Assembly: GCA_003611875.1 (NCBI GenBank)
Contig: RAYY01000034.1
Span: 1-52,955, forward strand
Direction of reading: 5' to 3'
DNA length: 52,955 nucleotides
DNA from: a bacterium D16-56
Lineage (GTDB): Bacteria > Bacillota > Clostridia > Lachnospirales > Lachnospiraceae
Within the stretch, counting starts at the first letter, position 1. Every line of letters begins with the position of its first letter. Positions 1 to 52,955 of this stretch are shown in pieces. The notes under the pieces are model-generated. The model was not told the DNA's origin. It did not search any database and was given only the letters and a program-made list of their open reading frames with translations. Both the position numbers and the translations under genes were made by a program.

Positions 1-42
1 CCAGTCTTCCTGATAATTGCCGCAACAAACTAAAAAAGTAAA

Positions 43-82
43 ACAGGTCTTCCCCCGGTAAGCACTGGGGGCTTTCTTATTT
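43..82 (+). terminator. Rho-independent terminator of a gene left of the window
   Basis: A stem of five C against five G encloses about ten bases and is followed by the T-rich run TTTCTTATTTT. It presumably ends a transcript entering from the left. Confidence 0.6.
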
Positions 83-385
83 TGTCAAGGTACAGATGAT
101 TACCTACTTACGGAATTGTAGAGGGGAGGAGGTTGTGGCGAGAGTGGAGGAGGGGAAGCCTTTTCTGTATTCTTTTCGGGGGGGGGTTCTTCTGGGATTG
201 TGGAAGGGTGATGGTGAAGTTGGGGGAGGAAGCGGAGGGGAGGAAGAGGAAAAATTAAAATCTGCATTCAGGAAAAAGAGGTTCTGCAATCACATTTGTT
301 GTTTTGGCAGAAATTATTTTGTTCAATGGCAGAAATATTTTTTTCTTAGAACACTAACCAAAACTCAATAGAAATAAACCAAAAC

Positions 386-419
386 GAGGACCTTGAGGGA
401 TAACACCTTTCAAGGCCTC
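386..419 (+). other. Conserved hairpin closing repeat unit 1
   Basis: GAGG-A-CCTTGA pairs with TCAAGG-CCTC around a loop of about 13 bases. The same hairpin, slightly altered, closes the next repeat unit. No T-run follows, so it is not a plain intrinsic terminator. Confidence 0.45.
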
Positions 420-666
420 TCAGTATTTAAAAAGAGTGTGTTGGCGGTGCTTGAGGTAGTGGGAGTATGGTGAGAAGATGAGGAGAGAAGAGGATTTTCT
501 TTCTTTTTTCTGGAGAGGAGAAGGGGAGTATGCTTTCGGTTTTCTCTCTTGAGATGGAGAGAATGAGGAGAGGGAAGAGGAAAAAATAAAATCTGCCAAG
601 AGAAAAAATAATTTCTGCCGTTACAGCTGAAGCGGAACTAAAAAATCAATAGAGATTAACTAAAAC

Positions 667-703
667 GAGGACCTTGAGAGATTACCCTTTCAAGGTTCTC
701 CTC
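667..703 (+). other. Conserved hairpin closing repeat unit 2
   Basis: The second copy keeps CCTTGA pairing with TCAAGG and pairs the outer GAG with CTC across a two-base bulge. Retention of the stem while the loop and bulge differ suggests an RNA structure. Confidence 0.4.
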
Positions 704-949
704 CTCTCTGTATCCGCTCCTGATTAAGAAAGAGTAGTGCTTTTGAGGGAATAGTAGTAAAATACAAAAAGATATGAATGTTCACTTTCGTTTTTTTCGG
801 AGAATGTAAGGGGAGGAAGAAGAACGAGCAAGCAAAAAAATTGCGAATTTCCGAAAAAGGAGCTTGCGGCAACAACAATGATGTATATTTTGTAAAGCAG
901 ATAGTCTTTTGCTGTCCATTGATATTTAAATGCAATTCATGACCAATAT

Positions 950-1633
950 GTGTGGGAAACCATGAATGTTTGTGGAAAGAATATGAATGGAGTCACTGAC
1001 AGAAAAATATTTTCAGAGATAATGAGCAGATTAAAAGTTATTCGTAAAAATGTAAGAAAGTATTATCCTGAAGATGAACAAAATTATCAGGAGGAAGCAA
1101 GCGGAACCATGAATAAAGAGAAAAAACCACTTGTATTTATAAGTCATTCATCCAAGAATAGAGAACAAGTCAAATTAATTGTGGAGTTATTGCGTGCTAT
1201 TAATATGCTTCCTCAACAGGATGTATTTTGCAGTTCGCTTCCAGGATATGATATACCAATTAACACCGCCTATCGGATTTTTGATTTTTTAAGAAGCAGA
1301 TTTCTGGAATATAATATACATGTTTTTTTTATACATTCTGCAGAATATTATGCAAGTGCAGTTAGTTTAAATGAAATGGGAGCTGCATGGGCATTAAAAT
1401 CAAAGGCTACATCTTTCCTTCTTCCTGGTTTCGAGTTTTCTGATATGAAGGGTGTGATAAATGGAGATAGGATAGCTATAAAGGTTGATAATGATGTTAT
1501 AGAGGTTAAAGACAAACTTAACCAATTGCGAGATGCTTTAGTAGCAGAATTTGAGCTTGCACCTGTCCCCAATATAACATGGGAGCAGGCAAGAGACAAG
1601 TTTATTGAGGAAATAAACCGCCCAAAATCATAG
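950..1633 (+). CDS. TIR-domain protein, zero-frame product (defence-type)
   Basis: The 227-residue product has an N-terminal helical lead of about 55 residues and then a bacterial TIR domain. LVFISHSS (61-68) is the first beta strand, CSSLPGYDIP (94-103) the BB-loop region, and LNEMGAAW (140-147) carries the likely NADase glutamate E142. Bacterial TIR domains of this type typically cleave NAD+ or make cyclic ADP-ribose signals in anti-phage defence. Starts at 962 or 983 are also possible; GGAAAG lies just before 983. The frame stops at TAG right after the text CCCAAAA, and a second domain follows in the -1 frame (1627-2460). A frameshift would give a protein of about 503 residues. Confidence 0.85.
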   Translation: MWETMNVCGKNMNGVTDRKIFSEIMSRLKVIRKNVRKYYPEDEQNYQEEASGTMNKEKKPLVFISHSSKNREQVKLIVELLRAINMLPQQDVFCSSLPGYDIPINTAYRIFDFLRSRFLEYNIHVFFIHSAEYYASAVSLNEMGAAWALKSKATSFLLPGFEFSDMKGVINGDRIAIKVDNDVIEVKDKLNQLRDALVAEFELAPVPNITWEQARDKFIEEINRPKS

Positions 1634-1689
1634 GGCAGCAATCAGATATAGATGTAAACGTATTTATGTTGTTAAAAAAGATTGCTGCC
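1607..1689 (+). promoter_or_regulatory. Candidate programmed -1 ribosomal frameshift site
   Basis: The parts are, in order: an SD-like GAGG (1607-1610); ten bases; the heptamer C CCA AAA (1621-1627), which is in the zero frame and fits X XXY YYZ; a six-base spacer containing the zero-frame TAG (1631-1633); and a perfect 10-bp stem, GGCAGCAATC (1634-1643) with GATTGCTGCC (1680-1689), around a 36-base loop. This matches the general layout of the dnaX site (upstream SD, slippery heptamer, downstream stem). After a -1 slip the reading continues through I-I-G-Q-Q into the next open frame. The alternative is a one-base deletion in the A-run. Confidence 0.55.
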
Positions 1690-2460
1690 ACAAATGATGG
1701 GATTTTGTTGACTCCATTTAATTTGGAAAATGGTGTTTCAATACAAGTTGGTAAAGAGATTATTGCTAGTGAATATCCAAACAGAAGAAATTATACCAAA
1801 TGGGATGCAATATTAAAGAATTGTATAAATTGGGGATACATTGAACAGAAGAATAAGGATGTTTATGCATTAACGAATTTAGGTTATAAATATGTGGATG
1901 AAAACGAAGATATAAAAGAAATAGAATTGTGTGGTAATACGTTTTTAACACCAGAGTCTCTGAATACCAGTATACATATTAATAATAGAAAATCACCAAG
2001 TTCATTGGAAGGGAGAATATTGGAATCAGGGGAGGTAATGGAAGATATATTAGGTGCGATAAAAACTAATTTGGAAAACAGCTTTGAAAAAAGGATTCTC
2101 TATGTAAGTAATTCGGTATCGGATAATGAAGTAGCTTTGCTCAGAACAGATTATAAAAAATTGGTTGATATAAATGAATTTGGCATTGATACAAGTAACC
2201 GTAAAGTGATTTATAGGTTATGCGGAATAGCTATTTTTAAAAGAAAAGTAGATGAATTTTTGAATCAGAATGTGGTTGTATCTGCCCGAGTAGGAGATGT
2301 CCTAATTGAAAGCATAACTACCTTTGATAATTGGAAATCAAAGAGTTATGCCAATAATGTCTTATCTGCAGAAGAATATGAATGTACTATTTGGTTTAAG
2401 ATATTGTCGGATAAAGACAATTTGTGCAAGGTACAAATACTTTTGATAGAGGAATACTAA
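1666..2460 (+). CDS. C-terminal half of the TIR protein in the -1 frame (winged-helix-like plus unknown domain)
   Basis: The open -1 frame actually begins after the TGA at 1606-1608. Its only early ATG (1666) lies inside the stem-loop and has no ribosome site, so independent initiation looks poor. The first 75 residues read like a winged helix (KNCINWGYIEQKNKDVYALT, then LGYKYV), a type often found C-terminal to bacterial TIR domains. The remaining ~190 residues (beta-rich, with FKRKVDEF and EYECTIWFKIL) are not recognised. Best read as the effector or sensor half of the upstream TIR protein. It ends one base before the next gene's ATG, which suggests coupling. Confidence 0.6.
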   Translation: MLLKKIAATNDGILLTPFNLENGVSIQVGKEIIASEYPNRRNYTKWDAILKNCINWGYIEQKNKDVYALTNLGYKYVDENEDIKEIELCGNTFLTPESLNTSIHINNRKSPSSLEGRILESGEVMEDILGAIKTNLENSFEKRILYVSNSVSDNEVALLRTDYKKLVDINEFGIDTSNRKVIYRLCGIAIFKRKVDEFLNQNVVVSARVGDVLIESITTFDNWKSKSYANNVLSAEEYECTIWFKILSDKDNLCKVQILLIEEY

Positions 2461-2461
2461 G

Positions 2462-3322
2462 ATGGATAATTTTAAAGAGAACTTGAAATATTATCGGATT
2501 GGTGAGTTTGTGGCTGGGATTATGTTAAAAGGTGTAATCCATCCAGATATGAAAGAGGACAACATAGGTTGCCGAAATGGCAATTGTGTTTTGTTGGATT
2601 TTGCAGATATAGATATGTTTGAATTCCCTGATGACATTGATGTAAGAATATTGAATCGATTGACGGACGCTTTATTTCCGCCAATGGAGAAGATTCTTAA
2701 GAATTTTGAATTTATGAGCAGTTTTAGAGCTGGATTTATATCTATTGGGGGAATGCTTGGGAAAGCAGTCTTTGATAATACAATTACTAATGGAATAAGT
2801 AGCTTTATTTATACTGATATAAATTTGAAAACTGAAAATAAAATTCCATCATATATATTCACTGCTGAGAGTAAGGCAATGGAAAAAGAATGGCAGAATC
2901 TGATTATAGAAGAATTGAAATATGGCGAAGCCGGAAATGCAATCTCAAATTTTGATTCTGAGTTGTTGAGTAAAGTTTCTAAAGCGAATTTATACCATAT
3001 GGATCAGATGATAGTATTGAAATCCTATTCGGAAATTGAAGATGCAGAGACAGATATGAGATTCTGGTTAACAGCTTTACATTTTGCTTGTGAATCAATA
3101 AAGCGTGGTTTTACATATACTGGATACGGAATACTTAGAAAGGTTTTACATATGTGTAAACATGCATATAAGCCGATTGTCTTGTATCATGCAAAAATTG
3201 AAGAACTTCTTGAAGAAAATGAACTAGAAGATGAAATAAAACAGCTTATTGAGGATAATATGAACTATAATTTTTTCCAGTTGCTATGGCTGATGAATGA
3301 TATTGATTCCTTTATGACATAA
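2462..3322 (+). CDS. Kinase-like protein lacking an N-lobe, partner of the TIR gene
   Basis: The ATG follows the upstream stop by one base, so the two are probably translationally coupled. Near the N terminus, residues H27-P-D29-M-K-E-D-N34 fit the HxDxxxxN catalytic loop of protein-kinase folds, and D46-F-A-D matches the metal-binding DFG region. Only 26 residues precede the loop, so there is no ATP-binding N-lobe or conserved lysine. It is either a truncated kinase, a pseudokinase, or one whose N-lobe comes from elsewhere. Residues ~60-286 are helical and unassigned. The same frame continues past two stops to 3427 with protein-like text, so the original gene may have been longer. Confidence 0.55.
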   Translation: MDNFKENLKYYRIGEFVAGIMLKGVIHPDMKEDNIGCRNGNCVLLDFADIDMFEFPDDIDVRILNRLTDALFPPMEKILKNFEFMSSFRAGFISIGGMLGKAVFDNTITNGISSFIYTDINLKTENKIPSYIFTAESKAMEKEWQNLIIEELKYGEAGNAISNFDSELLSKVSKANLYHMDQMIVLKSYSEIEDAETDMRFWLTALHFACESIKRGFTYTGYGILRKVLHMCKHAYKPIVLYHAKIEELLEENELEDEIKQLIEDNMNYNFFQLLWLMNDIDSFMT

Positions 3323-3427
3323 AACAATGTTATTGAATGACTAAGAACATTGGATGAAGAAATTCCAGAGAAATTAACTTTAACGATTAATGTTGCGAAT
3401 AAGTTGGCAGATAGATTGTGGTCGGTA
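3323..3427 (+). pseudogene. Protein-like tail after the kinase-like gene
   Basis: In the same frame as the kinase-like gene, after stops at 3320-3322 and 3338-3340, the text reads LRTLDEEIPEKLTLTI, then NVANKLADRLWSV and a stop. It has coding-like composition but no start with a ribosome site. I read it as the lost C terminus of the preceding gene. Confidence 0.3.
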
Positions 3428-3500
3428 TAAGCGAAAGAATCATACATCTAACCATGTGATAATGTCTGTGAAAATGTATTAAGAAGTAATTTATATCAAT

Positions 3501-3546
3501 AAAAAATCCCCTGCCACTGGTGAAATGAGTCGGTGGATTTTTTCAT
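3501..3546 (+). terminator. Terminator after the TIR/kinase operon
   Basis: AAAAATCC pairs with GGATTTTT across an inner CAC/GTG pairing, followed by further Ts. It fits the end of the 950-3322 transcript. Confidence 0.5.
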
Positions 3547-3689
3547 TTTCTGAAATCGCAAGCAACTCCTGTCTGTAAGCGGAAGGTATTGTGATAAAAA
3601 GCAATTATATATAATATTTATGATAACTATGGGAGCAGAGCCTTTAAATGGTTCTGTTCCTTATTTTTTGCGATACGGAAGGAGAGCTT

Positions 3690-3965
3690 ATGTATTCAGA
3701 AAGGCAAGAGAAATTAAAGTTATTTTTACGGCAACTGCAACAATCTGTAGAAGGAAGAACAGGGGAGAAAGTGGAGGTTCATTCAGTGACAAAGGCGGAC
3801 GGAAAGAAATTTCTTGAGATTATCATAGGGGAGAATCCTTTGCTTTCGCCTGTTATCTGGGTGAAGGAATCCAGAGCAGGTTATGGAAGGAACGGCTTAG
3901 AGGATATTTTGCAAAGGATTTGGACTGTGTATGGCAGATATAGAGAAAGGAAGGTAATGGTTTGA
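3690..3965 (+). CDS. Small protein resembling the N-terminal part of DUF5688
   Basis: AAGGAGAGC sits just upstream of the ATG at 3690, which decides the start over upstream ATGs. The 91 residues (MYSERQEKLKLFLRQLQQ, then GEKVEVHSVTKADGKKFLEI, ending YRERKVMV) resemble the beginning of the DUF5688 proteins of Lachnospiraceae, which are several times longer. It is therefore probably a truncated member. The stop overlaps the start of the next gene. Function unknown. Confidence 0.5.
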   Translation: MYSERQEKLKLFLRQLQQSVEGRTGEKVEVHSVTKADGKKFLEIIIGENPLLSPVIWVKESRAGYGRNGLEDILQRIWTVYGRYRERKVMV

Positions 3966-4589
3966 AACCGAATTTTAATTTTAAAGAGGAAGAAGTGTAT
4001 GATGATAAGGCTAATGTTACATTTAGCAGACTTTCAGAATATAATCGAGAAATCTTAGAAAAAATCAAAGATATCCCTAATTTGATAGATATTATAGATA
4101 GTATATATACATTTGATGATAAGGAAATGACCAGCATAAATAAGGTTGCAAGTGTAAGTGATGATACCTATATTCGGGAATGTAGGAGAGAATGGGATAG
4201 ATTTTGGGATTATTTTGGTGTTTTGGAGTATAGAGAATCTTGTTTTCCTAAGGGGGAAAGTTTATCGCTAACTTTTTCGGAAATACTTTTTTAAGAGATT
4301 TTTTTGAGAAAGTATGCAGATCGGCTAGAGACAATCTGGTTGAAGAAGATAAAAGGATAGAAGATAAGTAAGAAGTTTTCTTGATAGGCGAAAAAAGAAC
4401 TTTGATGAAGATGATAAAGATAAAATACAATGGGCGGCAACGAATCTTTATCAGATGATAAGAAGGTGTGTTGGAATTACAGAAGATATCAGGGAAAAAT
4501 TTGGAGAGTATTTTTCTGTTGTGTCAGCGTGGATTGGGCGGAATATATTCAATCAGGTCGTTCAGGTCACACTCAAGGGCATAGCATAA
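3962..4589 (+). pseudogene. Unknown protein gene broken by two -1 frameshifts
   Basis: It begins with TTG at 3962 behind AAGGAAGG. The first frame (MKPNFNFKEEEVYDDKANVT...) runs to about 4255. At the run AAGGGGGAAAG the sense continues in the -1 frame as GGKFIANFFGNTFLRDFFEK and on to IEDK. Near 4366 it shifts -1 again to RKKNFDEDDKDKIQWAATNL, ending around GEYFSVVSAWIGRNIF (4545). Joined, it gives about 200 residues of helical protein that I do not recognise. Its tail runs antisense into the XRE gene on the other strand. Confidence 0.55.
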
Positions 4590-4757
4590 TCGGGAAATGA
4601 CAGCCAAATCAACACGCTGTATATCCTCTTTCATATATGCTTTTAACTGTGTGCGTTGCATTTCAGCACGGAATGCAAGTTTGTTGATACTGATATTCTG
4701 TTCCGCCATCAAATCAGCTAATTTTTTGCGGACGTGTCCGTAATCTACATCAATCAT
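4524..4757 (-). CDS. XRE-family HTH regulator (Cro/C1 type)
   Basis: The 77-residue protein starts at MIDVDYGHVRKKLADLMAEQ because AGGTGATT precedes that ATG; an upstream ATG (4799) has no site. The HTH spans about residues 8-66: NISINKLAFRAEMQRTQLKA is the helix-turn-helix and VISRLCYALECDLNDLIEYI the last helices, as in the HTH_26 group. It is probably an autoregulator of a neighbouring unit. Its 3' end overlaps the decayed gene on the plus strand. Confidence 0.8.
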   Translation of the reverse strand: MIDVDYGHVRKKLADLMAEQNISINKLAFRAEMQRTQLKAYMKEDIQRVDLAVISRLCYALECDLNDLIEYIPPNPR

Positions 4758-4916
4758 AGTAATCACCTCATATATTTCTATAATAGTTTTCCACAACACA
4801 TATTGCTATGAGTGGAAAAACATGATTTAATTTTATGAGTAGATATATGCTCATTCCATCGGAAAGAAATATAAGTATTCACAAAATAAATATTAGATAA
4901 TCGGGAGGTAGTTAAG

Positions 4917-5635
4917 ATGGCACTATTTGATAAGGACTCCATTTCAGGAGCATTAGAAAAAGCGAAAGGACTGGCAGGAAAGGCAGCGGAAGCCGCTAAG
5001 ACTGGGATGACCAGACAAAGACATTGGTAAGTGAAAAGATGGAGCAGTCTAAGCAGAATAAACTTCCGCAAGAGGGTGGCTTGATTCGCTATGAGGTAAT
5101 ATATAAGGGCGATCATCCTGATTTTCAGTTGGAGAAAAAGAAAAGTTCGTACATATTGCTTGACATTATGCCCGACAGATTCAGCTTTTTGGCGAAACCT
5201 CAAAGTGAGGACTGGTTTACAGGGTTTGAGATTCCATATAACAGGATTATTTCATTAGAGATTGTGGAAAGAGTTATCAGCAATGCAGAAATGCTGTTAA
5301 GCAGTGGCAGTAATAACAGCGATTTAAGGCAGAAGAACGTGATAGAAATCAAATACCTTGATGAAGTGGGTGACGAGTATGTTGTCAGGAATGAAATGCT
5401 TACAGGCACTACCGTCATGGGTCAGGCTAAGGTATGTCAGGAAATGATTGACCTGCTCCGCACGAAAGGCATTATGAAGCAGTTTAAGGGAACGGAAAAC
5501 AGTCATTCTGCTAATGCTTCTGGTGGGGATGATGTATTAAGCCAAATCGAAAAACTTGCCAAGCTGAAAGAACAGGGGATATTGACAGAGGAAGAATTTG
5601 CAAACAAAAAGGCGGCATTGTTGGAGCAGTTGTAA
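4917..5635 (+). pseudogene. SHOCT-domain protein with an N-terminal frameshift
   Basis: GGGAGGT precedes the ATG at 4917, giving MALFDKDSISGALEKAKGLA and an Ala/Lys-rich stretch. A frameshift at ACTGGGATG (about 5003-5007) then moves the sense to the -1 frame (DDQTKTLVSEKMEQSKQ), which stays open to 5635 (the ATG at 5036 could start a shorter product). The middle (KKSSYILLDIMPDRFSFLAK to VCQEMIDLLRTKG) resembles a PH-like domain. The end (DVLSQIEKLAKLKEQGILTE, then EEFANKKAALL) is a typical SHOCT C-terminal domain, thought to mediate oligomerisation. One lost G in a G-run explains the break. Confidence 0.65.
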
Positions 5636-5665
5636 TAACGATAATTTTCAAGGAGGATTTGTTAT

Positions 5666-6001
5666 ATGGAATCGTATAAAAAGGAAATTACACTGGAAAA
5701 TATTGCGGATACTTATAACGGCAGACCGTGGGAAGAAGTATCAACAGAGGAACTGGAAGCCATAAGCCATATAAGCATAGGGGCTGCTTCTTTGCGGTTA
5801 TCCCAGAAGGCAAAAGAGATTTTGGAAGAAAGAAAAGCGGCAGAAGAAAGCGCAAAAAAAGCACTTGATGATGGTTCTGTCAAAGGTTTAATCATAAGCA
5901 GGGATTATACCAATGTTGGTGAAGGTGTAGCAATCCAAAATATTGTTGATGGGGTAAGCACATGGACAATTGCGGTGGAGGTTGTTGCAGTAGTGCAATG
6001 A
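5666..6001 (+). CDS. Small unknown protein, probably frameshifted near its end
   Basis: AAGGAGG lies upstream of ATG 5666. The 111 residues include a Glu/Lys/Ala-rich helix (QKAKEILEERKAAEESAKKA) and end STWTIAVEVVAVVQ. The tail looks out of frame: a -1 shift at ACATGGAC would continue as STW-DNCGGGCC into the next open frame, which is richer in cysteine and more protein-like. So this and the next entry may be one broken gene of about 180 residues. Function unknown. Confidence 0.5.
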   Translation: MESYKKEITLENIADTYNGRPWEEVSTEELEAISHISIGAASLRLSQKAKEILEERKAAEESAKKALDDGSVKGLIISRDYTNVGEGVAIQNIVDGVSTWTIAVEVVAVVQ

Positions 6002-6213
6002 TGGTCACTCCAAAAGATACAATTTATTGGAAAGATATTGAAGAAGCCGCAGGTAATCTATGTGCTTTTTGCCGCAGGAAATTTAAAAAAGAAGATATTA
6101 TTCTATTCAGCGTAGATTCGTTTTATTCTCCTATGACAATGGGGATTGTATTTTTGGAGGATAAAATATGTACTTTTGACCAGAAAATGTTGATTTTACA
6201 GAAGATTCTGTGA
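5962..6213 (+). CDS. Cysteine-rich small protein or C-terminal half of the preceding gene
   Basis: Read from ATG 5962 the product opens MDNCGGGCCSSAMM and contains a CAFCRRKF knuckle (a possible zinc site). After SFYSP a further -1 shift would give YDNGDCIFGG and a stop directly before the next gene's ribosome site, which looks more natural than the annotated 83-residue end. No own ribosome site is evident at 5962. Confidence 0.4.
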   Translation: MDNCGGGCCSSAMMVTPKDTIYWKDIEEAAGNLCAFCRRKFKKEDIILFSVDSFYSPMTMGIVFLEDKICTFDQKMLILQKIL

Positions 6214-6329
6214 CAATCAGAGTGACAAGCGGTGAAGATGTGAGTCTGTATTGTGGTAATGATGAAAAATATAGCAAGGGCATTTACAATTTGCTTATGG
6301 ATATTAAGGACAGAATAGCAGGAGCATGA
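6168..6329 (+). pseudogene. Small gene with an in-frame TGA at codon 4
   Basis: An ideal ribosome site GGAGGA is six bases before ATG 6168. The frame reads M-Y-F-stop-PENVDFTEDSVTIRVTSGED and on to LLMDIKDRIAGA. The text after the stop is clearly protein-like. TGG (Trp) to TGA is the simplest explanation, giving a 53-residue ancestral protein of unknown function. Nothing suggests selenocysteine. Confidence 0.5.
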
Positions 6330-6422
6330 TGGGCTGTGCGGATTGACACATAGGGAAGATATTAAGCAGAGGTATCTTCCCTTTCCTTTATTGTTATTTT
6401 TTTCGCAGATTGGAATGGTTTT

Positions 6423-7889
6423 ATGGAAAATTATAAAGCGGAGAGAAAACGGGCAAAGCAGGCTGCAATAATGGCAGGGATGATACATAGAAATATCAGC
6501 AATGCCGCTACTGTTTACGGTGAGGAAAAATTTCATGCAAGCCGTGGACATGGATTTGCGGCGGAAAGGGCGAATACATTCTATGACAGATTCAAAGGGC
6601 ATGATGCACAGCTTATCGGAGATAATAATATAAAAGATGGTGCTGACAGGATTGTAGACGGTATCAACATACAATCGAAATATTGTGCTACTGGCAGTGA
6701 ATGTATCCGTGAATGTTTTTCTGATGGGAAATTCCGATATATGAACAGTGACGGAACACCTATGCAGATAGAAGTCCCGTTTGACAAATATGATTCTGCG
6801 GTTCAAGCCATGCAGGAACGGATTCGCAGGGGAGAAGTCCCAAATGTGAGTAATCCCGAAGAAGCAAAAGATATTGTCAGACAGGGAAAGTTTACTTATG
6901 AGCAAGTTAGGAATATTGCAAAAGCAGGTACGGTTGAATCTATTGCTTATGATGCAGTAAATGGCATGATAATAGCAACAGGTGCATTTGGAATTACGAC
7001 AGTCCTTTCTTTTGCTGTATCTGTCTGGAATGGGGATGAAATTGAAATTGCTTTGCAAAATGCGGTTGCAGAGGGATTAAAAGTCAGCGGAGTTACGCTG
7101 ATTACTGCTATTTTTGCAGGACAGCTTACAAAGGCTGGATTAAACAGTATGCTTGTTGGTGTCAGTGAGGGCATGGCAAAGGCATTAGGGACAAAAGGCT
7201 ATACATTACTTGCAAATGCATTTAACAGCGGTAAGAATATTTATGGTGCGGCGACAATGAAAAGCATGGCAAAAATGCTTCGTGGAAATATTATAACGGG
7301 AGTAGCTTCCGTTGCAATTCTTTCGACTGTGGATGTGGTTAATGTATTTCGAAGAAGAATATCAGGCGGTCAGCTGCTTAAAAATGTTGCAAATACAACA
7401 GCGACAACAATCGGAGGGACAGTTGGATGGATAGCAGGTTCAGCGATTCCCATTGTCGGACAGATCGCAGGGGCATTTATCGGTGGCACGCTTGCAAATA
7501 AAGCCACAAGTGCTGTGCTTGACAATTTTGTGGCGGATGATGCAGACGCTATGGTGGAAATCATAGAAACGGTTTTTGTGAGGATAACTATGGAGTATCT
7601 TTTGACAGGACATGAAGTAGAAGATACAGTTGATTATATGAGTAAGAATATTAGTGGAAAAGAGTTAAAAGATATGTATGCAAGTGATGACAAGGAATAT
7701 TATGCTAAAATGCTGATTCAGACTTATGTAGAGCAAAAGATATTACAAAGGGAGTATATAAAGGATATTACGGCAGAAGGGCTTCAAGAAGGTCTGCGTA
7801 TGGCTTTGGAAAATATAGGGAACAGTGAAGAATATGAAAATAGTTTTGAAAATGGCGAGTTAAGCAAATATGTGGTTATGGATTGTTAA
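6423..7889 (+). CDS. YeeR-like membrane protein
   Basis: This 488-residue protein resembles, from memory, the YeeR-type inner-membrane proteins found on prophage and accessory islands. A soluble N-terminal region (residues ~1-165) carries RGHGFAAERANTFYDRFKGH and ADRIVDGINIQSKYCATGSE. Then come hydrophobic, Gly/Ala-rich segments at about 183-200, 225-245, 285-303 and 320-360 (TIGGTVGWIAGSAIPIVGQI), and an acidic helical C terminus. The ribosome site is weak (GGAATGG). Location suggests a defence or stress role, but no catalytic motif is visible. Confidence 0.55.
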   Translation: MENYKAERKRAKQAAIMAGMIHRNISNAATVYGEEKFHASRGHGFAAERANTFYDRFKGHDAQLIGDNNIKDGADRIVDGINIQSKYCATGSECIRECFSDGKFRYMNSDGTPMQIEVPFDKYDSAVQAMQERIRRGEVPNVSNPEEAKDIVRQGKFTYEQVRNIAKAGTVESIAYDAVNGMIIATGAFGITTVLSFAVSVWNGDEIEIALQNAVAEGLKVSGVTLITAIFAGQLTKAGLNSMLVGVSEGMAKALGTKGYTLLANAFNSGKNIYGAATMKSMAKMLRGNIITGVASVAILSTVDVVNVFRRRISGGQLLKNVANTTATTIGGTVGWIAGSAIPIVGQIAGAFIGGTLANKATSAVLDNFVADDADAMVEIIETVFVRITMEYLLTGHEVEDTVDYMSKNISGKELKDMYASDDKEYYAKMLIQTYVEQKILQREYIKDITAEGLQEGLRMALENIGNSEEYENSFENGELSKYVVMDC

Positions 7890-7934
7890 AAGGGGAGTTT
7901 TGTGCTAAAATGGCTGTAAAGGGAGTGAAATGCT

Positions 7935-8414
7935 ATGGACAGGAAATTAAAAGTGTATTTAGACACATCCGTTATAAGTTATCTGCAACAGGAAGATACG
8001 CCAGAACGGATGAAAGACACATTAGCTCTTTGGAAGCAGTTTGAAGCTAAAAAGTATGATATTTATCTGTCACAGGTGACTCTTGATGAAGTGGGTGAGT
8101 GCCGTGCGCCAAAAAGAACGGCACTATTTGAATATTTGAGCAGGATTTCTTATACAAAACTGGAAATAACGAATGAAGTTTTAAAAGTTGCAAACCAGAT
8201 TATAGATATGGGCATACTGACACCGAAAAGCTTTGATGACTGTCAGCATATAGCAACTGCTGTTGTGCATGGGTGTGACTGCATCATATCGTGGAATTTT
8301 AAGCATATTGTAAATATAAAGACCATTAAGGGTGTCAGAGCAATCACACACCTTGAAAGCTATAAAGACATTGATATTATGAATCCGTCCGTATTATTAG
8401 GAGGTGGGGAATAA
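7935..8414 (+). CDS. PIN-domain toxin (VapC-like ribonuclease)
   Basis: The 159 residues begin KLKVYLDTSVISYLQ, whose aspartate is the first PIN acidic residue. LSQVTLDEVGEC supplies the acidic residue of the middle helix, and KSFDDCQHIATAVVHGCDCI plus SWNFKHIVN give the later DxxH and W-N-x-x-H features of the bacterial PIN subgroup. PIN toxins cut RNA. A GGGAG site precedes the ATG by seven bases. The stop shares one base with the ATG of the small partner gene, so toxin comes before antitoxin. Confidence 0.8.
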   Translation: MDRKLKVYLDTSVISYLQQEDTPERMKDTLALWKQFEAKKYDIYLSQVTLDEVGECRAPKRTALFEYLSRISYTKLEITNEVLKVANQIIDMGILTPKSFDDCQHIATAVVHGCDCIISWNFKHIVNIKTIKGVRAITHLESYKDIDIMNPSVLLGGGE

Positions 8415-8590
8415 TGGCATATACATTGGAAATTAGCCCAAATTTTACAGTTGAGGATATACACAAGATTCGTGAGCGCAATTATGAAGTGACAAAGCAC
8501 ATGACAGCGGAAGAGAAACTGCTTTATTATAATACGCCAAGGACAGATGCGGAAGAACAAATAGAACGGCTTAGGGCAAGGAATAGCTAA
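8414..8590 (+). CDS. Small antitoxin partner of the PIN toxin
   Basis: The 58-residue product starts in the TAATG overlap with the toxin stop. It reads MAYTLEISPNFTVEDIHKIR, then an acidic and helical part (MTAEEKLLYYNTPRTDAEEQ) ending RLRARNS. Size, overlap and composition fit a type II antitoxin whose C-terminal helix would block the PIN active site. No classical DNA-binding fold is certain. Confidence 0.65.
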   Translation: MAYTLEISPNFTVEDIHKIRERNYEVTKHMTAEEKLLYYNTPRTDAEEQIERLRARNS

Positions 8591-9015
8591 GGCTGTAAGC
8601 ATTATTCGAAAAAATTGTACAGAGAAATAACTGTTTTCCAATTATTTTTTTCTGCATTGGCAGAATGATTAACCTATAATCATTGAAAACGGGGCGTTAC
8701 AAGATTACAGTGAACGGTGTATCGCCTTGGGTGCGCACAGCACAGGCTGCTATTAACTAGAACTCAGGTAGGATTTGACCTATTAGAAGCTAACTATGCA
8801 ATGATTCAGCTATGTATTTTTTACTGCTGAAAGAGCAAAATAAATATCAGAGAATTTGATAATAGCATGTTTTTTTGTAAATGCTGTATAGCTGAACCAT
8901 TACCAGGAGATTACGGTTTTTCCTAATATTTATAAAAATATGTGCTGTTTTATTTGGTATATATAGAGAAAGCAGCACATATTATATTAGGGAACAAAAG
9001 AAAGGAATAGATCTT
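8591..9015 (+). other. Gene-poor stretch with a possible 3' gene remnant
   Basis: No full gene is seen. One short open stretch (about 8682-8760) reads TGRYKITVNGVSPWVRTAQA, then AIN and a stop. That looks like the C terminus of a lost extracellular or peptidoglycan-binding protein. The rest is A+T-rich and presumably holds the promoter of the small gene at 9016. Confidence 0.3.
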
Positions 9016-9168
9016 ATGTATTTTGCAAAGACAAGAGCTGTGCTTTTCTCAGAGGAAAAGCCGGTTGAGAAGAAGAAAAAGCGGTATTATGTACCAAGCC
9101 GTTATAGCTCTAGGAAGAAAACTCCAACTGAACAAAGTGCGCATGTAAAAAGCGAAGATCTTGTCTGA
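9016..9168 (+). CDS. Small basic protein, unknown
   Basis: AAAGGAA lies about eight bases before ATG 9016. The 50 residues are MYFAKTRAVLFSEEKPVEKK, then a basic stretch with YYVPSRYSSRKK and an acidic end. A well-formed terminator follows at 9202. The combination of ribosome site and terminator supports a real gene, but no family is recognised. Confidence 0.45.
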   Translation: MYFAKTRAVLFSEEKPVEKKKKRYYVPSRYSSRKKTPTEQSAHVKSEDLV

Positions 9169-9201
9169 GAAAGAGCAAAACAGCTTAAATATAGGTAAAA
9201 A

Positions 9202-9244
9202 CAGACTCCTATTAGCAGAGACATGCCATAGGGGTCTGTTTTTG
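9202..9244 (+). terminator. Intrinsic terminator
   Basis: CAGACTCCTAT pairs with ATAGGGGTCTG around a 15-base loop and is followed by five Ts. It ends the small gene at 9016. Confidence 0.75.
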
Positions 9245-9327
9245 CAAAGAGGTTTGGGACAACTCCCAATCCTTTGGTAAATCAGGATATTTATTTCAGC
9301 ATAAAACGAAATGGGACTTGGAAAAAT

Positions 9328-10422
9328 TTATCTGACCAATGCCTGAAGCTGCTCCAACAGTGCCCCTCCGCCTACCTGAATATTCCCTACCTGGGAGCAG
9401 ATTCGCTCCAGGCATTCCATTTCCTTGAGTTTATACAAGGTCTTATTTTCATCCATCAGCTTGGCTGTATTTAAAAGGGATCGGGTGGAGGCCACCTCCT
9501 CCCTTCTGGTGATGACATTGGCCTGTGCCTTTTTTTCTGCTATCAGCACGGTATTCATAATATCCCGGATCTCTCCCGGCAGGATAATATCCTTGATACC
9601 AGCGCTGCAGAACTCGATACAATAATTCCCCTCCATTTCCTTTAATCGTTTGAAGATAAACTGGGAGATTTCTTCCTTTTGCTGTAAAAGCTCATCCAGA
9701 CGGTATCTTCCAATATACTCCCGAATTACCAGCTGAACACAGGCGTATACCTGGTTTTCCAGATTTTTGATGGTCTCGATCACGGTTTTTGGTTCTACTA
9801 CCTTGTATGTACACATCAGGTTGATTCTCACACCAATCCGGTCTGCTGTCAGGATCTCTTGACCGGAAATCTCCAGCGGGCGGATTTTCAAATCTACGAT
9901 CCGGCATACCACGTCTTTGGAATATACCCAGTAATAGTAGGTTCCGGTTCCCAGCTCTTTGGCAGCCTGGTTGTCGTAATACAGGATTCCCAGCTCTCCG
10001 GGCTGAATCTCGATTTTTTTGTAATACTTTAAAGGAATCTGTGCAAGGTAGGCTTTGTTTACTTTTCCGGCTGCCTCCGGCTCCCTCATATCCAAAAGCT
10101 CCACACTGTACCGGTTCCACATATTCCAGTACAGATATTCTTCCTCTGCAAGAATCTTCCTGGCAACCCCGTTCTCCTTTAAAATCCCGATATGGCCCTC
10201 GGGAATCATGACAGAAAGCACTTTCTCCTCAAATGCTTTATCCTGTGTCAGCAAAATCTGTTTGGGAATCCGATCAAACCTTACAGGGCCTTCCATTTCT
10301 TCAACAATAACTTCATAGCCAAAAACCTTTCCATAATGGTAGGTTCCGTGGGAAAGGGTTTTTACAAAGCATCCGTTTTTTAATAGAAATCCACATTGGT
10401 TTTGGTTGATTTGAATTTTCAT
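9328..10422 (-). CDS. SPFH/Band 7 (slipin-like) protein
   Basis: The 364-residue protein has a beta-rich N-terminal half with repeated short motifs (QCGFLLKNGCFVKTLSHGTY; GELGILYYDNQAAKELGTGT). A Band 7 core follows from about 185 (RPLEISGQEILTADRIGVRI), then the helix QVYACVQLVIREYIGRYRLD and an Ala/Glu-rich coiled region (VLIAEKKAQANVITRREEVA). There is no N-terminal membrane anchor, unlike most SPFH proteins. Proteins of this class scaffold membrane microdomains; the specific role is unknown. Only RNA-like or empty sequence lies upstream for 500 bases. Confidence 0.8.
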   Translation of the reverse strand: MKIQINQNQCGFLLKNGCFVKTLSHGTYHYGKVFGYEVIVEEMEGPVRFDRIPKQILLTQDKAFEEKVLSVMIPEGHIGILKENGVARKILAEEEYLYWNMWNRYSVELLDMREPEAAGKVNKAYLAQIPLKYYKKIEIQPGELGILYYDNQAAKELGTGTYYYWVYSKDVVCRIVDLKIRPLEISGQEILTADRIGVRINLMCTYKVVEPKTVIETIKNLENQVYACVQLVIREYIGRYRLDELLQQKEEISQFIFKRLKEMEGNYCIEFCSAGIKDIILPGEIRDIMNTVLIAEKKAQANVITRREEVASTRSLLNTAKLMDENKTLYKLKEMECLERICSQVGNIQVGGGALLEQLQALVR

Positions 10423-10439
10423 AATTTCCTCCGTTCTGT

Positions 10440-10904
10440 GCAGGCTTTATAGTACATCGTACTCGGTGTGTGCTGCGAGCCTCGCTTTGTCAAGTATAAA
10501 ATGGTATGGGTGTTTTTGATTCTAATCTGGAGTGGATCGCTGATTGGTGATTCCAACCTGGAAACCGCCACAAAGAGCTTTGCGGGCCATCCGGACAGGT
10601 AAAACCATGGGATATCCGGCTTTCTGTTTTTGGAAACCTTTTGTTTTGGATTCTCGTGTGCCGGAGCACAGCGATGGGCAAAAGCTTTCTGGTTTTTTAA
10701 AACGGATTTCGGGATACCTTCTGTTTTGCCGTTTCCGGCGGCACAGGCAGGCTCTCTGCTGTATATTTTTCGTCTGTTGGGAAGAATGCTGCAGCTGTTT
10801 GGTTTCCTTTGCGGCTGCAGGCACAGGCCAGATTCTGACTGATCTTTCTTATGGAAGTCAAAATATACCGGCGGATTCCACGTCTTCCTCCTTTTAGAAA
10901 CATG
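10440..10904. other. Gene-free stretch between the structured RNA and the SPFH gene
   Basis: Open frames occur on both strands (for example 10544-10897 plus and 10697-10939 minus), but none has protein-like composition with a suitable start. It contains the related motif pair GGGATATCCGGC / CGGGATACC near 10608 and 10711. On the minus strand it could be a long leader of the SPFH gene. Confidence 0.35.
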
Positions 10905-10914
10905 TGGGAGATAA

Positions 10915-11125
10915 TGTTGATCGCTTTACCACTAAGCAACGGTTTTCACCGGTGGGATTCGAACCCACGTAAATCAAGTTCATTGACAATCTTCAGTCCC
11001 TAACTGAGCGTCACTTTCATGCTTCCGGCGGCATACCGTACTGCAAAAGCAGCGGCACCGTCTGGTTCAAATGCCACAACTGTAAGCCGAAACCATCACC
11101 TTTTCGGTAGTGTTATCCTACCATA
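10915..11125 (-). ncRNA. Structured RNA with permuted tRNA-like arms (raiA-motif candidate)
   Basis: Read on the minus strand there are many tight hairpins: GGTAG/CTACC (11106-11122), CTGC-TTTT-GCAG, CAGT/ACTG and TCAA/TTGA. Then comes a perfect T-arm-like element, GTGGG-TTCGAAT-CCCAC (10952-10968). It is followed by CGGT-GAAA-ACCG, a GNRA-capped stem, and a D-arm-like GCTTAGTGGTAAAGC (10923-10937). T-arm before D-arm, joined by a closed acceptor-like stem without CCA, is the order of a permuted tRNA, and rules out an ordinary tRNA. Length (~210 nt) and the tRNA-elbow-like parts fit what I recall of the raiA ncRNA of Firmicutes. Family assignment is inference. Confidence 0.6.
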
Positions 11126-11330
11126 AAAGGAAAAAGGAATCATTTCAAAAACGCTGCGAGATTTTTTGGCTGCCTGTTTTGGAATCAGAGGGAAAAGCGA
11201 TGGAAGGCTATTTCGTGTAGGGATTGATGTAAATAAGGAAAAATTATTCTATACATTTTTGGAAATATTCTATAAAATGGTAGTGGAGATTTTGTAAGGA
11301 AGTTTAATCTTCAGGAAAAGGAGCATGAAT

Positions 11331-13049
11331 ATGGTACAAGGAAAGACGAATCAGGATTATAAAGAAGAAAAAGGGAAGGAAACTGCTTTTAGAAGATGGT
11401 GGCAGAATGCGGTGATCTATCAAATCTATCCCCGAAGCTTTCAGGACAGTAATGGGGATGGGATCGGGGATCTGCAGGGGATCATTCGGCGGCTGGATTA
11501 TTTGGAGACACTGGGAGTGGATGCGGTTTGGCTTTCGCCGGTGTGCCAGTCGCCTCAGGACGACAATGGATATGATATTTCGGATTATCAGGATATTGAT
11601 CCCATGTTCGGGACTCTGGAGGATATGGAGCAGTTGATCCGGGAGGCAGGGAAACGGGGAATCCGCATCATTATGGATTTGGTGCTGAATCACACTTCGG
11701 ACGAGCATCCCTGGTTTATAGAGGCGAAATCAGGGCGGGAGAATCCTTATCATGATTATTATGTGTGGAGGGACGGGGTGCCGGGAACGCCGCCCAATGA
11801 TATGAAGGCCAGCTTCGGTGGCTCGGCGTGGGAGTGGTCGCCGGAGGCAGGGCAGTATTACTTCCATCAGTTTTCGGTTAAACAGCCTGACCTGAACTGG
11901 GATAATCCTAAAGTGCGTCAGGAGATCTATCAAATGATTCACTGGTGGATGGAAAAGGGGGTGGGCGGCTTTCGGCTGGATGTGATCGATCAGATCGCCA
12001 AGGTTCCGGATGAAAGGATTACCAACAACGGGCCGATGCTTCACACGTATATTCGGGAGCTGAGCAGGGAAACGTTTCAAAAAGGGGATTTGGTGACAGT
12101 GGGGGAGGCGTGGGGCGCCACGCCGGATTTGGCAAGGCTTTACAGTAATCCTGACGGCAGTGAGTTTTCTATGGTGTTTCAGTTTGAACATATTCTACTG
12201 GATCAGCAGAAGGGAAAGGAAAAATGGGATTTGGCGCCGCTTCCGTTTTTAGAGCTGAAGAGAATTTTGAATCAGTGGCAGACCAGTCTTTACGGATGCG
12301 GCTGGAACAGCCTGTTTTGGGACAATCATGACCTGCCCCGTATTGTGTCCCGTTGGGGAAATGACGGCAGATACCGGACAGAGTCCGCCAAGATGCTGGC
12401 CACACTGCTCCACGGAATGCAGGGAACGCCGTATATTTATCAGGGGGAAGAACTGGGGATGACCAATGTCTGTTATCCGATTGAGGAATATCGGGATATT
12501 GAGACGCTGAATGCGTATCGGGAACGGATAGAGGCAGGATATCAAAAGGAAGATGTGATGGAATCCATTTATGCAAAAAGCCGGGATAATGCCAGGACGC
12601 CGATGCAGTGGGACGCCGGACCTTATGCTGGTTTTACGGACGGAACGCCGTGGATGAAGGTGAATCCCAATTACCGGGAGATTCATGCTGCAGCGCAGGT
12701 GGGAGTGCCTGGCTCTGTGTTTGAGTATTACCGGAGTCTGGTGGCCCTTCGAAAGGAATATCCGGTTCTGACGGACGGGCGGTTTTACATGCTTTTGGAA
12801 GACGATGGGCAGATTTTTGCCTATATGCGGGAGAATGAGCAGTGTCGGCTGTTGGTAATATGCAACTTTTTTGAAGATCCAGCAGAATGTGCATTGACCA
12901 AGGAATGGGAGCAGGAAACGCTGCTGCTTGGGAATTATGAGAACAGGGAGAAAGGGGTGTTAAAGCCCTACGAGGCTCGGATGTATCTGTCCTGGAAAGG
13001 AACATCCGATTCTGACGGACGGGCGGTTTTTCGTGCTTCTGAAAAATGA
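11331..13049 (+). CDS. GH13 alpha-glucosidase (oligo-1,6-glucosidase/dextran glucosidase type)
   Basis: The enzyme hydrolyses alpha-1,6 (and possibly alpha-1,4) linkages at the non-reducing end of imported oligosaccharides, in the cytoplasm; there is no signal peptide. NAVIYQIYPRSFQDSNGDGI opens the barrel. Conserved regions are DLVLNHTSDEHPWF, GGFRLDVID (nucleophile D217), TVGEAWG (acid/base E259) and FWDNHDLPR (D334), counted from the ATG at 11331. That ATG is preferred because AAGGAG is seven bases before it but only one base before the ATG at 11325. NHDLPR replaces the usual NHDQPR. It heads the dextran locus. Confidence 0.9.
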   Translation: MVQGKTNQDYKEEKGKETAFRRWWQNAVIYQIYPRSFQDSNGDGIGDLQGIIRRLDYLETLGVDAVWLSPVCQSPQDDNGYDISDYQDIDPMFGTLEDMEQLIREAGKRGIRIIMDLVLNHTSDEHPWFIEAKSGRENPYHDYYVWRDGVPGTPPNDMKASFGGSAWEWSPEAGQYYFHQFSVKQPDLNWDNPKVRQEIYQMIHWWMEKGVGGFRLDVIDQIAKVPDERITNNGPMLHTYIRELSRETFQKGDLVTVGEAWGATPDLARLYSNPDGSEFSMVFQFEHILLDQQKGKEKWDLAPLPFLELKRILNQWQTSLYGCGWNSLFWDNHDLPRIVSRWGNDGRYRTESAKMLATLLHGMQGTPYIYQGEELGMTNVCYPIEEYRDIETLNAYRERIEAGYQKEDVMESIYAKSRDNARTPMQWDAGPYAGFTDGTPWMKVNPNYREIHAAAQVGVPGSVFEYYRSLVALRKEYPVLTDGRFYMLLEDDGQIFAYMRENEQCRLLVICNFFEDPAECALTKEWEQETLLLGNYENREKGVLKPYEARMYLSWKGTSDSDGRAVFRASEK

Positions 13050-13090
13050 GACCGGACCGGTTTATGTAAATTCTGTGTCGGCTGTTTTAG

Positions 13091-13188
13091 GTTGTGAGGG
13101 GCATGAGAAAGCGCGGAATGGGACTCCGGGATGCTGTGACAGAGGCGGAGCTTTTCTCTGTGAGGGGCACAAGAAAGCGCGGAATGGA
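13091..13188 (+). repeat. Direct repeat between the GH13 and regulator genes
   Basis: Two ~29-base copies starting TGTGAGGGGCA and continuing AGAAAGCGCGGAATGG (from 13093 and from 13159) lie exactly 66 bases apart. In one frame both read CEGHxKARNG. The frame overlaps the GH13 stop and lacks a ribosome site, so it is more likely an intergenic repeat than a gene. Confidence 0.5.
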
Positions 13189-13250
13189 AAAACCGCAGGC
13201 AGAGGTACAGGCCGATTCAGAAAGCGTTTGGAGGGAGGTGTAAAAAAGCT

Positions 13251-14633
13251 ATGTTCCGGTTGATGATTGCAGACGATGAGGATGCAGAACGTATGGGGAT
13301 ACGTTTCCTGCTGCATAAGTTTGGATATGCCTTTGAGATCCGGGAGGCGTCGGACGGAATGGAGGCATTAAAGGGGCTGAGGGAATTTCCGGCGGATATT
13401 CTGATGACGGATGTAAAGATGCCGTTCTTAAATGGCATAGAGCTGGCGGCAAAGGTGCGGGAACAGTTTCCTGATATGCAGATCATATTTTTCAGCGGTT
13501 ATGATGATTTTGAGTATGTGAAGCAGGCGCTTTCCCTACAGGCGGTGGATTATATTTTAAAGCCGGTGGATCCGGCAGAATTTAACCGAGTGATCGGACG
13601 GGGAGTGGAGCGCCTGATGCGGGACAAGGAAGCGATTACCCAGAACAAAGCATTTTTGAAAAGCTATGTGATTGCGCGGCTGCTGAATCAGGTATCCTAT
13701 GAAAAGCTGGTTCAGGAGTATGACAGAGAGCAGCTCCGCTTTTTGAGAGAATATACCAGGCTGATTGTGATTGAGTTTGAGGAGGATGTATTTGGAAGTG
13801 TAATCTCGGATATAAAAGCGTTTTCCAATCTGTCAGGAGGGGTGATTTCCGGTGAATTTGACTTTCTGGATTTGACCCCCTCTCAGGGAGTGTTCTTTTT
13901 AAAACGCATGGAATTAAAGGAGGAGCACCTGCAGGAGCTGGCCCGGTGTATCCATCTGGTGGTGGAAAAGGAGTTCGGCAAGAAATGCTATTTAGCGGTG
14001 AGCGAGAGGATTGCAGGCGGAGAGGATATGGGAAATGCATACCGGCAGGCAGAGCGAAGCCTGGAGGAGCGTTTTTTCTATCAAGACAGCTATGTTTATC
14101 CCAGAGAAAATCCGGCACAGCAGGAACCGGTAAAGACCAGTGACGGACAGCTTTTGCAGGCCATTGAGAAGGATGTGGCCTGCCGTGACGGCTACAGCCT
14201 GAAAAGGAATGTGGAGATTTTGCTGGAGGTGTGCCGGAATAACGGGTTTCAGTCGTATATCTATACCCGTTTTGTCTGTGCCAGTCTGATCAAGATTTTG
14301 GTGAAGGAGCTTCCGGATGGAAAGGACCGCTTGGCCGGGCTGGTGGAGCAGTATATTAAAGACCATTATGACCAGCCTTTGAGTCTGGACCTTTTGGCTG
14401 AGAAGGCTTTTCGGACACCGCATTATCTAAGCAGTATTTTTATTCAGGAAAAGGGGATCGGCATTAACAAGTATATAAAAAACGTCAGGATGGAAAAGGC
14501 CAGAGAGCTGCTGAAGAATACCAATATGAAGATCAGTGATATCTGTGAGCAGGTAGGATATGCAAGTGTGTCTTATTTCTGCCGCAGCTTTCGGAATGAA
14601 TATGGGGTGACGCCGGAGCAGTACCGGCGGTAG
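13251..14633 (+). CDS. YesN-like response regulator with AraC-type DNA-binding domain
   Basis: Receiver domain 1-120 has the acidic pair D8/D9, phospho-acceptor D54 (ILMTDVKMP) and the lysine of YILKPVD. A linker of ~200 residues follows. The C-terminal AraC domain (about 355-460) carries SLDLLAEKAFRTPHYLSSIF and MKISDICEQVGYASVSYFCR as its two helix-turn-helix motifs. It should activate the sugar-uptake genes on phosphorylation by the adjacent kinase. GGAGGTG is upstream of the ATG. Confidence 0.93.
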   Translation: MFRLMIADDEDAERMGIRFLLHKFGYAFEIREASDGMEALKGLREFPADILMTDVKMPFLNGIELAAKVREQFPDMQIIFFSGYDDFEYVKQALSLQAVDYILKPVDPAEFNRVIGRGVERLMRDKEAITQNKAFLKSYVIARLLNQVSYEKLVQEYDREQLRFLREYTRLIVIEFEEDVFGSVISDIKAFSNLSGGVISGEFDFLDLTPSQGVFFLKRMELKEEHLQELARCIHLVVEKEFGKKCYLAVSERIAGGEDMGNAYRQAERSLEERFFYQDSYVYPRENPAQQEPVKTSDGQLLQAIEKDVACRDGYSLKRNVEILLEVCRNNGFQSYIYTRFVCASLIKILVKELPDGKDRLAGLVEQYIKDHYDQPLSLDLLAEKAFRTPHYLSSIFIQEKGIGINKYIKNVRMEKARELLKNTNMKISDICEQVGYASVSYFCRSFRNEYGVTPEQYRR

Positions 14634-14716
14634 ACGGCGGATGAACCAAGGCAAAGCCGCCGCGTTGGAATAAAGAGAAAGGTGTCTGTCAGGATTATAA
14701 GTGGGAGGAAGGGCAG

Positions 14717-16420
14717 ATGGCAGATGTGGGGAAATGGTATAAAAATCTGGTGTTCCGGAAAAAGGTGTTTCTAAGCCATCTGGCAGTCAGCTTAATTCCG
14801 GTGGTGATTTTAGGGGTTTTCTGTTATCTGCAGACCAGAAGGCTTTTGATCCAGCGGGAGCGGGAGGTTTTAAGGGAAACGTTGGAGCAAAGTGTGCTGC
14901 GGATGGATTTTTCCTTGTCTATGTATCAGCATGTAATGCAGAATCTTGTGTGGGATGAAAATATCAGACAGGCATTGGAAGTACAATATCAAAACAATCT
15001 GGAAATGTATCGGGCCTATCGGGATGTGATCGATCCGGCCGTCCGGCAGATGAAGCTTCTTTATCCTCAGATTCGAAGGCTGACTATCTACAGCTCCAAT
15101 GAAACCCTGCATCCCCATGGGGATATTCTGAGACGGATTCAGGAAGCGCCGTGGCCGGAGGATGCGTACCAGGATTATCAGATTCACTGGAAGGCAGACC
15201 AGCGGGGAGTGTTGGAGCTGTACTGCAGAATCTACGGTGGAGAACGGAAAAGTCGGAATATGGTTTATATGGAACTGGACTATCAGGAGATGTTTCAGTG
15301 GCTTTCAGGGCTTTTTGAGAACAACTACGGGGTTATGATTGCCAACGGAGGAGCATCGCCGGCCTATTCCTTTGCCGTGCCTGGGAACGGGAGGGGAGCC
15401 TGCGGGCTTACCCTGGAGGAGTTATCCTGCGGGGCAGAGTGTTTGGAGGACTATGTGCTGGAAAAGAGGGAGATTCCGGCTAATCACTGGAACATTTATC
15501 TGTACCGTCCTCTCAACACTGTGTCTTCCTCGGCAATCAGCATTACGTTTTTGATTGTGGGAGCAGTTGTGTTCTGTCTGATTATTATCTTTATGGTAAG
15601 TGTTCTGCTGTCTAAAAGTGTGGTGCAGCCTTTGACCAGGCTGATCCAGAATATCGATCAGATTGAAGGGGAGAACCTGCAGGTGGTAGTGAGGGGGGAG
15701 TCCAGGGATGAGATCGGCCATTTGATCCAAAGCTTTTCCCGGATGATGGAGCGGCTGAATACGCTGGTGAACGAGGTATACAAAAGCAGGATTTCCCAGC
15801 AGGAGTATGAGACGAAGGCGCTGCAGGCTCAGATCAATCCTCATTTTCTTTATAACAGCTTATCCCTGATTAACTGGAAGGCAATTATGGCAGATCAGAC
15901 GGAAATCAGCGAGATGGCACAGCTTTTGTCTACCTTTTATCGGACTACGCTCAATAAAGGAAAAAGCGTCACTACGGTAAAGGGAGAGTGGGACAATACC
16001 AGTTCCTATATTCGGATTCAAAGTATAATGCACTCGGGCAAATTTGAGGTAGAGCAGCAGGCAGAGGAATCCATCATGAAGTATGAAATGCTGAATCTGA
16101 TTCTTCAGCCATTGGTGGAAAATGCCATCGGACACGGATTAGATCACAAAGAAGGGGAGGGGAAGAAAAGGCTGTGGGTGTCAGGCCGTGAGAATGGGGA
16201 CTGCCTGGAATTTGAGGTGAGGGATAACGGATGCGGAATGTCTTCTAAGGATGCAAAGGAGGTACTGAATGCAAGCTCCAAGGGATATGGGCTGCAGAAT
16301 GTACACTATCGGATCCGGCTGTACTATGGGGAGGCGTATGGACTGCAGATTGAGAGCAGATTAGGGGAGGGTACCAGGGTAGTGGTGAGGATTCCTAAGA
16401 GGATTTCCGGTGAGCAGTAA
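14717..16420 (+). CDS. YesM-like sensor histidine kinase
   Basis: This is a membrane kinase of 567 residues. TM1 is at about 19-40 (HLAVSLIPVVILGVFCYLQT), an extracellular sensor region spans ~45-275, and TM2 is at ~276-300 (AISITFLIVGAVVFCLIIIF). A HAMP domain follows (VVQPLTRLIQNIDQIEGENL). The His_kinase domain has phosphorylated H376 in QINPHFLYNS, and the HATPase has DNGCGM. It pairs with the regulator 80 bases upstream and likely senses dextran-derived sugar, perhaps through the binding protein. GGAGGAAGGGCAG precedes the ATG. Confidence 0.93.
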   Translation: MADVGKWYKNLVFRKKVFLSHLAVSLIPVVILGVFCYLQTRRLLIQREREVLRETLEQSVLRMDFSLSMYQHVMQNLVWDENIRQALEVQYQNNLEMYRAYRDVIDPAVRQMKLLYPQIRRLTIYSSNETLHPHGDILRRIQEAPWPEDAYQDYQIHWKADQRGVLELYCRIYGGERKSRNMVYMELDYQEMFQWLSGLFENNYGVMIANGGASPAYSFAVPGNGRGACGLTLEELSCGAECLEDYVLEKREIPANHWNIYLYRPLNTVSSSAISITFLIVGAVVFCLIIIFMVSVLLSKSVVQPLTRLIQNIDQIEGENLQVVVRGESRDEIGHLIQSFSRMMERLNTLVNEVYKSRISQQEYETKALQAQINPHFLYNSLSLINWKAIMADQTEISEMAQLLSTFYRTTLNKGKSVTTVKGEWDNTSSYIRIQSIMHSGKFEVEQQAEESIMKYEMLNLILQPLVENAIGHGLDHKEGEGKKRLWVSGRENGDCLEFEVRDNGCGMSSKDAKEVLNASSKGYGLQNVHYRIRLYYGEAYGLQIESRLGEGTRVVVRIPKRISGEQ

Positions 16421-16498
16421 AGGTACAACAGCTTGGCGGGAAAAATGCCAGCCTTAGAATACATTGCCTGGAATAGTAAAACAGAGAATGGATTGTAC

Positions 16499-16536
16499 AA
16501 AAATACCGGAAAATGTAACATAAACCGGTATTTTTT
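16499..16536 (+). terminator. Terminator after the two-component genes
   Basis: AAAAATACCGG pairs with CCGGTATTTTTT around a 15-base loop and ends in a T-run. It separates the regulator transcript from the transport and dextranase operon. Confidence 0.75.
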
Positions 16537-16540
16537 GTCG

Positions 16541-16569
16541 TTTACGTAGAAAATTATACAAATTATAAT
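16541..16569 (+). promoter_or_regulatory. Vegetative-type promoter of the ABC/dextranase operon
   Basis: TTTACG (16541-16546), 17 bases, and TATAAT (16564-16569) lie immediately after the terminator and 37 bases before the ATG of the binding-protein gene. The imperfect -35 fits activation by the YesN-like regulator. Confidence 0.55.
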
Positions 16570-16605
16570 CAATGTATCAGGTGGAAAGGCAGAGGAGGAA
16601 TCGTA

Positions 16606-18297
16606 ATGAGCGTATTTGGTGCAAGATGGTGCCTGGCAGGGCTTGCGGTATGTGTGATGGCAGCAGGGCTTTCAGGATGCGGCAAAGAGGATAAAAACCA
16701 GGAGCCTGTTATGGCTGAGGAAGGGACTATGGGCAGCTACCATCAGGTTCTGGAGTGTGCCATGGGGCGCAGGACTTTGGCAAACCCTAAGTTTCCGGAT
16801 GGGGATACCTATGAGGACAATGCTTATACCCGGTATGTAATGGATAAGCTGAATGTGCGGATTCTGGACGACTTTGAGGCCAATGGGGAGGATTATGACA
16901 GGCAGGTGTCCTTGGCCATTGCTTCCGGGGAACTGCCGGATGCGCTGTTTATCGGTTCGAAAGATATTTTGGATGAGCTGGTGGAGAATGAGCTGGTGGA
17001 GGACCTGACCGATGTCTATGAGGATTATGCAAGCGATTATATTAAGGAAATTTATGATTCCTATGGAGGCCGCTGTCTGGATACGGCTACTTATGACGGA
17101 AGACTGATGGCCATACCAGGAACCAATCTGGACAGTGCGCCCTGTGTGGCTTATGTGAGACAGGACTGGCTGGAGAAGACCGGACTTTTGGTGGATGAGG
17201 ACAACGATCACTGTCTGACCATTGAGGAGCTGGAACAGATAGCCAGAACCTTTTTAGAACAGGATCCAGGCGGATCAGGCAATCCGGTGGGATTGGCCTT
17301 TGTCCCTTATTTGACGGCAGATGATTATGGCGGAAGCGGCTATACCATCAACGCAGTGACCTCGGCTTTCCGGGCATTTCCTAAACTGTGGATCCGGGAC
17401 AAGAGCGGGGCTGTGGTATATGGTTCGGTGACGCCGGAGATGAAGGAGACTTTAGGGCAGCTGGCAAAATGGTTTGGTGAGGGAATCTTAGACCCTCAGT
17501 TCGGGACGCGGACATGGGATGACATTACGGCGCTTCTGACCAACAATCAGCTTGGCATTGCCTTTGGCCCCTGGCATATTCCGGACTGGCTTCTGAACAA
17601 TGTAAAGGGCATGAATCCAGAGGCAGAATTTGCCGCCTTTACAGTCTGTGATCAGGACGGGCGGGTCAATGTGGCTCACAGCAATGCAGGAAACGGATAT
17701 ATGGTGGTGCGGAAAGGATATTCCAATCCGGAAGTGATTGTAAAAATGCTGAATCTGTTTTTTGATGATGTGGTAAATCATCCGGATCTGGAACAGGAAG
17801 CTCCGGAGGTGGCGGCATACATCAGCCAGGGGGTAGACAATTCTGCAAGACCCTTCCAGGTAGAGGTCAATGCTTACACGTCCCTTTTGGATGATTATGC
17901 GGATATCAAAGGCTGTCTAAACGAGGAAATTACCATGGAGCAGGTGCGCACAGCGGAATCCAAAAGCATTGTGGAATCCATCCGGCGTTACTGGGCAGAG
18001 ACAGAACCAGAGGTCAATGACTGGGCAAAGTATACGTCCCGTATGTGCGGCATTGAGCTGATCGAAAGCCTGACAAAAAACGAACAATTTCAGTGGGAAT
18101 CGCCGGTTTTCCGGGGCACCACCAAGACCATGAAAAAGAGCAGCGCCAGCTTAGGGAAGATGGAGGAGGTGTTTGTGGGAATTGTCACAGGCTCTATCCC
18201 CTTGGACGGGTTTGACGATTTTGTGGCGGACTGGAAAGCACAGGGCGGAGAGAAGATTATGGCGGAGATCGAAGAAGCGCTGGCAGGAGAGCAGTAA
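16606..18297 (+). CDS. Extracellular sugar-binding lipoprotein of an ABC importer
   Basis: A signal sequence ends in the lipobox LSGC (MAAGLSGCGKEDK), so the mature protein is anchored to the membrane through cysteine. The 563-residue length and the LplA/family-1 pattern (ANGEDYDRQVSLAIASGELP, ATYDGRLMAIPGTN, YVRQDWLEKTGL) are usual for oligosaccharide-binding partners of LplB/YtcP permeases. In this locus it probably binds isomalto-oligosaccharides. No ATPase gene is present; such systems usually share MsmX/UgpC. Confidence 0.9.
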   Translation: MSVFGARWCLAGLAVCVMAAGLSGCGKEDKNQEPVMAEEGTMGSYHQVLECAMGRRTLANPKFPDGDTYEDNAYTRYVMDKLNVRILDDFEANGEDYDRQVSLAIASGELPDALFIGSKDILDELVENELVEDLTDVYEDYASDYIKEIYDSYGGRCLDTATYDGRLMAIPGTNLDSAPCVAYVRQDWLEKTGLLVDEDNDHCLTIEELEQIARTFLEQDPGGSGNPVGLAFVPYLTADDYGGSGYTINAVTSAFRAFPKLWIRDKSGAVVYGSVTPEMKETLGQLAKWFGEGILDPQFGTRTWDDITALLTNNQLGIAFGPWHIPDWLLNNVKGMNPEAEFAAFTVCDQDGRVNVAHSNAGNGYMVVRKGYSNPEVIVKMLNLFFDDVVNHPDLEQEAPEVAAYISQGVDNSARPFQVEVNAYTSLLDDYADIKGCLNEEITMEQVRTAESKSIVESIRRYWAETEPEVNDWAKYTSRMCGIELIESLTKNEQFQWESPVFRGTTKTMKKSSASLGKMEEVFVGIVTGSIPLDGFDDFVADWKAQGGEKIMAEIEEALAGEQ

Positions 18298-18331
18298 GGC
18301 AGGAGTCAAGAGATATAAGGAGGGATTTAAG

Positions 18332-19246
18332 ATGAGCCAAGGCAAGTCAAGAAGCATAGACGGGATGGGAACTCAGGCAATGTTTCATTTGATGATGCTG
18401 CCGGGGATGGCATTTGTGGCAGTGTTTTGCTTTGTACCCATGGTGGGAATCATTATGGCATTTCAGGATTATGTGCCGGCAAAGGGGATTGCAGGGTCAA
18501 AGTTTGTGGGGCTGGAGCATTTCCAATATATGCTTGAGCTGCCGGATATCGGACAGATTTTTACCAATACACTGGTGATTGCAGTGGGGAAAATATTGTT
18601 GGGCACCTTGATGGCCATTGTATTTGCCATTCTGCTCAATGAGATCCGGGTGAAATTTTTGAAAAAAACCATACAGACCATTGTGTACCTTCCTCACTTC
18701 CTGTCCTGGGTTGTGCTGGCAGCAGTGGTGGTCAATATGGTGAATCTGGACGGGCCGGTGAATCAGCTTCTGGCAGCTCTGGGTCTGGAAAAGATCAATT
18801 TCCTGGGAAGTAATACCTGGTTTCGGCCTATGATTATTGCCACGGATGTGTGGAAGGAGTTTGGGTATAATTCCATTGTCTATTTGGCGGCAATCACAGC
18901 CATTGATCCGGGGCTTCATGAGGCGGCGGCCATAGACGGGGCAACCTGGTGGAAGCGGGTGTGGCACATTACCCTTCCGGGAATGCTGCCGATCATCCTT
19001 TTGATGGCAGCCATGAGCCTGACCAGTATTTTAAGTGCAGGGTTTGACCAGATCTACAACCTATATTCTCCTATGGTCTATAAAACAGGAGATGTGCTGG
19101 ATACCTATGTGTACCGGATGGGTCTGATCAGCAGGCAATACAGCTTTTCCACGGCAGTGGGGCTTTTGCGGTCTGTGGTGGGCTTGATCCTGATGGTGAC
19201 AGCCAATGAGCTGTCCAAACGGTTTACAGACCGGAAAATCTTTTAG
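18332..19246 (+). CDS. Sugar ABC transporter permease, LplB type
   Basis: The start is at MSQGKSRSIDG because AAGGAGGG precedes this ATG; a longer open frame from 18173 overlaps the previous gene. The 304 residues have six predicted membrane helices. The EAA loop that contacts the ATPase is HEAAAIDGATWWKRVWHITL with the usual LPGM. It forms a heterodimer with the next permease. Confidence 0.93.
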   Translation: MSQGKSRSIDGMGTQAMFHLMMLPGMAFVAVFCFVPMVGIIMAFQDYVPAKGIAGSKFVGLEHFQYMLELPDIGQIFTNTLVIAVGKILLGTLMAIVFAILLNEIRVKFLKKTIQTIVYLPHFLSWVVLAAVVVNMVNLDGPVNQLLAALGLEKINFLGSNTWFRPMIIATDVWKEFGYNSIVYLAAITAIDPGLHEAAAIDGATWWKRVWHITLPGMLPIILLMAAMSLTSILSAGFDQIYNLYSPMVYKTGDVLDTYVYRMGLISRQYSFSTAVGLLRSVVGLILMVTANELSKRFTDRKIF

Positions 19247-19255
19247 GGGGACAGG

Positions 19256-20152
19256 ATGATGATTAGGAAAAAGGGGATTATGGCTAATCTGGGAACTGGG
19301 GTGATTTATGGCATTGTGATTCTTCTGGGGCTGATCTGTCTGCTTCCCATGCTGAATATTCTGGCTATCTCGTTCAGCGGCAGCGATGCGGCTGCCGCCA
19401 ATATTGTAGGCTTTGTGCCGGTGAAGTTTACCACGGCAGCTTATGAGAAGATTATGGAGGACCGTCAGTTCTGGCGTTCCTTTGGCATATCGGTGTTTCG
19501 GGTAGGAGCCGGGCTGGTCATTAACCTGGTGCTGATCGTGCTCATGGCCTATCCATTGTCCAAGACAAAAAGGGAGTTTAAGGGACGGAGCGTCTACATG
19601 GGGCTTTTGATCTTTGCCATGCTGTTTAGCGGCGGTATGATTCCTACCTATCTGGTGGTAAAGAATCTCCATCTGCTCAACACGGTATGGGCTTTGGTGC
19701 TGCCGGGGGCAGTGCCGATCTTCAGCGTGATCATGGTTATGAATTTCTTCATGGGGGTGCCGAAATCACTGGAGGAGGCAGCGGTCATTGACGGGGCCAC
19801 ACCCTTACAGGTGCTGACAAGGGTGTATATTCCCTGCTCCAAGCCGGTGATTGCCACGATTGCATTGTTCAGTATTGTGGGTAACTGGAATGACTTTTTT
19901 GGAGGATTGATCTACATGACGAAGGTGCGCAATTATCCTCTGCAGACCTATATCCAGACTTTAAGTGTTAAGCTGGAGGATATGCTGAATTCCGGAGGAA
20001 GCCTAAGCTCCCTGATCAATGCTATGGAGGTGTCCAGCCAGAACCTGAATGCAGCCAAGATTGTGGTGTCTGTGGTTCCGCTGCTGATGATTTACCCGCT
20101 TCTCCAAAGATACCTGATTACGGGAATTGTAGTGGGAAGTGTGAAGGAGTAA
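19256..20152 (+). CDS. Sugar ABC transporter permease, YtcP/LplC type
   Basis: 298 residues, six membrane helices, EAA loop LEEAAVIDGATPLQVLTRVY. It starts nine bases after the previous stop behind GGGGGACAGG; the second ATG (19259) is equally possible. It is the partner of the LplB-type permease. Confidence 0.93.
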   Translation: MMIRKKGIMANLGTGVIYGIVILLGLICLLPMLNILAISFSGSDAAAANIVGFVPVKFTTAAYEKIMEDRQFWRSFGISVFRVGAGLVINLVLIVLMAYPLSKTKREFKGRSVYMGLLIFAMLFSGGMIPTYLVVKNLHLLNTVWALVLPGAVPIFSVIMVMNFFMGVPKSLEEAAVIDGATPLQVLTRVYIPCSKPVIATIALFSIVGNWNDFFGGLIYMTKVRNYPLQTYIQTLSVKLEDMLNSGGSLSSLINAMEVSSQNLNAAKIVVSVVPLLMIYPLLQRYLITGIVVGSVKE

Positions 20153-20235
20153 GCCTATATATAGCACAGAAAAAAAGGGCAGGCGGGTGAACCGGAAGAA
20201 GCTGCAGCAGGGAACATAAAAAAGTGAGGTGTAGT

Positions 20236-21696
20236 ATGGTAAGGGGAAGAAGAAGCGTCTGGGCAACGGCAGGCATACTGTTTGCCCTGGCAGTCAGTAC
20301 AAAGACAGCCTGGGCTTTAAGTGGGCAGTGGGAGTACAATGACACAAAAAATCAGTGGTATTATTGGAACGAAAAAGGGGAACGTCTTACAGGAAGAAAA
20401 GAGCTGGGAGGTGAGGTTTACTTTTTTGATGAAAATGGCGTTATGCTGACCGGATGGGTAAACTGCCCGAGAGACGGTATGCCGGAGCCATACAGCAATA
20501 ACATGGACGGAGAGGATATTTATTACTGCGGCTCTGACGGAAAAATGGCCCGGGGCTGGGTAATATTCTATGACCCGGAACAGGCGGCATATGAGGAAGA
20601 ACAGCAGTTTCAGGGAATCCAGGACGATGAGTATAGGGAAAAGCGGTATTATTTTAACGAGAAGGGAAAGCCCTATATTAATGAGAGAAAAACGATTGAG
20701 GGAAAACGGTATATTTTCGATGAGGAAGGCGCTGTTTTAACTGGCTGGATTTACGACCAGGGAGAGGGGCAGTCTGATCGGTTTTTGTCTGTAGACACAG
20801 ACAGTCCGGAATCAGACAAGGAGCTGTGCAGGAGCCATCCGGAAAATCTGATGTATGGAACATTAGACGACGGTTCACTGGCTGCCGGCCAGTGGGTAGA
20901 CGCCATTCCGCCCTGGGATGAGGAGGACGACGACAACCGAAGCTTTTATGCAGATTCTTCCTCTTATGTGGTGACGGGAAGCGGGGCAAGGGGAAGCGGA
21001 ACTGCCGTGTCGGCCAGAAGGAAGGCGCAGAAGATTGATGGAATCGGCAGACTTTGTCTGGAAAACTGGGATACGGATGTGAATGTAATCAGGATTGATG
21101 GGAAATATTACTGTCTGGAAGATTCCGGAACCAGGACAGATGGGATCATCTGGCTGTCTGGGGCAAAGGGAGAGGCCTCTTTTGCAGACGGAATTTACTG
21201 TTTCATGGATCATGCTGCCATGAAAACAGGGCCGGTGATGAAGGAGAATAAAGATGGTGACGACGGCAGCGACGGATATGTGTATTATTATTACTTTTCA
21301 GAACGGTCCAACAGCAAATATTCCAAAGGGCAGGGAATCACAGGAGTCAGCGCCGGAAGGCTTTATTACCAGGGGATGGCAGTGGGAGCTCAGGACGATA
21401 CTTATGAGGTAGTCTATCTTCCTACACTGGAGGAGAAGGACGACACGGGCATGAGCACAGGGTTTTTCCTGGTGGATGCATCCGGAAGGGTCAAGAAAGG
21501 CTCTAAGGCCGGCAGCCACTATACCTCCAGCAACGGAAACGAGTACCGGGTGACCAAGGTAAGCGACCGGAATGATGATTATGGCTATGTGATTGATTAT
21601 TATGACGGGGAAAAGGACGACGACAACCATAAAGTCTGGAAAAGTCTGACAGAGAAGGATTATGACTATATCTGTTGGGATACAGTGGAGGAGTAG
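20236..21696 (+). CDS. Secreted protein with cell-wall/glucan-binding repeats
   Basis: GAGGTG sits five bases before ATG 20236. A GTG at 20224 is in frame but inside the ribosome site. A signal peptide (RSVWATAGILFALAVSTKTA) is followed by CW_binding_1/YG-type repeats: QWYYWNEKGERLTGRKELGG, then EVYFFDENGVMLTGWV, GKMARGWV, KRYIFDEEGAVLTGWIYDQG, and later more degenerate ones. Such aromatic-Gly repeats bind choline in some proteins and dextran in glucansucrases and glucan-binding proteins. In this locus dextran binding is the better guess. No catalytic domain is seen. Confidence 0.8.
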   Translation: MVRGRRSVWATAGILFALAVSTKTAWALSGQWEYNDTKNQWYYWNEKGERLTGRKELGGEVYFFDENGVMLTGWVNCPRDGMPEPYSNNMDGEDIYYCGSDGKMARGWVIFYDPEQAAYEEEQQFQGIQDDEYREKRYYFNEKGKPYINERKTIEGKRYIFDEEGAVLTGWIYDQGEGQSDRFLSVDTDSPESDKELCRSHPENLMYGTLDDGSLAAGQWVDAIPPWDEEDDDNRSFYADSSSYVVTGSGARGSGTAVSARRKAQKIDGIGRLCLENWDTDVNVIRIDGKYYCLEDSGTRTDGIIWLSGAKGEASFADGIYCFMDHAAMKTGPVMKENKDGDDGSDGYVYYYYFSERSNSKYSKGQGITGVSAGRLYYQGMAVGAQDDTYEVVYLPTLEEKDDTGMSTGFFLVDASGRVKKGSKAGSHYTSSNGNEYRVTKVSDRNDDYGYVIDYYDGEKDDDNHKVWKSLTEKDYDYICWDTVEE

Positions 21697-21699
21697 GGG

Positions 21700-24600
21700 A
21701 TGAAAGGAAAAAAACAGATCGCCAGGATTTTGATCGCGGCCATGCTGGCCTATCGGATACCGGCCTGGACTGTGGCAGCTTCCATGATGGACAGGGCGGC
21801 AGACGGCGGCAATGGGGGATCCGGGTATGAAACAGCGACATGGAGTCAGACGGATCCGTTCTCTCTGGCATCTTCCAGTGAAGCTGACGAAAAGGAAGCC
21901 GAGAAGCCGAAAAAGACTTATACCAACGGGATGCGGGCCACAGCCAGCAATGCGGCCGCAGCGACGCCGGCCAATGCGGCGGCCTTTAATCTGGACAGAA
22001 GCTTTGGGGCAGATGGGGTGTATCAGTTGGAGGCAGAGGATAGCACGATTGCATCTTATGATAATGTAAATTCCAATAGTGAAGGAAATCGGGTGGAGCT
22101 GCAGAAGTATGGATCGGTTACTTTTGACCTGAGCAAGATTGCGGATTTTAAAGAGGGGAAATATCTGATTTATATTAATGTAAATGGATCTTCCTCCCAA
22201 ATAAAAATATCCGTAAATAATACAGATAAGGGAATAATTGAAAAAGACGGCAATCTTGGCTGGGGGGCAAATGATTTAGAAGAATACAGTTATTGCTGGG
22301 TAGAGCTGAGGCCAGGGGATCAGTTAAAGATAGCAGAAAATGCGGATAACTATGCACACTTGGATTGGGTGAAGCTTATTTGCCTGGAAGCAGATTACTG
22401 GATAGAGGCAGAGGATACCTTGATCACGTCTTATGAAGCCAATACCCAAATTCATGGCGATGGGGACCGGGTAGAGGTCAACGGGGGAGGCGGCATTACC
22501 TTTGATCTTTCTCAGGTCAATGGCTTTCAGTCAGGAATGTATGAGCTTTATGCAGGTGTAAACGGAGCCAGAACGAATTGGGGTGTGTCTGTGGACGGCA
22601 GGGGAACCAACAGTATGACAGCCTCCGGCAGTGGAAAGTTCCAGAAGGGAACTTGTACTGATGTAAGTCTTGGCACTGAGGTCGAACTTTTGGCAGACAG
22701 TAAAATAAAGCTTTTTGATATGGATGGTTCTTGGGGGCATGTGGATTATATCCGTTTAATCCGCACAGGGGATGTACAGCCCAGGCCAGAGGGAGTGTAT
22801 CAGCTGGAGGCAGAGGATGGGACGATTGCATCCTATGATAATGTGACCCAGAACAGTGAAGGAAACCGTGTAGAACTGCAGAACAACGGTTCTGTTGTCT
22901 TTGATTTAAGCAAGGTCATGGATTTTCAGGCAGGCAGATATCTTCTTTCCATTCATATGAACGGGAGCACCAAAAAAGTAAAGGTGCAGGTAAACGGCGA
23001 CGAGAGAAAAGAGATCACAAAGGCTAACGTTGGTTTTGGATATTCGGATTTGGAAGAATACTATTCCCATGATGTACTGGAGCTGACCGGTACAGAGACG
23101 GTGGCCATAATCGAAGGAGAAGGAAACCAGTACGGCCATCTGGACTGGATCAAGCTGGTTCGTGTGGATACCTGTTACTGGGTGGAGGCAGAGAAGGAAG
23201 CAGGGGCGACCTTATACGCAGGAAATGTTCAGACCCACGAGGACGGGGACCGGGCAGAGGTCAATGGGGGCGGAAGCGTTACCTTTGATTTGTCCAAGGC
23301 AACAGGTTTTCAATCAGGAATATATCGATTGTATGCAGGTGTAAACGGAGCGAGAACCCGGTGGGGAGTGACGGCAGACGGAAAGGAAATAGGGAATATG
23401 ACGGCTCCCGGCGGAGGAAGGTTTGAGACGGGAACTTGTGTGGATGTGTGCTTTGAAGCAGAGATTGAACTTGCGAAGGCCAGCCTGATTCAGTTTTCTG
23501 ATATTGACGGGAGCTGGGGACATATAGACTATATTCGTCTGATCCGCACAGGGGATGCCACACCGCGGTTTGACGAGACCCATGAACCTACGGGAATCCG
23601 GGTAACTGCGCCGGAGGGCTTTTTCCCGGACGGAACGGCTATTGCAATAGATCCTATTTCCCGGTCTGTGCGTCAGGCGATTCGGGAGGAATTTAAAGAA
23701 ACAGATCAGAAGGTGTTTTTCTATCGTTTCCATCTGCAGACACCGTCAGCCAGACGTTCCCGCTCAAAGAGTCAGGAGGAGGAAGAAAAGCAGATTGTGG
23801 ACCGGGATGGAGAGGCAGTGGGATATCTGCCTATACCAGAGGGATATTCCGGTGACAGTGAGGTTTACTTTGCTCAGGATCCAGAGGACAGACCAGAGCT
23901 GATGGCAGGAACCTGGCTGGAGGGCAGAAAGATCTGTTTCCAGTTAGAAGCCAATGAGGAGGGAGTCTACGGCGGGGTTTATTTGATCGTAGATCAGAAT
24001 ATCTGGAAATTTGAAGGTGAGGAGTATTACGGCAAGACAACCGACCAGGGAGCGGCAGCAGACCTGCAGCCTCTGGAGGAAATCCACATTCCCATACCAG
24101 ACGACGAGGCGTTTGAAAGCGGATTTTATAATCTTTTGCTTCGGGTATGCGGAGGACAAAGCTATACGATTCTGGTAGACGGGAAGGAAACAGCAGTCAT
24201 TGCCAGAAACGGGACGGACTGGGGAAATTATGAGATATGTGCTCCCACAGAAGCCCTGAAGCTTTCCAAAGGGCAGACGATTGCCATCCGGGCAGATGAC
24301 CAGTATGGGTGGGTTGACTATATTGCCCTGCAGCCGGGAAAACCTTTTGAGGAGGAATCAGAGGGAGTGACCGTGAAGGCTGAGGCAGGCGTGGTGCCTG
24401 CAGGGGCAGAGCTTTATGTGGAGCCGGCGGATGAGACGGTTCTGCAAGCTGTTCGGGAGCTTTTTGGGTTTACGGAGGAGAATGCTCCGGCTATGAGTTT
24501 TTATACCATTTCGCTGCTGATGGATGGGATTACCGTACAGCCGTCCGGAGTGCTGAAGATCCGGATTCCTATTCCAGACAGTTTTCTCAGCGGAGGAATG

Positions 24601-26778
24601 GGAAGATCTGCCAAAGCAGGATTTTCTGAAGAAAACCTGTCCTTGATCCAGATTAAGGAAGACGGCAAGAAAATCAAGCAGCCGTTTAAGCTGATAGAGG
24701 ATGGACAGTATGTGGAATTTGAGACAAGGGAGCTGGGACTTTACGGACTGCTTAATCAGCCCTCTGATAATGAGCTTTATTATCCGGCAATCGGTTATTA
24801 TGACAGAACTACCGGGGAAAACGGCCGGTATGCAGATCTTCAGCCAGAGGATGCATTGACCATACCGGTAAAGGATCTGGCCGGATTTGCAGAGGGCAAT
24901 TATATTCTTTCTCTCCGTTCCAGCGGACCTCGTACCAAACTGATCGTTTTTATAAACGGCGTTCCTGTGGGAATGATTTCCCGAAGCCAGACTGACTGGG
25001 AGGAGATGAATGAAGCAGAGCTTTCTCTGGCGCTTTCTCTCAAGCAGGAGGATGTGATTACCATCTATGCGCCAGGGCTTGCAGACTTTGGTCCTTATGG
25101 CTGGGTAGATTACATGAAGCTGAGGGAGACAAATAAAGCAGTAGACGAGACTCCTGCGGCCAGAACGAAGATTACCCTGGAGGCAGAGGATTTTTATCCG
25201 GATGAGCTGGAAGCAGGAGGCGAGGCGGCCAATGTAAATCATCCCCGGAAAAAGGTGATGTTCCCCATTCTGGCTTCCGACGGATTTGAGGAAAATGATT
25301 ATCATTTTACTTTGTACACCACAGGAACTATGAGAAGCTGGGTGGTGTGTGTAAATGGCGTTCAGGTATTGTCAGAAACCAGGGAGGGCTCTGGTTATGA
25401 AATGAAGTATATGACAAAAGAGATCGGCAGTGAGCTTGTACACCTGAAGCCAGGAGATATTCTCACAGTGGAATTTTTGGAGCAGGATACGGATAATTAC
25501 GGAAACTGGGTGGATAAGATTGTACTCAACAGCAGGAGAAGGGTGTCTGGGGAGACATTTTTAAACCGAAACGGAGGAAGGATTCTTTTGGAGCTGGCCG
25601 GGGATTTTGAATCGGGAGGACAGCCTCATACCTCAGTGGAGGACGGAAATCTGATTTTCCAGGGAGAAGCCTATTATAAAGCCCAGAATGATAATCCGGC
25701 GGCAGACTTACAGCCAGGCGAGCAGATTTTGATTCCTGTGTCGGATCACAGCAGATTTGCGGAAGGGTCTTATCAGCTAAGCATCCGTTCCTGTGGAAAC
25801 CGGGAATTTTTCCGAATCAAGGTAAACGGGTGGACTGTAGGCAATATTACCCGCAGGGAGACAGGGTATGGAATGGGTGAAATGACAGACGATATGCTGG
25901 TTACGCCCATTGATCTGAAGCCAGGGGATATTTTGGCTGTGGAAGGCCAGACCGGAGGAAAGTTCGGCTGGGTGGATTTTGTGACCTTAACCCGCGTACA
26001 GTCCCAGGAAGCGGTAAAGGCCAGAAATGCAGGGAAGAATTATACCTGGGAAGGAGAGGATTATTATCAGAAGCAGAACGATAATCCGGCGGCAGATCTG
26101 CAGCCGGGAGAGGAGATTGTCATTTCGTTAAGCGACAATCCGGAGTTTGAGGCAGGAACCTATTATCTGGCAGTGGTCAGCAACGGCAACAGAACGGCTA
26201 TGGTAATCAAGAGGAACGGAGAGAGGATGGGGTCCATTACAAGAAATGAGACAAATTTTGATATGGGATCCATGACTCTGGATGTGCTGCAGAGGCCCGT
26301 TGTCCTTTCAAGGGATGATGTGATCAGTATCTGTGCGCCAGGAGATGAATCTGGACCCTTCGGCTGGGTGGATCGGATGGTTCTTATGCCTGTGACAGAA
26401 CCAGAGCCTCAAAAGCTGGAGGAATATCGATATCCGGCCTGGGCCTATGGCACGGCCAGCCTGTATCTGTCTGCTGCAGATCTGCAGCCAGGAGAGGCTT
26501 TAAGGATTTCTTTGGCGGATCATCCTTCCTTTACGGAAGGCCAGTATCGGATTGCCATGATTTCCAACGGTACAAGGGAACGGTTTGATATTCTTGTAAA
26601 TGGCCAGCCGGCGGGAAGTATTTTCAGAAAACCGTCAGATTATGGCGATAATGGAATGTCTTCAGACAAGTTGGAGAAAATCCTGTATCTGAAGCCGTCA
26701 GACGTGATTACGGTTGTAGGGCAGGACGGAGATTTCTTTGGCTGGGTCAGCGCATTGGTGCTGGAGCCGGCAGAATAG
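21700..26778 (+). CDS. Giant secreted multi-CBM protein (1692 residues)
   Basis: The ATG is three bases after the previous stop, inside GGAGTAGGGG. A signal peptide (MKGKKQIARILIAAMLAYRI...) and an Ala/Asn-rich linker come first. Four CBM6/35-like modules follow at about 105-228, 230-357, 363-490 and 491-620; each begins (Y)xxEAE(D) and ends W.H(L/V/I)D(Y/W). Two related beta domains (about 627-767 and 886-1023; DPISRSVRQAIREEF / EPADETVLQAVRELF) alternate with six shorter modules that mostly share AADLQPGE and end GWVDY (about 767-880, 1025-1143, 1158-1285, 1317-1435, 1447-1570, 1576-1692). No catalytic domain or LPXTG is visible. The likely role is dextran capture at or near the cell surface. 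Confidence 0.8.
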   Translation: MKGKKQIARILIAAMLAYRIPAWTVAASMMDRAADGGNGGSGYETATWSQTDPFSLASSSEADEKEAEKPKKTYTNGMRATASNAAAATPANAAAFNLDRSFGADGVYQLEAEDSTIASYDNVNSNSEGNRVELQKYGSVTFDLSKIADFKEGKYLIYINVNGSSSQIKISVNNTDKGIIEKDGNLGWGANDLEEYSYCWVELRPGDQLKIAENADNYAHLDWVKLICLEADYWIEAEDTLITSYEANTQIHGDGDRVEVNGGGGITFDLSQVNGFQSGMYELYAGVNGARTNWGVSVDGRGTNSMTASGSGKFQKGTCTDVSLGTEVELLADSKIKLFDMDGSWGHVDYIRLIRTGDVQPRPEGVYQLEAEDGTIASYDNVTQNSEGNRVELQNNGSVVFDLSKVMDFQAGRYLLSIHMNGSTKKVKVQVNGDERKEITKANVGFGYSDLEEYYSHDVLELTGTETVAIIEGEGNQYGHLDWIKLVRVDTCYWVEAEKEAGATLYAGNVQTHEDGDRAEVNGGGSVTFDLSKATGFQSGIYRLYAGVNGARTRWGVTADGKEIGNMTAPGGGRFETGTCVDVCFEAEIELAKASLIQFSDIDGSWGHIDYIRLIRTGDATPRFDETHEPTGIRVTAPEGFFPDGTAIAIDPISRSVRQAIREEFKETDQKVFFYRFHLQTPSARRSRSKSQEEEEKQIVDRDGEAVGYLPIPEGYSGDSEVYFAQDPEDRPELMAGTWLEGRKICFQLEANEEGVYGGVYLIVDQNIWKFEGEEYYGKTTDQGAAADLQPLEEIHIPIPDDEAFESGFYNLLLRVCGGQSYTILVDGKETAVIARNGTDWGNYEICAPTEALKLSKGQTIAIRADDQYGWVDYIALQPGKPFEEESEGVTVKAEAGVVPAGAELYVEPADETVLQAVRELFGFTEENAPAMSFYTISLLMDGITVQPSGVLKIRIPIPDSFLSGGMGRSAKAGFSEENLSLIQIKEDGKKIKQPFKLIEDGQYVEFETRELGLYGLLNQPSDNELYYPAIGYYDRTTGENGRYADLQPEDALTIPVKDLAGFAEGNYILSLRSSGPRTKLIVFINGVPVGMISRSQTDWEEMNEAELSLALSLKQEDVITIYAPGLADFGPYGWVDYMKLRETNKAVDETPAARTKITLEAEDFYPDELEAGGEAANVNHPRKKVMFPILASDGFEENDYHFTLYTTGTMRSWVVCVNGVQVLSETREGSGYEMKYMTKEIGSELVHLKPGDILTVEFLEQDTDNYGNWVDKIVLNSRRRVSGETFLNRNGGRILLELAGDFESGGQPHTSVEDGNLIFQGEAYYKAQNDNPAADLQPGEQILIPVSDHSRFAEGSYQLSIRSCGNREFFRIKVNGWTVGNITRRETGYGMGEMTDDMLVTPIDLKPGDILAVEGQTGGKFGWVDFVTLTRVQSQEAVKARNAGKNYTWEGEDYYQKQNDNPAADLQPGEEIVISLSDNPEFEAGTYYLAVVSNGNRTAMVIKRNGERMGSITRNETNFDMGSMTLDVLQRPVVLSRDDVISICAPGDESGPFGWVDRMVLMPVTEPEPQKLEEYRYPAWAYGTASLYLSAADLQPGEALRISLADHPSFTEGQYRIAMISNGTRERFDILVNGQPAGSIFRKPSDYGDNGMSSDKLEKILYLKPSDVITVVGQDGDFFGWVSALVLEPAE

Positions 26779-26791
26779 GGGGAGAAGACAG

Positions 26792-28618
26792 ATGAAAGGA
26801 AAAAGCAAGGCAGCAGTTTTCCTTGCGGCGGCTCTGATCACAGGAGCCGCCGCACCGGGAAATCCTGTGCGGGCCGCTGAGGAAAAGGACAAAATGATCA
26901 GACTTGCTGAGGCAGAGAATCCGGGAAAGTATATTCAAGACCTTACGACCAATCGAAGCATGTATTATCCGGGGGAAACCATACAGGGTACATTAAGCTT
27001 GTCTGGTGTTTTGACTGCAGGTGCAAGAGTTGTACTCAGGCTGCGGCATTTGGACCAGACGGTTTGGGAAGATGAGGCGGCGGTAAATCCGGGAGCCGTG
27101 ACCTTTTCTTTCACAGTTTTGGCGCCGGAAAGGGATTTTACCGGTTATGCTTTGGAAGTATATCTGTATGCGGACGGAAGGCTGGCAGATTATGGAATGA
27201 CTGGTGTGGATGTATCATCGGATTGGAATGTATTTCCAAGATATGGTTATGTGACTAAGATGGATCGGCCTGCAGAAGATGTGGCCCAGGCATTGGAAAG
27301 ACTGAAAAATCATCATATTAACGGTTTATTCTATTATGATGTGTTTGACACGCAGGAAAAGCCTTTGGCGGGAACCGTGGAGAACCCTGCAGAGAGCTGG
27401 AATACGCTGAACAAGTCCTTAGCCAGAAAGCAGACTCTGCTGGATACCATCCAAATCGGCCATGAATTGAATATGAAATCATTCTTTTATAACCTGATTT
27501 TCGGGACGTATGACAATTATCAGGAAGCAGGGGTAAGCCCGGAGTGGGGGATGTACTGCGATCAGCGCCATCAAGAGCAGGATGTTCACGACATTTCCGG
27601 AATCGGCTGGGAGACAGAGAAATTCTGGCTGATGAATCCAGCTAACCGGCTGTGGCAGGATTATTATATTAAGGTTCATCAGGAGCTGTTTTCTGTTTAT
27701 CCCTATGACGGGATCCAGGTGGATTCTTTAGGCCCCAGAGGAAATCGGTATGATTATGAGGGAAATGAGATCCAATTGGACAATGCCTATGTGCCGATGC
27801 TGAACCGTTTGGTGGAGGAGCTGGGGAAAAAGGTGATCTTTAATCCAGTGTCTGCCTACGGAATGGAGCCGCAGCTAAAGGCAGTGGACTATGATATTGT
27901 GTATATGGAGGTATGGCCGTCGGATACTCCTGATTTTGCTGCCATGAAGGAAAAGGTAGATGAAATCTATCAAAGCAATGGCGGAAGAAGGGGTACGGTG
28001 ATTGCCGCCTACATGAATTATGACGCCCCTAAATCCGAGAATTTCAATACGCCGTCTATCAATTATGTGAATGCAGTGCTCATGTCTTCTGGAGCCAGTC
28101 ACCTGGAGCTTGGGGATACGGGTATGCTTTCCAGCGAGTATTATCCAGGCAATTCCATGCAGATCACCAGCGGGCTGGCGGAGGACATCCGCAGAGGCTA
28201 TGATTTTATGGTAGCTTATGAAAATCTTCTGCGGGGAACAGGACTGGAAGAAGTGCGGGATGAGACCTTTGCGGACGGACGGCGCACAGGCTCTGATTTT
28301 AAGCCAGGCAACGTGACCTCCTTTGCTAAGGTAAAGCACCAGGCCGGAGAGCCGGACCGGGAGATTCTCCATCTTCTGAATTTTGACGGGGCGTCTCATG
28401 ACAGCTGGGTGGATAAGGGACTGGCCCAGACTGCCCCGAAAACGAAACAGCAGGTAAGGGTGAGCCATTATTGCACAAAGGTTCCTGAAAAAATATGGGC
28501 AGCCTCTCCGGACTGCCGGGATGGAATCCTGGAGGAGCTGGATTTTACAGAAGAAAATGGGACTGTAACTTTTACACTGCCGTATTTGGAATATTATACT
28601 ATGGTGGTGATGGAGTAG
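26792..28618 (+). CDS. GH66 endo-dextranase or cycloisomaltooligosaccharide synthase type enzyme
   Basis: The start is ATG 26792 behind GGGGGAGAAG; the frame is open further upstream. A signal peptide ends near PVRAAEEKD. An N-terminal beta domain (DLTTNRSMYYPGETIQGTLS) is followed by the GH66 barrel from about 150 (VFPRYGYVTKMDRPAEDVAQ). Candidate catalytic residues are D311 in YDGIQVDSLGPRG and E373 in VYMEVWP. The C-terminal beta domain ends YLEYYTMVVME. GH66 enzymes cut alpha-1,6-glucan internally. Without the CBM35 insert typical of cyclising enzymes, plain dextranase is more likely. Confidence 0.85.
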   Translation: MKGKSKAAVFLAAALITGAAAPGNPVRAAEEKDKMIRLAEAENPGKYIQDLTTNRSMYYPGETIQGTLSLSGVLTAGARVVLRLRHLDQTVWEDEAAVNPGAVTFSFTVLAPERDFTGYALEVYLYADGRLADYGMTGVDVSSDWNVFPRYGYVTKMDRPAEDVAQALERLKNHHINGLFYYDVFDTQEKPLAGTVENPAESWNTLNKSLARKQTLLDTIQIGHELNMKSFFYNLIFGTYDNYQEAGVSPEWGMYCDQRHQEQDVHDISGIGWETEKFWLMNPANRLWQDYYIKVHQELFSVYPYDGIQVDSLGPRGNRYDYEGNEIQLDNAYVPMLNRLVEELGKKVIFNPVSAYGMEPQLKAVDYDIVYMEVWPSDTPDFAAMKEKVDEIYQSNGGRRGTVIAAYMNYDAPKSENFNTPSINYVNAVLMSSGASHLELGDTGMLSSEYYPGNSMQITSGLAEDIRRGYDFMVAYENLLRGTGLEEVRDETFADGRRTGSDFKPGNVTSFAKVKHQAGEPDREILHLLNFDGASHDSWVDKGLAQTAPKTKQQVRVSHYCTKVPEKIWAASPDCRDGILEELDFTEENGTVTFTLPYLEYYTMVVME

Positions 28619-28639
28619 GATTTTTCTCTTTGGAACAGA

Positions 28640-28690
28640 AAGGGAGTTGTCTGGAAATAACTGGTTATTTCCGGACAGCTCCTTAAGCTT
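28640..28690 (+). terminator. Long hairpin ending the dextran operon
   Basis: A stem of about 20 bp (28640-28660 with 28665-28684) closes on the loop CTGG with one bulged base. Only a short T-run (CTTTT) follows. It lies just after the dextranase stop. Confidence 0.65.
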
Positions 28691-28805
28691 TTGGGGATCG
28701 GGGATTTCAAAACAGCTTTACATTTTGGGTAAATCAGGTTATAGTATTTTTCAGAAATTGCTTGGCAAAAGCAGAAGACTTTTGTGAGGACAGTGGGATG
28801 AAGAC

Positions 28806-29825
28806 ATGAGTGAAACAGAAAATTTCAATATTTATTTTGCGCCGATGGAGGGCATTACCGGATATGTGTTTCGGAATGCCCATTATCAGTATTATGGAAA
28901 GGTCAGCAGATATTTTACCCCGTTTATCGCGCCGAACCGGTCAAAGAAGCTGACGTCCCGGGAGATGAATGACATTCTGCCAGAGCATAATCAGGGGATA
29001 AAGCTGATACCTCAGATTCTGACCAATCGGGCAGAGGACTTTTTGTGGGCAGCAGGCAAGGTGCGGGAGCTGGGATATGATGAGGTGAATCTGAACCTTG
29101 GATGTCCGTCAGGCACAGTGGTGAGCAAGTATCGGGGGGCAGGATTTCTGGCGGTTCCAGAGGAGCTGGACCGGTTCTTAGAAACCGTCAGCAGGGAACT
29201 TGAAGGGATGGGAATGAGGTTTTCCGTAAAGACCAGGATTGGGAAAAGCAGCCCGGAGGAATTTGGGGAGCTGCTGAGGATTTTTAACCAGTATCCATTA
29301 GCCCGGCTGATCATCCATCCCAGAGTACAGACGGATTTTTACCGCGGTCAACCTGATTGGGAGGTATTTTCAGAGGCAGTCGGCCACAGTCGAAATCCGG
29401 TGTGCTATAACGGGGATATTTTTTCCGTGAAGGATTTTTGTTCCTTTGAGGAAAGGTTCCCTCAGGTAAAGGCAATTATGCTGGGACGGGGACTTTTGCA
29501 GAACCCGGCGCTGGCGGAAGATATCTGTCTTAAGGTTTGGCAGGAGGCTAAGACAAAGAGGCAGGAACCGGAGGAAAGGCGGCTGCATAAAAACGAATGG
29601 GTGCGGCTGAGGCATTTTCATGACGCTGTTCTGGATGGATATAAAGAGTCGATCTGCGGCGACCGGAATGTGCTTTTTAAAATGAAGGAATTGTGGACCT
29701 ATCTGGGAATGGAGTTTGCAGGACAGGAACGTTTGCTGAAAAGAATCAAGAAGGCAGGAAGGATGGAGGAATATACAGAGGCAGTGGACCGGGTTTTTGA
29801 GAGAATGGGGCTGCAATCCTATTAG
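28806..29825 (+). CDS. dus: tRNA-dihydrouridine synthase
   Basis: This FMN enzyme reduces uridine to dihydrouridine in tRNA D-loops. Motifs in order: YFAPMEGITGYVFRN (FMN site), NLGCPSGTVVSKYRGAGF with the catalytic cysteine, SVKTRIG, LIIHPRVQTDFYRGQPDWE, PVCYNGDI and IMLGRGLLQNPAL. The 339-residue length is normal. The ATG at 28806 has a weak upstream AGGACAGTGGGATGAAG. It belongs to the DusB/DusC-like group by sequence style. Confidence 0.9.
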   Translation: MSETENFNIYFAPMEGITGYVFRNAHYQYYGKVSRYFTPFIAPNRSKKLTSREMNDILPEHNQGIKLIPQILTNRAEDFLWAAGKVRELGYDEVNLNLGCPSGTVVSKYRGAGFLAVPEELDRFLETVSRELEGMGMRFSVKTRIGKSSPEEFGELLRIFNQYPLARLIIHPRVQTDFYRGQPDWEVFSEAVGHSRNPVCYNGDIFSVKDFCSFEERFPQVKAIMLGRGLLQNPALAEDICLKVWQEAKTKRQEPEERRLHKNEWVRLRHFHDAVLDGYKESICGDRNVLFKMKELWTYLGMEFAGQERLLKRIKKAGRMEEYTEAVDRVFERMGLQSY

Positions 29826-30217
29826 CTTTTGGCGGCAGTTTTTGGTGCAGGCTGAGGAGAGGCCCTCGTTTTTTGTGATTTTTACAGAAATTTAGTCTTA
29901 TTTTTGCACATAACGCTGTAAATAGAGTATGGTTAGAAATTTGATAGGAATGATTTAGGAAATAGCGAGGATATATCAGATGAATTGTATAATAAATGTG
30001 GTTTAGGGGTTGGCAGTATTGATTATACAAGAAACAGTATAAATTTAGGCAGGATGAACAATAAGTTAAATGCAGATTTATCTGGTATTTATGGAAACAG
30101 CAGTTCTAATAATTTAAGTAACGTAACAACTGTATTCAGAAGATCATCTGCTAAAGCGACTATATAGTGAAAAGAGAGACAGCTTTACTTGTTTCTTTAT
30201 GTGAAAAATGGAACAAA
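29826..30217 (+). other. Gene-poor stretch with a doubtful short reading frame
   Basis: From about 29956 one frame reads LGNSEDISDELYNKCGLGVG, then SIDYTRNSINLGRMN and an Asn/Ser-rich end at 30167. It lacks a ribosome site before any ATG, so it is probably a gene remnant. A weak GAGG/CCTC hairpin with TTTTTT (about 29854-29876) may terminate dus. Confidence 0.3.
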
Positions 30218-30251
30218 CAAGAGGTGGCGCCTGTCACCTCTTTTCTTTTTC
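30218..30251 (+). terminator. Intrinsic terminator
   Basis: AGAGGTG pairs with CACCTCT around GCGCCTGT, followed by TTTCTTTTT. It lies between the dus region and the folate riboswitch. Confidence 0.65.
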
Positions 30252-30393
30252 CCAAAAGAGACGAATAGGAGATGAATCCATATGGCCAGAGCATCAGTAA
30301 CCGCCATCTTAAAATAGGAGTTCGAAAAATTGGATCTTCCTTATTTGCCGGATCTGTGTTATACTTATCCGCGTATCTAAAAATAAAATAGAA

Positions 30394-30502
30394 AAGCAGA
30401 GTAGGTCTGTGTGCGTCAAGTGCCGGATGGACGGGGAGTTGCCGTTCGGACGAAAAGGGAGGAAGCTGCCCTTGCGGTACACGGTCCGCATCCCGCTGCA
30501 AA
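30394..30502 (+). promoter_or_regulatory. THF (tetrahydrofolate) riboswitch
   Basis: The pattern fits the folT-type THF aptamer: AGAGTAGG ... GTGCGTCAAGTG ... GGATGGACGG (loop) ... GTTCGGACGAAAAGG ... GCGGTACACGG ... CCGCATCCCGCT. The GAGTAG start and CCGCATCCCGCT end pair as the closing stem P1. Position directly before a folate transporter supports it. It should reduce expression when folates are plentiful. Confidence 0.85.
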
Positions 30503-30521
30503 GAGGGTAATAGTTTATTAT

Positions 30522-30553
30522 CTCCTTTGTGCTGCGAGAGGTCTGCAAAGGAG
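30522..30553 (+). promoter_or_regulatory. Ribosome-site-sequestering hairpin of the THF riboswitch
   Basis: CTCCTTTG (30522-30529) pairs perfectly with CAAAGGAG (30546-30553), which is the folT ribosome site. CTGCAAAGAGG at the end of the aptamer could compete for the first arm. No terminator lies in between, so control is probably translational. Confidence 0.65.
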
Positions 30554-30563
30554 GTAATTTTTT

Positions 30564-31139
30564 ATGAGAAAATTAGCAACTTTGTTTACCGATTCGTACC
30601 ATGAGTTTAAGTATGTACGAACCATCACACTGACCGGAATGCTGGGAGCCGTATCGGTCGTCTTGGGATATCTGACCCTGGAACTGGGCGAGACCTTAAA
30701 GATCGGTTTTTCCAGCATTGCCAATCAGATCGTGTATTATCTGTTTGGGCCGGTGGTAGGAGGAGCTTTCGGAGGAGCTCTGGATATTCTCAAGTATTTG
30801 GTAAAGCCTACGGGGCCATATTTTCCTGGGTGGACCTTTGGAGCCATGCTGGCAGGGTTGATTTACGGTGTTTTTTATTATAAAAAGACGATTTCCCTGG
30901 GGCGGGTTCTTGTGGCGGAGCTGTTGGTGTCCGTGATCTGTAATATGCTTTTGGGTACATACTGGCTGACCTTAATGTATGGCAATGGCTTTATGCAGAT
31001 ATTCTGGCTGCGGGTGCAGAAAAATTTGATCATGTGGCCCATTAACTCTCTGATTTTTTACAGCATTGCCAGGAATATGGAAGCTGCGGGGATTTTCCGT
31101 GCAATGAAGGGAACCCGGAAGGGTGTAACAAAAATGTGA
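30564..31139 (+). CDS. folT: Folate ECF transporter substrate-binding component
   Basis: The 191-residue S component has six membrane helices and TLTGMLGAVSVVLGYLTLEL near its start, which binds the ECF coupling protein. GPVVGGAFGGALDILKYLVK and YFPGWTFGAMLAGLIYG are typical of FolT. It delivers folate to a shared ECF module encoded elsewhere. AAAGGAGG precedes the ATG and is hidden by the upstream hairpin. Confidence 0.88.
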   Translation: MRKLATLFTDSYHEFKYVRTITLTGMLGAVSVVLGYLTLELGETLKIGFSSIANQIVYYLFGPVVGGAFGGALDILKYLVKPTGPYFPGWTFGAMLAGLIYGVFYYKKTISLGRVLVAELLVSVICNMLLGTYWLTLMYGNGFMQIFWLRVQKNLIMWPINSLIFYSIARNMEAAGIFRAMKGTRKGVTKM

Positions 31140-31233
31140 CAAGGATGTGATGGAAGAACGCTCAGAAAACAGGGTATGAGACGGCAGCCGGTTTGCATAT
31201 ATTGAGACAAAGGGTGTGTGGGAGCAGTGGCAG

Positions 31234-31971
31234 ATGCAGATTTATGTAGTAAAAGAGGGAGACAACGTGGATCGGATTGCATCTTCTATGGGGATTCCGG
31301 TGGACGTGTTGCTCTATGATAATCAGATCGGATATCCTTATCGCCTGGCCGTTGGCCAGGCTCTTTTTATCCGGGGAGGCAGGGACGGGCAGAGAACCCC
31401 TCTTTATGTAAGCGGATATGCCTATCCCTATATTCAAAATGATGTGCTGGAAAGTACGCTGCCATGGCTGACAGCCATTTATATTTTTTCTTATGGATTT
31501 ACCTTGGATGGAGAGCTGATACCGCCGTCGAAGAATGAGGAGTGGATGATTGCGGCGGCGCTGCGGCAGGGGGTGAGGCCGGTACTGACTCTGACACCGC
31601 TGGGAAGCGACGGGCATTTTAACAATAATCTGGTTACAGCCCTGGTGCAGAGCCGGGACATGCAGGAAAAGCTTTTGTGGGAGCTGGGGAGCGTGATGAA
31701 CCGGATGGGATACGGCGGGCTGGATATTGATTTTGAATATGTGCAGGCCATTGACAGAGAGGCTTTTGCCGGGTTTGTGGATTTTGCCGCTCAGGTGATG
31801 AATCTTTTCGGGTATCCGGTGAGTGTGGCTCTGGCTCCTAAGACTTCCAGGGACCAGCCGGGATTGTTGTATGAGGGAATGGATTACAGGCTTTTGGGGG
31901 AAGCGGCCAACCGGGTGATGCTGATGACGTATGAGTGGGGGTATACATATGAGCCAACATCATTATGGTAA
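31234..31971 (+). pseudogene. LysM-GH18 spore-type hydrolase, truncated by the mobile element
   Basis: One LysM repeat (MQIYVVKEGDNVDRIASSMG ... YRLAVGQALFI) leads into a GH18 barrel. GGLDIDFEYV carries the catalytic Asp/Glu pattern of the SleL/YaaH group, peptidoglycan N-acetylglucosaminidases of spore germination. The text MLMTYEWGYTY is the conserved late barrel strand, normally followed by G-P and about 90 more residues. Here it passes into EPTSLW and a stop. The break coincides with the integrase end of the element. ATG 31234 is preferred to 31216 because LysM begins there. Confidence 0.8.
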
Positions 31972-31987
31972 TTAAAACCAGCTGAAG
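31940..31987. mobile_element. Left attachment junction of the integrated element
   Basis: GH18 homology stops inside GGGGGTATACATATG (about 31937-31951), and the integrase gene ends at 31988 on the other strand. The crossover presumably lies in this short stretch, and the element extends right beyond the window. The matching right junction should carry the missing C-terminal part of GH18. Confidence 0.55.
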
Positions 31988-33574
31988 TCAATGGTTTTCT
32001 GGAAGTCTAGGGTAAAAATGAAGCTCAAAAACAGCAGTATCCCGTTGTCCTTTTTTCGTGCGTTCTGATCTGGTATAGTCCACATGATCCAGAATTTCTT
32101 TTAGCATGGAGTTGCGTGTTTCCATATCCTCGGTATCCCAATAGCTGTCAATAACACGTTTCGTTGTGGGAATAAAGGCTATTTTAGCCTGTTCCTGTAA
32201 CTGGATGTTTTCTACTTGCTGATGAAGATGGGATAATTCTTCTTCAATAGCTGTTTTTTTGTCCTCTAAAATTTTTCTTCTGTCCTGAAAGACACTTAAT
32301 GTATAAATTCCTTGTTCCAAAAGGTCATAGGTTTTGGAAAGCTGCTTCACAGTTTGCTCGCGCTGGGTGGTCAGGCTTTTTATACTGTTATCCAGCAGGA
32401 ACAATGTATTCGAGGTGTTTTCTTGTGGTTTTTCATTCCACTTCAATTCATATCGGACGACCCATTCCCTTAATCCGTCAATTATTTTCTTTTCGATCAG
32501 GTAAATAGGAGAGGAAATAGTTCTGCACTTGCTGTTAGGGCAGCGCAGAATCGGATATCTGGCCTTTGTATTGCTGATCTGGCGTGTCATAAGGCTGTGG
32601 CAGTTGGAACAGTATACGAGACCGCTTAAAGGATTCTGGAGGGTATTGGAACAACCGATATGGATTGTTTTTTTGTTTTTTCGGATATTTTGTGCCATGT
32701 TGAAAGTCTCCTCTGTAATAATAGGTTCAAACCGTCCTCGTATTTTAGCGCAATCATCATTTTTAGGGCGGCTTTCGATGATAGCGCCGGTATTGGTTAT
32801 GGTCTTCTGGACTTTCCGCCAGCTCCAACGCTGATACCCGGTGTAAACTGGATTTCGGATAATGTCCATAATACTGGATGCTGACCAGGCGCCGCCTGAG
32901 CGGGATGGAATGTGCAAGTCATTTAGGCGGTCACGAATCTGGTAGGATCCAAAACGCTGATATTCGCTGTCTGGCTGTAACTCTCCGCAGGTATAAAGCT
33001 GGAAGATCATTCGAACGACAGAAGCCTCATGTTCTACGATTTCCAGCACATAGCCTTTGTCGCCTTTATGCTTTACTTTTTCATATCCGTAAGGGGCTGT
33101 TCCGGCTATGTACCATCCATCCCGAAAGGCAGCAGTGCGCCCGGTCTGGATCCGTCTGTTGATGGTTTTATATTCTCTGCGGCTCATGAAAAGATTAAAT
33201 TCAAAATATTCTTCGTCAAATTCATTGTTGGGGTCATAGGTTTTGGTGGGGGTGATGATTTTTGTGCCGCTGAATTTAAATGCTTCCGCTACGGTTCCCT
33301 GATCTTTGGTGTCACCCCGGGCCAGGCGCTCTACTTCCATAACGATGACGCTGTCCCATTTACCTTGCATTACTTCAAGGAGCAGTTGCTGCATTTTAGG
33401 GCGGGCGGCAATCGTCTCTCCGGATACCAGCTCTTTATAGATGGCGCCGATGGTAAGGCCCATTTTGGCAGCAAGAGCGGTCAGAATATCCTGGTGACGA
33501 GATAAGGTTTCTCCTTCACCCCTTGCTTCCGCTTCTTTGTCGGCACGGCTTTTTCGTAAATACATAGCGACCAT
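31988..33574 (-). CDS. Large serine recombinase (integrase of the element)
   Basis: 528 residues. The N-terminal resolvase domain has the nucleophile S9 in YLRKSRAD and ERLARGDTKDQGTV. The recombinase domain follows (GTAPYGYEKV; WSASSIMDIIRNPVYTGYQR), then a zinc ribbon (YCSNCHSLMT ... RCPNSKC) and a coiled coil (about 395-465). AAAGGT precedes the ATG. It sits at the extreme left end, facing outward, as integrases of phages and ICEs do. It catalyses site-specific insertion into the GH18 gene. Confidence 0.93.
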   Translation of the reverse strand: MVAMYLRKSRADKEAEARGEGETLSRHQDILTALAAKMGLTIGAIYKELVSGETIAARPKMQQLLLEVMQGKWDSVIVMEVERLARGDTKDQGTVAEAFKFSGTKIITPTKTYDPNNEFDEEYFEFNLFMSRREYKTINRRIQTGRTAAFRDGWYIAGTAPYGYEKVKHKGDKGYVLEIVEHEASVVRMIFQLYTCGELQPDSEYQRFGSYQIRDRLNDLHIPSRSGGAWSASSIMDIIRNPVYTGYQRWSWRKVQKTITNTGAIIESRPKNDDCAKIRGRFEPIITEETFNMAQNIRKNKKTIHIGCSNTLQNPLSGLVYCSNCHSLMTRQISNTKARYPILRCPNSKCRTISSPIYLIEKKIIDGLREWVVRYELKWNEKPQENTSNTLFLLDNSIKSLTTQREQTVKQLSKTYDLLEQGIYTLSVFQDRRKILEDKKTAIEEELSHLHQQVENIQLQEQAKIAFIPTTKRVIDSYWDTEDMETRNSMLKEILDHVDYTRSERTKKGQRDTAVFELHFYPRLPENH

Positions 33575-33654
33575 ATAGTTTTACCTTTCTTTTATATTGG
33601 TTAGTGGCGTACCCTCTCTTATCAGAGAACCTAACTCCCTGGACCCAATTATTC

Positions 33655-33687
33655 CACAATCTGTGTCAGAATCTGACACAGATTGTG
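33655..33687. repeat. Perfect 33-base palindrome, candidate centromere (parS)
   Basis: Two 16-base perfect arms, CACAATCTGTGTCAGA and its complement, surround a central A (33671), 81 bases upstream of the integrase start. Its core, TGTGTCAGAATCTGACAC, recurs inside parB at 52609-52633. A terminator is unlikely because no T-run follows on either strand. Confidence 0.6.
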
Positions 33688-33733
33688 CTGCATCATGAAT
33701 CCTTTTAAACAATTTATGTTTTTTGATAACGGA

Positions 33734-34276
33734 TTAAAGCAGGTTGTTTATGTTCAAAATCAAATCATTATAAATACATACATGAATATCATCATTAAAA
33801 TCATATTGATTGGAATACAGCTCCTTCTCAAAATCATAAACCATTACCGTTTTTTTCTGCGGATTGACAATCCAGTATTCTCGTACTCCGGCAGTACGGT
33901 ATTTAAACAGCTTAATACCATAATCACGCTGAGGGTCAGAAGGAGAAGTTACTTCAATAATCCAGTCAGGAGCACCATTGCACCCACGTTCATCCAATTT
34001 CTTTTTGTCACAAATTATGGAAATATCTGGTTCTACATAATTCTTATCATCCTTATTCAAAAATACAGCATAAGGAGCAAGATATATTTTACAGGCTCCG
34101 TTTTTTTTATCAAAATAGTCAGCAATTTTACGAGACAGAGAAAAAATAATTTCCTGATGTCTTGCATTAGGAGGCGCCATGTAATAAATCTGGCCATCAA
34201 TTAGTTCAGCTCTTTGACCTTCTGGAAGGGCATAAATATCATTAATTGTATAATGGCTGGTATTCAGTAATGCCAT
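33734..34276 (-). CDS. Uma2-family protein (predicted PD-(D/E)XK nuclease)
   Basis: 180 residues with the family pattern: YTINDIYALPEGQRAELIDG, then IYYMAPPNARHQEI, YVEPDISIIC, PDWIIEVTSPSDPQRDYGIK (acidic residue and K of the nuclease core) and VREYWIVNPQKKTV. Uma2 proteins are common in cyanobacteria and on mobile elements; their biological role is unclear. AGGAGGAACACCT precedes the ATG. Confidence 0.85.
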   Translation of the reverse strand: MALLNTSHYTINDIYALPEGQRAELIDGQIYYMAPPNARHQEIIFSLSRKIADYFDKKNGACKIYLAPYAVFLNKDDKNYVEPDISIICDKKKLDERGCNGAPDWIIEVTSPSDPQRDYGIKLFKYRTAGVREYWIVNPQKKTVMVYDFEKELYSNQYDFNDDIHVCIYNDLILNINNLL

Positions 34277-34346
34277 ATAGGTGTTCCTCCTATTTAGATT
34301 AATTTACTAATGTTAATCACCAGATCTTTATGATACAATATTGCAG

Positions 34347-34577
34347 TTATGCAACCTTTGAATAATCAATAATTGAAATTTTGCTTACAATTTTTTCCAA
34401 ATCATCTAAAATATCATCAATTTTTTCAACAACAGACCCCTTAAATACCACGTCTCCACATTGATCGCATTTTAGACAAGGAACATTTTCTATGATTACA
34501 TAACAATTTTTTAGCTGGGCAAAATATGTTGTTTTATCTTCTATCATTGTCCCGCTTTTACAACTTGTACATCTCAT
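34347..34577 (-). CDS. YgiT-type zinc-finger antitoxin
   Basis: 76 residues. The N-terminal zinc finger has two CxxC pairs (MRCTSCKSG and CLKCDQCGDVV), as in the MqsA/YgiT group. The usual C-terminal HTH is absent; a short helix (VVEKIDDILDDLEKIV) ends the protein. Its ATG overlaps the stop of the upstream DUF4258 gene by ATGA, so it is the antitoxin of that pair. Confidence 0.8.
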   Translation of the reverse strand: MRCTSCKSGTMIEDKTTYFAQLKNCYVIIENVPCLKCDQCGDVVFKGSVVEKIDDILDDLEKIVSKISIIDYSKVA

Positions 34578-34894
34578 GGGGTGGGCTCCTTTCTGGTTTT
34601 TAAATCATTTTCAAATTTGATTGTATTAGGAATATATGCTGTTATAATACGACCGGATTCTCCTTCATCACTAATTACTACATGTATAATCCTATTATCT
34701 GTAGAGTATCCAAAAATCAAACAACTTGGAAAAGGAAAATCGTCAGGATATTGTTCTATTATTTCTCCTGTTGCGATACAATTTTTGATATCCTTTTACT
34801 TTATATTTCGTTCCCGGCATCTATTTTTTGCATGTTCAGATATGACGATTGTATCATCTTGGAAATATTTTCTTAAACTATTAATATCTATCAT
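34574..34894 (-). pseudogene. DUF4258 toxin gene with a nonsense codon
   Basis: From ATG 34894 the frame reads MIDINSLRKYFQDDTIVISE, then HAKNRCRERNIK, TAA (34796-34798), KDIKNCIATGEIIEQYPDDF and on to NTIKFENDLKTRKEPTP. HAxxRCxERxI and the later IIHVVISDE are DUF4258 features. One substitution at the TAA (for example TAT, Tyr) would restore 106 residues. The toxin is thus dead or truncated to 32 residues while the antitoxin is intact. Confidence 0.7.
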
Positions 34895-35060
34895 TCCTAG
34901 AAATTTCTCCTTTGGAAAGTTAATCTTATCTTAACTTGGTGTACAACAAGTATATAGAACTAATCGCTAATAATCTCATATGGCTCTTTCAGCCTTCCGA
35001 CTACCTTCCCCATGCAGACAATATTGTCGTATTCTCCTATTTTAAATTAGATGTAAAATC

Positions 35061-35089
35061 TTGTTGAATCATTTTATCTGTGCTATACT
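35061..35089 (+). promoter_or_regulatory. Toxin promoter, copy 1
   Basis: TTGTTG, 17 bases, TATACT. It lies 46 bases before the toxin ATG. Confidence 0.65.
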
Positions 35090-35135
35090 CATGCTGTTAC
35101 CGCCCCGATACTGGCAACAGGAAGGGGGTGTTTCC

Positions 35136-35219
35136 ATGAATATGTTGTTATCCTTCGCTATCTCCGTATTGGCCAGCGTAGTCGCCTACTACCTGTGCAA
35201 GTGGTTAGACGGGGAATAA
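35136..35219 (+). CDS. Small hydrophobic type I toxin-like peptide, copy 1
   Basis: 27 residues: MNMLLSFAISVLASVVAYYL, then CKWLDGE. One membrane helix and a charged tail are the form of type I toxins (TxpA/Fst-like), which damage membranes. AAGGGGGTG precedes the ATG. A terminator follows at 35268, and an antisense RNA starts just beyond it. Confidence 0.7.
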   Translation: MNMLLSFAISVLASVVAYYLCKWLDGE

Positions 35220-35257
35220 ATAGCCGGTAACCTAACCCAGACGGTTGGCTTCTCCGT

Positions 35258-35344
35258 AAAAGAAGAAGAATCCCCGAATGTACTGCAATACAATCGGGGA
35301 TTCGTTCTTTTTGTGTTTCCACGAATATTGTTATCCTTTTGCCT
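35258..35344 (-). ncRNA. Antisense antitoxin RNA, copy 1
   Basis: On the minus strand TTGCAA (35374-35379), 17 bases and TATAAT (35351-35356) form a near-consensus promoter. Transcription from about 35344 would run through the hairpin GAATCCCCGA/TCGGGGATTC (35268-35303) and end in TTCTTCTTCT. The RNA of about 87 bases is fully complementary to the 3' untranslated part of the toxin mRNA. The same hairpin followed by GTTCTTTTT ends the toxin mRNA, so the terminator is bidirectional. Confidence 0.65.
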
Positions 35345-35517
35345 ATCGGCATTATAGCATATGCAAGCCTAATTTGCAATATACCCCCGGAAATATTCAC
35401 ATGATTTTCAGTTTTGCTTAATCACTAATAATCTCATACGGCCCTTCCAGCCTTCCGACTACTTTCCCATGCAGACAATATTGTCGTATTCTCCTATTTT
35501 GAATTAGATGTAAAATA

Positions 35518-35546
35518 TTGTCGAATCATTTTATCTGTGCTATACT
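35518..35546 (+). promoter_or_regulatory. Toxin promoter, copy 2
   Basis: TTGTCG, 17 bases, TATACT, equivalent to the promoter of copy 1. Confidence 0.65.
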
Positions 35547-35593
35547 CATGCTGTTACCGCCCCGATACTGGCAACAGGAAGGGGGTGCATCGT

Positions 35594-35680
35594 GTGGAGT
35601 ATATCTTGTCATTTTTAGTCGCTGTTGTGGCTGGTGTAGTTTGCCATTACATCATCAAGTGGTTAGACAGCGGCGATTAG
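35594..35680 (+). CDS. Small hydrophobic type I toxin-like peptide, copy 2
   Basis: 28 residues from GTG: MEYILSFLVAVVAGVVCHYI, then IKWLDSGD. It has the same layout and KWLD tail as copy 1 but a diverged helix. AAGGGGGTG is four bases before the GTG that comes first (35592); the GTG at 35594 is in the right frame. Confidence 0.7.
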   Translation: MEYILSFLVAVVAGVVCHYIIKWLDSGD

Positions 35681-35713
35681 TCGGTAACTAGCCCAAACGG
35701 TTGACTTCTCCGT

Positions 35714-35801
35714 AAAAGAAGAAGAACCCCCGTTTGTACTGGCATACATTCGGGGGTTCGTTCTTTTTGCTACCGCGTGGCTCTATCTTGTCCTTTTGCC
35801 T
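35714..35801 (-). ncRNA. Antisense antitoxin RNA, copy 2
   Basis: TTGCAA (35831-35836), 17 bases and TATAAT (35808-35813) on the minus strand. The transcript would run to the bidirectional hairpin GAACCCCCG/CGGGGGTTC (35724-35759). The hairpin bases differ from copy 1 on both arms, so pairing is kept and the two RNAs may be specific to their own toxins. Confidence 0.65.
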
Positions 35802-35878
35802 ATCGGCATTATAGCATATGCAAGCCTAATTTGCAATATACCCCCGGAAATATTCACATGATTTTCAGTTTTGCTTAA

Positions 35879-35950
35879 TCACTAATAATCTCATACGGCC
35901 CTTCCAGCCTTCCGACTACTTTCCCCATGCAGACAATATTGTCATATTCG
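35879..35950 (-). pseudogene. C-terminal tail of an S24/LexA-like repressor gene (third copy)
   Basis: Read on the minus strand the text is EYDNIVCMGKVVGRL, then EGPYEIISD and a stop. It resembles the last strand of the S24 repressor (KIIGKVVELRG). Equivalent tails lie at about 34966-35040 (intact reading) and 35420-35502 (one base deleted, so out of frame). They are remnants carried along with the toxin cassettes. Confidence 0.55.
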
Positions 35951-35967
35951 GTTATTATATGTAGTTA

Positions 35968-36609
35968 CTAATCTTGTTTTGTTTCTGCTTGGTATTTATC
36001 TGCTATAGATTCCAAGGATTTTTCAAAATCATCATATATTGATTCTGCTTGAGATTCAGAATCACCAATAGGATCAGAAGAAAAAGTCTCGGATTTGGCA
36101 GATATCAAAGTATCAGTATTATAATCATATAAATCGACTTTGTTTTCTAAACCTTTTTGAATCCAATAAATATGTTGGTTATCACTATTTTCAACAAAGG
36201 ATATATTCCAAGAATCTGTTATATCTATATAGAAACAATCAAATAGAAGCTTGCATTTTTCTGTTTTCGCATAAACATCTATACTTATTATTCCAGAAAT
36301 ATTTTCATAGTTTTTAAATTCTAGTTGAGGAACATTGTTTAATCCTATAGAAATAAAAGCTTCAGCGAGAATCTTTGTTAGTCCTTCTGTATTTGGTAAT
36401 TCTATAGGAGTATCGGATTTTTCAATATTTTCAGCAGATTCAACAGTGTTTTTATCAGGTAAATATTCATTCTTTGTTTCTTTAATTGTCTCAACAGTAG
36501 CCTCTGTGGTAGTTTCGGATTCTGTAATAGTGGAATTAACATTTGAATTTGAGCAACCATTGGATAACAGAATGATAGTACATAAAGTAACTAAGTAGAG
36601 TTTTTTCAT
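35968..36609 (-). CDS. Lipoprotein of unknown function
   Basis: 213 residues. A signal sequence with lipobox (MKKLYLVTLCTIILLSNGCS) is followed by a Ser/Thr/Glu-rich linker (ITESETTTEATVETIKETKN) and a globular part from about 75 with FDCFYIDITDSWNISFVENS. Exported and anchored by lipid. Lipoproteins next to a prophage repressor often act in superinfection exclusion or host conversion, which is only inference here. GAGGATT precedes the ATG. Confidence 0.7.
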   Translation of the reverse strand: MKKLYLVTLCTIILLSNGCSNSNVNSTITESETTTEATVETIKETKNEYLPDKNTVESAENIEKSDTPIELPNTEGLTKILAEAFISIGLNNVPQLEFKNYENISGIISIDVYAKTEKCKLLFDCFYIDITDSWNISFVENSDNQHIYWIQKGLENKVDLYDYNTDTLISAKSETFSSDPIGDSESQAESIYDDFEKSLESIADKYQAETKQD

Positions 36610-36700
36610 AAAACAATCCTCATTTCGTATTCATTTTTCAATCATGTCAAAAATCTTATTAACAAGTTTCGGTTATTCATTATCGGAAATTATTGTTTTA

Positions 36701-37318
36701 TTAAAATTTCCCTCGTAGCTCTACAACTTTTCCTATAATTTTTACAGGTTTTTCTATAATTTCCTGATTAGAAAATATCATGGGTTCATACTTGGGGTTA
36801 TTTGATATCAGCATAATTCCTTCAGTATATTTTTTTAGCCTTTTACAGGTAGCATCCTGCCCGTTTATTAATACAATAACTGTTTCACCTGTTTCCGCGT
36901 CCTCCTGTTGGCGAACAATGACGACATCTCCTTCTGTGATGCGTGGCTCCATGCTGTCTCCCTTAATCTGTAGGCCGAAGAAATCACCAGTAGCAGCCAG
37001 CTCCTCAGTAATTTCCTCTGTGTCAATGATATCTTCTATGGCTTCAATCGGGATGCCAGCGGCCACGCGGCCGAAGACATTGATGGGGGTGCCTTTTTTT
37101 GTGTGGGTGGATGGATCGTCCCAACCAACTAATTCTCTCGAAGTAGTTCCTAATGCCTTGGCGAACAACTCTATTTTGGATTGTTGTAAATCAACTAGAC
37201 CTTTTTCGATTTTTGTTATAGAAGAACGATCTGTATAACCTGTTAATTTTGCAAGAGCATCTTGCGACATTCCATTTGCCTCACGTAATCGTTTTATGTT
37301 TTTGTATAATTCTAGCAT
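36701..37318 (-). CDS. S24/LexA-like phage repressor
   Basis: 205 residues. The N-terminal XRE HTH (LREANGMSQDALAKLTGYTD, then RSSITKIEKG) is followed by an S24 peptidase domain. Probable self-cleavage is between A87 and G88 (RVAAGIP), with catalytic S122 (KGDSMEP) and K159 (ATCKRLK). It would keep the element quiet and be cleaved in the SOS response. It is divergent from the Cro-like gene at 37445, so the 37319-37444 interval is the control region. Confidence 0.92.
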   Translation of the reverse strand: MLELYKNIKRLREANGMSQDALAKLTGYTDRSSITKIEKGLVDLQQSKIELFAKALGTTSRELVGWDDPSTHTKKGTPINVFGRVAAGIPIEAIEDIIDTEEITEELAATGDFFGLQIKGDSMEPRITEGDVVIVRQQEDAETGETVIVLINGQDATCKRLKKYTEGIMLISNNPKYEPMIFSNQEIIEKPVKIIGKVVELRGKF

Positions 37319-37444
37319 TTATCCACCACCTTTCGATAATATTATCGTATCATATGTGTGAAAAAAAATCAACAAAAACATGAAAAGATGTTGACAGTAA
37401 TTCACAATAATGGTATAGTGAATATAAATCAGCAAAGGAGGTGG

Positions 37445-37681
37445 ATGATGACAGACATTGCGGCATTAAAGGAATGTATTAAGAAGTCAGGATATTCTAT
37501 GGTTTTTGTGGCGAAAAAAACAGGAATACTACGAGAAACCATGTATAATCGCTTGAAAACTGGTGATTTTAAACTCTCTGAGATACAAGCATTGTCACAT
37601 GTTTTAAATCTTTCAAGAGATGAAAGAGACAAGATTTTTTTTACCATCGAAAGTGAATTAAATTCAACAATCATAAACTAA
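37445..37681 (+). CDS. Small Cro-like regulator
   Basis: GGAGGTG is directly before tandem ATGs (37445, 37448). 78 residues: ALKECIKKSGYSMVFVAKKT is the first part of an HTH and ILRETMYNRLKTGDFKLSEI the recognition part, then a helix to the end. Divergent from the S24 repressor, it probably plays the Cro role. Confidence 0.7.
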   Translation: MMTDIAALKECIKKSGYSMVFVAKKTGILRETMYNRLKTGDFKLSEIQALSHVLNLSRDERDKIFFTIESELNSTIIN

Positions 37682-37697
37682 AGAAAGAGGTGGGCAT

Positions 37698-37898
37698 ATG
37701 AATAAAGAAAAAGAAAATTTAGGGGTAATCGTTGAGAGGATTGCTACTAAATATGCAAAACTGGTAGAAAATCGTATTGATGCTATACAGGGTGATCTTA
37801 CAGGAATTGATCTCAGAGACACTTATGACGGGATACAGATGCTGGGACATATTGTAGCTACAATGGAAAGATTCGGCCGTATGGAAAGCGCAGATTGA
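37698..37898 (+). CDS. Small unknown protein
   Basis: 66 residues, AGAGGTGGGC before ATG. It reads MNKEKENLGVIVERIATKYA and ends HIVATMERFGRMESAD. Helical, acidic, not recognised. Its last codons form the left arm of a long hairpin. Confidence 0.6.
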   Translation: MNKEKENLGVIVERIATKYAKLVENRIDAIQGDLTGIDLRDTYDGIQMLGHIVATMERFGRMESAD

Positions 37899-37918
37899 AT
37901 TGTATACGGCCGAATCTT
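37868..37918 (+). terminator. 15-bp perfect hairpin at the end of the early genes
   Basis: AAGATTCGGCCGTAT (37868-37882) pairs with ATACGGCCGAATCTT (37904-37918). The left arm is still coding. No T-run follows, so it is either a Rho-type or processing signal or a DNA site. Confidence 0.4.
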
Positions 37919-38066
37919 GCTAATAACATTCAGCAAGATTTCCATCCACTCAAATCTTTTCCAAATATGGCACTTGAGTATTTGTTCCAATATGATAAAA
38001 GAGCTTAGAAAGGAGGTGGGGAAAATAAAGACAGATACTAAAAGTACTAGAGAAAAAAGAAGGAAA

Positions 38067-38234
38067 ATGATTTCTATAAAAAAGGATGAAATACGGAAAA
38101 TTCTCTTTACAGATGGGATAACGTTTGATGTGGCAATAGCGACATTAAAGTCATTAATTGCAGAACTATCAAGAGATGGGGAGGTGTTTTTATCTCAAAC
38201 AGAAGCAGCAAAAATACCTCCCTATAAAGATTAA
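38067..38234 (+). CDS. Small unknown protein
   Basis: The sense part is MISIKKDEIRKILFTDGITF, then DVAIATLKSLIAEL to AAKIPPYKD. A longer form from GTG near 38018, just behind AAAGGAG, is possible and gives VGKIKTDTKSTREKRRKM first. The frame is open from 37917. It converges on the minus gene ending at 38231, overlapping by four bases. Function unknown. Confidence 0.45.
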   Translation: MISIKKDEIRKILFTDGITFDVAIATLKSLIAELSRDGEVFLSQTEAAKIPPYKD

Positions 38235-38446
38235 GGATTATCTGGAAGATTTAATTTGTGATAGGCATGATGCAATTCGCCAATCGTTTCATAAAGTTTT
38301 TCAACCAGATCATTTGGGTCGTAGTTGGTCAAGTCGTTATTGGCAACAACAATTTGAACAGCTAATGCGCCAAGATTATCACGAGTTTCAATATTTACCG
38401 GTCGAAGTGCTTGGTCATTTTGATCATAGAAATTTTTAGTATTCAT
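38231..38446 (-). CDS. Small unknown protein, paralogue of the 41305-41529 gene
   Basis: 71 residues. DNLGALAVQIVVANNDLTNY and LVEKLYETIGELHHAYHK match, in order, DNLGVLAVHVLSAKEDLAKM and MVRKLYDITCELHAAYN of the other gene. AAAGGAGATAAATC precedes the ATG. It is transcribed from the hairpin leader at 38465. Possibly an accessory phage protein. Confidence 0.6.
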   Translation of the reverse strand: MNTKNFYDQNDQALRPVNIETRDNLGALAVQIVVANNDLTNYDPNDLVEKLYETIGELHHAYHKLNLPDNP

Positions 38447-38464
38447 GATTTATCTCCTTTTGCT

Positions 38465-38524
38465 GTACTCGGCTCTGGTGGGAGCCTGTATAGAGAGTAT
38501 AACATGTAAAGGGAGAGATTGCCA
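38465..38524 (-). promoter_or_regulatory. Promoter and hairpin leader, copy 1
   Basis: Minus strand: TGGCAA (38519-38524), 17 bases, TATACT (38496-38501), then the leader hairpin GGCTC/GAGCC within TACAGG...GAGTAC (38465-38490), then the ribosome site and gene. Confidence 0.6.
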
Positions 38525-38539
38525 GGAGGAGGTGGAATA

Positions 38540-38716
38540 TTGGAAGCATTTTCCGAAAAGGAAGTTTTCAAAAATGAAAAGGGAATTATATTAGAAATGA
38601 CAATAAAAGCTGATTGTATCACACCAGAAGAAATGAGAGAAACAATCAGCTTTATTGCTCAAAGCGCACGAAAATTTTATCTGCACATAGCGGAAAAAAT
38701 CAATAATATGCCTTGA
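38540..38716 (+). CDS. Small unknown protein
   Basis: TTG start behind AGGAGGAGGTGG. The 58 residues contain IILEMTIKADCITPEEMRET and SFIAQSARKFYLHIAEKINN. Its last 17 bases overlap the convergent minus gene. Unknown, helical. Confidence 0.5.
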   Translation: MEAFSEKEVFKNEKGIILEMTIKADCITPEEMRETISFIAQSARKFYLHIAEKINNMP

Positions 38717-38981
38717 GTAATTCTGGCTTACCTTCATAACGGTCATAGGAAACCTTGATGATTTGGTATTCCTCCAATCCATCAACTGTACATAAAGTGT
38801 TACCAACAGAAATTAATGGCTGGTCGCTCATCTTAAATCCGATGTATGTTCCATCTTCATCACTGTTGGAAAGACCTTGGTAAGTGCCAATCACATTGTT
38901 ATTGTTTAGTACATTGTATTCCAGGACTTCCATCGCAAAGTCTTCAAAATACATGTCTACCGGAATAGGTAAGTATCCCAT
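38700..38981 (-). CDS. Small unknown protein
   Basis: 93 residues, MGYLPIPVDMYFEDFAMEVL then beta-rich text (TYIGFKMSDQPLISVGNTLC) ending YEGKPELLKAYY. GGGGGATCAGCA precedes the ATG, which follows leader copy 2. No family recognised. Confidence 0.55.
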   Translation of the reverse strand: MGYLPIPVDMYFEDFAMEVLEYNVLNNNNVIGTYQGLSNSDEDGTYIGFKMSDQPLISVGNTLCTVDGLEEYQIIKVSYDRYEGKPELLKAYY

Positions 38982-39000
38982 TGCTGATCCCCCTTCCTTG

Positions 39001-39061
39001 TGTACTCGGCCATGGCAGTGGCCTGTACATACAGTATAAGAAAAAGGAATGGTAATGGCAA
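39001..39061 (-). promoter_or_regulatory. Promoter and hairpin leader, copy 2
   Basis: Minus strand: TTGCCA (39056-39061), 17 bases, TATACT (39033-39038), then TGTACA-GGCCA...TGGCC-GAGTACA (39001-39029). The GGCCA/TGGCC arms differ from copy 1 on both sides and still pair. Confidence 0.6.
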
Positions 39062-39143
39062 CAGAAATTTTAGAGAGGGCGAGCCTTAACTTAACGGAGG
39101 GAAGGCTTAAGTAAATGACATTGGAATAGAGGAGGCGTGTGAG

Positions 39144-39371
39144 GTGGATGCAAAGACTTTTGAAAAAATTCTCGGAATTAAATTAAGTGAGTGTGAAACT
39201 GCAAGAATAAATAGAAGGGACGAAGTGGAAAAGTTTGCAGATGAGATAGTTAAGCAATGCCAGCAGCAAAATTTTACCATAAAAGAATTTGGAATAATGG
39301 TAGAAAAATTGAGTGATACACGTCAGATTTTAGAATCTCATGCTGCTGACATTACCAGACTTGGAGACTAA
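39144..39371 (+). CDS. Small unknown protein
   Basis: 75 residues behind GAGGTGG. It reads MDAKTFEKILGIKLSECETA and ends DTRQILESHAADITRLGD. Helical. Its stop overlaps the convergent gene by four bases. Confidence 0.55.
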   Translation: MDAKTFEKILGIKLSECETARINRRDEVEKFADEIVKQCQQQNFTIKEFGIMVEKLSDTRQILESHAADITRLGD

Positions 39372-39571
39372 TTTTCATTTAATGTTTTTTTTATTGATTC
39401 CCATCTGGTCTCATCAAGATCGGAGAACCACTTATAGTAGGCTTCAAATTTATCCATGATATACATGCGCATATCAAAAGATGAAGATGAAATATCTTCT
39501 GGAGAATTATTGAAAAAATCCATTACTGCACAGTGAATGGAAAAATCATATTTTAGCTTCTTAATATTCAT
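39368..39571 (-). CDS. Small unknown protein
   Basis: The start is ATG 39571 behind GGAAAGGAAAG; a longer open frame crosses the leader and is not real. 67 residues, MNIKKLKYDFSIHCAVMDFF then MRMYIMDKFEAYYKWFSDLD. Unknown. Confidence 0.55.
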   Translation of the reverse strand: MNIKKLKYDFSIHCAVMDFFNNSPEDISSSSFDMRMYIMDKFEAYYKWFSDLDETRWESIKKTLNEN

Positions 39572-39591
39572 AGATAAACTTTCCTTTCCTT

Positions 39592-39652
39592 CGTACTCGG
39601 CTGCGGCAACGGCCTGTACATTTAGTATAAAGGAAAAGGATGGAAAGGACAA
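39592..39652 (-). promoter_or_regulatory. Promoter and hairpin leader, copy 3
   Basis: Minus strand: TTGTCC (39647-39652), 17 bases, TATACT (39624-39629), then TGTACAGGC...GCCGAGTACG (39592-39620). This is the most diverged hairpin, with one mismatch in the stem. Confidence 0.55.
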
Positions 39653-39807
39653 GTGGAAGATAGGGGGGTGAGAGGATAAAGAAAAAATGCTGTACATTGA
39701 CAACCGAATATGCAAATAGGAAAAAGAAAGAGACTGCCGTGAGAGTCCGGTAGCCTGAGGTTAGAGTGGGAGGCACATTGACAGTAGAATAGGAAGGAAG
39801 AGTAGAG

Positions 39808-40029
39808 ATGGACAGCCAGGTAAAACATGGAATTGTAAAAAGAATGACCTCAATATTGGCAGAATATGAGGTCACAATAAGCGATCTGGATGAAATTTTT
39901 CAACTTGTAAAAAGTAATTCGATTATAGTGGAAAAGCGATCTTTTAGGGGGCGTTCATATCGACATGACATTCGCGTCACCGACCATCCGGACGACCACT
40001 GCGGGATAGGGAATGAGCAATTCGGGTAA
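39808..40029 (+). CDS. Small unknown protein
   Basis: GGAAGGAAGAG precedes ATG. The convincing part is MDSQVKHGIVKRMTSILAEY ... DLDEIFQLVKSNSIIVEKRS. The last ~25 residues run antisense through the end of the opposite gene and may be fortuitous. Two ACATTGACA motifs (39697, 39772) lie in the leader. Confidence 0.45.
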   Translation: MDSQVKHGIVKRMTSILAEYEVTISDLDEIFQLVKSNSIIVEKRSFRGRSYRHDIRVTDHPDDHCGIGNEQFG

Positions 40030-40366
40030 AGGTTCACCAGAGAAATGCTCGCCCCAATATCTATAGGCATTTTCGACAGCTGTAAGGTATGAAAAAATAT
40101 TATTAGAAAAGGGCTGGAAAAATATTTGTCAATAATTCTAGAATCTGAAATCAAATTCAGAACTTTGCCTGGATAAAATTCTTTAAAGTATGGATGAGGT
40201 CTATACCAATAATAAGCCTTGCCCATTTTTACTATACCGTCCTTTCTGAAATATTCTACGCTTGCCACTTCTACCAAGAACTGGTAAACACAGTAAAAAA
40301 CAAGAGCCGATAATCTCGTAATAATCTCCGTGATCGGTAATCTTATATAAATGGGAGCATGGCCAT
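39955..40366 (-). pseudogene. Frameshifted small gene behind leader copy 4
   Basis: After AAAGGAG and ATG 40366 the proper frame stops early (M-A-M-L-P-F-I). Protein-like text continues in other frames: LYKITDHGDYYEIIGSC, then VEVASVEYFRKDGIVKMGKA, then SYLTAVENAYRYWGEHFSGE and PELLIPYPAVVVRMVGD, stopping at 39955. At least two frameshifts are needed, one at a T-run near 40110. Function unknown. Confidence 0.5.
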
Positions 40367-40379
40367 AATCTCCTTTCCT

Positions 40380-40440
40380 TGTACTTGGCCCTGGCGGGGG
40401 CCTGTACATCCAGTATAAGGCATAAATGAGGGGAGAGCAA
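40380..40440 (-). promoter_or_regulatory. Promoter and hairpin leader, copy 4
   Basis: Minus strand: TTGCTC (40435-40440), 17 bases, TATACT (40412-40417), then TGTACA-GGCCC...GGGCC-AAGTACA (40380-40408). GGCCC/GGGCC is a third compensated version of the stem. Confidence 0.6.
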
Positions 40441-40537
40441 GAAGGAATCCTTAAAAACGGGACTTTCCTAAAACCTAGATTGCCAAATAGAGAGGAGGTG
40501 AGGTGAGACGGGAGATGCAGAAGTATTCAAAGATGCC

Positions 40538-40735
40538 GTGAATAAAAGACTATCAGAAACGTTTGATGGACAGAATTTTCTTTCTCATTGGCGCAACCAC
40601 CCGCAGGACACAGTTGATCTTGCAAAAGAAGTTCGAAGGGTAGTTGCGCATCATGGAATGTCTGTATCTGCAGCAAAAGGTTTTTTTGAATACATGAAAA
40701 TAATAGTCGAAAAGTTTTCATGTATTAAAGATTAA
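40538..40735 (+). CDS. Small unknown protein
   Basis: Sense text from GTG 40538: NKRLSETFDGQNFLSHWRNH, then DTVDLAKEVRRVVAHHGMSV ending VEKFSCIKD. Protein-like codons extend upstream to about 40511 (GDAEVFKDAV) without a normal start, so initiation is uncertain. It ends 11 bases inside the opposite gene. Confidence 0.5.
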   Translation: MNKRLSETFDGQNFLSHWRNHPQDTVDLAKEVRRVVAHHGMSVSAAKGFFEYMKIIVEKFSCIKD

Positions 40736-40934
40736 GAGGGATAACCTCTATTCCTGCTTCATCTTCGGAACCGGAATCATTTATTTCATTTGCTGTTTTT
40801 AAAATAGCGATTAGTTTATCCGAATGTGGGTGGACAAGGCCACAGTTTGGGCAGGCAATTCTATTAGATGTTATGTTTTCTCCCACGCTGTATGAACATT
40901 GGCATGGACATGATATTTTAAATCGAAGCCACAT
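40725..40934 (-). CDS. Small zinc-ribbon-like protein
   Basis: Start ATG 40934 behind GGAAAGGAG. 69 residues. MWLRFKISCPCQCSYSVGEN and RIACPNCGLVHPHSDKLIAI give two Cys pairs suited to a zinc ribbon; an acidic tail follows. Unknown role, possibly nucleic-acid binding. Confidence 0.6.
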   Translation of the reverse strand: MWLRFKISCPCQCSYSVGENITSNRIACPNCGLVHPHSDKLIAILKTANEINDSGSEDEAGIEVIPLNL

Positions 40935-40953
40935 ATAATTTTCTCCTTTCCTC

Positions 40954-41014
40954 CGTACTCGGCTCTGGCAGGAGCCTGTATAGGGAGTATAGCACGTAAA
41001 GGGAGAAATTGCCA
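40954..41014 (-). promoter_or_regulatory. Promoter and hairpin leader, copy 5
   Basis: Minus strand: TGGCAA (41009-41014), 17 bases, TATACT (40986-40991), then TACAGGCTC...GAGCCGAGTACG (40954-40980). Confidence 0.6.
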
Positions 41015-41086
41015 GGTAGGAAGGAGGTGGGGTGAAACGGAGAGGGCAATACAGCACATTGACAATAGAATAGGGGGTGAAAAGAT

Positions 41087-41287
41087 ATGGGAGAATTAAG
41101 TGAACGCGATAAATTATACAATGCGGTACTTGAAACGATAAAAAAGCACGGTAGTGGAATAGAAGTTGGTTTGGTTCGTGCAGTATTAGCAGAGGTCAAT
41201 AATGCGATAAGTAGTAGGGTAGATCGAAGCAGTTTTGATATCGTGTGTGAACAATTAAAGGAAAGAAAGCCCCGTGAATGCCGGTAA
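41087..41287 (+). CDS. Small unknown protein
   Basis: GGGGGTG lies seven bases before ATG. 66 residues, MGELSERDKLYNAVLETIKK and VGLVRAVLAEVNNAISSRVD. The leader carries CACATTGACAATAGAATAGG, also seen before the 39808 gene. Unknown. Confidence 0.55.
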   Translation: MGELSERDKLYNAVLETIKKHGSGIEVGLVRAVLAEVNNAISSRVDRSSFDIVCEQLKERKPRECR

Positions 41288-41304
41288 CATCCACGGGGCA
41301 GAGG

Positions 41305-41529
41305 TTAATACTCGATGCGTGTTCTTTCACCGTTATAGGCCGCATGCAGTTCACAGGTAATATCATAAAGCTTGCGAACCATTGTTTCATAATCCATTTT
41401 TGCAAGGTCTTCTTTTGCAGATAACACATGGACAGCCAGAACACCAAGATTGTCTCTTACATCCACAATAGGAGGGACTAAAGCGTGTTCGTGGTTTTCC
41501 TGGTCACAAAAGGAACGTGTATTAGGCAT
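41305..41529 (-). CDS. Small unknown protein, paralogue of the 38231-38446 gene
   Basis: ATG 41529 behind AAAGGTGG. 74 residues: MPNTRSFCDQENHEHALVPP, then the shared DNLGVLAVHVLSAKEDLAKM and VRKLYDITCELHAAYN. This paralogue pair shows that the hairpin modules have been duplicated. Confidence 0.6.
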   Translation of the reverse strand: MPNTRSFCDQENHEHALVPPIVDVRDNLGVLAVHVLSAKEDLAKMDYETMVRKLYDITCELHAAYNGERTRIEY

Positions 41530-41549
41530 AGTAATCACCACCTTTCTTT

Positions 41550-41610
41550 TGTACTCGGCTCTGGCAGGAGCCTGTACATCCAGTATAAAGGGGCAGCAGG
41601 AATAGGACAA
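41550..41610 (-). promoter_or_regulatory. Promoter and hairpin leader, copy 6
   Basis: Minus strand: TTGTCC (41605-41610), 17 bases, TATACT (41582-41587), then TGTACA-GGCTC-CTGCCA-GAGCC-GAGTACA (41550-41578), the clearest copy. Confidence 0.65.
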
Positions 41611-41702
41611 GAGGAAAAATTGGTGCTCTGTTATAAAGAAAAAACGAGGGAAGAACAAGCGAAAGTTTAGAGGGTGAGACACCTAGGACAGAAAGGGGAA
41701 AT

Positions 41703-42080
41703 ATGGAAAAAATAAGACTAAATGAGTTGACGGGAGGGGCGCTGCAGGAAAAGTTTGATCGCGCCATGGAATCAGTAGTTAATAATATGCAGGATCCAAA
41801 TACTCCATGGAAGGTCAAGCGGGCGATCACGATTAAATTGGTATTTGAACAGGCTGAAGATAGGAATGATGCTGCTGTAAATATTTCAGTGGAAACAAAA
41901 CTTGCGCCGGTAAAGCCGATTGCCACACGGATGGCTGTTGGAAAAGACCTGGCTACAGGGGAAGTATTTGCACAGGAATATGGAAGCCAGATCAGAGGAC
42001 AAATGTCAATGGATGCCAATACTGGAGAAATTCAAGAATCTGACAATGTATTAAATTTCAGAGCCGCAAAGCAGGCATAA
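41703..42080 (+). CDS. Phage 'replication terminator'-type protein
   Basis: 125 residues, AAAGGGG before ATG. LNELTGGALQEKFDRAMESV, then KVKRAITIKLVFEQAEDRND and SVETKLAPVKPIATRMAVGK match, from memory, gut-phage proteins annotated as replication terminator protein. That name is inherited and its basis is unclear. It is coupled with the next gene (10 bases apart), part of the early phage block. Confidence 0.65.
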   Translation: MEKIRLNELTGGALQEKFDRAMESVVNNMQDPNTPWKVKRAITIKLVFEQAEDRNDAAVNISVETKLAPVKPIATRMAVGKDLATGEVFAQEYGSQIRGQMSMDANTGEIQESDNVLNFRAAKQA

Positions 42081-42090
42081 GGAGGAACAT

Positions 42091-42807
42091 ATGGATATGA
42101 CAAAGGATGCATTACAATATGTAGTTGGATTAAACAAAGCAGGGGTTATCAGAATTAATGATGAGAATTATACGGACCGACCGGTACATAGGGTGGATGT
42201 GCAACTTCGGGCGGAACCCATCAAAATGAGTACATTGACGAGTTTGGTGGACTATTTAAAAGCAGGACTCGATGAGACAGCAGAAAAGATGATTGTTCAG
42301 GTAGAATCTCCCACATCAGTTCGCGTGATATCTATACTGGACGCTGATCGGAAACGTGAGGAGTTGGTTCAGGTGACAGCATCTATTCCAGATTTTTTCT
42401 GTGGGCGGTATATGGACCAGGAGTGTTTTATTATTAACCTGCAGGCAAAATTTCTCCCGAATGACGACAGAGAGCTGCTTCTTAAGTTTGCGGGCACAGT
42501 AAAGAATGAATCCATTGCCGAATATGGTGACAATGGCATCATGCAAAAGGCAACAATCAAAACAGGGATTTCTACTGTGGGGGAGGCTATTGTTCCGAAT
42601 CCGGTTAAGTTGTGTCCATTCCGTACATTTGCGGAAGTAGGGCAGCCGGAGAGCTCATTTGTATTTCGGATGCGCCAGGGAGATGGTGTTGAATGCGCTA
42701 TATTTGACGCAGATGGCGGCGCCTGGAAAAACGAAGCTATGGACAATATCAAGAAGTATTTGCAAGAAGCGCTTAAAGATTTCCCGCGCTATATGATAAT
42801 CTCGTAA
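42091..42807 (+). CDS. YfdQ/DUF2303-like phage protein
   Basis: 238 residues behind AAGGAGG. HRVDVQLRAEPIKMSTLTSL, LQAKFLPNDDRELLLKFAGT, CPFRTFAEVGQPESSFVFRM and CAIFDADGGAWKNEAMDNIK are the conserved blocks of the YfdQ/DUF2303 family of temperate phages. Molecular role unknown. It supports a phage origin of the element. Confidence 0.75.
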   Translation: MDMTKDALQYVVGLNKAGVIRINDENYTDRPVHRVDVQLRAEPIKMSTLTSLVDYLKAGLDETAEKMIVQVESPTSVRVISILDADRKREELVQVTASIPDFFCGRYMDQECFIINLQAKFLPNDDRELLLKFAGTVKNESIAEYGDNGIMQKATIKTGISTVGEAIVPNPVKLCPFRTFAEVGQPESSFVFRMRQGDGVECAIFDADGGAWKNEAMDNIKKYLQEALKDFPRYMIIS

Positions 42808-42996
42808 AGGGAGGACTCCTTTGGTTATTGTGTCACGGCGTAACCATTAAAAATAGGCATCCAGGCCCGGCATGAATCCGGGCCGGAGAGGAAGAAATGA
42901 ACAAGCCTAAATTCGTTGTAGGAAGGAGGCAGCAGGTGCGGGAAAACCTGAAGAAAATCAGGAAAGCTGCTGGTTTAGCCCAGCAGCAGATAAGCT
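42808..42996 (+). pseudogene. XRE gene 5' end, array copy 1 (truncated at about 42990)
   Basis: Hairpin GGCCCGG/CCGGGCC (42864-42884) comes first. Then AAGGAGGCAGCAG, GTG, and RENLKKIRKAAGLAQQQI, the beginning of the XRE gene found complete at 44572 and 45279. The homology stops at CAGCAGCAGAT, six bases before the hicB stop codon. The remaining codons to 43047 read antisense through hicB. Confidence 0.6.
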
Positions 42997-43401
42997 TTAT
43001 CCAATATGCAACTGAGCTTTTAAGGCATCCTGCAGCACCTGTGAAAAATTAATATTTCGTTCCAGGGCAGCGGCATTAAGCCATGCAGGTAAAGTAACTG
43101 TTCGATTAACAGAACGGTTTATGTTTGCCATACGAATAGACGGCATGTAAACATCAATCAGAACTGCTCGTTCATTTTCTTTTACCTGAATTTTTGATAA
43201 AGGTGTAGGAGATGGGATATCTTCTTCATCTTCTTCCAGCCCATAGAGGACGCAGCCAAGAAGTTCACGTGCGGATAAAAACGCATCGTCGTCATTAGTG
43301 CCGCTGGTAGCGCATTTTAGATCGGGGAAATCAACAGCAATTTCTTTTCCAGGTTCATAGATGAAGATAGCAGGATAAAAATAACGTTCAACTTTTTTCA
43401 T
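42997..43401 (-). CDS. hicB: HicB-family antitoxin
   Basis: 134 residues. The N-terminal HicB fold (FYPAIFIYEPGKEIAVDFPD, then ALSARELLG-type helix FLSARELLGCVLYGLEEDEE) is followed by a ribbon-helix-helix-like end (NRSVNRTVTLPAWLNAAALE, NFSQVLQDAL). It neutralises HicA and represses the operon. AAGGAGG precedes the ATG. It lies downstream of hicA in the same transcript. Confidence 0.88.
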   Translation of the reverse strand: MKKVERYFYPAIFIYEPGKEIAVDFPDLKCATSGTNDDDAFLSARELLGCVLYGLEEDEEDIPSPTPLSKIQVKENERAVLIDVYMPSIRMANINRSVNRTVTLPAWLNAAALERNINFSQVLQDALKAQLHIG

Positions 43402-43445
43402 AAAGGGAACCTCCTTAATTCGTCTATGTCAGGAGGAAGCCAGGG

Positions 43446-43643
43446 CTACCTGAATTTAAGCCCTGACTGTTCTTCAATGCGTTTTAGCGTTGGGAGGGGA
43501 ATATCCCTATCAGGATGTTTAATGGTAGTACGCCCCTTTTTGGTTGGGTGTTTGTATTGATGGTGACTGCCAACTACGTTTACCTCATACCATCCATCTG
43601 CTTTAAGCATTTTGATGACCTCTCGTGATGAATAACTTTTCAT
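43446..43643 (-). CDS. hicA: HicA-family toxin (mRNA interferase)
   Basis: 65 residues from ATG 43643, behind CAGGAGGAACC. KMLKADGWYEVNVVGSHHQY holds the catalytic His in GSHHQ; KHPTKKGRTTIKHPDRDIPL and LKRIEEQSGL complete the dsRBD-like fold. It cleaves mRNA unless bound by HicB. Confidence 0.9.
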   Translation of the reverse strand: MKSYSSREVIKMLKADGWYEVNVVGSHHQYKHPTKKGRTTIKHPDRDIPLPTLKRIEEQSGLKFR

Positions 43644-43665
43644 GTAGGTTCCTCCTGACAATATT

Positions 43666-43721
43666 ACGATAACACATATAAAAGTATTTGTCAACAGAAA
43701 GACAAATATTATTATATGTGT
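43666..43721 (-). promoter_or_regulatory. hicAB promoter and operator
   Basis: Minus strand TTGACA (43689-43694), 17 bases, TATCGT (43666-43671). An inverted repeat covers it: ACACATATAA...TTTGTC (43672-43692) and GACAAA...TTATATGTGT (43701-43721), the likely HicB site. Confidence 0.65.
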
Positions 43722-43751
43722 CAAAAAAGCGGGGTGACAGGAAGGGAAGCA

Positions 43752-43847
43752 ATGAAAGACAAAAATATTATTTCAACACAAATTAGGCTTCCAGTTGGAA
43801 TACATGAGTATATCAAACAGGAAGCCGAGAGAATGGGGATAGCATAA
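43752..43847 (+). CDS. Tiny ribbon-helix-helix-like protein, probably truncated
   Basis: 31 residues behind GGAAGGGAAGC: MKDKNIISTQIRLPVGIHEY, then IKQEAERMGIA. This is the pattern of Arc/CopG-type proteins. In frame after TAA it continues PANLVRRHWKEGS, so CAA to TAA may have cut it. The longer version would end over the XRE start, as the 45070 gene does. Confidence 0.5.
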   Translation: MKDKNIISTQIRLPVGIHEYIKQEAERMGIA

Positions 43848-43869
43848 CCAGCTAATCTGGTAAGGAGAC

Positions 43870-43949
43870 ATTGGAAGGAGGGCAGCAGGTGCGGGAGAAC
43901 TTAAAGAAGGCCAGGAAAGCTGCTGGTATGACCCAGCAGCAGATGGCAT
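43870..43949 (+). pseudogene. XRE gene 5' end, array copy 2 (truncated)
   Basis: AAGGAGGGCAGCAG, GTG, then RENLKKARKAAGMTQQQMA and TAA. Homology with the complete copies ends at CAGATGGC, six bases before the yoeB stop codon: the same kind of junction as copy 1. Confidence 0.65.
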
Positions 43950-43954
43950 AAAAG

Positions 43955-44218
43955 CTATTTATCATCATAGTGTCCGCGGCAAGACAGAATTTCTAAAATA
44001 TCGTTGTTTATTCGATAAGTTAATCTGTCTGTATCATTAATCCGACGGCTCCAGAAACCGCTTAAATCTCCTTTTAACGGTTCTGGCTTACCTATACCAT
44101 TAAAATAGCTGCGTTCAATATCCTTTAATAAAGCATTGATACGTTTTAATGTTTTTTTGTCCTGCTGTTGCCAGTAGATATAATCATTCCAGGCTTCATC
44201 AAACCATATTTTTTTCAT
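43955..44218 (-). CDS. yoeB: Txe/YoeB-family toxin (ribosome-dependent mRNA interferase)
   Basis: 87 residues with all key YoeB residues at the reference positions: E46 (KPEPLKG), R65 (DRLTYRI), H83 and Y84 (CRGHY). FWSRRIND is also conserved. It cuts mRNA in the ribosomal A site. Its ATG overlaps the antitoxin stop by four bases. Confidence 0.93.
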   Translation of the reverse strand: MKKIWFDEAWNDYIYWQQQDKKTLKRINALLKDIERSYFNGIGKPEPLKGDLSGFWSRRINDTDRLTYRINNDILEILSCRGHYDDK

Positions 44219-44478
44219 TCGTCTTCTACCTCAATGATGTCATGCTCTACGCCTTTGCCAGAATTAAGTGCTTTGATACCCCGGCGTAGATGTGCCATAT
44301 TGTTTTCAGAGTAGAATGGGTCAAGAGAAACCTCAAAAGGGATTTTTTGCTGGCGAACCATTGTCTTAGCAAAAATATTAATTGCTGTAGACATGTTCAG
44401 ACCAAGTTCATTGCAGAGATGGTCAAACTGTTGTTTCAGTGTTTCATCCATTCGTATATTGACATTTGTTTGGGACAT
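44215..44478 (-). CDS. relB: RelB/DinJ-family antitoxin
   Basis: 87 residues. NVNIRMDETLKQQFDHLCNE and LGLNMSTAINIFAKTMVRQQ form the ribbon-helix-helix; the C-terminal part (FYSENNMAHLRRGIKALNSG) wraps the toxin. AGGTAAAAATC precedes the ATG. Confidence 0.9.
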   Translation of the reverse strand: MSQTNVNIRMDETLKQQFDHLCNELGLNMSTAINIFAKTMVRQQKIPFEVSLDPFYSENNMAHLRRGIKALNSGKGVEHDIIEVEDE

Positions 44479-44508
44479 GATTTTTACCTCACTTGCTATT
44501 TGATAATT

Positions 44509-44539
44509 ACATTGTAACGAAAATTATTTACAATGTCAA
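44509..44539 (-). promoter_or_regulatory. relB-yoeB promoter and operator
   Basis: Minus strand TTGACA (44534-44539), 17 bases, TACAAT (44511-44516). ACATTGTAA (44509-44517) and TTACAATGT (44528-44536) form the inverted repeat expected for the RHH antitoxin. Confidence 0.65.
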
Positions 44540-44571
44540 TAAAATATTGTTCATGAAGAAGGAGATGCAAA

Positions 44572-44793
44572 GTGAGAGAGAACTTAAAGAAAGCCAGAAA
44601 AGCTGCTGGTATGACCCAGCAGCAGGTGGCGGATAGGTTGGGGATTAATCTTCGTCATTATCAGAAGATTGAATATGCAGAGGTTGGTGGTTCTTTTGAG
44701 GTTTGGGACGCCTTGGAGGACATGTTAGGCATACATCAACGGAAACTCCGAGAGATTTCAAATAATCGTCCCTTTCTAAAAGGAAATCTATAG
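44572..44793 (+). CDS. XRE-family regulator, array copy 3 (complete)
   Basis: GTG start behind GAAGGAGATGCAAA. 73 residues: RENLKKARKAAGMTQQQVAD, RLGINLRHYQKIEYAEVGGS, then EVWDALEDMLGIHQRKLREI. The Cro/C1 HTH is clear. The last ~150 bases overlap the opposite XRE gene. Confidence 0.75.
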   Translation: MRENLKKARKAAGMTQQQVADRLGINLRHYQKIEYAEVGGSFEVWDALEDMLGIHQRKLREISNNRPFLKGNL

Positions 44794-44959
44794 GGACATT
44801 TAAGGTATCAGCTAAAATTATTAATCCTTCAAAGGTAGGCCGGGCATCACCGCTTTCATATTTTTGATAATTGCGTAGCCCCATTTGGAGTTGATCAGCT
44901 AATGCTTGTGCAGTAAAACTACGAGAAATCCTTGTGGCACGTAATCGATCTTTAAACAT
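44645..44959 (-). CDS. XRE-family repressor of array module 3
   Basis: 104 residues behind AAGGAGAAAAATT. RISRSFTAQALADQLQMGLR and NYQKYESGDARPTFEGLIIL form the HTH, followed by DFLLERDDYLKSLGVSVD. The paralogue at 45430 stops just after that motif, so the last ~25 residues here, antisense to the plus gene, may be an accidental extension. Confidence 0.75.
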   Translation of the reverse strand: MFKDRLRATRISRSFTAQALADQLQMGLRNYQKYESGDARPTFEGLIILADTLNVPIDFLLERDDYLKSLGVSVDVCLTCPPRRPKPQKNHQPLHIQSSDNDED

Positions 44960-44988
44960 AATAATTTTTCTCCTTATAAAAATTTTTC

Positions 44989-45048
44989 TTGACTTACGCC
45001 AAATTATGGCATATAATCAAGAAAAATAATACGCCATAACATGGCGTA
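44989..45048 (+). promoter_or_regulatory. Promoter with embedded operator, module 3
   Basis: TTGACT (44989-44994), 17 bases and TATAAT (45012-45017) drive the plus gene at 45070. The spacer is itself an operator, TACGCCA...TGGCATA. A second, better palindrome, TACGCCATAACATGGCGTA, lies at 45030-45048. It is probably bound by the minus-strand XRE repressor. Confidence 0.65.
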
Positions 45049-45069
45049 TTAAAAGGAGGACAATGCTGT

Positions 45070-45294
45070 ATGAAAATCGAAATCACCGGAAGCCGCTGTA
45101 TCACATGCCAGAAGTACACGCAGTATTACCACAATCATTATGAGAGAGGATTTGAGGCAATAGACTGCGGTTACTGCGGGAGATGGCAGAGAACCACAAG
45201 ACCGGGAGATAGATGCAAGGACTATGCGGAAGTGTCAAATGTTGGACAAATTTTTGCCAGATGGGAAGGGGGCAGCAGGTGCGGGAGAACTTAA
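45070..45294 (+). CDS. Small zinc-finger-like protein
   Basis: AAAGGAGG lies 12 bases before the ATG. 74 residues with CITCQKY, CGYCGRW and later Cys residues. YYHNHYERGFEAIDCGYCGR looks like a single zinc site. The C terminus EGGSRCGRT is read over the XRE start in another frame, so the two genes are coupled. It is under the module 3 operator. Confidence 0.6.
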   Translation: MKIEITGSRCITCQKYTQYYHNHYERGFEAIDCGYCGRWQRTTRPGDRCKDYAEVSNVGQIFARWEGGSRCGRT

Positions 45295-45500
45295 AGAAGG
45301 CCAGGAAGGCTGCTGGTTTGACCCAGCAGCAGATGGCGGATAGGTTGGAGATAACTCTTGTATATTATCAGAAAATAGAATCCGGAGATAGAACTGGGGA
45401 TTTTTCTATATGGGATAGGTTAGAGGATATTACTGGTATTCATCAACGGATACTCCGAGAGACTTCAGAAACTCATCACGGCAAAGCAAAAAGTCAGTAG
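45279..45500 (+). CDS. XRE-family regulator, array copy 4 (complete)
   Basis: GTG 45279 behind GAAGGGGGCAGCAG, equivalent to copy 3 and of the same 73-residue length. RENLKKARKAAGLTQQQMAD, RLEITLVYYQKIESGDRTGD and ITGIHQRILRETSE. The ends overlap the convergent XRE gene by 71 bases. Confidence 0.75.
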   Translation: MRENLKKARKAAGLTQQQMADRLEITLVYYQKIESGDRTGDFSIWDRLEDITGIHQRILRETSETHHGKAKSQ

Positions 45501-45666
45501 GTACATTAAATATATCAGCTAATTTCACGAGGGAATCCAGAGAAGGTGAGCGTTCAGCCTGTTCATATTTTTGGTAGGCGTTTAGTGAGATTTGGAGCAT
45601 ATCAGCCATATTTTGCTGAGTATATTTGTACTTCATGCGTAAAGAACGTAAGCGTGTGTTAAACAT
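45430..45666 (-). CDS. XRE-family repressor of array module 4
   Basis: Start ATG 45666 directly behind GGAGGGTTT; a longer frame from 45702 crosses the promoter. 78 residues: LRMKYKYTQQNMADMLQISL, NAYQKYEQAERSPSLDSLVK, then DFLLCRDEFLKSLGVSVDEY. Paralogue of the module 3 repressor. Confidence 0.82.
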   Translation of the reverse strand: MFNTRLRSLRMKYKYTQQNMADMLQISLNAYQKYEQAERSPSLDSLVKLADIFNVPTDFLLCRDEFLKSLGVSVDEYQ

Positions 45667-45686
45667 AAACCCTCCTAAAAATGTTA

Positions 45687-45748
45687 TTGACATTACATAC
45701 AAAATGTACTATATTGTCAATAAAGAATCTACATACAAAACGTATGTA
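45687..45748. promoter_or_regulatory. Interleaved divergent promoters and operators, module 4
   Basis: Plus strand: TTGACA (45687-45692), 17 bases, TATATT (45710-45715). Minus strand: TTGACA (45715-45720), 17 bases, TGTAAT (45692-45697). The shared spacer holds TACATACAAAATGTA, and TACATACAAAACGTATGTA follows at 45730-45748. One repressor could close both promoters. Confidence 0.65.
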
Positions 45749-45767
45749 AAACAAGGAGGGCAAAGCC

Positions 45768-46001
45768 ATGACAGTAACAGAAATTGCGTTCAAACTAGAA
45801 GACCTACAAATGCAATCATGGAAATTACACAGTTTAGCGCTGGCAGTTTATGGTGCTATAACAGACAGTCCATGCGCAGCAAGTAATTTTGACGGGGCAT
45901 TATTCCTTCTGACCGGAATAACAAGTAAGCTGGATCAGGAGATGAAGGTTTTAAGTGATGAGTTATTCAAGGCTGCGAAAACACAACAGAAGGCAGTTTA
46001 A
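45768..46001 (+). CDS. Small unknown helical protein
   Basis: 77 residues behind AAGGAGGGCAAAGCC: MTVTEIAFKLEDLQMQSWKL, then LAVYGAITDSPCAASNFDGA and LDQEMKVLSDELFKAAK. Resembles small phage helical proteins of unknown role. First gene under the module 4 plus promoter. Confidence 0.6.
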   Translation: MTVTEIAFKLEDLQMQSWKLHSLALAVYGAITDSPCAASNFDGALFLLTGITSKLDQEMKVLSDELFKAAKTQQKAV

Positions 46002-46015
46002 GGAGGTGGAAAAGG

Positions 46016-46282
46016 TTGATAGAAAGAATATCATTTTCAGATTATTTGAAGTCTATGGTAGGGCAGGAAAAGGCAAAAGAAATTTTGAGTATGAAGCAAA
46101 AGGAGAAAGAAAATCAAACGATTATAATAAGTGGTCAGAATGGCATAACTGGTAAATCGACATTGAAGCGGTTATTAAGAAAGCACGGATACCGGGTGCT
46201 GGAGCCCTTTGAATGTATTGAGATAGTATTGAGCCAGGAACTCCAGGATCCGATCCCTGAGTTTACTAGATTAGTGGATTAA
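46016..46282 (+). CDS. Miniature P-loop protein
   Basis: TTG start behind AAGGAGGTGG. 88 residues: a short helix, then TIIISGQNGITGKSTLKRLL, a Walker A-like loop with GKST and a preceding strand, and KHGYRVLEPFECIEIVLSQE with a second strand. There is no Walker B or sensor, far too short for a normal NTPase. It may be a nucleotide-binding accessory subunit. Confidence 0.55.
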   Translation: MIERISFSDYLKSMVGQEKAKEILSMKQKEKENQTIIISGQNGITGKSTLKRLLRKHGYRVLEPFECIEIVLSQELQDPIPEFTRLVD

Positions 46283-46455
46283 AAAGGCAGGAGATTTTTT
46301 GGATATACAGTTATCAATGTCCGTGTATAGATGGATTGTATCAGAAAATCTAGGTTGTGGCAACCACTAGTTTTGTGGTCTTAACTCATTATCTAAAGCT
46401 AATGGGATTGCGACCACATTATTTCAAAAGGCAGTTTAAGGAGGGAAAGTAAAGC
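46283..46455 (+). other. Short intergenic stretch with inverted repeat and duplicated ribosome-site region
   Basis: A 23-residue frame from TTG 46299 behind GGCAGGAG (DIQLSMSVYRWIVSENLGCG) is possible. TTGTGGTC and GACCACA form an inverted repeat. AAGGCAGTTTAAGGAGG (ending near 46442) repeats the text before the 46016 gene. Confidence 0.35.
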
Positions 46456-46740
46456 GTGGTAGAAAAATACAATCGTTTCTTTGACCTGTATCTGCAGGTA
46501 AGTAAAGACGTATACAATCCGGAAAAACCATATGACAATTTGAAAGAGTGTATCCGGCATTGCGAAAGATTCCGAGAACAGCTTATTGGAATGGTAAATT
46601 TGATTGCTGAAATGGGAGAATTTACCATGGAAGCCGCTGAGAAGGAGATTGATAGAATCTTTGAACATTTTTCCAGTGTTGCTATTTGCCATGCTTATGT
46701 TACAGAAGGCGAAGTAATGGTATTCGTGGAGGTGGGATGA
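46456..46740 (+). CDS. Small unknown protein
   Basis: GTG start behind AAGGAGGGAAAG. 94 residues: MVEKYNRFFDLYLQVSKDVY, CIRHCERFREQLIGMVNLIA, FTMEAAEKEIDRIFEHFSSV. Helical, not recognised. Confidence 0.55.
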   Translation: MVEKYNRFFDLYLQVSKDVYNPEKPYDNLKECIRHCERFREQLIGMVNLIAEMGEFTMEAAEKEIDRIFEHFSSVAICHAYVTEGEVMVFVEVG

Positions 46741-46834
46741 GATGAGGTAAAACCAAATTTGATAGTAATGCAACAAAAATGGAAACAAGTACAACCAGTA
46801 AAGCATACAATTCACCAAGGAAAGGGGGATAACA

Positions 46835-47017
46835 ATGGCAGAGGGCAAGATTGTAAAGGTTGTGAAAAGTGGCAATGTTACAATGTACTTTCATGATGAT
46901 TACTGCCGGGATAAGACTCCGGAAGATGTTAAGGCAATTCTGGACAGGATAGCAGCGATTGTCTATCCGGCGCTTAAATCTGCGCATATGAAGAAAGAGC
47001 AGCATGGATCCGCCTGA
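46835..47017 (+). CDS. Small unknown protein
   Basis: 60 residues behind AAAGGGGG: MAEGKIVKVVKSGNVTMYFH, then KTPEDVKAILDRIAAIVYPA. Common style of phage/ICE accessory gene. Unknown. Confidence 0.6.
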   Translation: MAEGKIVKVVKSGNVTMYFHDDYCRDKTPEDVKAILDRIAAIVYPALKSAHMKKEQHGSA

Positions 47018-47051
47018 AGGCGGATTTAGAGGACAAGCAGGGAGGGTAAAT

Positions 47052-47216
47052 ATGAGGGATCCGAACATGTGTTTTATAGACAGAACATATCTGACACCAG
47101 GACAGAAGCAGGCCAGATATATTCGAATGCTGGAGAACTGGGTAATCGTTCTTGGCGGGACAAGCCTTGCTATGTTAATAGCAATCTGTTTTTTGATTGG
47201 TGCAACTATTTTATGA
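47052..47216 (+). CDS. Small membrane protein
   Basis: ATG 47052 behind GGGAGGG. 54 residues with a soluble N terminus (MRDPNMCFIDRTYLTPGQKQ) and one C-terminal membrane helix (WVIVLGGTSLAMLIAICFLI). Unknown. Confidence 0.55.
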   Translation: MRDPNMCFIDRTYLTPGQKQARYIRMLENWVIVLGGTSLAMLIAICFLIGATIL

Positions 47217-47230
47217 GGAGGTAAGGAACT

Positions 47231-47365
47231 ATGATGAAAAAACGGGTAGTAGATCTTCAGGGAACTTGCAATAAATGTGACGCGATCCGGCGGCAGGATA
47301 GACTTCAAAGATACCAGAGAGGGATGCATGGCTTAAAGAACATGGGAAGAAAACAGGGAAGGTGA
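47231..47365 (+). CDS. Small basic protein
   Basis: GAGGAGGTAAGG precedes the tandem ATG. 44 residues: MMKKRVVDLQGTCNKCDAIR, then RLQRYQRGMHGLKNMGRKQG. One CxxC. Too short to classify. Confidence 0.45.
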   Translation: MMKKRVVDLQGTCNKCDAIRRQDRLQRYQRGMHGLKNMGRKQGR

Positions 47366-47623
47366 AGTTTCTTGTGTGAGTGACACAATAGAAAGGGATT
47401 CTAGGCACTGGTGCTCCGGGGATAAGTGGACAGTCTGAAAGGGACGGATTGAATCAGAAAAGCCCTGGCAACAAAAGTTGGCGGTAAAGATATAAAAGGG
47501 GAAAACCTCAGCAGATGGGAGCTGCCAAGGTTTCACTTGATAACGATATCAATTACATTCCTCATTATAGGGGAAAGGAGTAGAAAAATCAAGAGGTTAG
47601 TTAAAAAAAGGAGTGGATAGAGT
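47366..47623 (+). other. Gap without a convincing gene
   Basis: Frames are short and lack ribosome sites. I see no repeat or hairpin of note except the closing AAAAAAAGGAGTGG, which serves the next gene. Confidence 0.3.
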
Positions 47624-47788
47624 ATGATCTTGAACCGTTGCCGGGGATGTGGCTGTCCATTAGATCCAGGAGAGCGATATTGTGAGGAATGTGAAGAAGA
47701 AATGATGGAACTGCAGAAAAAAGCGACTTGCAAGATACGGGCAGCAGGAAAGTCAGAGAATAATAAAAGAGAGGGGAAATGTGAATGA
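47624..47788 (+). CDS. Small zinc-ribbon protein
   Basis: AAGGAGTGG before ATG 47624. 54 residues: CRGCGCPLDPGERYCEECEE has the four cysteines of a zinc ribbon, followed by a basic tail. ATGA overlap with the next gene. Confidence 0.6.
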   Translation: MILNRCRGCGCPLDPGERYCEECEEEMMELQKKATCKIRAAGKSENNKREGKCE

Positions 47789-48219
47789 AACCAGTATGTT
47801 TTCAAGTGGAGCAGTTATGGAAAGATCAAACAGATTATGGATATTGGACATCTGGAGGATATGATCCGGAAAGGCAGTACGGACAGTTTAGGATTGCTGT
47901 CAGCCCATATGGACGCCCTTTAAAAGAGGTTGAACGCATGAGGGAACAAAATGGAAAACATGTGCTTCACGTTGTGTATCCGGGATGCTACATTCTGCAG
48001 GCAACATGTAAGGAAGCGCCAGTAATTGAAATGGAGTTTTTCCGGATACAGGAAATTAACCAGAAGGCAGCAAAAGCTGTCTGTGAGCGTGTGTTAGAAG
48101 AAGATATGACCCAACAGCAGTATGACCGGATGCAGCCATCTATGGACCTTGCAAGGATGGAGTGTATTACTCCTTATAACCAAAATAATCATTATTACTG
48201 GAGAGGGCGGAATGAATAG
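47785..48219 (+). CDS. Unknown protein
   Basis: 144 residues. SGGYDPERQYGQFRIAVSPY, GKHVLHVVYPGCYILQATCK and EEDMTQQQYDRMQPSMDLAR. GGGGAAA lies before the ATG. Compact and probably cytoplasmic. It overlaps the following nuclease gene by eight bases, within an early replication-type operon. Confidence 0.6.
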   Translation: MKPVCFQVEQLWKDQTDYGYWTSGGYDPERQYGQFRIAVSPYGRPLKEVERMREQNGKHVLHVVYPGCYILQATCKEAPVIEMEFFRIQEINQKAAKAVCERVLEEDMTQQQYDRMQPSMDLARMECITPYNQNNHYYWRGRNE

Positions 48220-48871
48220 GTATGTGGTTCCTGTCCAGGAAGTAAAGCATACAGAAGCAGGATTTCAGCTTGTATTAAACATGCCAGAACGAATGGCCAG
48301 GAATCTTTGGCAGTATAAAGTGTGCCAGGTAGAGGTGGGGATTGATGATGGGCGCCGGATCACGATTGCACAGCGTCGGAAGATTTATGCAACTCTGCGT
48401 GATATTGCTGAGTATACAGGATATACGGATGAAGCAATGAAGGAGGTAATGAAAGCGGAGCATATGCTTCAGAGTGGGTGTGGTTATTTTTCGCTGTCAA
48501 ACTGCAGTGTGACAACCGCAAGGGAATATATTAATACACTAATGGAATATGCGCTTAAAGAAGGAGTGATTCTCCAGGAATCCGGAATCCAGCGAACAGA
48601 TGATATAGATACTTATCTGATCCAGTGCATCCGGTACCATAAGTGCTGTGTTTGTGGAAGGGCGGCAGAAATCCACCATGTAGACGCCATTGGCATGGGA
48701 AATGACCGGCGTCATTACGACGACAGCCAGAACCGGATCATGGCATTGTGCCGGAGCCATCATACGATTTACCATCAGCGAGGGTGCAGCAGGTTCATGG
48801 ACGCTTATAAGGTATATGGGATTGAGCGGCATCGGACAGAGGACAGGTGGCAGCAGGGGATGACAGGATGA
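48212..48871 (+). CDS. Putative HNHc nuclease of phage type
   Basis: Start ATG 48212 behind GGAGAGGGCGG. 219 residues. The N-terminal 140 have ITIAQRRKIYATLRDIAEYT. The C-terminal HNH part has CCVCGRAAEIHHVDAIGMGN and ALCRSHHTIYHQRG, with Cys pairs for zinc and the catalytic His. It matches phage 'putative HNHc nuclease' proteins beside replication genes. The last four bases overlap the next ATG. Confidence 0.78.
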   Translation: MNRYVVPVQEVKHTEAGFQLVLNMPERMARNLWQYKVCQVEVGIDDGRRITIAQRRKIYATLRDIAEYTGYTDEAMKEVMKAEHMLQSGCGYFSLSNCSVTTAREYINTLMEYALKEGVILQESGIQRTDDIDTYLIQCIRYHKCCVCGRAAEIHHVDAIGMGNDRRHYDDSQNRIMALCRSHHTIYHQRGCSRFMDAYKVYGIERHRTEDRWQQGMTG

Positions 48872-50640
48872 ATAAGAAAATATTTGATAATATGATCCGG
48901 AAGCCGCCACAGTCGTCGAAAGCAAAGTATGTATTCCTCAGTGATAATAAAGCAATATGTGAAGCCATTGTGACGGTAGGATTTCGGTGTGTTTACATTG
49001 ACAGCCGGGAATCTGAGGCGTTTTTTGATGCAGAAAGCTTCTGTGCCAGGATAAAGGAACTGATCTTTTCTGGGACAAATCTGACAGAATATATTTTTGT
49101 TCCGTCATGCTTCAGGAAAAGAACCAATGACCAGTTGGAAGCCGTCATGAAAGTAAACCAGATGGACTACATAACCGGTGCCTGGTCATTGTTCCGAGAT
49201 AAGGAGTATTTGGGGAAGTATGAGTACCAGGATGAGCTGGAGGAAATCCTTTATGGTTATGTCAGCAGGCATGATGGACCGGATGAGCTGCCTGTAGACA
49301 AGGAGCAGTTTATTAAACGGGCTCCGGATGGAAGTGAACGTGGGGTGATGGAGAAGGCCCTGGTGGATTATATCATTGAGACGGTATGTTTTTTTGTGGT
49401 GGATGGGGCGGTTTATATCTATCACGATGGGGTCTATCGGGAAGACCTAAACGGCATAGAGATGAAATCCATTATCCAGTCCCTGCTGTATGATAAGTAT
49501 ATTAATTTCCGGACTATCAGCGGTATATATCGGCTGCTGGTGGATCAATGGGCAGTCCAGAAGCGTTATGAGGAGCTGAATGCTTATCCGGCTCATTGGA
49601 TTAATTTCCGGAATGGCTTTTTTGACGTGAAAGAATTTAAGCTGTACAAGCACCATCCTAAGTACTTGGCCATCAATCAGATCCCGCACGAACTGAATGT
49701 GGGGGTGAAGGACGACATGGATGCAGCAGGGCCGGAAACCATCCGTTTTCTGGAAAATGCGCTGCCAGATCCAGGGGATCGGATGCTCCTTTACCAATTT
49801 GCCGGGTATTGTATGACTAGGGATACCTGTATACAGAAATTCCTGATATTAAAGGGTGCGGGAGGGACCGGGAAAAGCCGGATTATTTCCATGATTCAGA
49901 ACATGGTAGGTACGGACAATGTGTCCGGAATGTCCATGGAGGCATTGACGCAGCGTTTTTATCCGGCCCAACTGCGGGGGAAGCTGCTGAATGCCTGTGC
50001 GGATATCAAAGGAGGGGCTCTGACCAGCGTAGATATCATAAAAGCAGCCACAGGGGAGGATCTGTTGGTCTATGAAAGGAAAGGCCGGGATCCCACTACG
50101 TTTCGGAGTTATGCGAAGCTGCTGTTTTCCGCAAATGAGATACCGATCAACCTAGATGAAAAATCGGATGCGCTTTACAGGCGGATGCTGATATTGGTTA
50201 TGGATAGAAAGCCGGAGAAGGAAGACCGGGATCTGGATGAAAAGCTGCAGCAGGAGGTAGATTACCTGATCTGGAAAGGGATTGCCGGACTTCGGATTCT
50301 GTATCAGGACGGGAACTTCCGGGAGACGGAGCGCAGCAGGCAGGAGGTAGAGAAGCTTCACCGGGCGGCAGATACTGTAAAGGCGTTTATGGATGAGTGC
50401 ACGGAACGGCAGCAGGGCAGCAGGATCAGGCGTAAGCTGTTGTATGAGACATATTGTGAGTATTGCAAGGGATACGGGAGGCGGACTCTGGGACAGAGTT
50501 CCTTTTATCGTCGGGTAGAGGAGATGGGGTATCAGCAAAAGCGGAGTAACGCAGACAGGCTTTTTTTGGATATTTCATTGTTGGATGAAGGATTTTTGGA
50601 TATTGACGTGGATGAGAAGCTTCCGTTTAACAAAAAGTGA
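48868..50640 (+). CDS. Phage/plasmid primase-helicase, D5/P4 type (SF3 helicase)
   Basis: Start ATG 48868 in ATGA overlap. 590 residues. A D5-N-like region (about 240-300) precedes the SF3 helicase: Walker A LILKGAGGTGKSRIISMIQN, then LRGKLLNACADIKGGALTSV (Walker B region), YAKLLFSANEIPINLDEKSD (sensor) and RRMLILVMDRK. The C-terminal domain has CEYCKGYGRRTLGQSSFYRR, a winged helix. No clear catalytic primase motif in the first 200 residues. It should unwind DNA at the origin. Confidence 0.85.
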   Translation: MNKKIFDNMIRKPPQSSKAKYVFLSDNKAICEAIVTVGFRCVYIDSRESEAFFDAESFCARIKELIFSGTNLTEYIFVPSCFRKRTNDQLEAVMKVNQMDYITGAWSLFRDKEYLGKYEYQDELEEILYGYVSRHDGPDELPVDKEQFIKRAPDGSERGVMEKALVDYIIETVCFFVVDGAVYIYHDGVYREDLNGIEMKSIIQSLLYDKYINFRTISGIYRLLVDQWAVQKRYEELNAYPAHWINFRNGFFDVKEFKLYKHHPKYLAINQIPHELNVGVKDDMDAAGPETIRFLENALPDPGDRMLLYQFAGYCMTRDTCIQKFLILKGAGGTGKSRIISMIQNMVGTDNVSGMSMEALTQRFYPAQLRGKLLNACADIKGGALTSVDIIKAATGEDLLVYERKGRDPTTFRSYAKLLFSANEIPINLDEKSDALYRRMLILVMDRKPEKEDRDLDEKLQQEVDYLIWKGIAGLRILYQDGNFRETERSRQEVEKLHRAADTVKAFMDECTERQQGSRIRRKLLYETYCEYCKGYGRRTLGQSSFYRRVEEMGYQQKRSNADRLFLDISLLDEGFLDIDVDEKLPFNKK

Positions 50641-50840
50641 CAGCTTTTGTGACAGGTAGTGACAGCTTTGTGACAGGTTTGTGACAGCTTTTTTCGGACA
50701 AAAAATACCCGCAAACCGTTGAAAAATAAGGAGATTTTGGAAAGTAGTGACAAAAGTGACAGCTTTTTCCAAATTTCTTACACGTGCGCGTGCGCGTACC
50801 TATATTATTTACCTGTCATTTTTGTCACAAGTGACACTAA
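50638..50840. repeat. Iteron-like TGACAG array, candidate replication origin
   Basis: TGACAG begins at 50638, 50650, 50660, 50671 and 50682, about one helical turn apart. Two more lie at 50748 (TGACAA) and 50758, then inverted forms (CTGTCA 50813, TTGTCA 50822) and TGACAC 50832. Between them are an A/T-rich stretch and the alternating CACGTGCGCGTGCGCGTAC. It sits directly after the SF3 helicase. Confidence 0.6.
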
Positions 50841-50870
50841 ATAAAAAAATATAAAAAAGAGAAAAGAGAA

Positions 50871-51170
50871 ATGAAAGAAAAAAAGAGAAGAGAGATCAGA
50901 GGAGGATTTTTGCAAAAAGCAGTGGCAGATATAAAACAAGCTGTCCAAATTGGAGATTCTCTGGAGATCAGGGTCGGCTATGATGGAGAAGGAAAACAGA
51001 TACGAAGAATAAAGGCATTAAAAGGCCGTGTAAAGGCAAAGTATCCGTATATTGTTGAGATTGAACTGTTTGGGAAGAAGATTTCAAGAAAGACGGTCAC
51101 CTATGTGGAACTGTTGACAGGGGAAGCAAAATGGAAGGGAGAGGTAAATGAGAACTGCGATAATCTATAA
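50871..51170 (+). CDS. Small basic protein with a Veg-like pattern
   Basis: 99 residues behind GAGAAAAGAGAA. LEIRVGYDGEGKQIRRIKAL, KGRVKAKYPYIVEIELFGKK and VTYVELLTGE recall the Veg beta-barrel, though the similarity is weak. It overlaps parA by 23 bases and may be part of the partition operon. Confidence 0.5.
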   Translation: MKEKKRREIRGGFLQKAVADIKQAVQIGDSLEIRVGYDGEGKQIRRIKALKGRVKAKYPYIVEIELFGKKISRKTVTYVELLTGEAKWKGEVNENCDNL

Positions 51171-51909
51171 TCATAAGGGTGGGTGCTCCAAAACTGTGAC
51201 GGCAATCAATTTTGCGGACAACCTGGCAGGCCGTGGGTACCAGGTGCTGGTTGTAGATATGGATCCGCAGGGAAATGCATCATCATTCTTCCGCAGATAT
51301 AATATTAACAAAACATCTGTTCGCGAGTTGCTGACAGGAGAGGTAAGGCCCAGCCGGTGCCGTTACCGGACAAATTATAAGGGGATAGACATTATTCCAT
51401 CGAGCCTCGGACTCAGAGCAGTCACATCAGATGCATTAGTGGCCGGGCGTGATACTTTGAAAGAAGGATTATGGGATATAAGCGATAAATATGATTATTG
51501 CATCATTGACTGTCCGCCAAGTGTAGACTTTCTGACAGAGGTTATCATGGCGACAGCGGATGATGTTGTCATTCCATTAAAACCAGACCGGTTTTCATCA
51601 GACGGGCTGTGGACTGTAATGGATTTGGTTTATAATTTCGGGCCGGAAGATGTAGCTGTGAGAGGATTGTTTACCCAGTTCTACCGCAATAAGGATACTT
51701 TTGCATCTATTAGAAATATAACAGAGACCAGCGGAGTGCCTGTGTATGACAACGTGATCAGGCGATGTTCGGCAGTGGATCATTCTATCCTGGTGCGGCG
51801 GCCACTAGCAAAGTGTGCGTCGAAATCTACAGCGGCGCAGGATTATAGGGATTTTACAGAGGAATATCTGGAGTGGGTAAAGGAGGTGAAAGAGGATGGC
51901 ATCGCTTAG
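51148..51909 (+). CDS. parA: ParA-family partition ATPase
   Basis: 253 residues. The deviant Walker A is IIYNHKGGCSKTVTAINFAD: the first lysine is kept but the usual G before KT is S. Walker A' is VVDMDPQGNAS and Walker B is YDYCIIDCPPSVDFL. No N-terminal HTH, so it is a small ParA type. It moves ParB-bound DNA on the nucleoid, for segregation of the excised circular form. GGGAGAGGTAA precedes the ATG. Confidence 0.88.
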   Translation: MRTAIIYNHKGGCSKTVTAINFADNLAGRGYQVLVVDMDPQGNASSFFRRYNINKTSVRELLTGEVRPSRCRYRTNYKGIDIIPSSLGLRAVTSDALVAGRDTLKEGLWDISDKYDYCIIDCPPSVDFLTEVIMATADDVVIPLKPDRFSSDGLWTVMDLVYNFGPEDVAVRGLFTQFYRNKDTFASIRNITETSGVPVYDNVIRRCSAVDHSILVRRPLAKCASKSTAAQDYRDFTEEYLEWVKEVKEDGIA

Positions 51910-52955
51910 CAGTCTGATTAATAGTCAGCCGAAGGAGAAGACAGGAAGATTTGGGGTTATCATGGTGCATTATAGTAAGCTGATTCCATCTGAGGCTAAT
52001 AACTATTCTACAGACAATATTGAGGAGCTTGCCAGGGCAATCCTGCTGTCTGGTGGTGTGAAGCAAAATCTGCTTGCCCGGAAAAAGTCTCCGGATGAAT
52101 ATGAATTGATTGCTGGCCACAGACGTCGCTTAGCGGTCAAATATCTGGTAGAGGAGATGGGGCAGGAAGAATATGCCATGATGCCTGTACATGTGGAGAA
52201 GGATGGGGATATCATTAGTGAGATCAATTTGATTCTTGCAAACTGCAGTATGCGTGAGAGATCTGATTGGGAAAAGATGATGGAAGTTGCCCGGCTGACA
52301 GAACTGATGAAGGCACTTCAGTCGGGAACGGAAGATGAACAGGAGCGGTTTAGGAGATTGTTTGGAAAAGAGCCTTCTGTGGGAGGCCGGGAGCTGCGGA
52401 AGATGGTTGCCGAGAGCCTGGGATTATCTGAAACAAAGGTTGCCAATCTTCGGCATATCAACAGCAGCCTAGTGCCGGAGTTGAAGGATCGGTTTCAGAC
52501 TGGGGAGATCGGAGTATCAGTGGCTAATGAGGCAGCAGGGCTGCCTGCTGAAGAACAGATGGAGTTGGCGAAAAAGGATAGGATTCAATTGGTTGATGTA
52601 AAGAGTAAATCTGTGTCAGAATCTGACACGGATGGTAAACTATCATCTTCTTGCCTGATCCAGACGGGGGATTGTCTGCAGGAGGAATGCGGCGGTAGCC
52701 TGGAGGCGCAGGGAAAAGAAAAAGATGGGGAGCCGCTTTCTGCATATGGAACCCCTAGGAAGATATATCCAGAGGACAGTTTGATTGCGACAGCTGGGTG
52801 TGATCGGACGAAGTTAAAGACAGAACCAAGAGAAAAAGGCCAGCAAATTGAAGGAGAGGAGCTGGGGGCCGGAGCAAAAGCCGCAAAAGTGAAAACCTAT
52901 GACCGTAATATTTTGGGAAAAATGATCGCAGAAGCGGAAAATGCATTGGATTTAA
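51896..52955 (+). CDS. parB: ParB-family centromere-binding protein (3' end outside window)
   Basis: ATG 51896 behind GGAGGTGAAAG overlaps the parA stop. Visible for 353 residues. The ParB N domain has SEANNYSTDNIEELARAILL and ELIAGHRRRLAVKYLV (the CTP-binding GHRR box). The HTH region has SLGLSETKVANLRHIN. From about 250 comes a long low-complexity linker. The palindrome at 52609-52633 lies inside this gene. Confidence 0.85.
   Translation, partial: MASLSSLINSQPKEKTGRFGVIMVHYSKLIPSEANNYSTDNIEELARAILLSGGVKQNLLARKKSPDEYELIAGHRRRLAVKYLVEEMGQEEYAMMPVHVEKDGDIISEINLILANCSMRERSDWEKMMEVARLTELMKALQSGTEDEQERFRRLFGKEPSVGGRELRKMVAESLGLSETKVANLRHINSSLVPELKDRFQTGEIGVSVANEAAGLPAEEQMELAKKDRIQLVDVKSKSVSESDTDGKLSSSCLIQTGDCLQEECGGSLEAQGKEKDGEPLSAYGTPRKIYPEDSLIATAGCDRTKLKTEPREKGQQIEGEELGAGAKAAKVKTYDRNILGKMIAEAENALDL
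52609..52633. promoter_or_regulatory. Candidate parS site inside parB
   Basis: ATCTGTGTCAGA-A-TCTGACACGGAT, centre 52621, is identical to the core of the palindrome at 33655-33687 with one changed base in the right arm. The codons read S-V-S-E-S-D-T-D in the linker, so the protein tolerates it. parS sites inside parB/spo0J are known in B. subtilis. Confidence 0.6.

Follow-up and report, generated by a model that had tools for sequence, protein, structure and literature searches.

Does a bacterial TIR gene use programmed −1 ribosomal frameshifting to make two proteins, or has it lost a nucleotide? The locus that raises this question lies close to one end of the window, which is the entire 52,955-nt contig RAYY01000034.1 (our C129) of the 5.54-Mb draft genome of the Lachnospiraceae bacterium D16-56, assembled in 202 contigs. 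Here, a TIR open reading frame (ORF) stops while the −1 frame stays open. The original prediction described a GAGG run, an in-phase slippery heptamer, a six-base spacer containing the stop codon and a 10-bp stem, and each of these was confirmed in the sequence (Table 1). The anatomy is thus real and its combination unlike the outcome of random deletions, but the programmed reading is unproven. As detailed below, the evidence suggests to us that this is probably a 1-nt deletion in a rearranged, likely decaying SpbK-type TIR gene; the probabilities that we voice for this and three rival explanations are judgements, not computed posteriors.

Table 1. Features of the locus, in window coordinates.
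Feature	Position	Strand	Remark
Repeat	1-112		Also present in six further contigs of this genome (at their ends or inside)
Repeats	417-734		Similar to parts of contigs C4, C156 and C187
In-frame TGA	920-922	+	Directly upstream of the TIR ORF
SpbK-type TIR ORF	950-1633	+	227 aa from GTG 950; PADLOC spbK; homology to relatives from about 938
AGGAGG (1089-1094) and ATG 1109	1089-1111	+	14 nt apart; before the TIR core; possible internal start
SD-like GAGG	1607-1610	+	Ten bases 5′ of the heptamer, read in the sequence
Heptamer C CCA AAA	1621-1627	+	In phase with ORF 950-1633
Spacer TCATAG	1628-1633	+	Includes the zero-frame stop TAG 1631-1633
10-bp stem, 5′ arm	1634-1643	+	GGCAGCAATC
10-bp stem, 3′ arm	1680-1689	+	GATTGCTGCC; encodes conserved K-I-A-A
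Winged helix	1654-1920	+	−1 frame; homologous to winged helices of relatives; structure model
Xc	2029-2457	+	Rare domain following the winged helix in the same frame; matches G338 (E 4e-8) and G544 (E 3e-7)
Gene Y	2462-3322	+	286 aa; partner of Xc; G338 homologue aligns over residues 5-283 and adjoins the G338 Xc gene

The −1 frame extends uninterrupted from 1609 to a stop at 2458–2460 and overlaps the zero frame over 25 nt (1609–1633), with the heptamer in phase inside this overlap. The stem pairs perfectly, encloses a loop of 36 nt and begins 6 nt past the heptamer. RNA spanning 1628–1700 was predicted to fold at −22 kcal/mol, with a z of −4.9 in one run and −5.2 in another, and a z of −4.9 was attained by one of 688 coding windows sampled on the same contig. 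Between 900 and 3500, the stem was the sole inverted pair with separate arms under the settings used, the other two being palindromes. The available parts of PMC4066793 place such stems usually 5–8 nt from the heptamer and name the class Y_YY.A_AA.R, to which this heptamer belongs, shifty. With sites of the dnaX/IS type, as portrayed in the accessible portions of PMC4066793 and PMC3711429, the junction shares an SD-like run, an in-phase X XXY YYZ, a nearby stop and a stem 6 nt downstream; whereas those proven families recur over many genomes, the window site is a prediction for which conservation in relatives was not found. Given parts that all sit at fitting distances, a lineage-specific programmed −1 frameshift on C CCA AAA, aided by GAGG and the stem, is an explanation that we consider fairly unlikely yet worth weighing in full. 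It would yield the TIR protein and a minority TIR–winged helix–Xc fusion working with Y.

The downstream frame had been described as having no usable start of its own; its first ATG lies at 1666, and no SD-like run was seen before it by eye. That two separately translated genes meet here, the second beginning at ATG 1666, therefore strikes us as highly improbable: the codon does stand just before the conserved winged-helix core, but it lies within the stem loop and, going by the structure model, would cut the first predicted helix (residues 10–21).

As to the upstream ORF, its TIR identity was borne out by a match of the PADLOC spbK profile to ORF residues 18–223 (E 2e-61), placing the domain in the SpbK family. 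The NEMGAAW motif, including its E, is present, and Pfam TIR_2 scored 17.7 bits, under the cut-off of 28. SpbK itself, the TIR NADase of Bacillus subtilis ICEBs1 (described in the available text of PMC12847820, PMC11984713 and PMC8880864), is alike in its TIR part, and its residues N191, E192, G194 and W197 fall, by our own matching of positions, within NEMGAAW and are kept here. SpbK ends with the TIR domain, however, while in the window a truncated N-terminal domain precedes it and the winged helix and Xc follow in another frame. The profile match begins only at position 112 of 308, the match to the relative L005 starts at window position 938, and the ~57 N-terminal codons of L005–L008 found no counterpart, either by tblastn of these four relatives against window 1–1000 or in the alignment. 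With a TGA directly upstream as well, the N-terminal sensor domain of SpbK-type proteins is not present in full. Since, according to the accessible parts of PMC11984713 and PMC12847820, it is the N-terminal domain of SpbK that binds YonE, the phage portal, the missing codons belong to the known sensor, and the label ‘sensor’ that had been attached to the C-terminal half is doubtful. The lost codons and the in-frame TGA were counted for a deletion in a decaying gene, and the N-terminal loss also against programmed frameshifting. On the other side, the ORFs of L010 and L012 begin directly at the TIR domain, so the loss need not be fatal, and this was counted against decay.

To compare the junction across homologues, we searched with the read-through protein and found matches in 22 of 397 family genomes, the own genome included; within the genus, two of 24 genomes matched, namely the own genome and the TIR-only G022. 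A first scan of genome contigs gave no match; repeated with an alignment query, it returned 219 relatives, the best 80 of which entered the analysis, and a scan of viral contigs returned seven. Together with 14 loci from the family search, these amounted to 101 loci and, as L015 lacked the anchor motif, 100 TIR ORFs. Among the matches listed, 36 of the 100 carried a winged-helix match at E 1e-3, or 31 once identical cores had been removed, and in 29 of these 31 distinct relatives TIR and winged helix share one frame. An alignment of homologues had been proposed as the way to reveal a conserved heptamer and stem between split frames; among the matches listed, it brought up almost exclusively unbroken genes, which we counted for a deletion and against frameshifting. 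According to the available part of PMC3711429, the magnesium chelatase family—a proven case of frameshifting—also has fused relatives, so frameshifting here is compatible with relatives that are unbroken.

The two exceptions, both inspected by eye, retain an intact TIR ORF: in L033 (2714–3850), the winged helix contains several in-frame stops, and in L044 (2060–3180) it lies in the −1 frame and has a further stop. L045, a near-copy of L044, went uncounted, as the match to its broken winged helix did not reach the threshold. Judging from these three sequences, loss of the winged helix beside an intact TIR ORF appears to recur, and the differently broken winged helices of L033 and L044 were counted for a deletion in the window gene. 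In L044, the scanned stretch is free of in-phase heptamers, and L033 has one far from the break. As for the same-frame relatives (among the matches listed), 28 could be scanned over 45 codons from the W motif, which is absent from L103; an in-phase heptamer was present in seven, in no case CCCAAAA, and missing from 21. No close relative with split frames, against which to compare the stem, was found among the relatives examined, and this weighs against frameshifting; nor did the exact junction pattern occur in the viral contigs searched. Searches of plasmids (19 records) and phages (4 records) with the read-through protein gave matches within query residues 43–265, mostly to TIR alone, and no plasmid sharing window DNA was found.

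The most informative comparison is with L027, a gene of a Lachnospiraceae metagenome-assembled genome and the nearest relative among the matches listed (65% identical over query residues 1–313). It is a single frame of 380 aa in which an N-terminal domain is followed by the TIR and then by the winged helix, where the frame ends; by eye, an AGGAGG precedes its ATG. Both L027 and L005 resemble the window gene in the order TIR, then winged helix; they differ from it in having one frame, a full N-terminus, an end after the winged helix and no heptamer. Between the matching Asn and Gln-Gln-Ser codons, the linker measures 27 nt in L027 and 26 nt in the window. Intact one-frame relatives and a one-nucleotide length difference at the break are what marks an indel pseudogene, and both are found here. 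L027 has no heptamer in the scanned stretch and, by eye, cannot form the stem. Relatives with both parts in one frame, the nearest of them having an additional nucleotide and neither heptamer nor stem, are much of what the original prediction had itself named as its refutation. The linker difference was counted for a deletion, and the absence of heptamer and stem against frameshifting, a point tempered by the identity of only 65%; conversely, the predicted fusion would retain the linker length of L027, as frameshifting would have it.

Differences between the window and L027 fall at the three codon positions as 51/37/123 in 230 TIR codons and as 30/22/50 in 91 linker-plus-winged-helix codons; dS was saturated in this comparison, making dN/dS unusable. 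The skew toward position 3 means that the downstream part still looks coding-like, implying either a recent break or continuing translation of this part. This apparent constraint was counted against a deletion.

We next asked how rare such a junction would be by chance. Singly, its parts are ordinary: perfect stems of at least 10 bp with loops of 3–50 nt occur 18 times within the 53-kb window, a 4-nt SD-like run at the GAGG–heptamer distance precedes 2240 of 15,447 ORF positions, and 59,711 of 400,000 simulated 1-nt deletions placed an in-phase heptamer inside the overlap. Jointly, they are rare under random 1-nt deletions. A heptamer together with a Watson–Crick stem of at least 10 bp at a spacing of 5–9 nt arose in three of the 400,000, against 70 with stems of 9 bp, 214 with 8 bp and 1101 with 10 bp when G-U pairs were allowed. 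Among 26,458 simulated deletions, heptamer and fold coincided once at z ≤ −4.9 and 35 times at z ≤ −3, and heptamer and perfect stem never, all under thresholds chosen after the site had been seen. These frequencies (3/400,000; 1/26,458) were counted against a deletion and speak for frameshifting. The accessible text of PMC3711429 reports 206,991 frame-transition genes over 1106 genomes, with four newly confirmed frameshift families. Frame breaks being so numerous, a large scan should turn up some chance sites as good as this one, and genuine new frameshifts are few too; the chance statistics by themselves do not settle the choice between deletion and programmed frameshift.

In the history that we favour, TIR and winged helix would at first have shared a frame, as they do in the relatives. 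Rearrangement would account for the missing first ~57 codons and for the attachment of the winged helix to the rare domain Xc, and the linker would have lost 1 nt, shifting the winged helix into the −1 frame, presumably recently, as the downstream part still looks constrained. At most, the locus would now give rise to a TIR protein that terminates at 1633 and begins either at a weak start near 950 or at ATG 1109, which follows AGGAGG. Heptamer and stem would be a rare coincidence, noticed because many junctions were read. From PMC3711429, as far as its available text goes, we cite for the deletion that BLASTp-validated singletons are expected to be sequencing errors rather than indels. An assembly or sequencing error in this draft, with a continuous gene in the living strain, is an explanation that we rate as very unlikely. 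The 202 contigs, the position of the gene 0.95–2.5 kb from a contig end that is itself a repeat, and the continuous relatives are in keeping with such an error, but the junction contains no homopolymer longer than four bases and many other long ORFs of the window are uninterrupted.

Were the frameshift genuine, it would be the first reported for TIR immunity among the literature matches listed, and would put the effector-to-fusion ratio under translational control. That such control is not known to have been described for TIR immunity agrees with our literature search, in which no frameshifting in TIR or defence genes appeared among the matches listed. Were it not, the site would warn that a complete-looking frameshift signal can occur in a gene with unbroken relatives.

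A TIR-only product might also have a simpler, possible source in an internal start. From the 100 TIR ORFs (among the matches listed), we set aside those that lacked the core motif, had under 60 codons ahead of it or shared an identical core, leaving 71. An internal start with a Shine–Dalgarno match at a spacing of 4–11 nt was present in 22 of the 71 when at least five bases were required and in 15 when at least six were, against means of 9.6 and 4.0 in synonymous shuffles, of which 0 of 1000 reached the observed values. Taking one ORF per 70% cluster (40 ORFs), the counts were 14 and 10 versus shuffle means of 5.8 and 2.5 (again 0 of 1000), while other internal start codons in the clustered ORFs had such matches in 31 (at least five bases) and 5 (at least six) of 713 cases. 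SpbK-like genes are thus enriched for an internal Shine–Dalgarno sequence and start right before the TIR domain. The window gene, whose TIR motif was judged by eye for this survey, is not among the positives, its spacing of 14 nt being too long and outside the tallied range. Matches of at least six bases were found in L005, L006, L032, L033, L034, L040, L041, L046, L050, L053, L055, L057, L063, L065 and L108; 49 of the 71 ORFs, L027 among them, stayed below five bases, and of the 14 entries labelled Bacteroidales, Bacteroidetes, Bacteroides, Bacteroidaceae or Prevotella, just L084 attained five. The available portions of PMC12847820 and PMC8880864 contain no occurrence of ‘internal start’, ‘internal translation’ or ‘isoform’, and a literature search for internal initiation in TIR defence genes yielded none among the matches listed. 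The enrichment is directly testable and could mean that SpbK-like genes also yield a TIR-only protein.

Turning to the downstream frame, the predicted structure was confident for the winged helix only (residues 10–98, pLDDT about 95–97 except at the end). Foldseek with this model returned no match at E ≤ 0.001, winged-helix regulators such as QsrR appearing at E 0.24. Xc is rare, with matches in three of 397 family genomes, counting the own genome and the weak G040, and a combined Xc–Y profile found two matches among 186 genomes: one in the own genome and one weak, with internal stops. G040 and G317 were set aside as relatives of Xc or Y, as tblastn was unsupportive or the match lay within a larger, unrelated-looking ORF, as was G897, a weak match to Xc–Y. 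The idea that Y is a truncated kinase (TIGR03724, E 0.0015, below the cut-off) was dropped because its G338 homologue aligns nearly full-length. In phages, plasmids and viral contigs, no relative was found of the downstream half, of Y or of the G544 Xc–Y; the same held for the G338 Y in plasmids or viral contigs and for an Xc–Y alignment searched against viral contigs.

The rare Xc–Y pair was seen at three loci—window 2029–3322, G338 (L134 7267–8942) and G544 (L135 3971–6138)—behind differing N-terminal parts, namely TIR–winged helix in the window, a HamA1-profile match in G338 and a further domain in G544. The G338 version of Xc makes up the C-terminal part of a gene X and is followed by Y, in the same order as in the window; X, in contrast, runs in one frame, its N-terminal part, matched by PADLOC HamA1 over 168 residues (E 1e-7), is unrelated, and identity to the window is 24–27%. 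A single ORF encodes both Xc and Y in G544; relative to the preceding ORF it is in the −1 frame (L135 5422–5578, minus strand), and its first 114 codons include no ATG, GTG or TTG. Three heptamers are in phase at its junction (A AAA AAA, A AAA AAT, A AAT TTG), with runs of seven A, and the folds after these heptamers are unremarkable (z 0.66, −0.30 and −0.97). That a second Xc ORF likewise lies in the −1 frame and has the in-phase heptamers A AAA AAA and A AAA AAT speaks for frameshifting; the lack of a notable fold there, seven-A runs that could be an indel, and the single frame of X in G338 speak against it. One could imagine Xc–Y as a plug-in defence module, in which the N-terminal effector, be it TIR as in the window or the different domain of G544, would be joined to Xc by programmed −1 frameshifting, a fixed minority of the effector carrying Xc, so that, together with internal starts, effector-to-sensor ratios would be set during translation; this scheme is speculative and, in our judgement, unlikely.

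With regard to the surroundings of the TIR gene, the repeats between it and the contig end raise the possibility that the gene lost its 5′ end to a mobile or repetitive element. A SHOCT-domain gene at 4917–5635, 3.3 kb away, is apparently split by another −1 shift, and its frame overlap (5000–5030) contains no in-phase heptamer. An earlier caution that other −1 frameshifts lie nearby is in accord with this apparent break, but the searches made found no intact relative of the SHOCT gene as proof. This second apparent −1 break, lacking a heptamer, was counted for a deletion in the TIR gene. The nearest TIR–winged helix gene, that of L027, sits between two large ORFs (1373–8778), which by eye we take to be a DUF499-type ATPase and a PglX-type methyltransferase.
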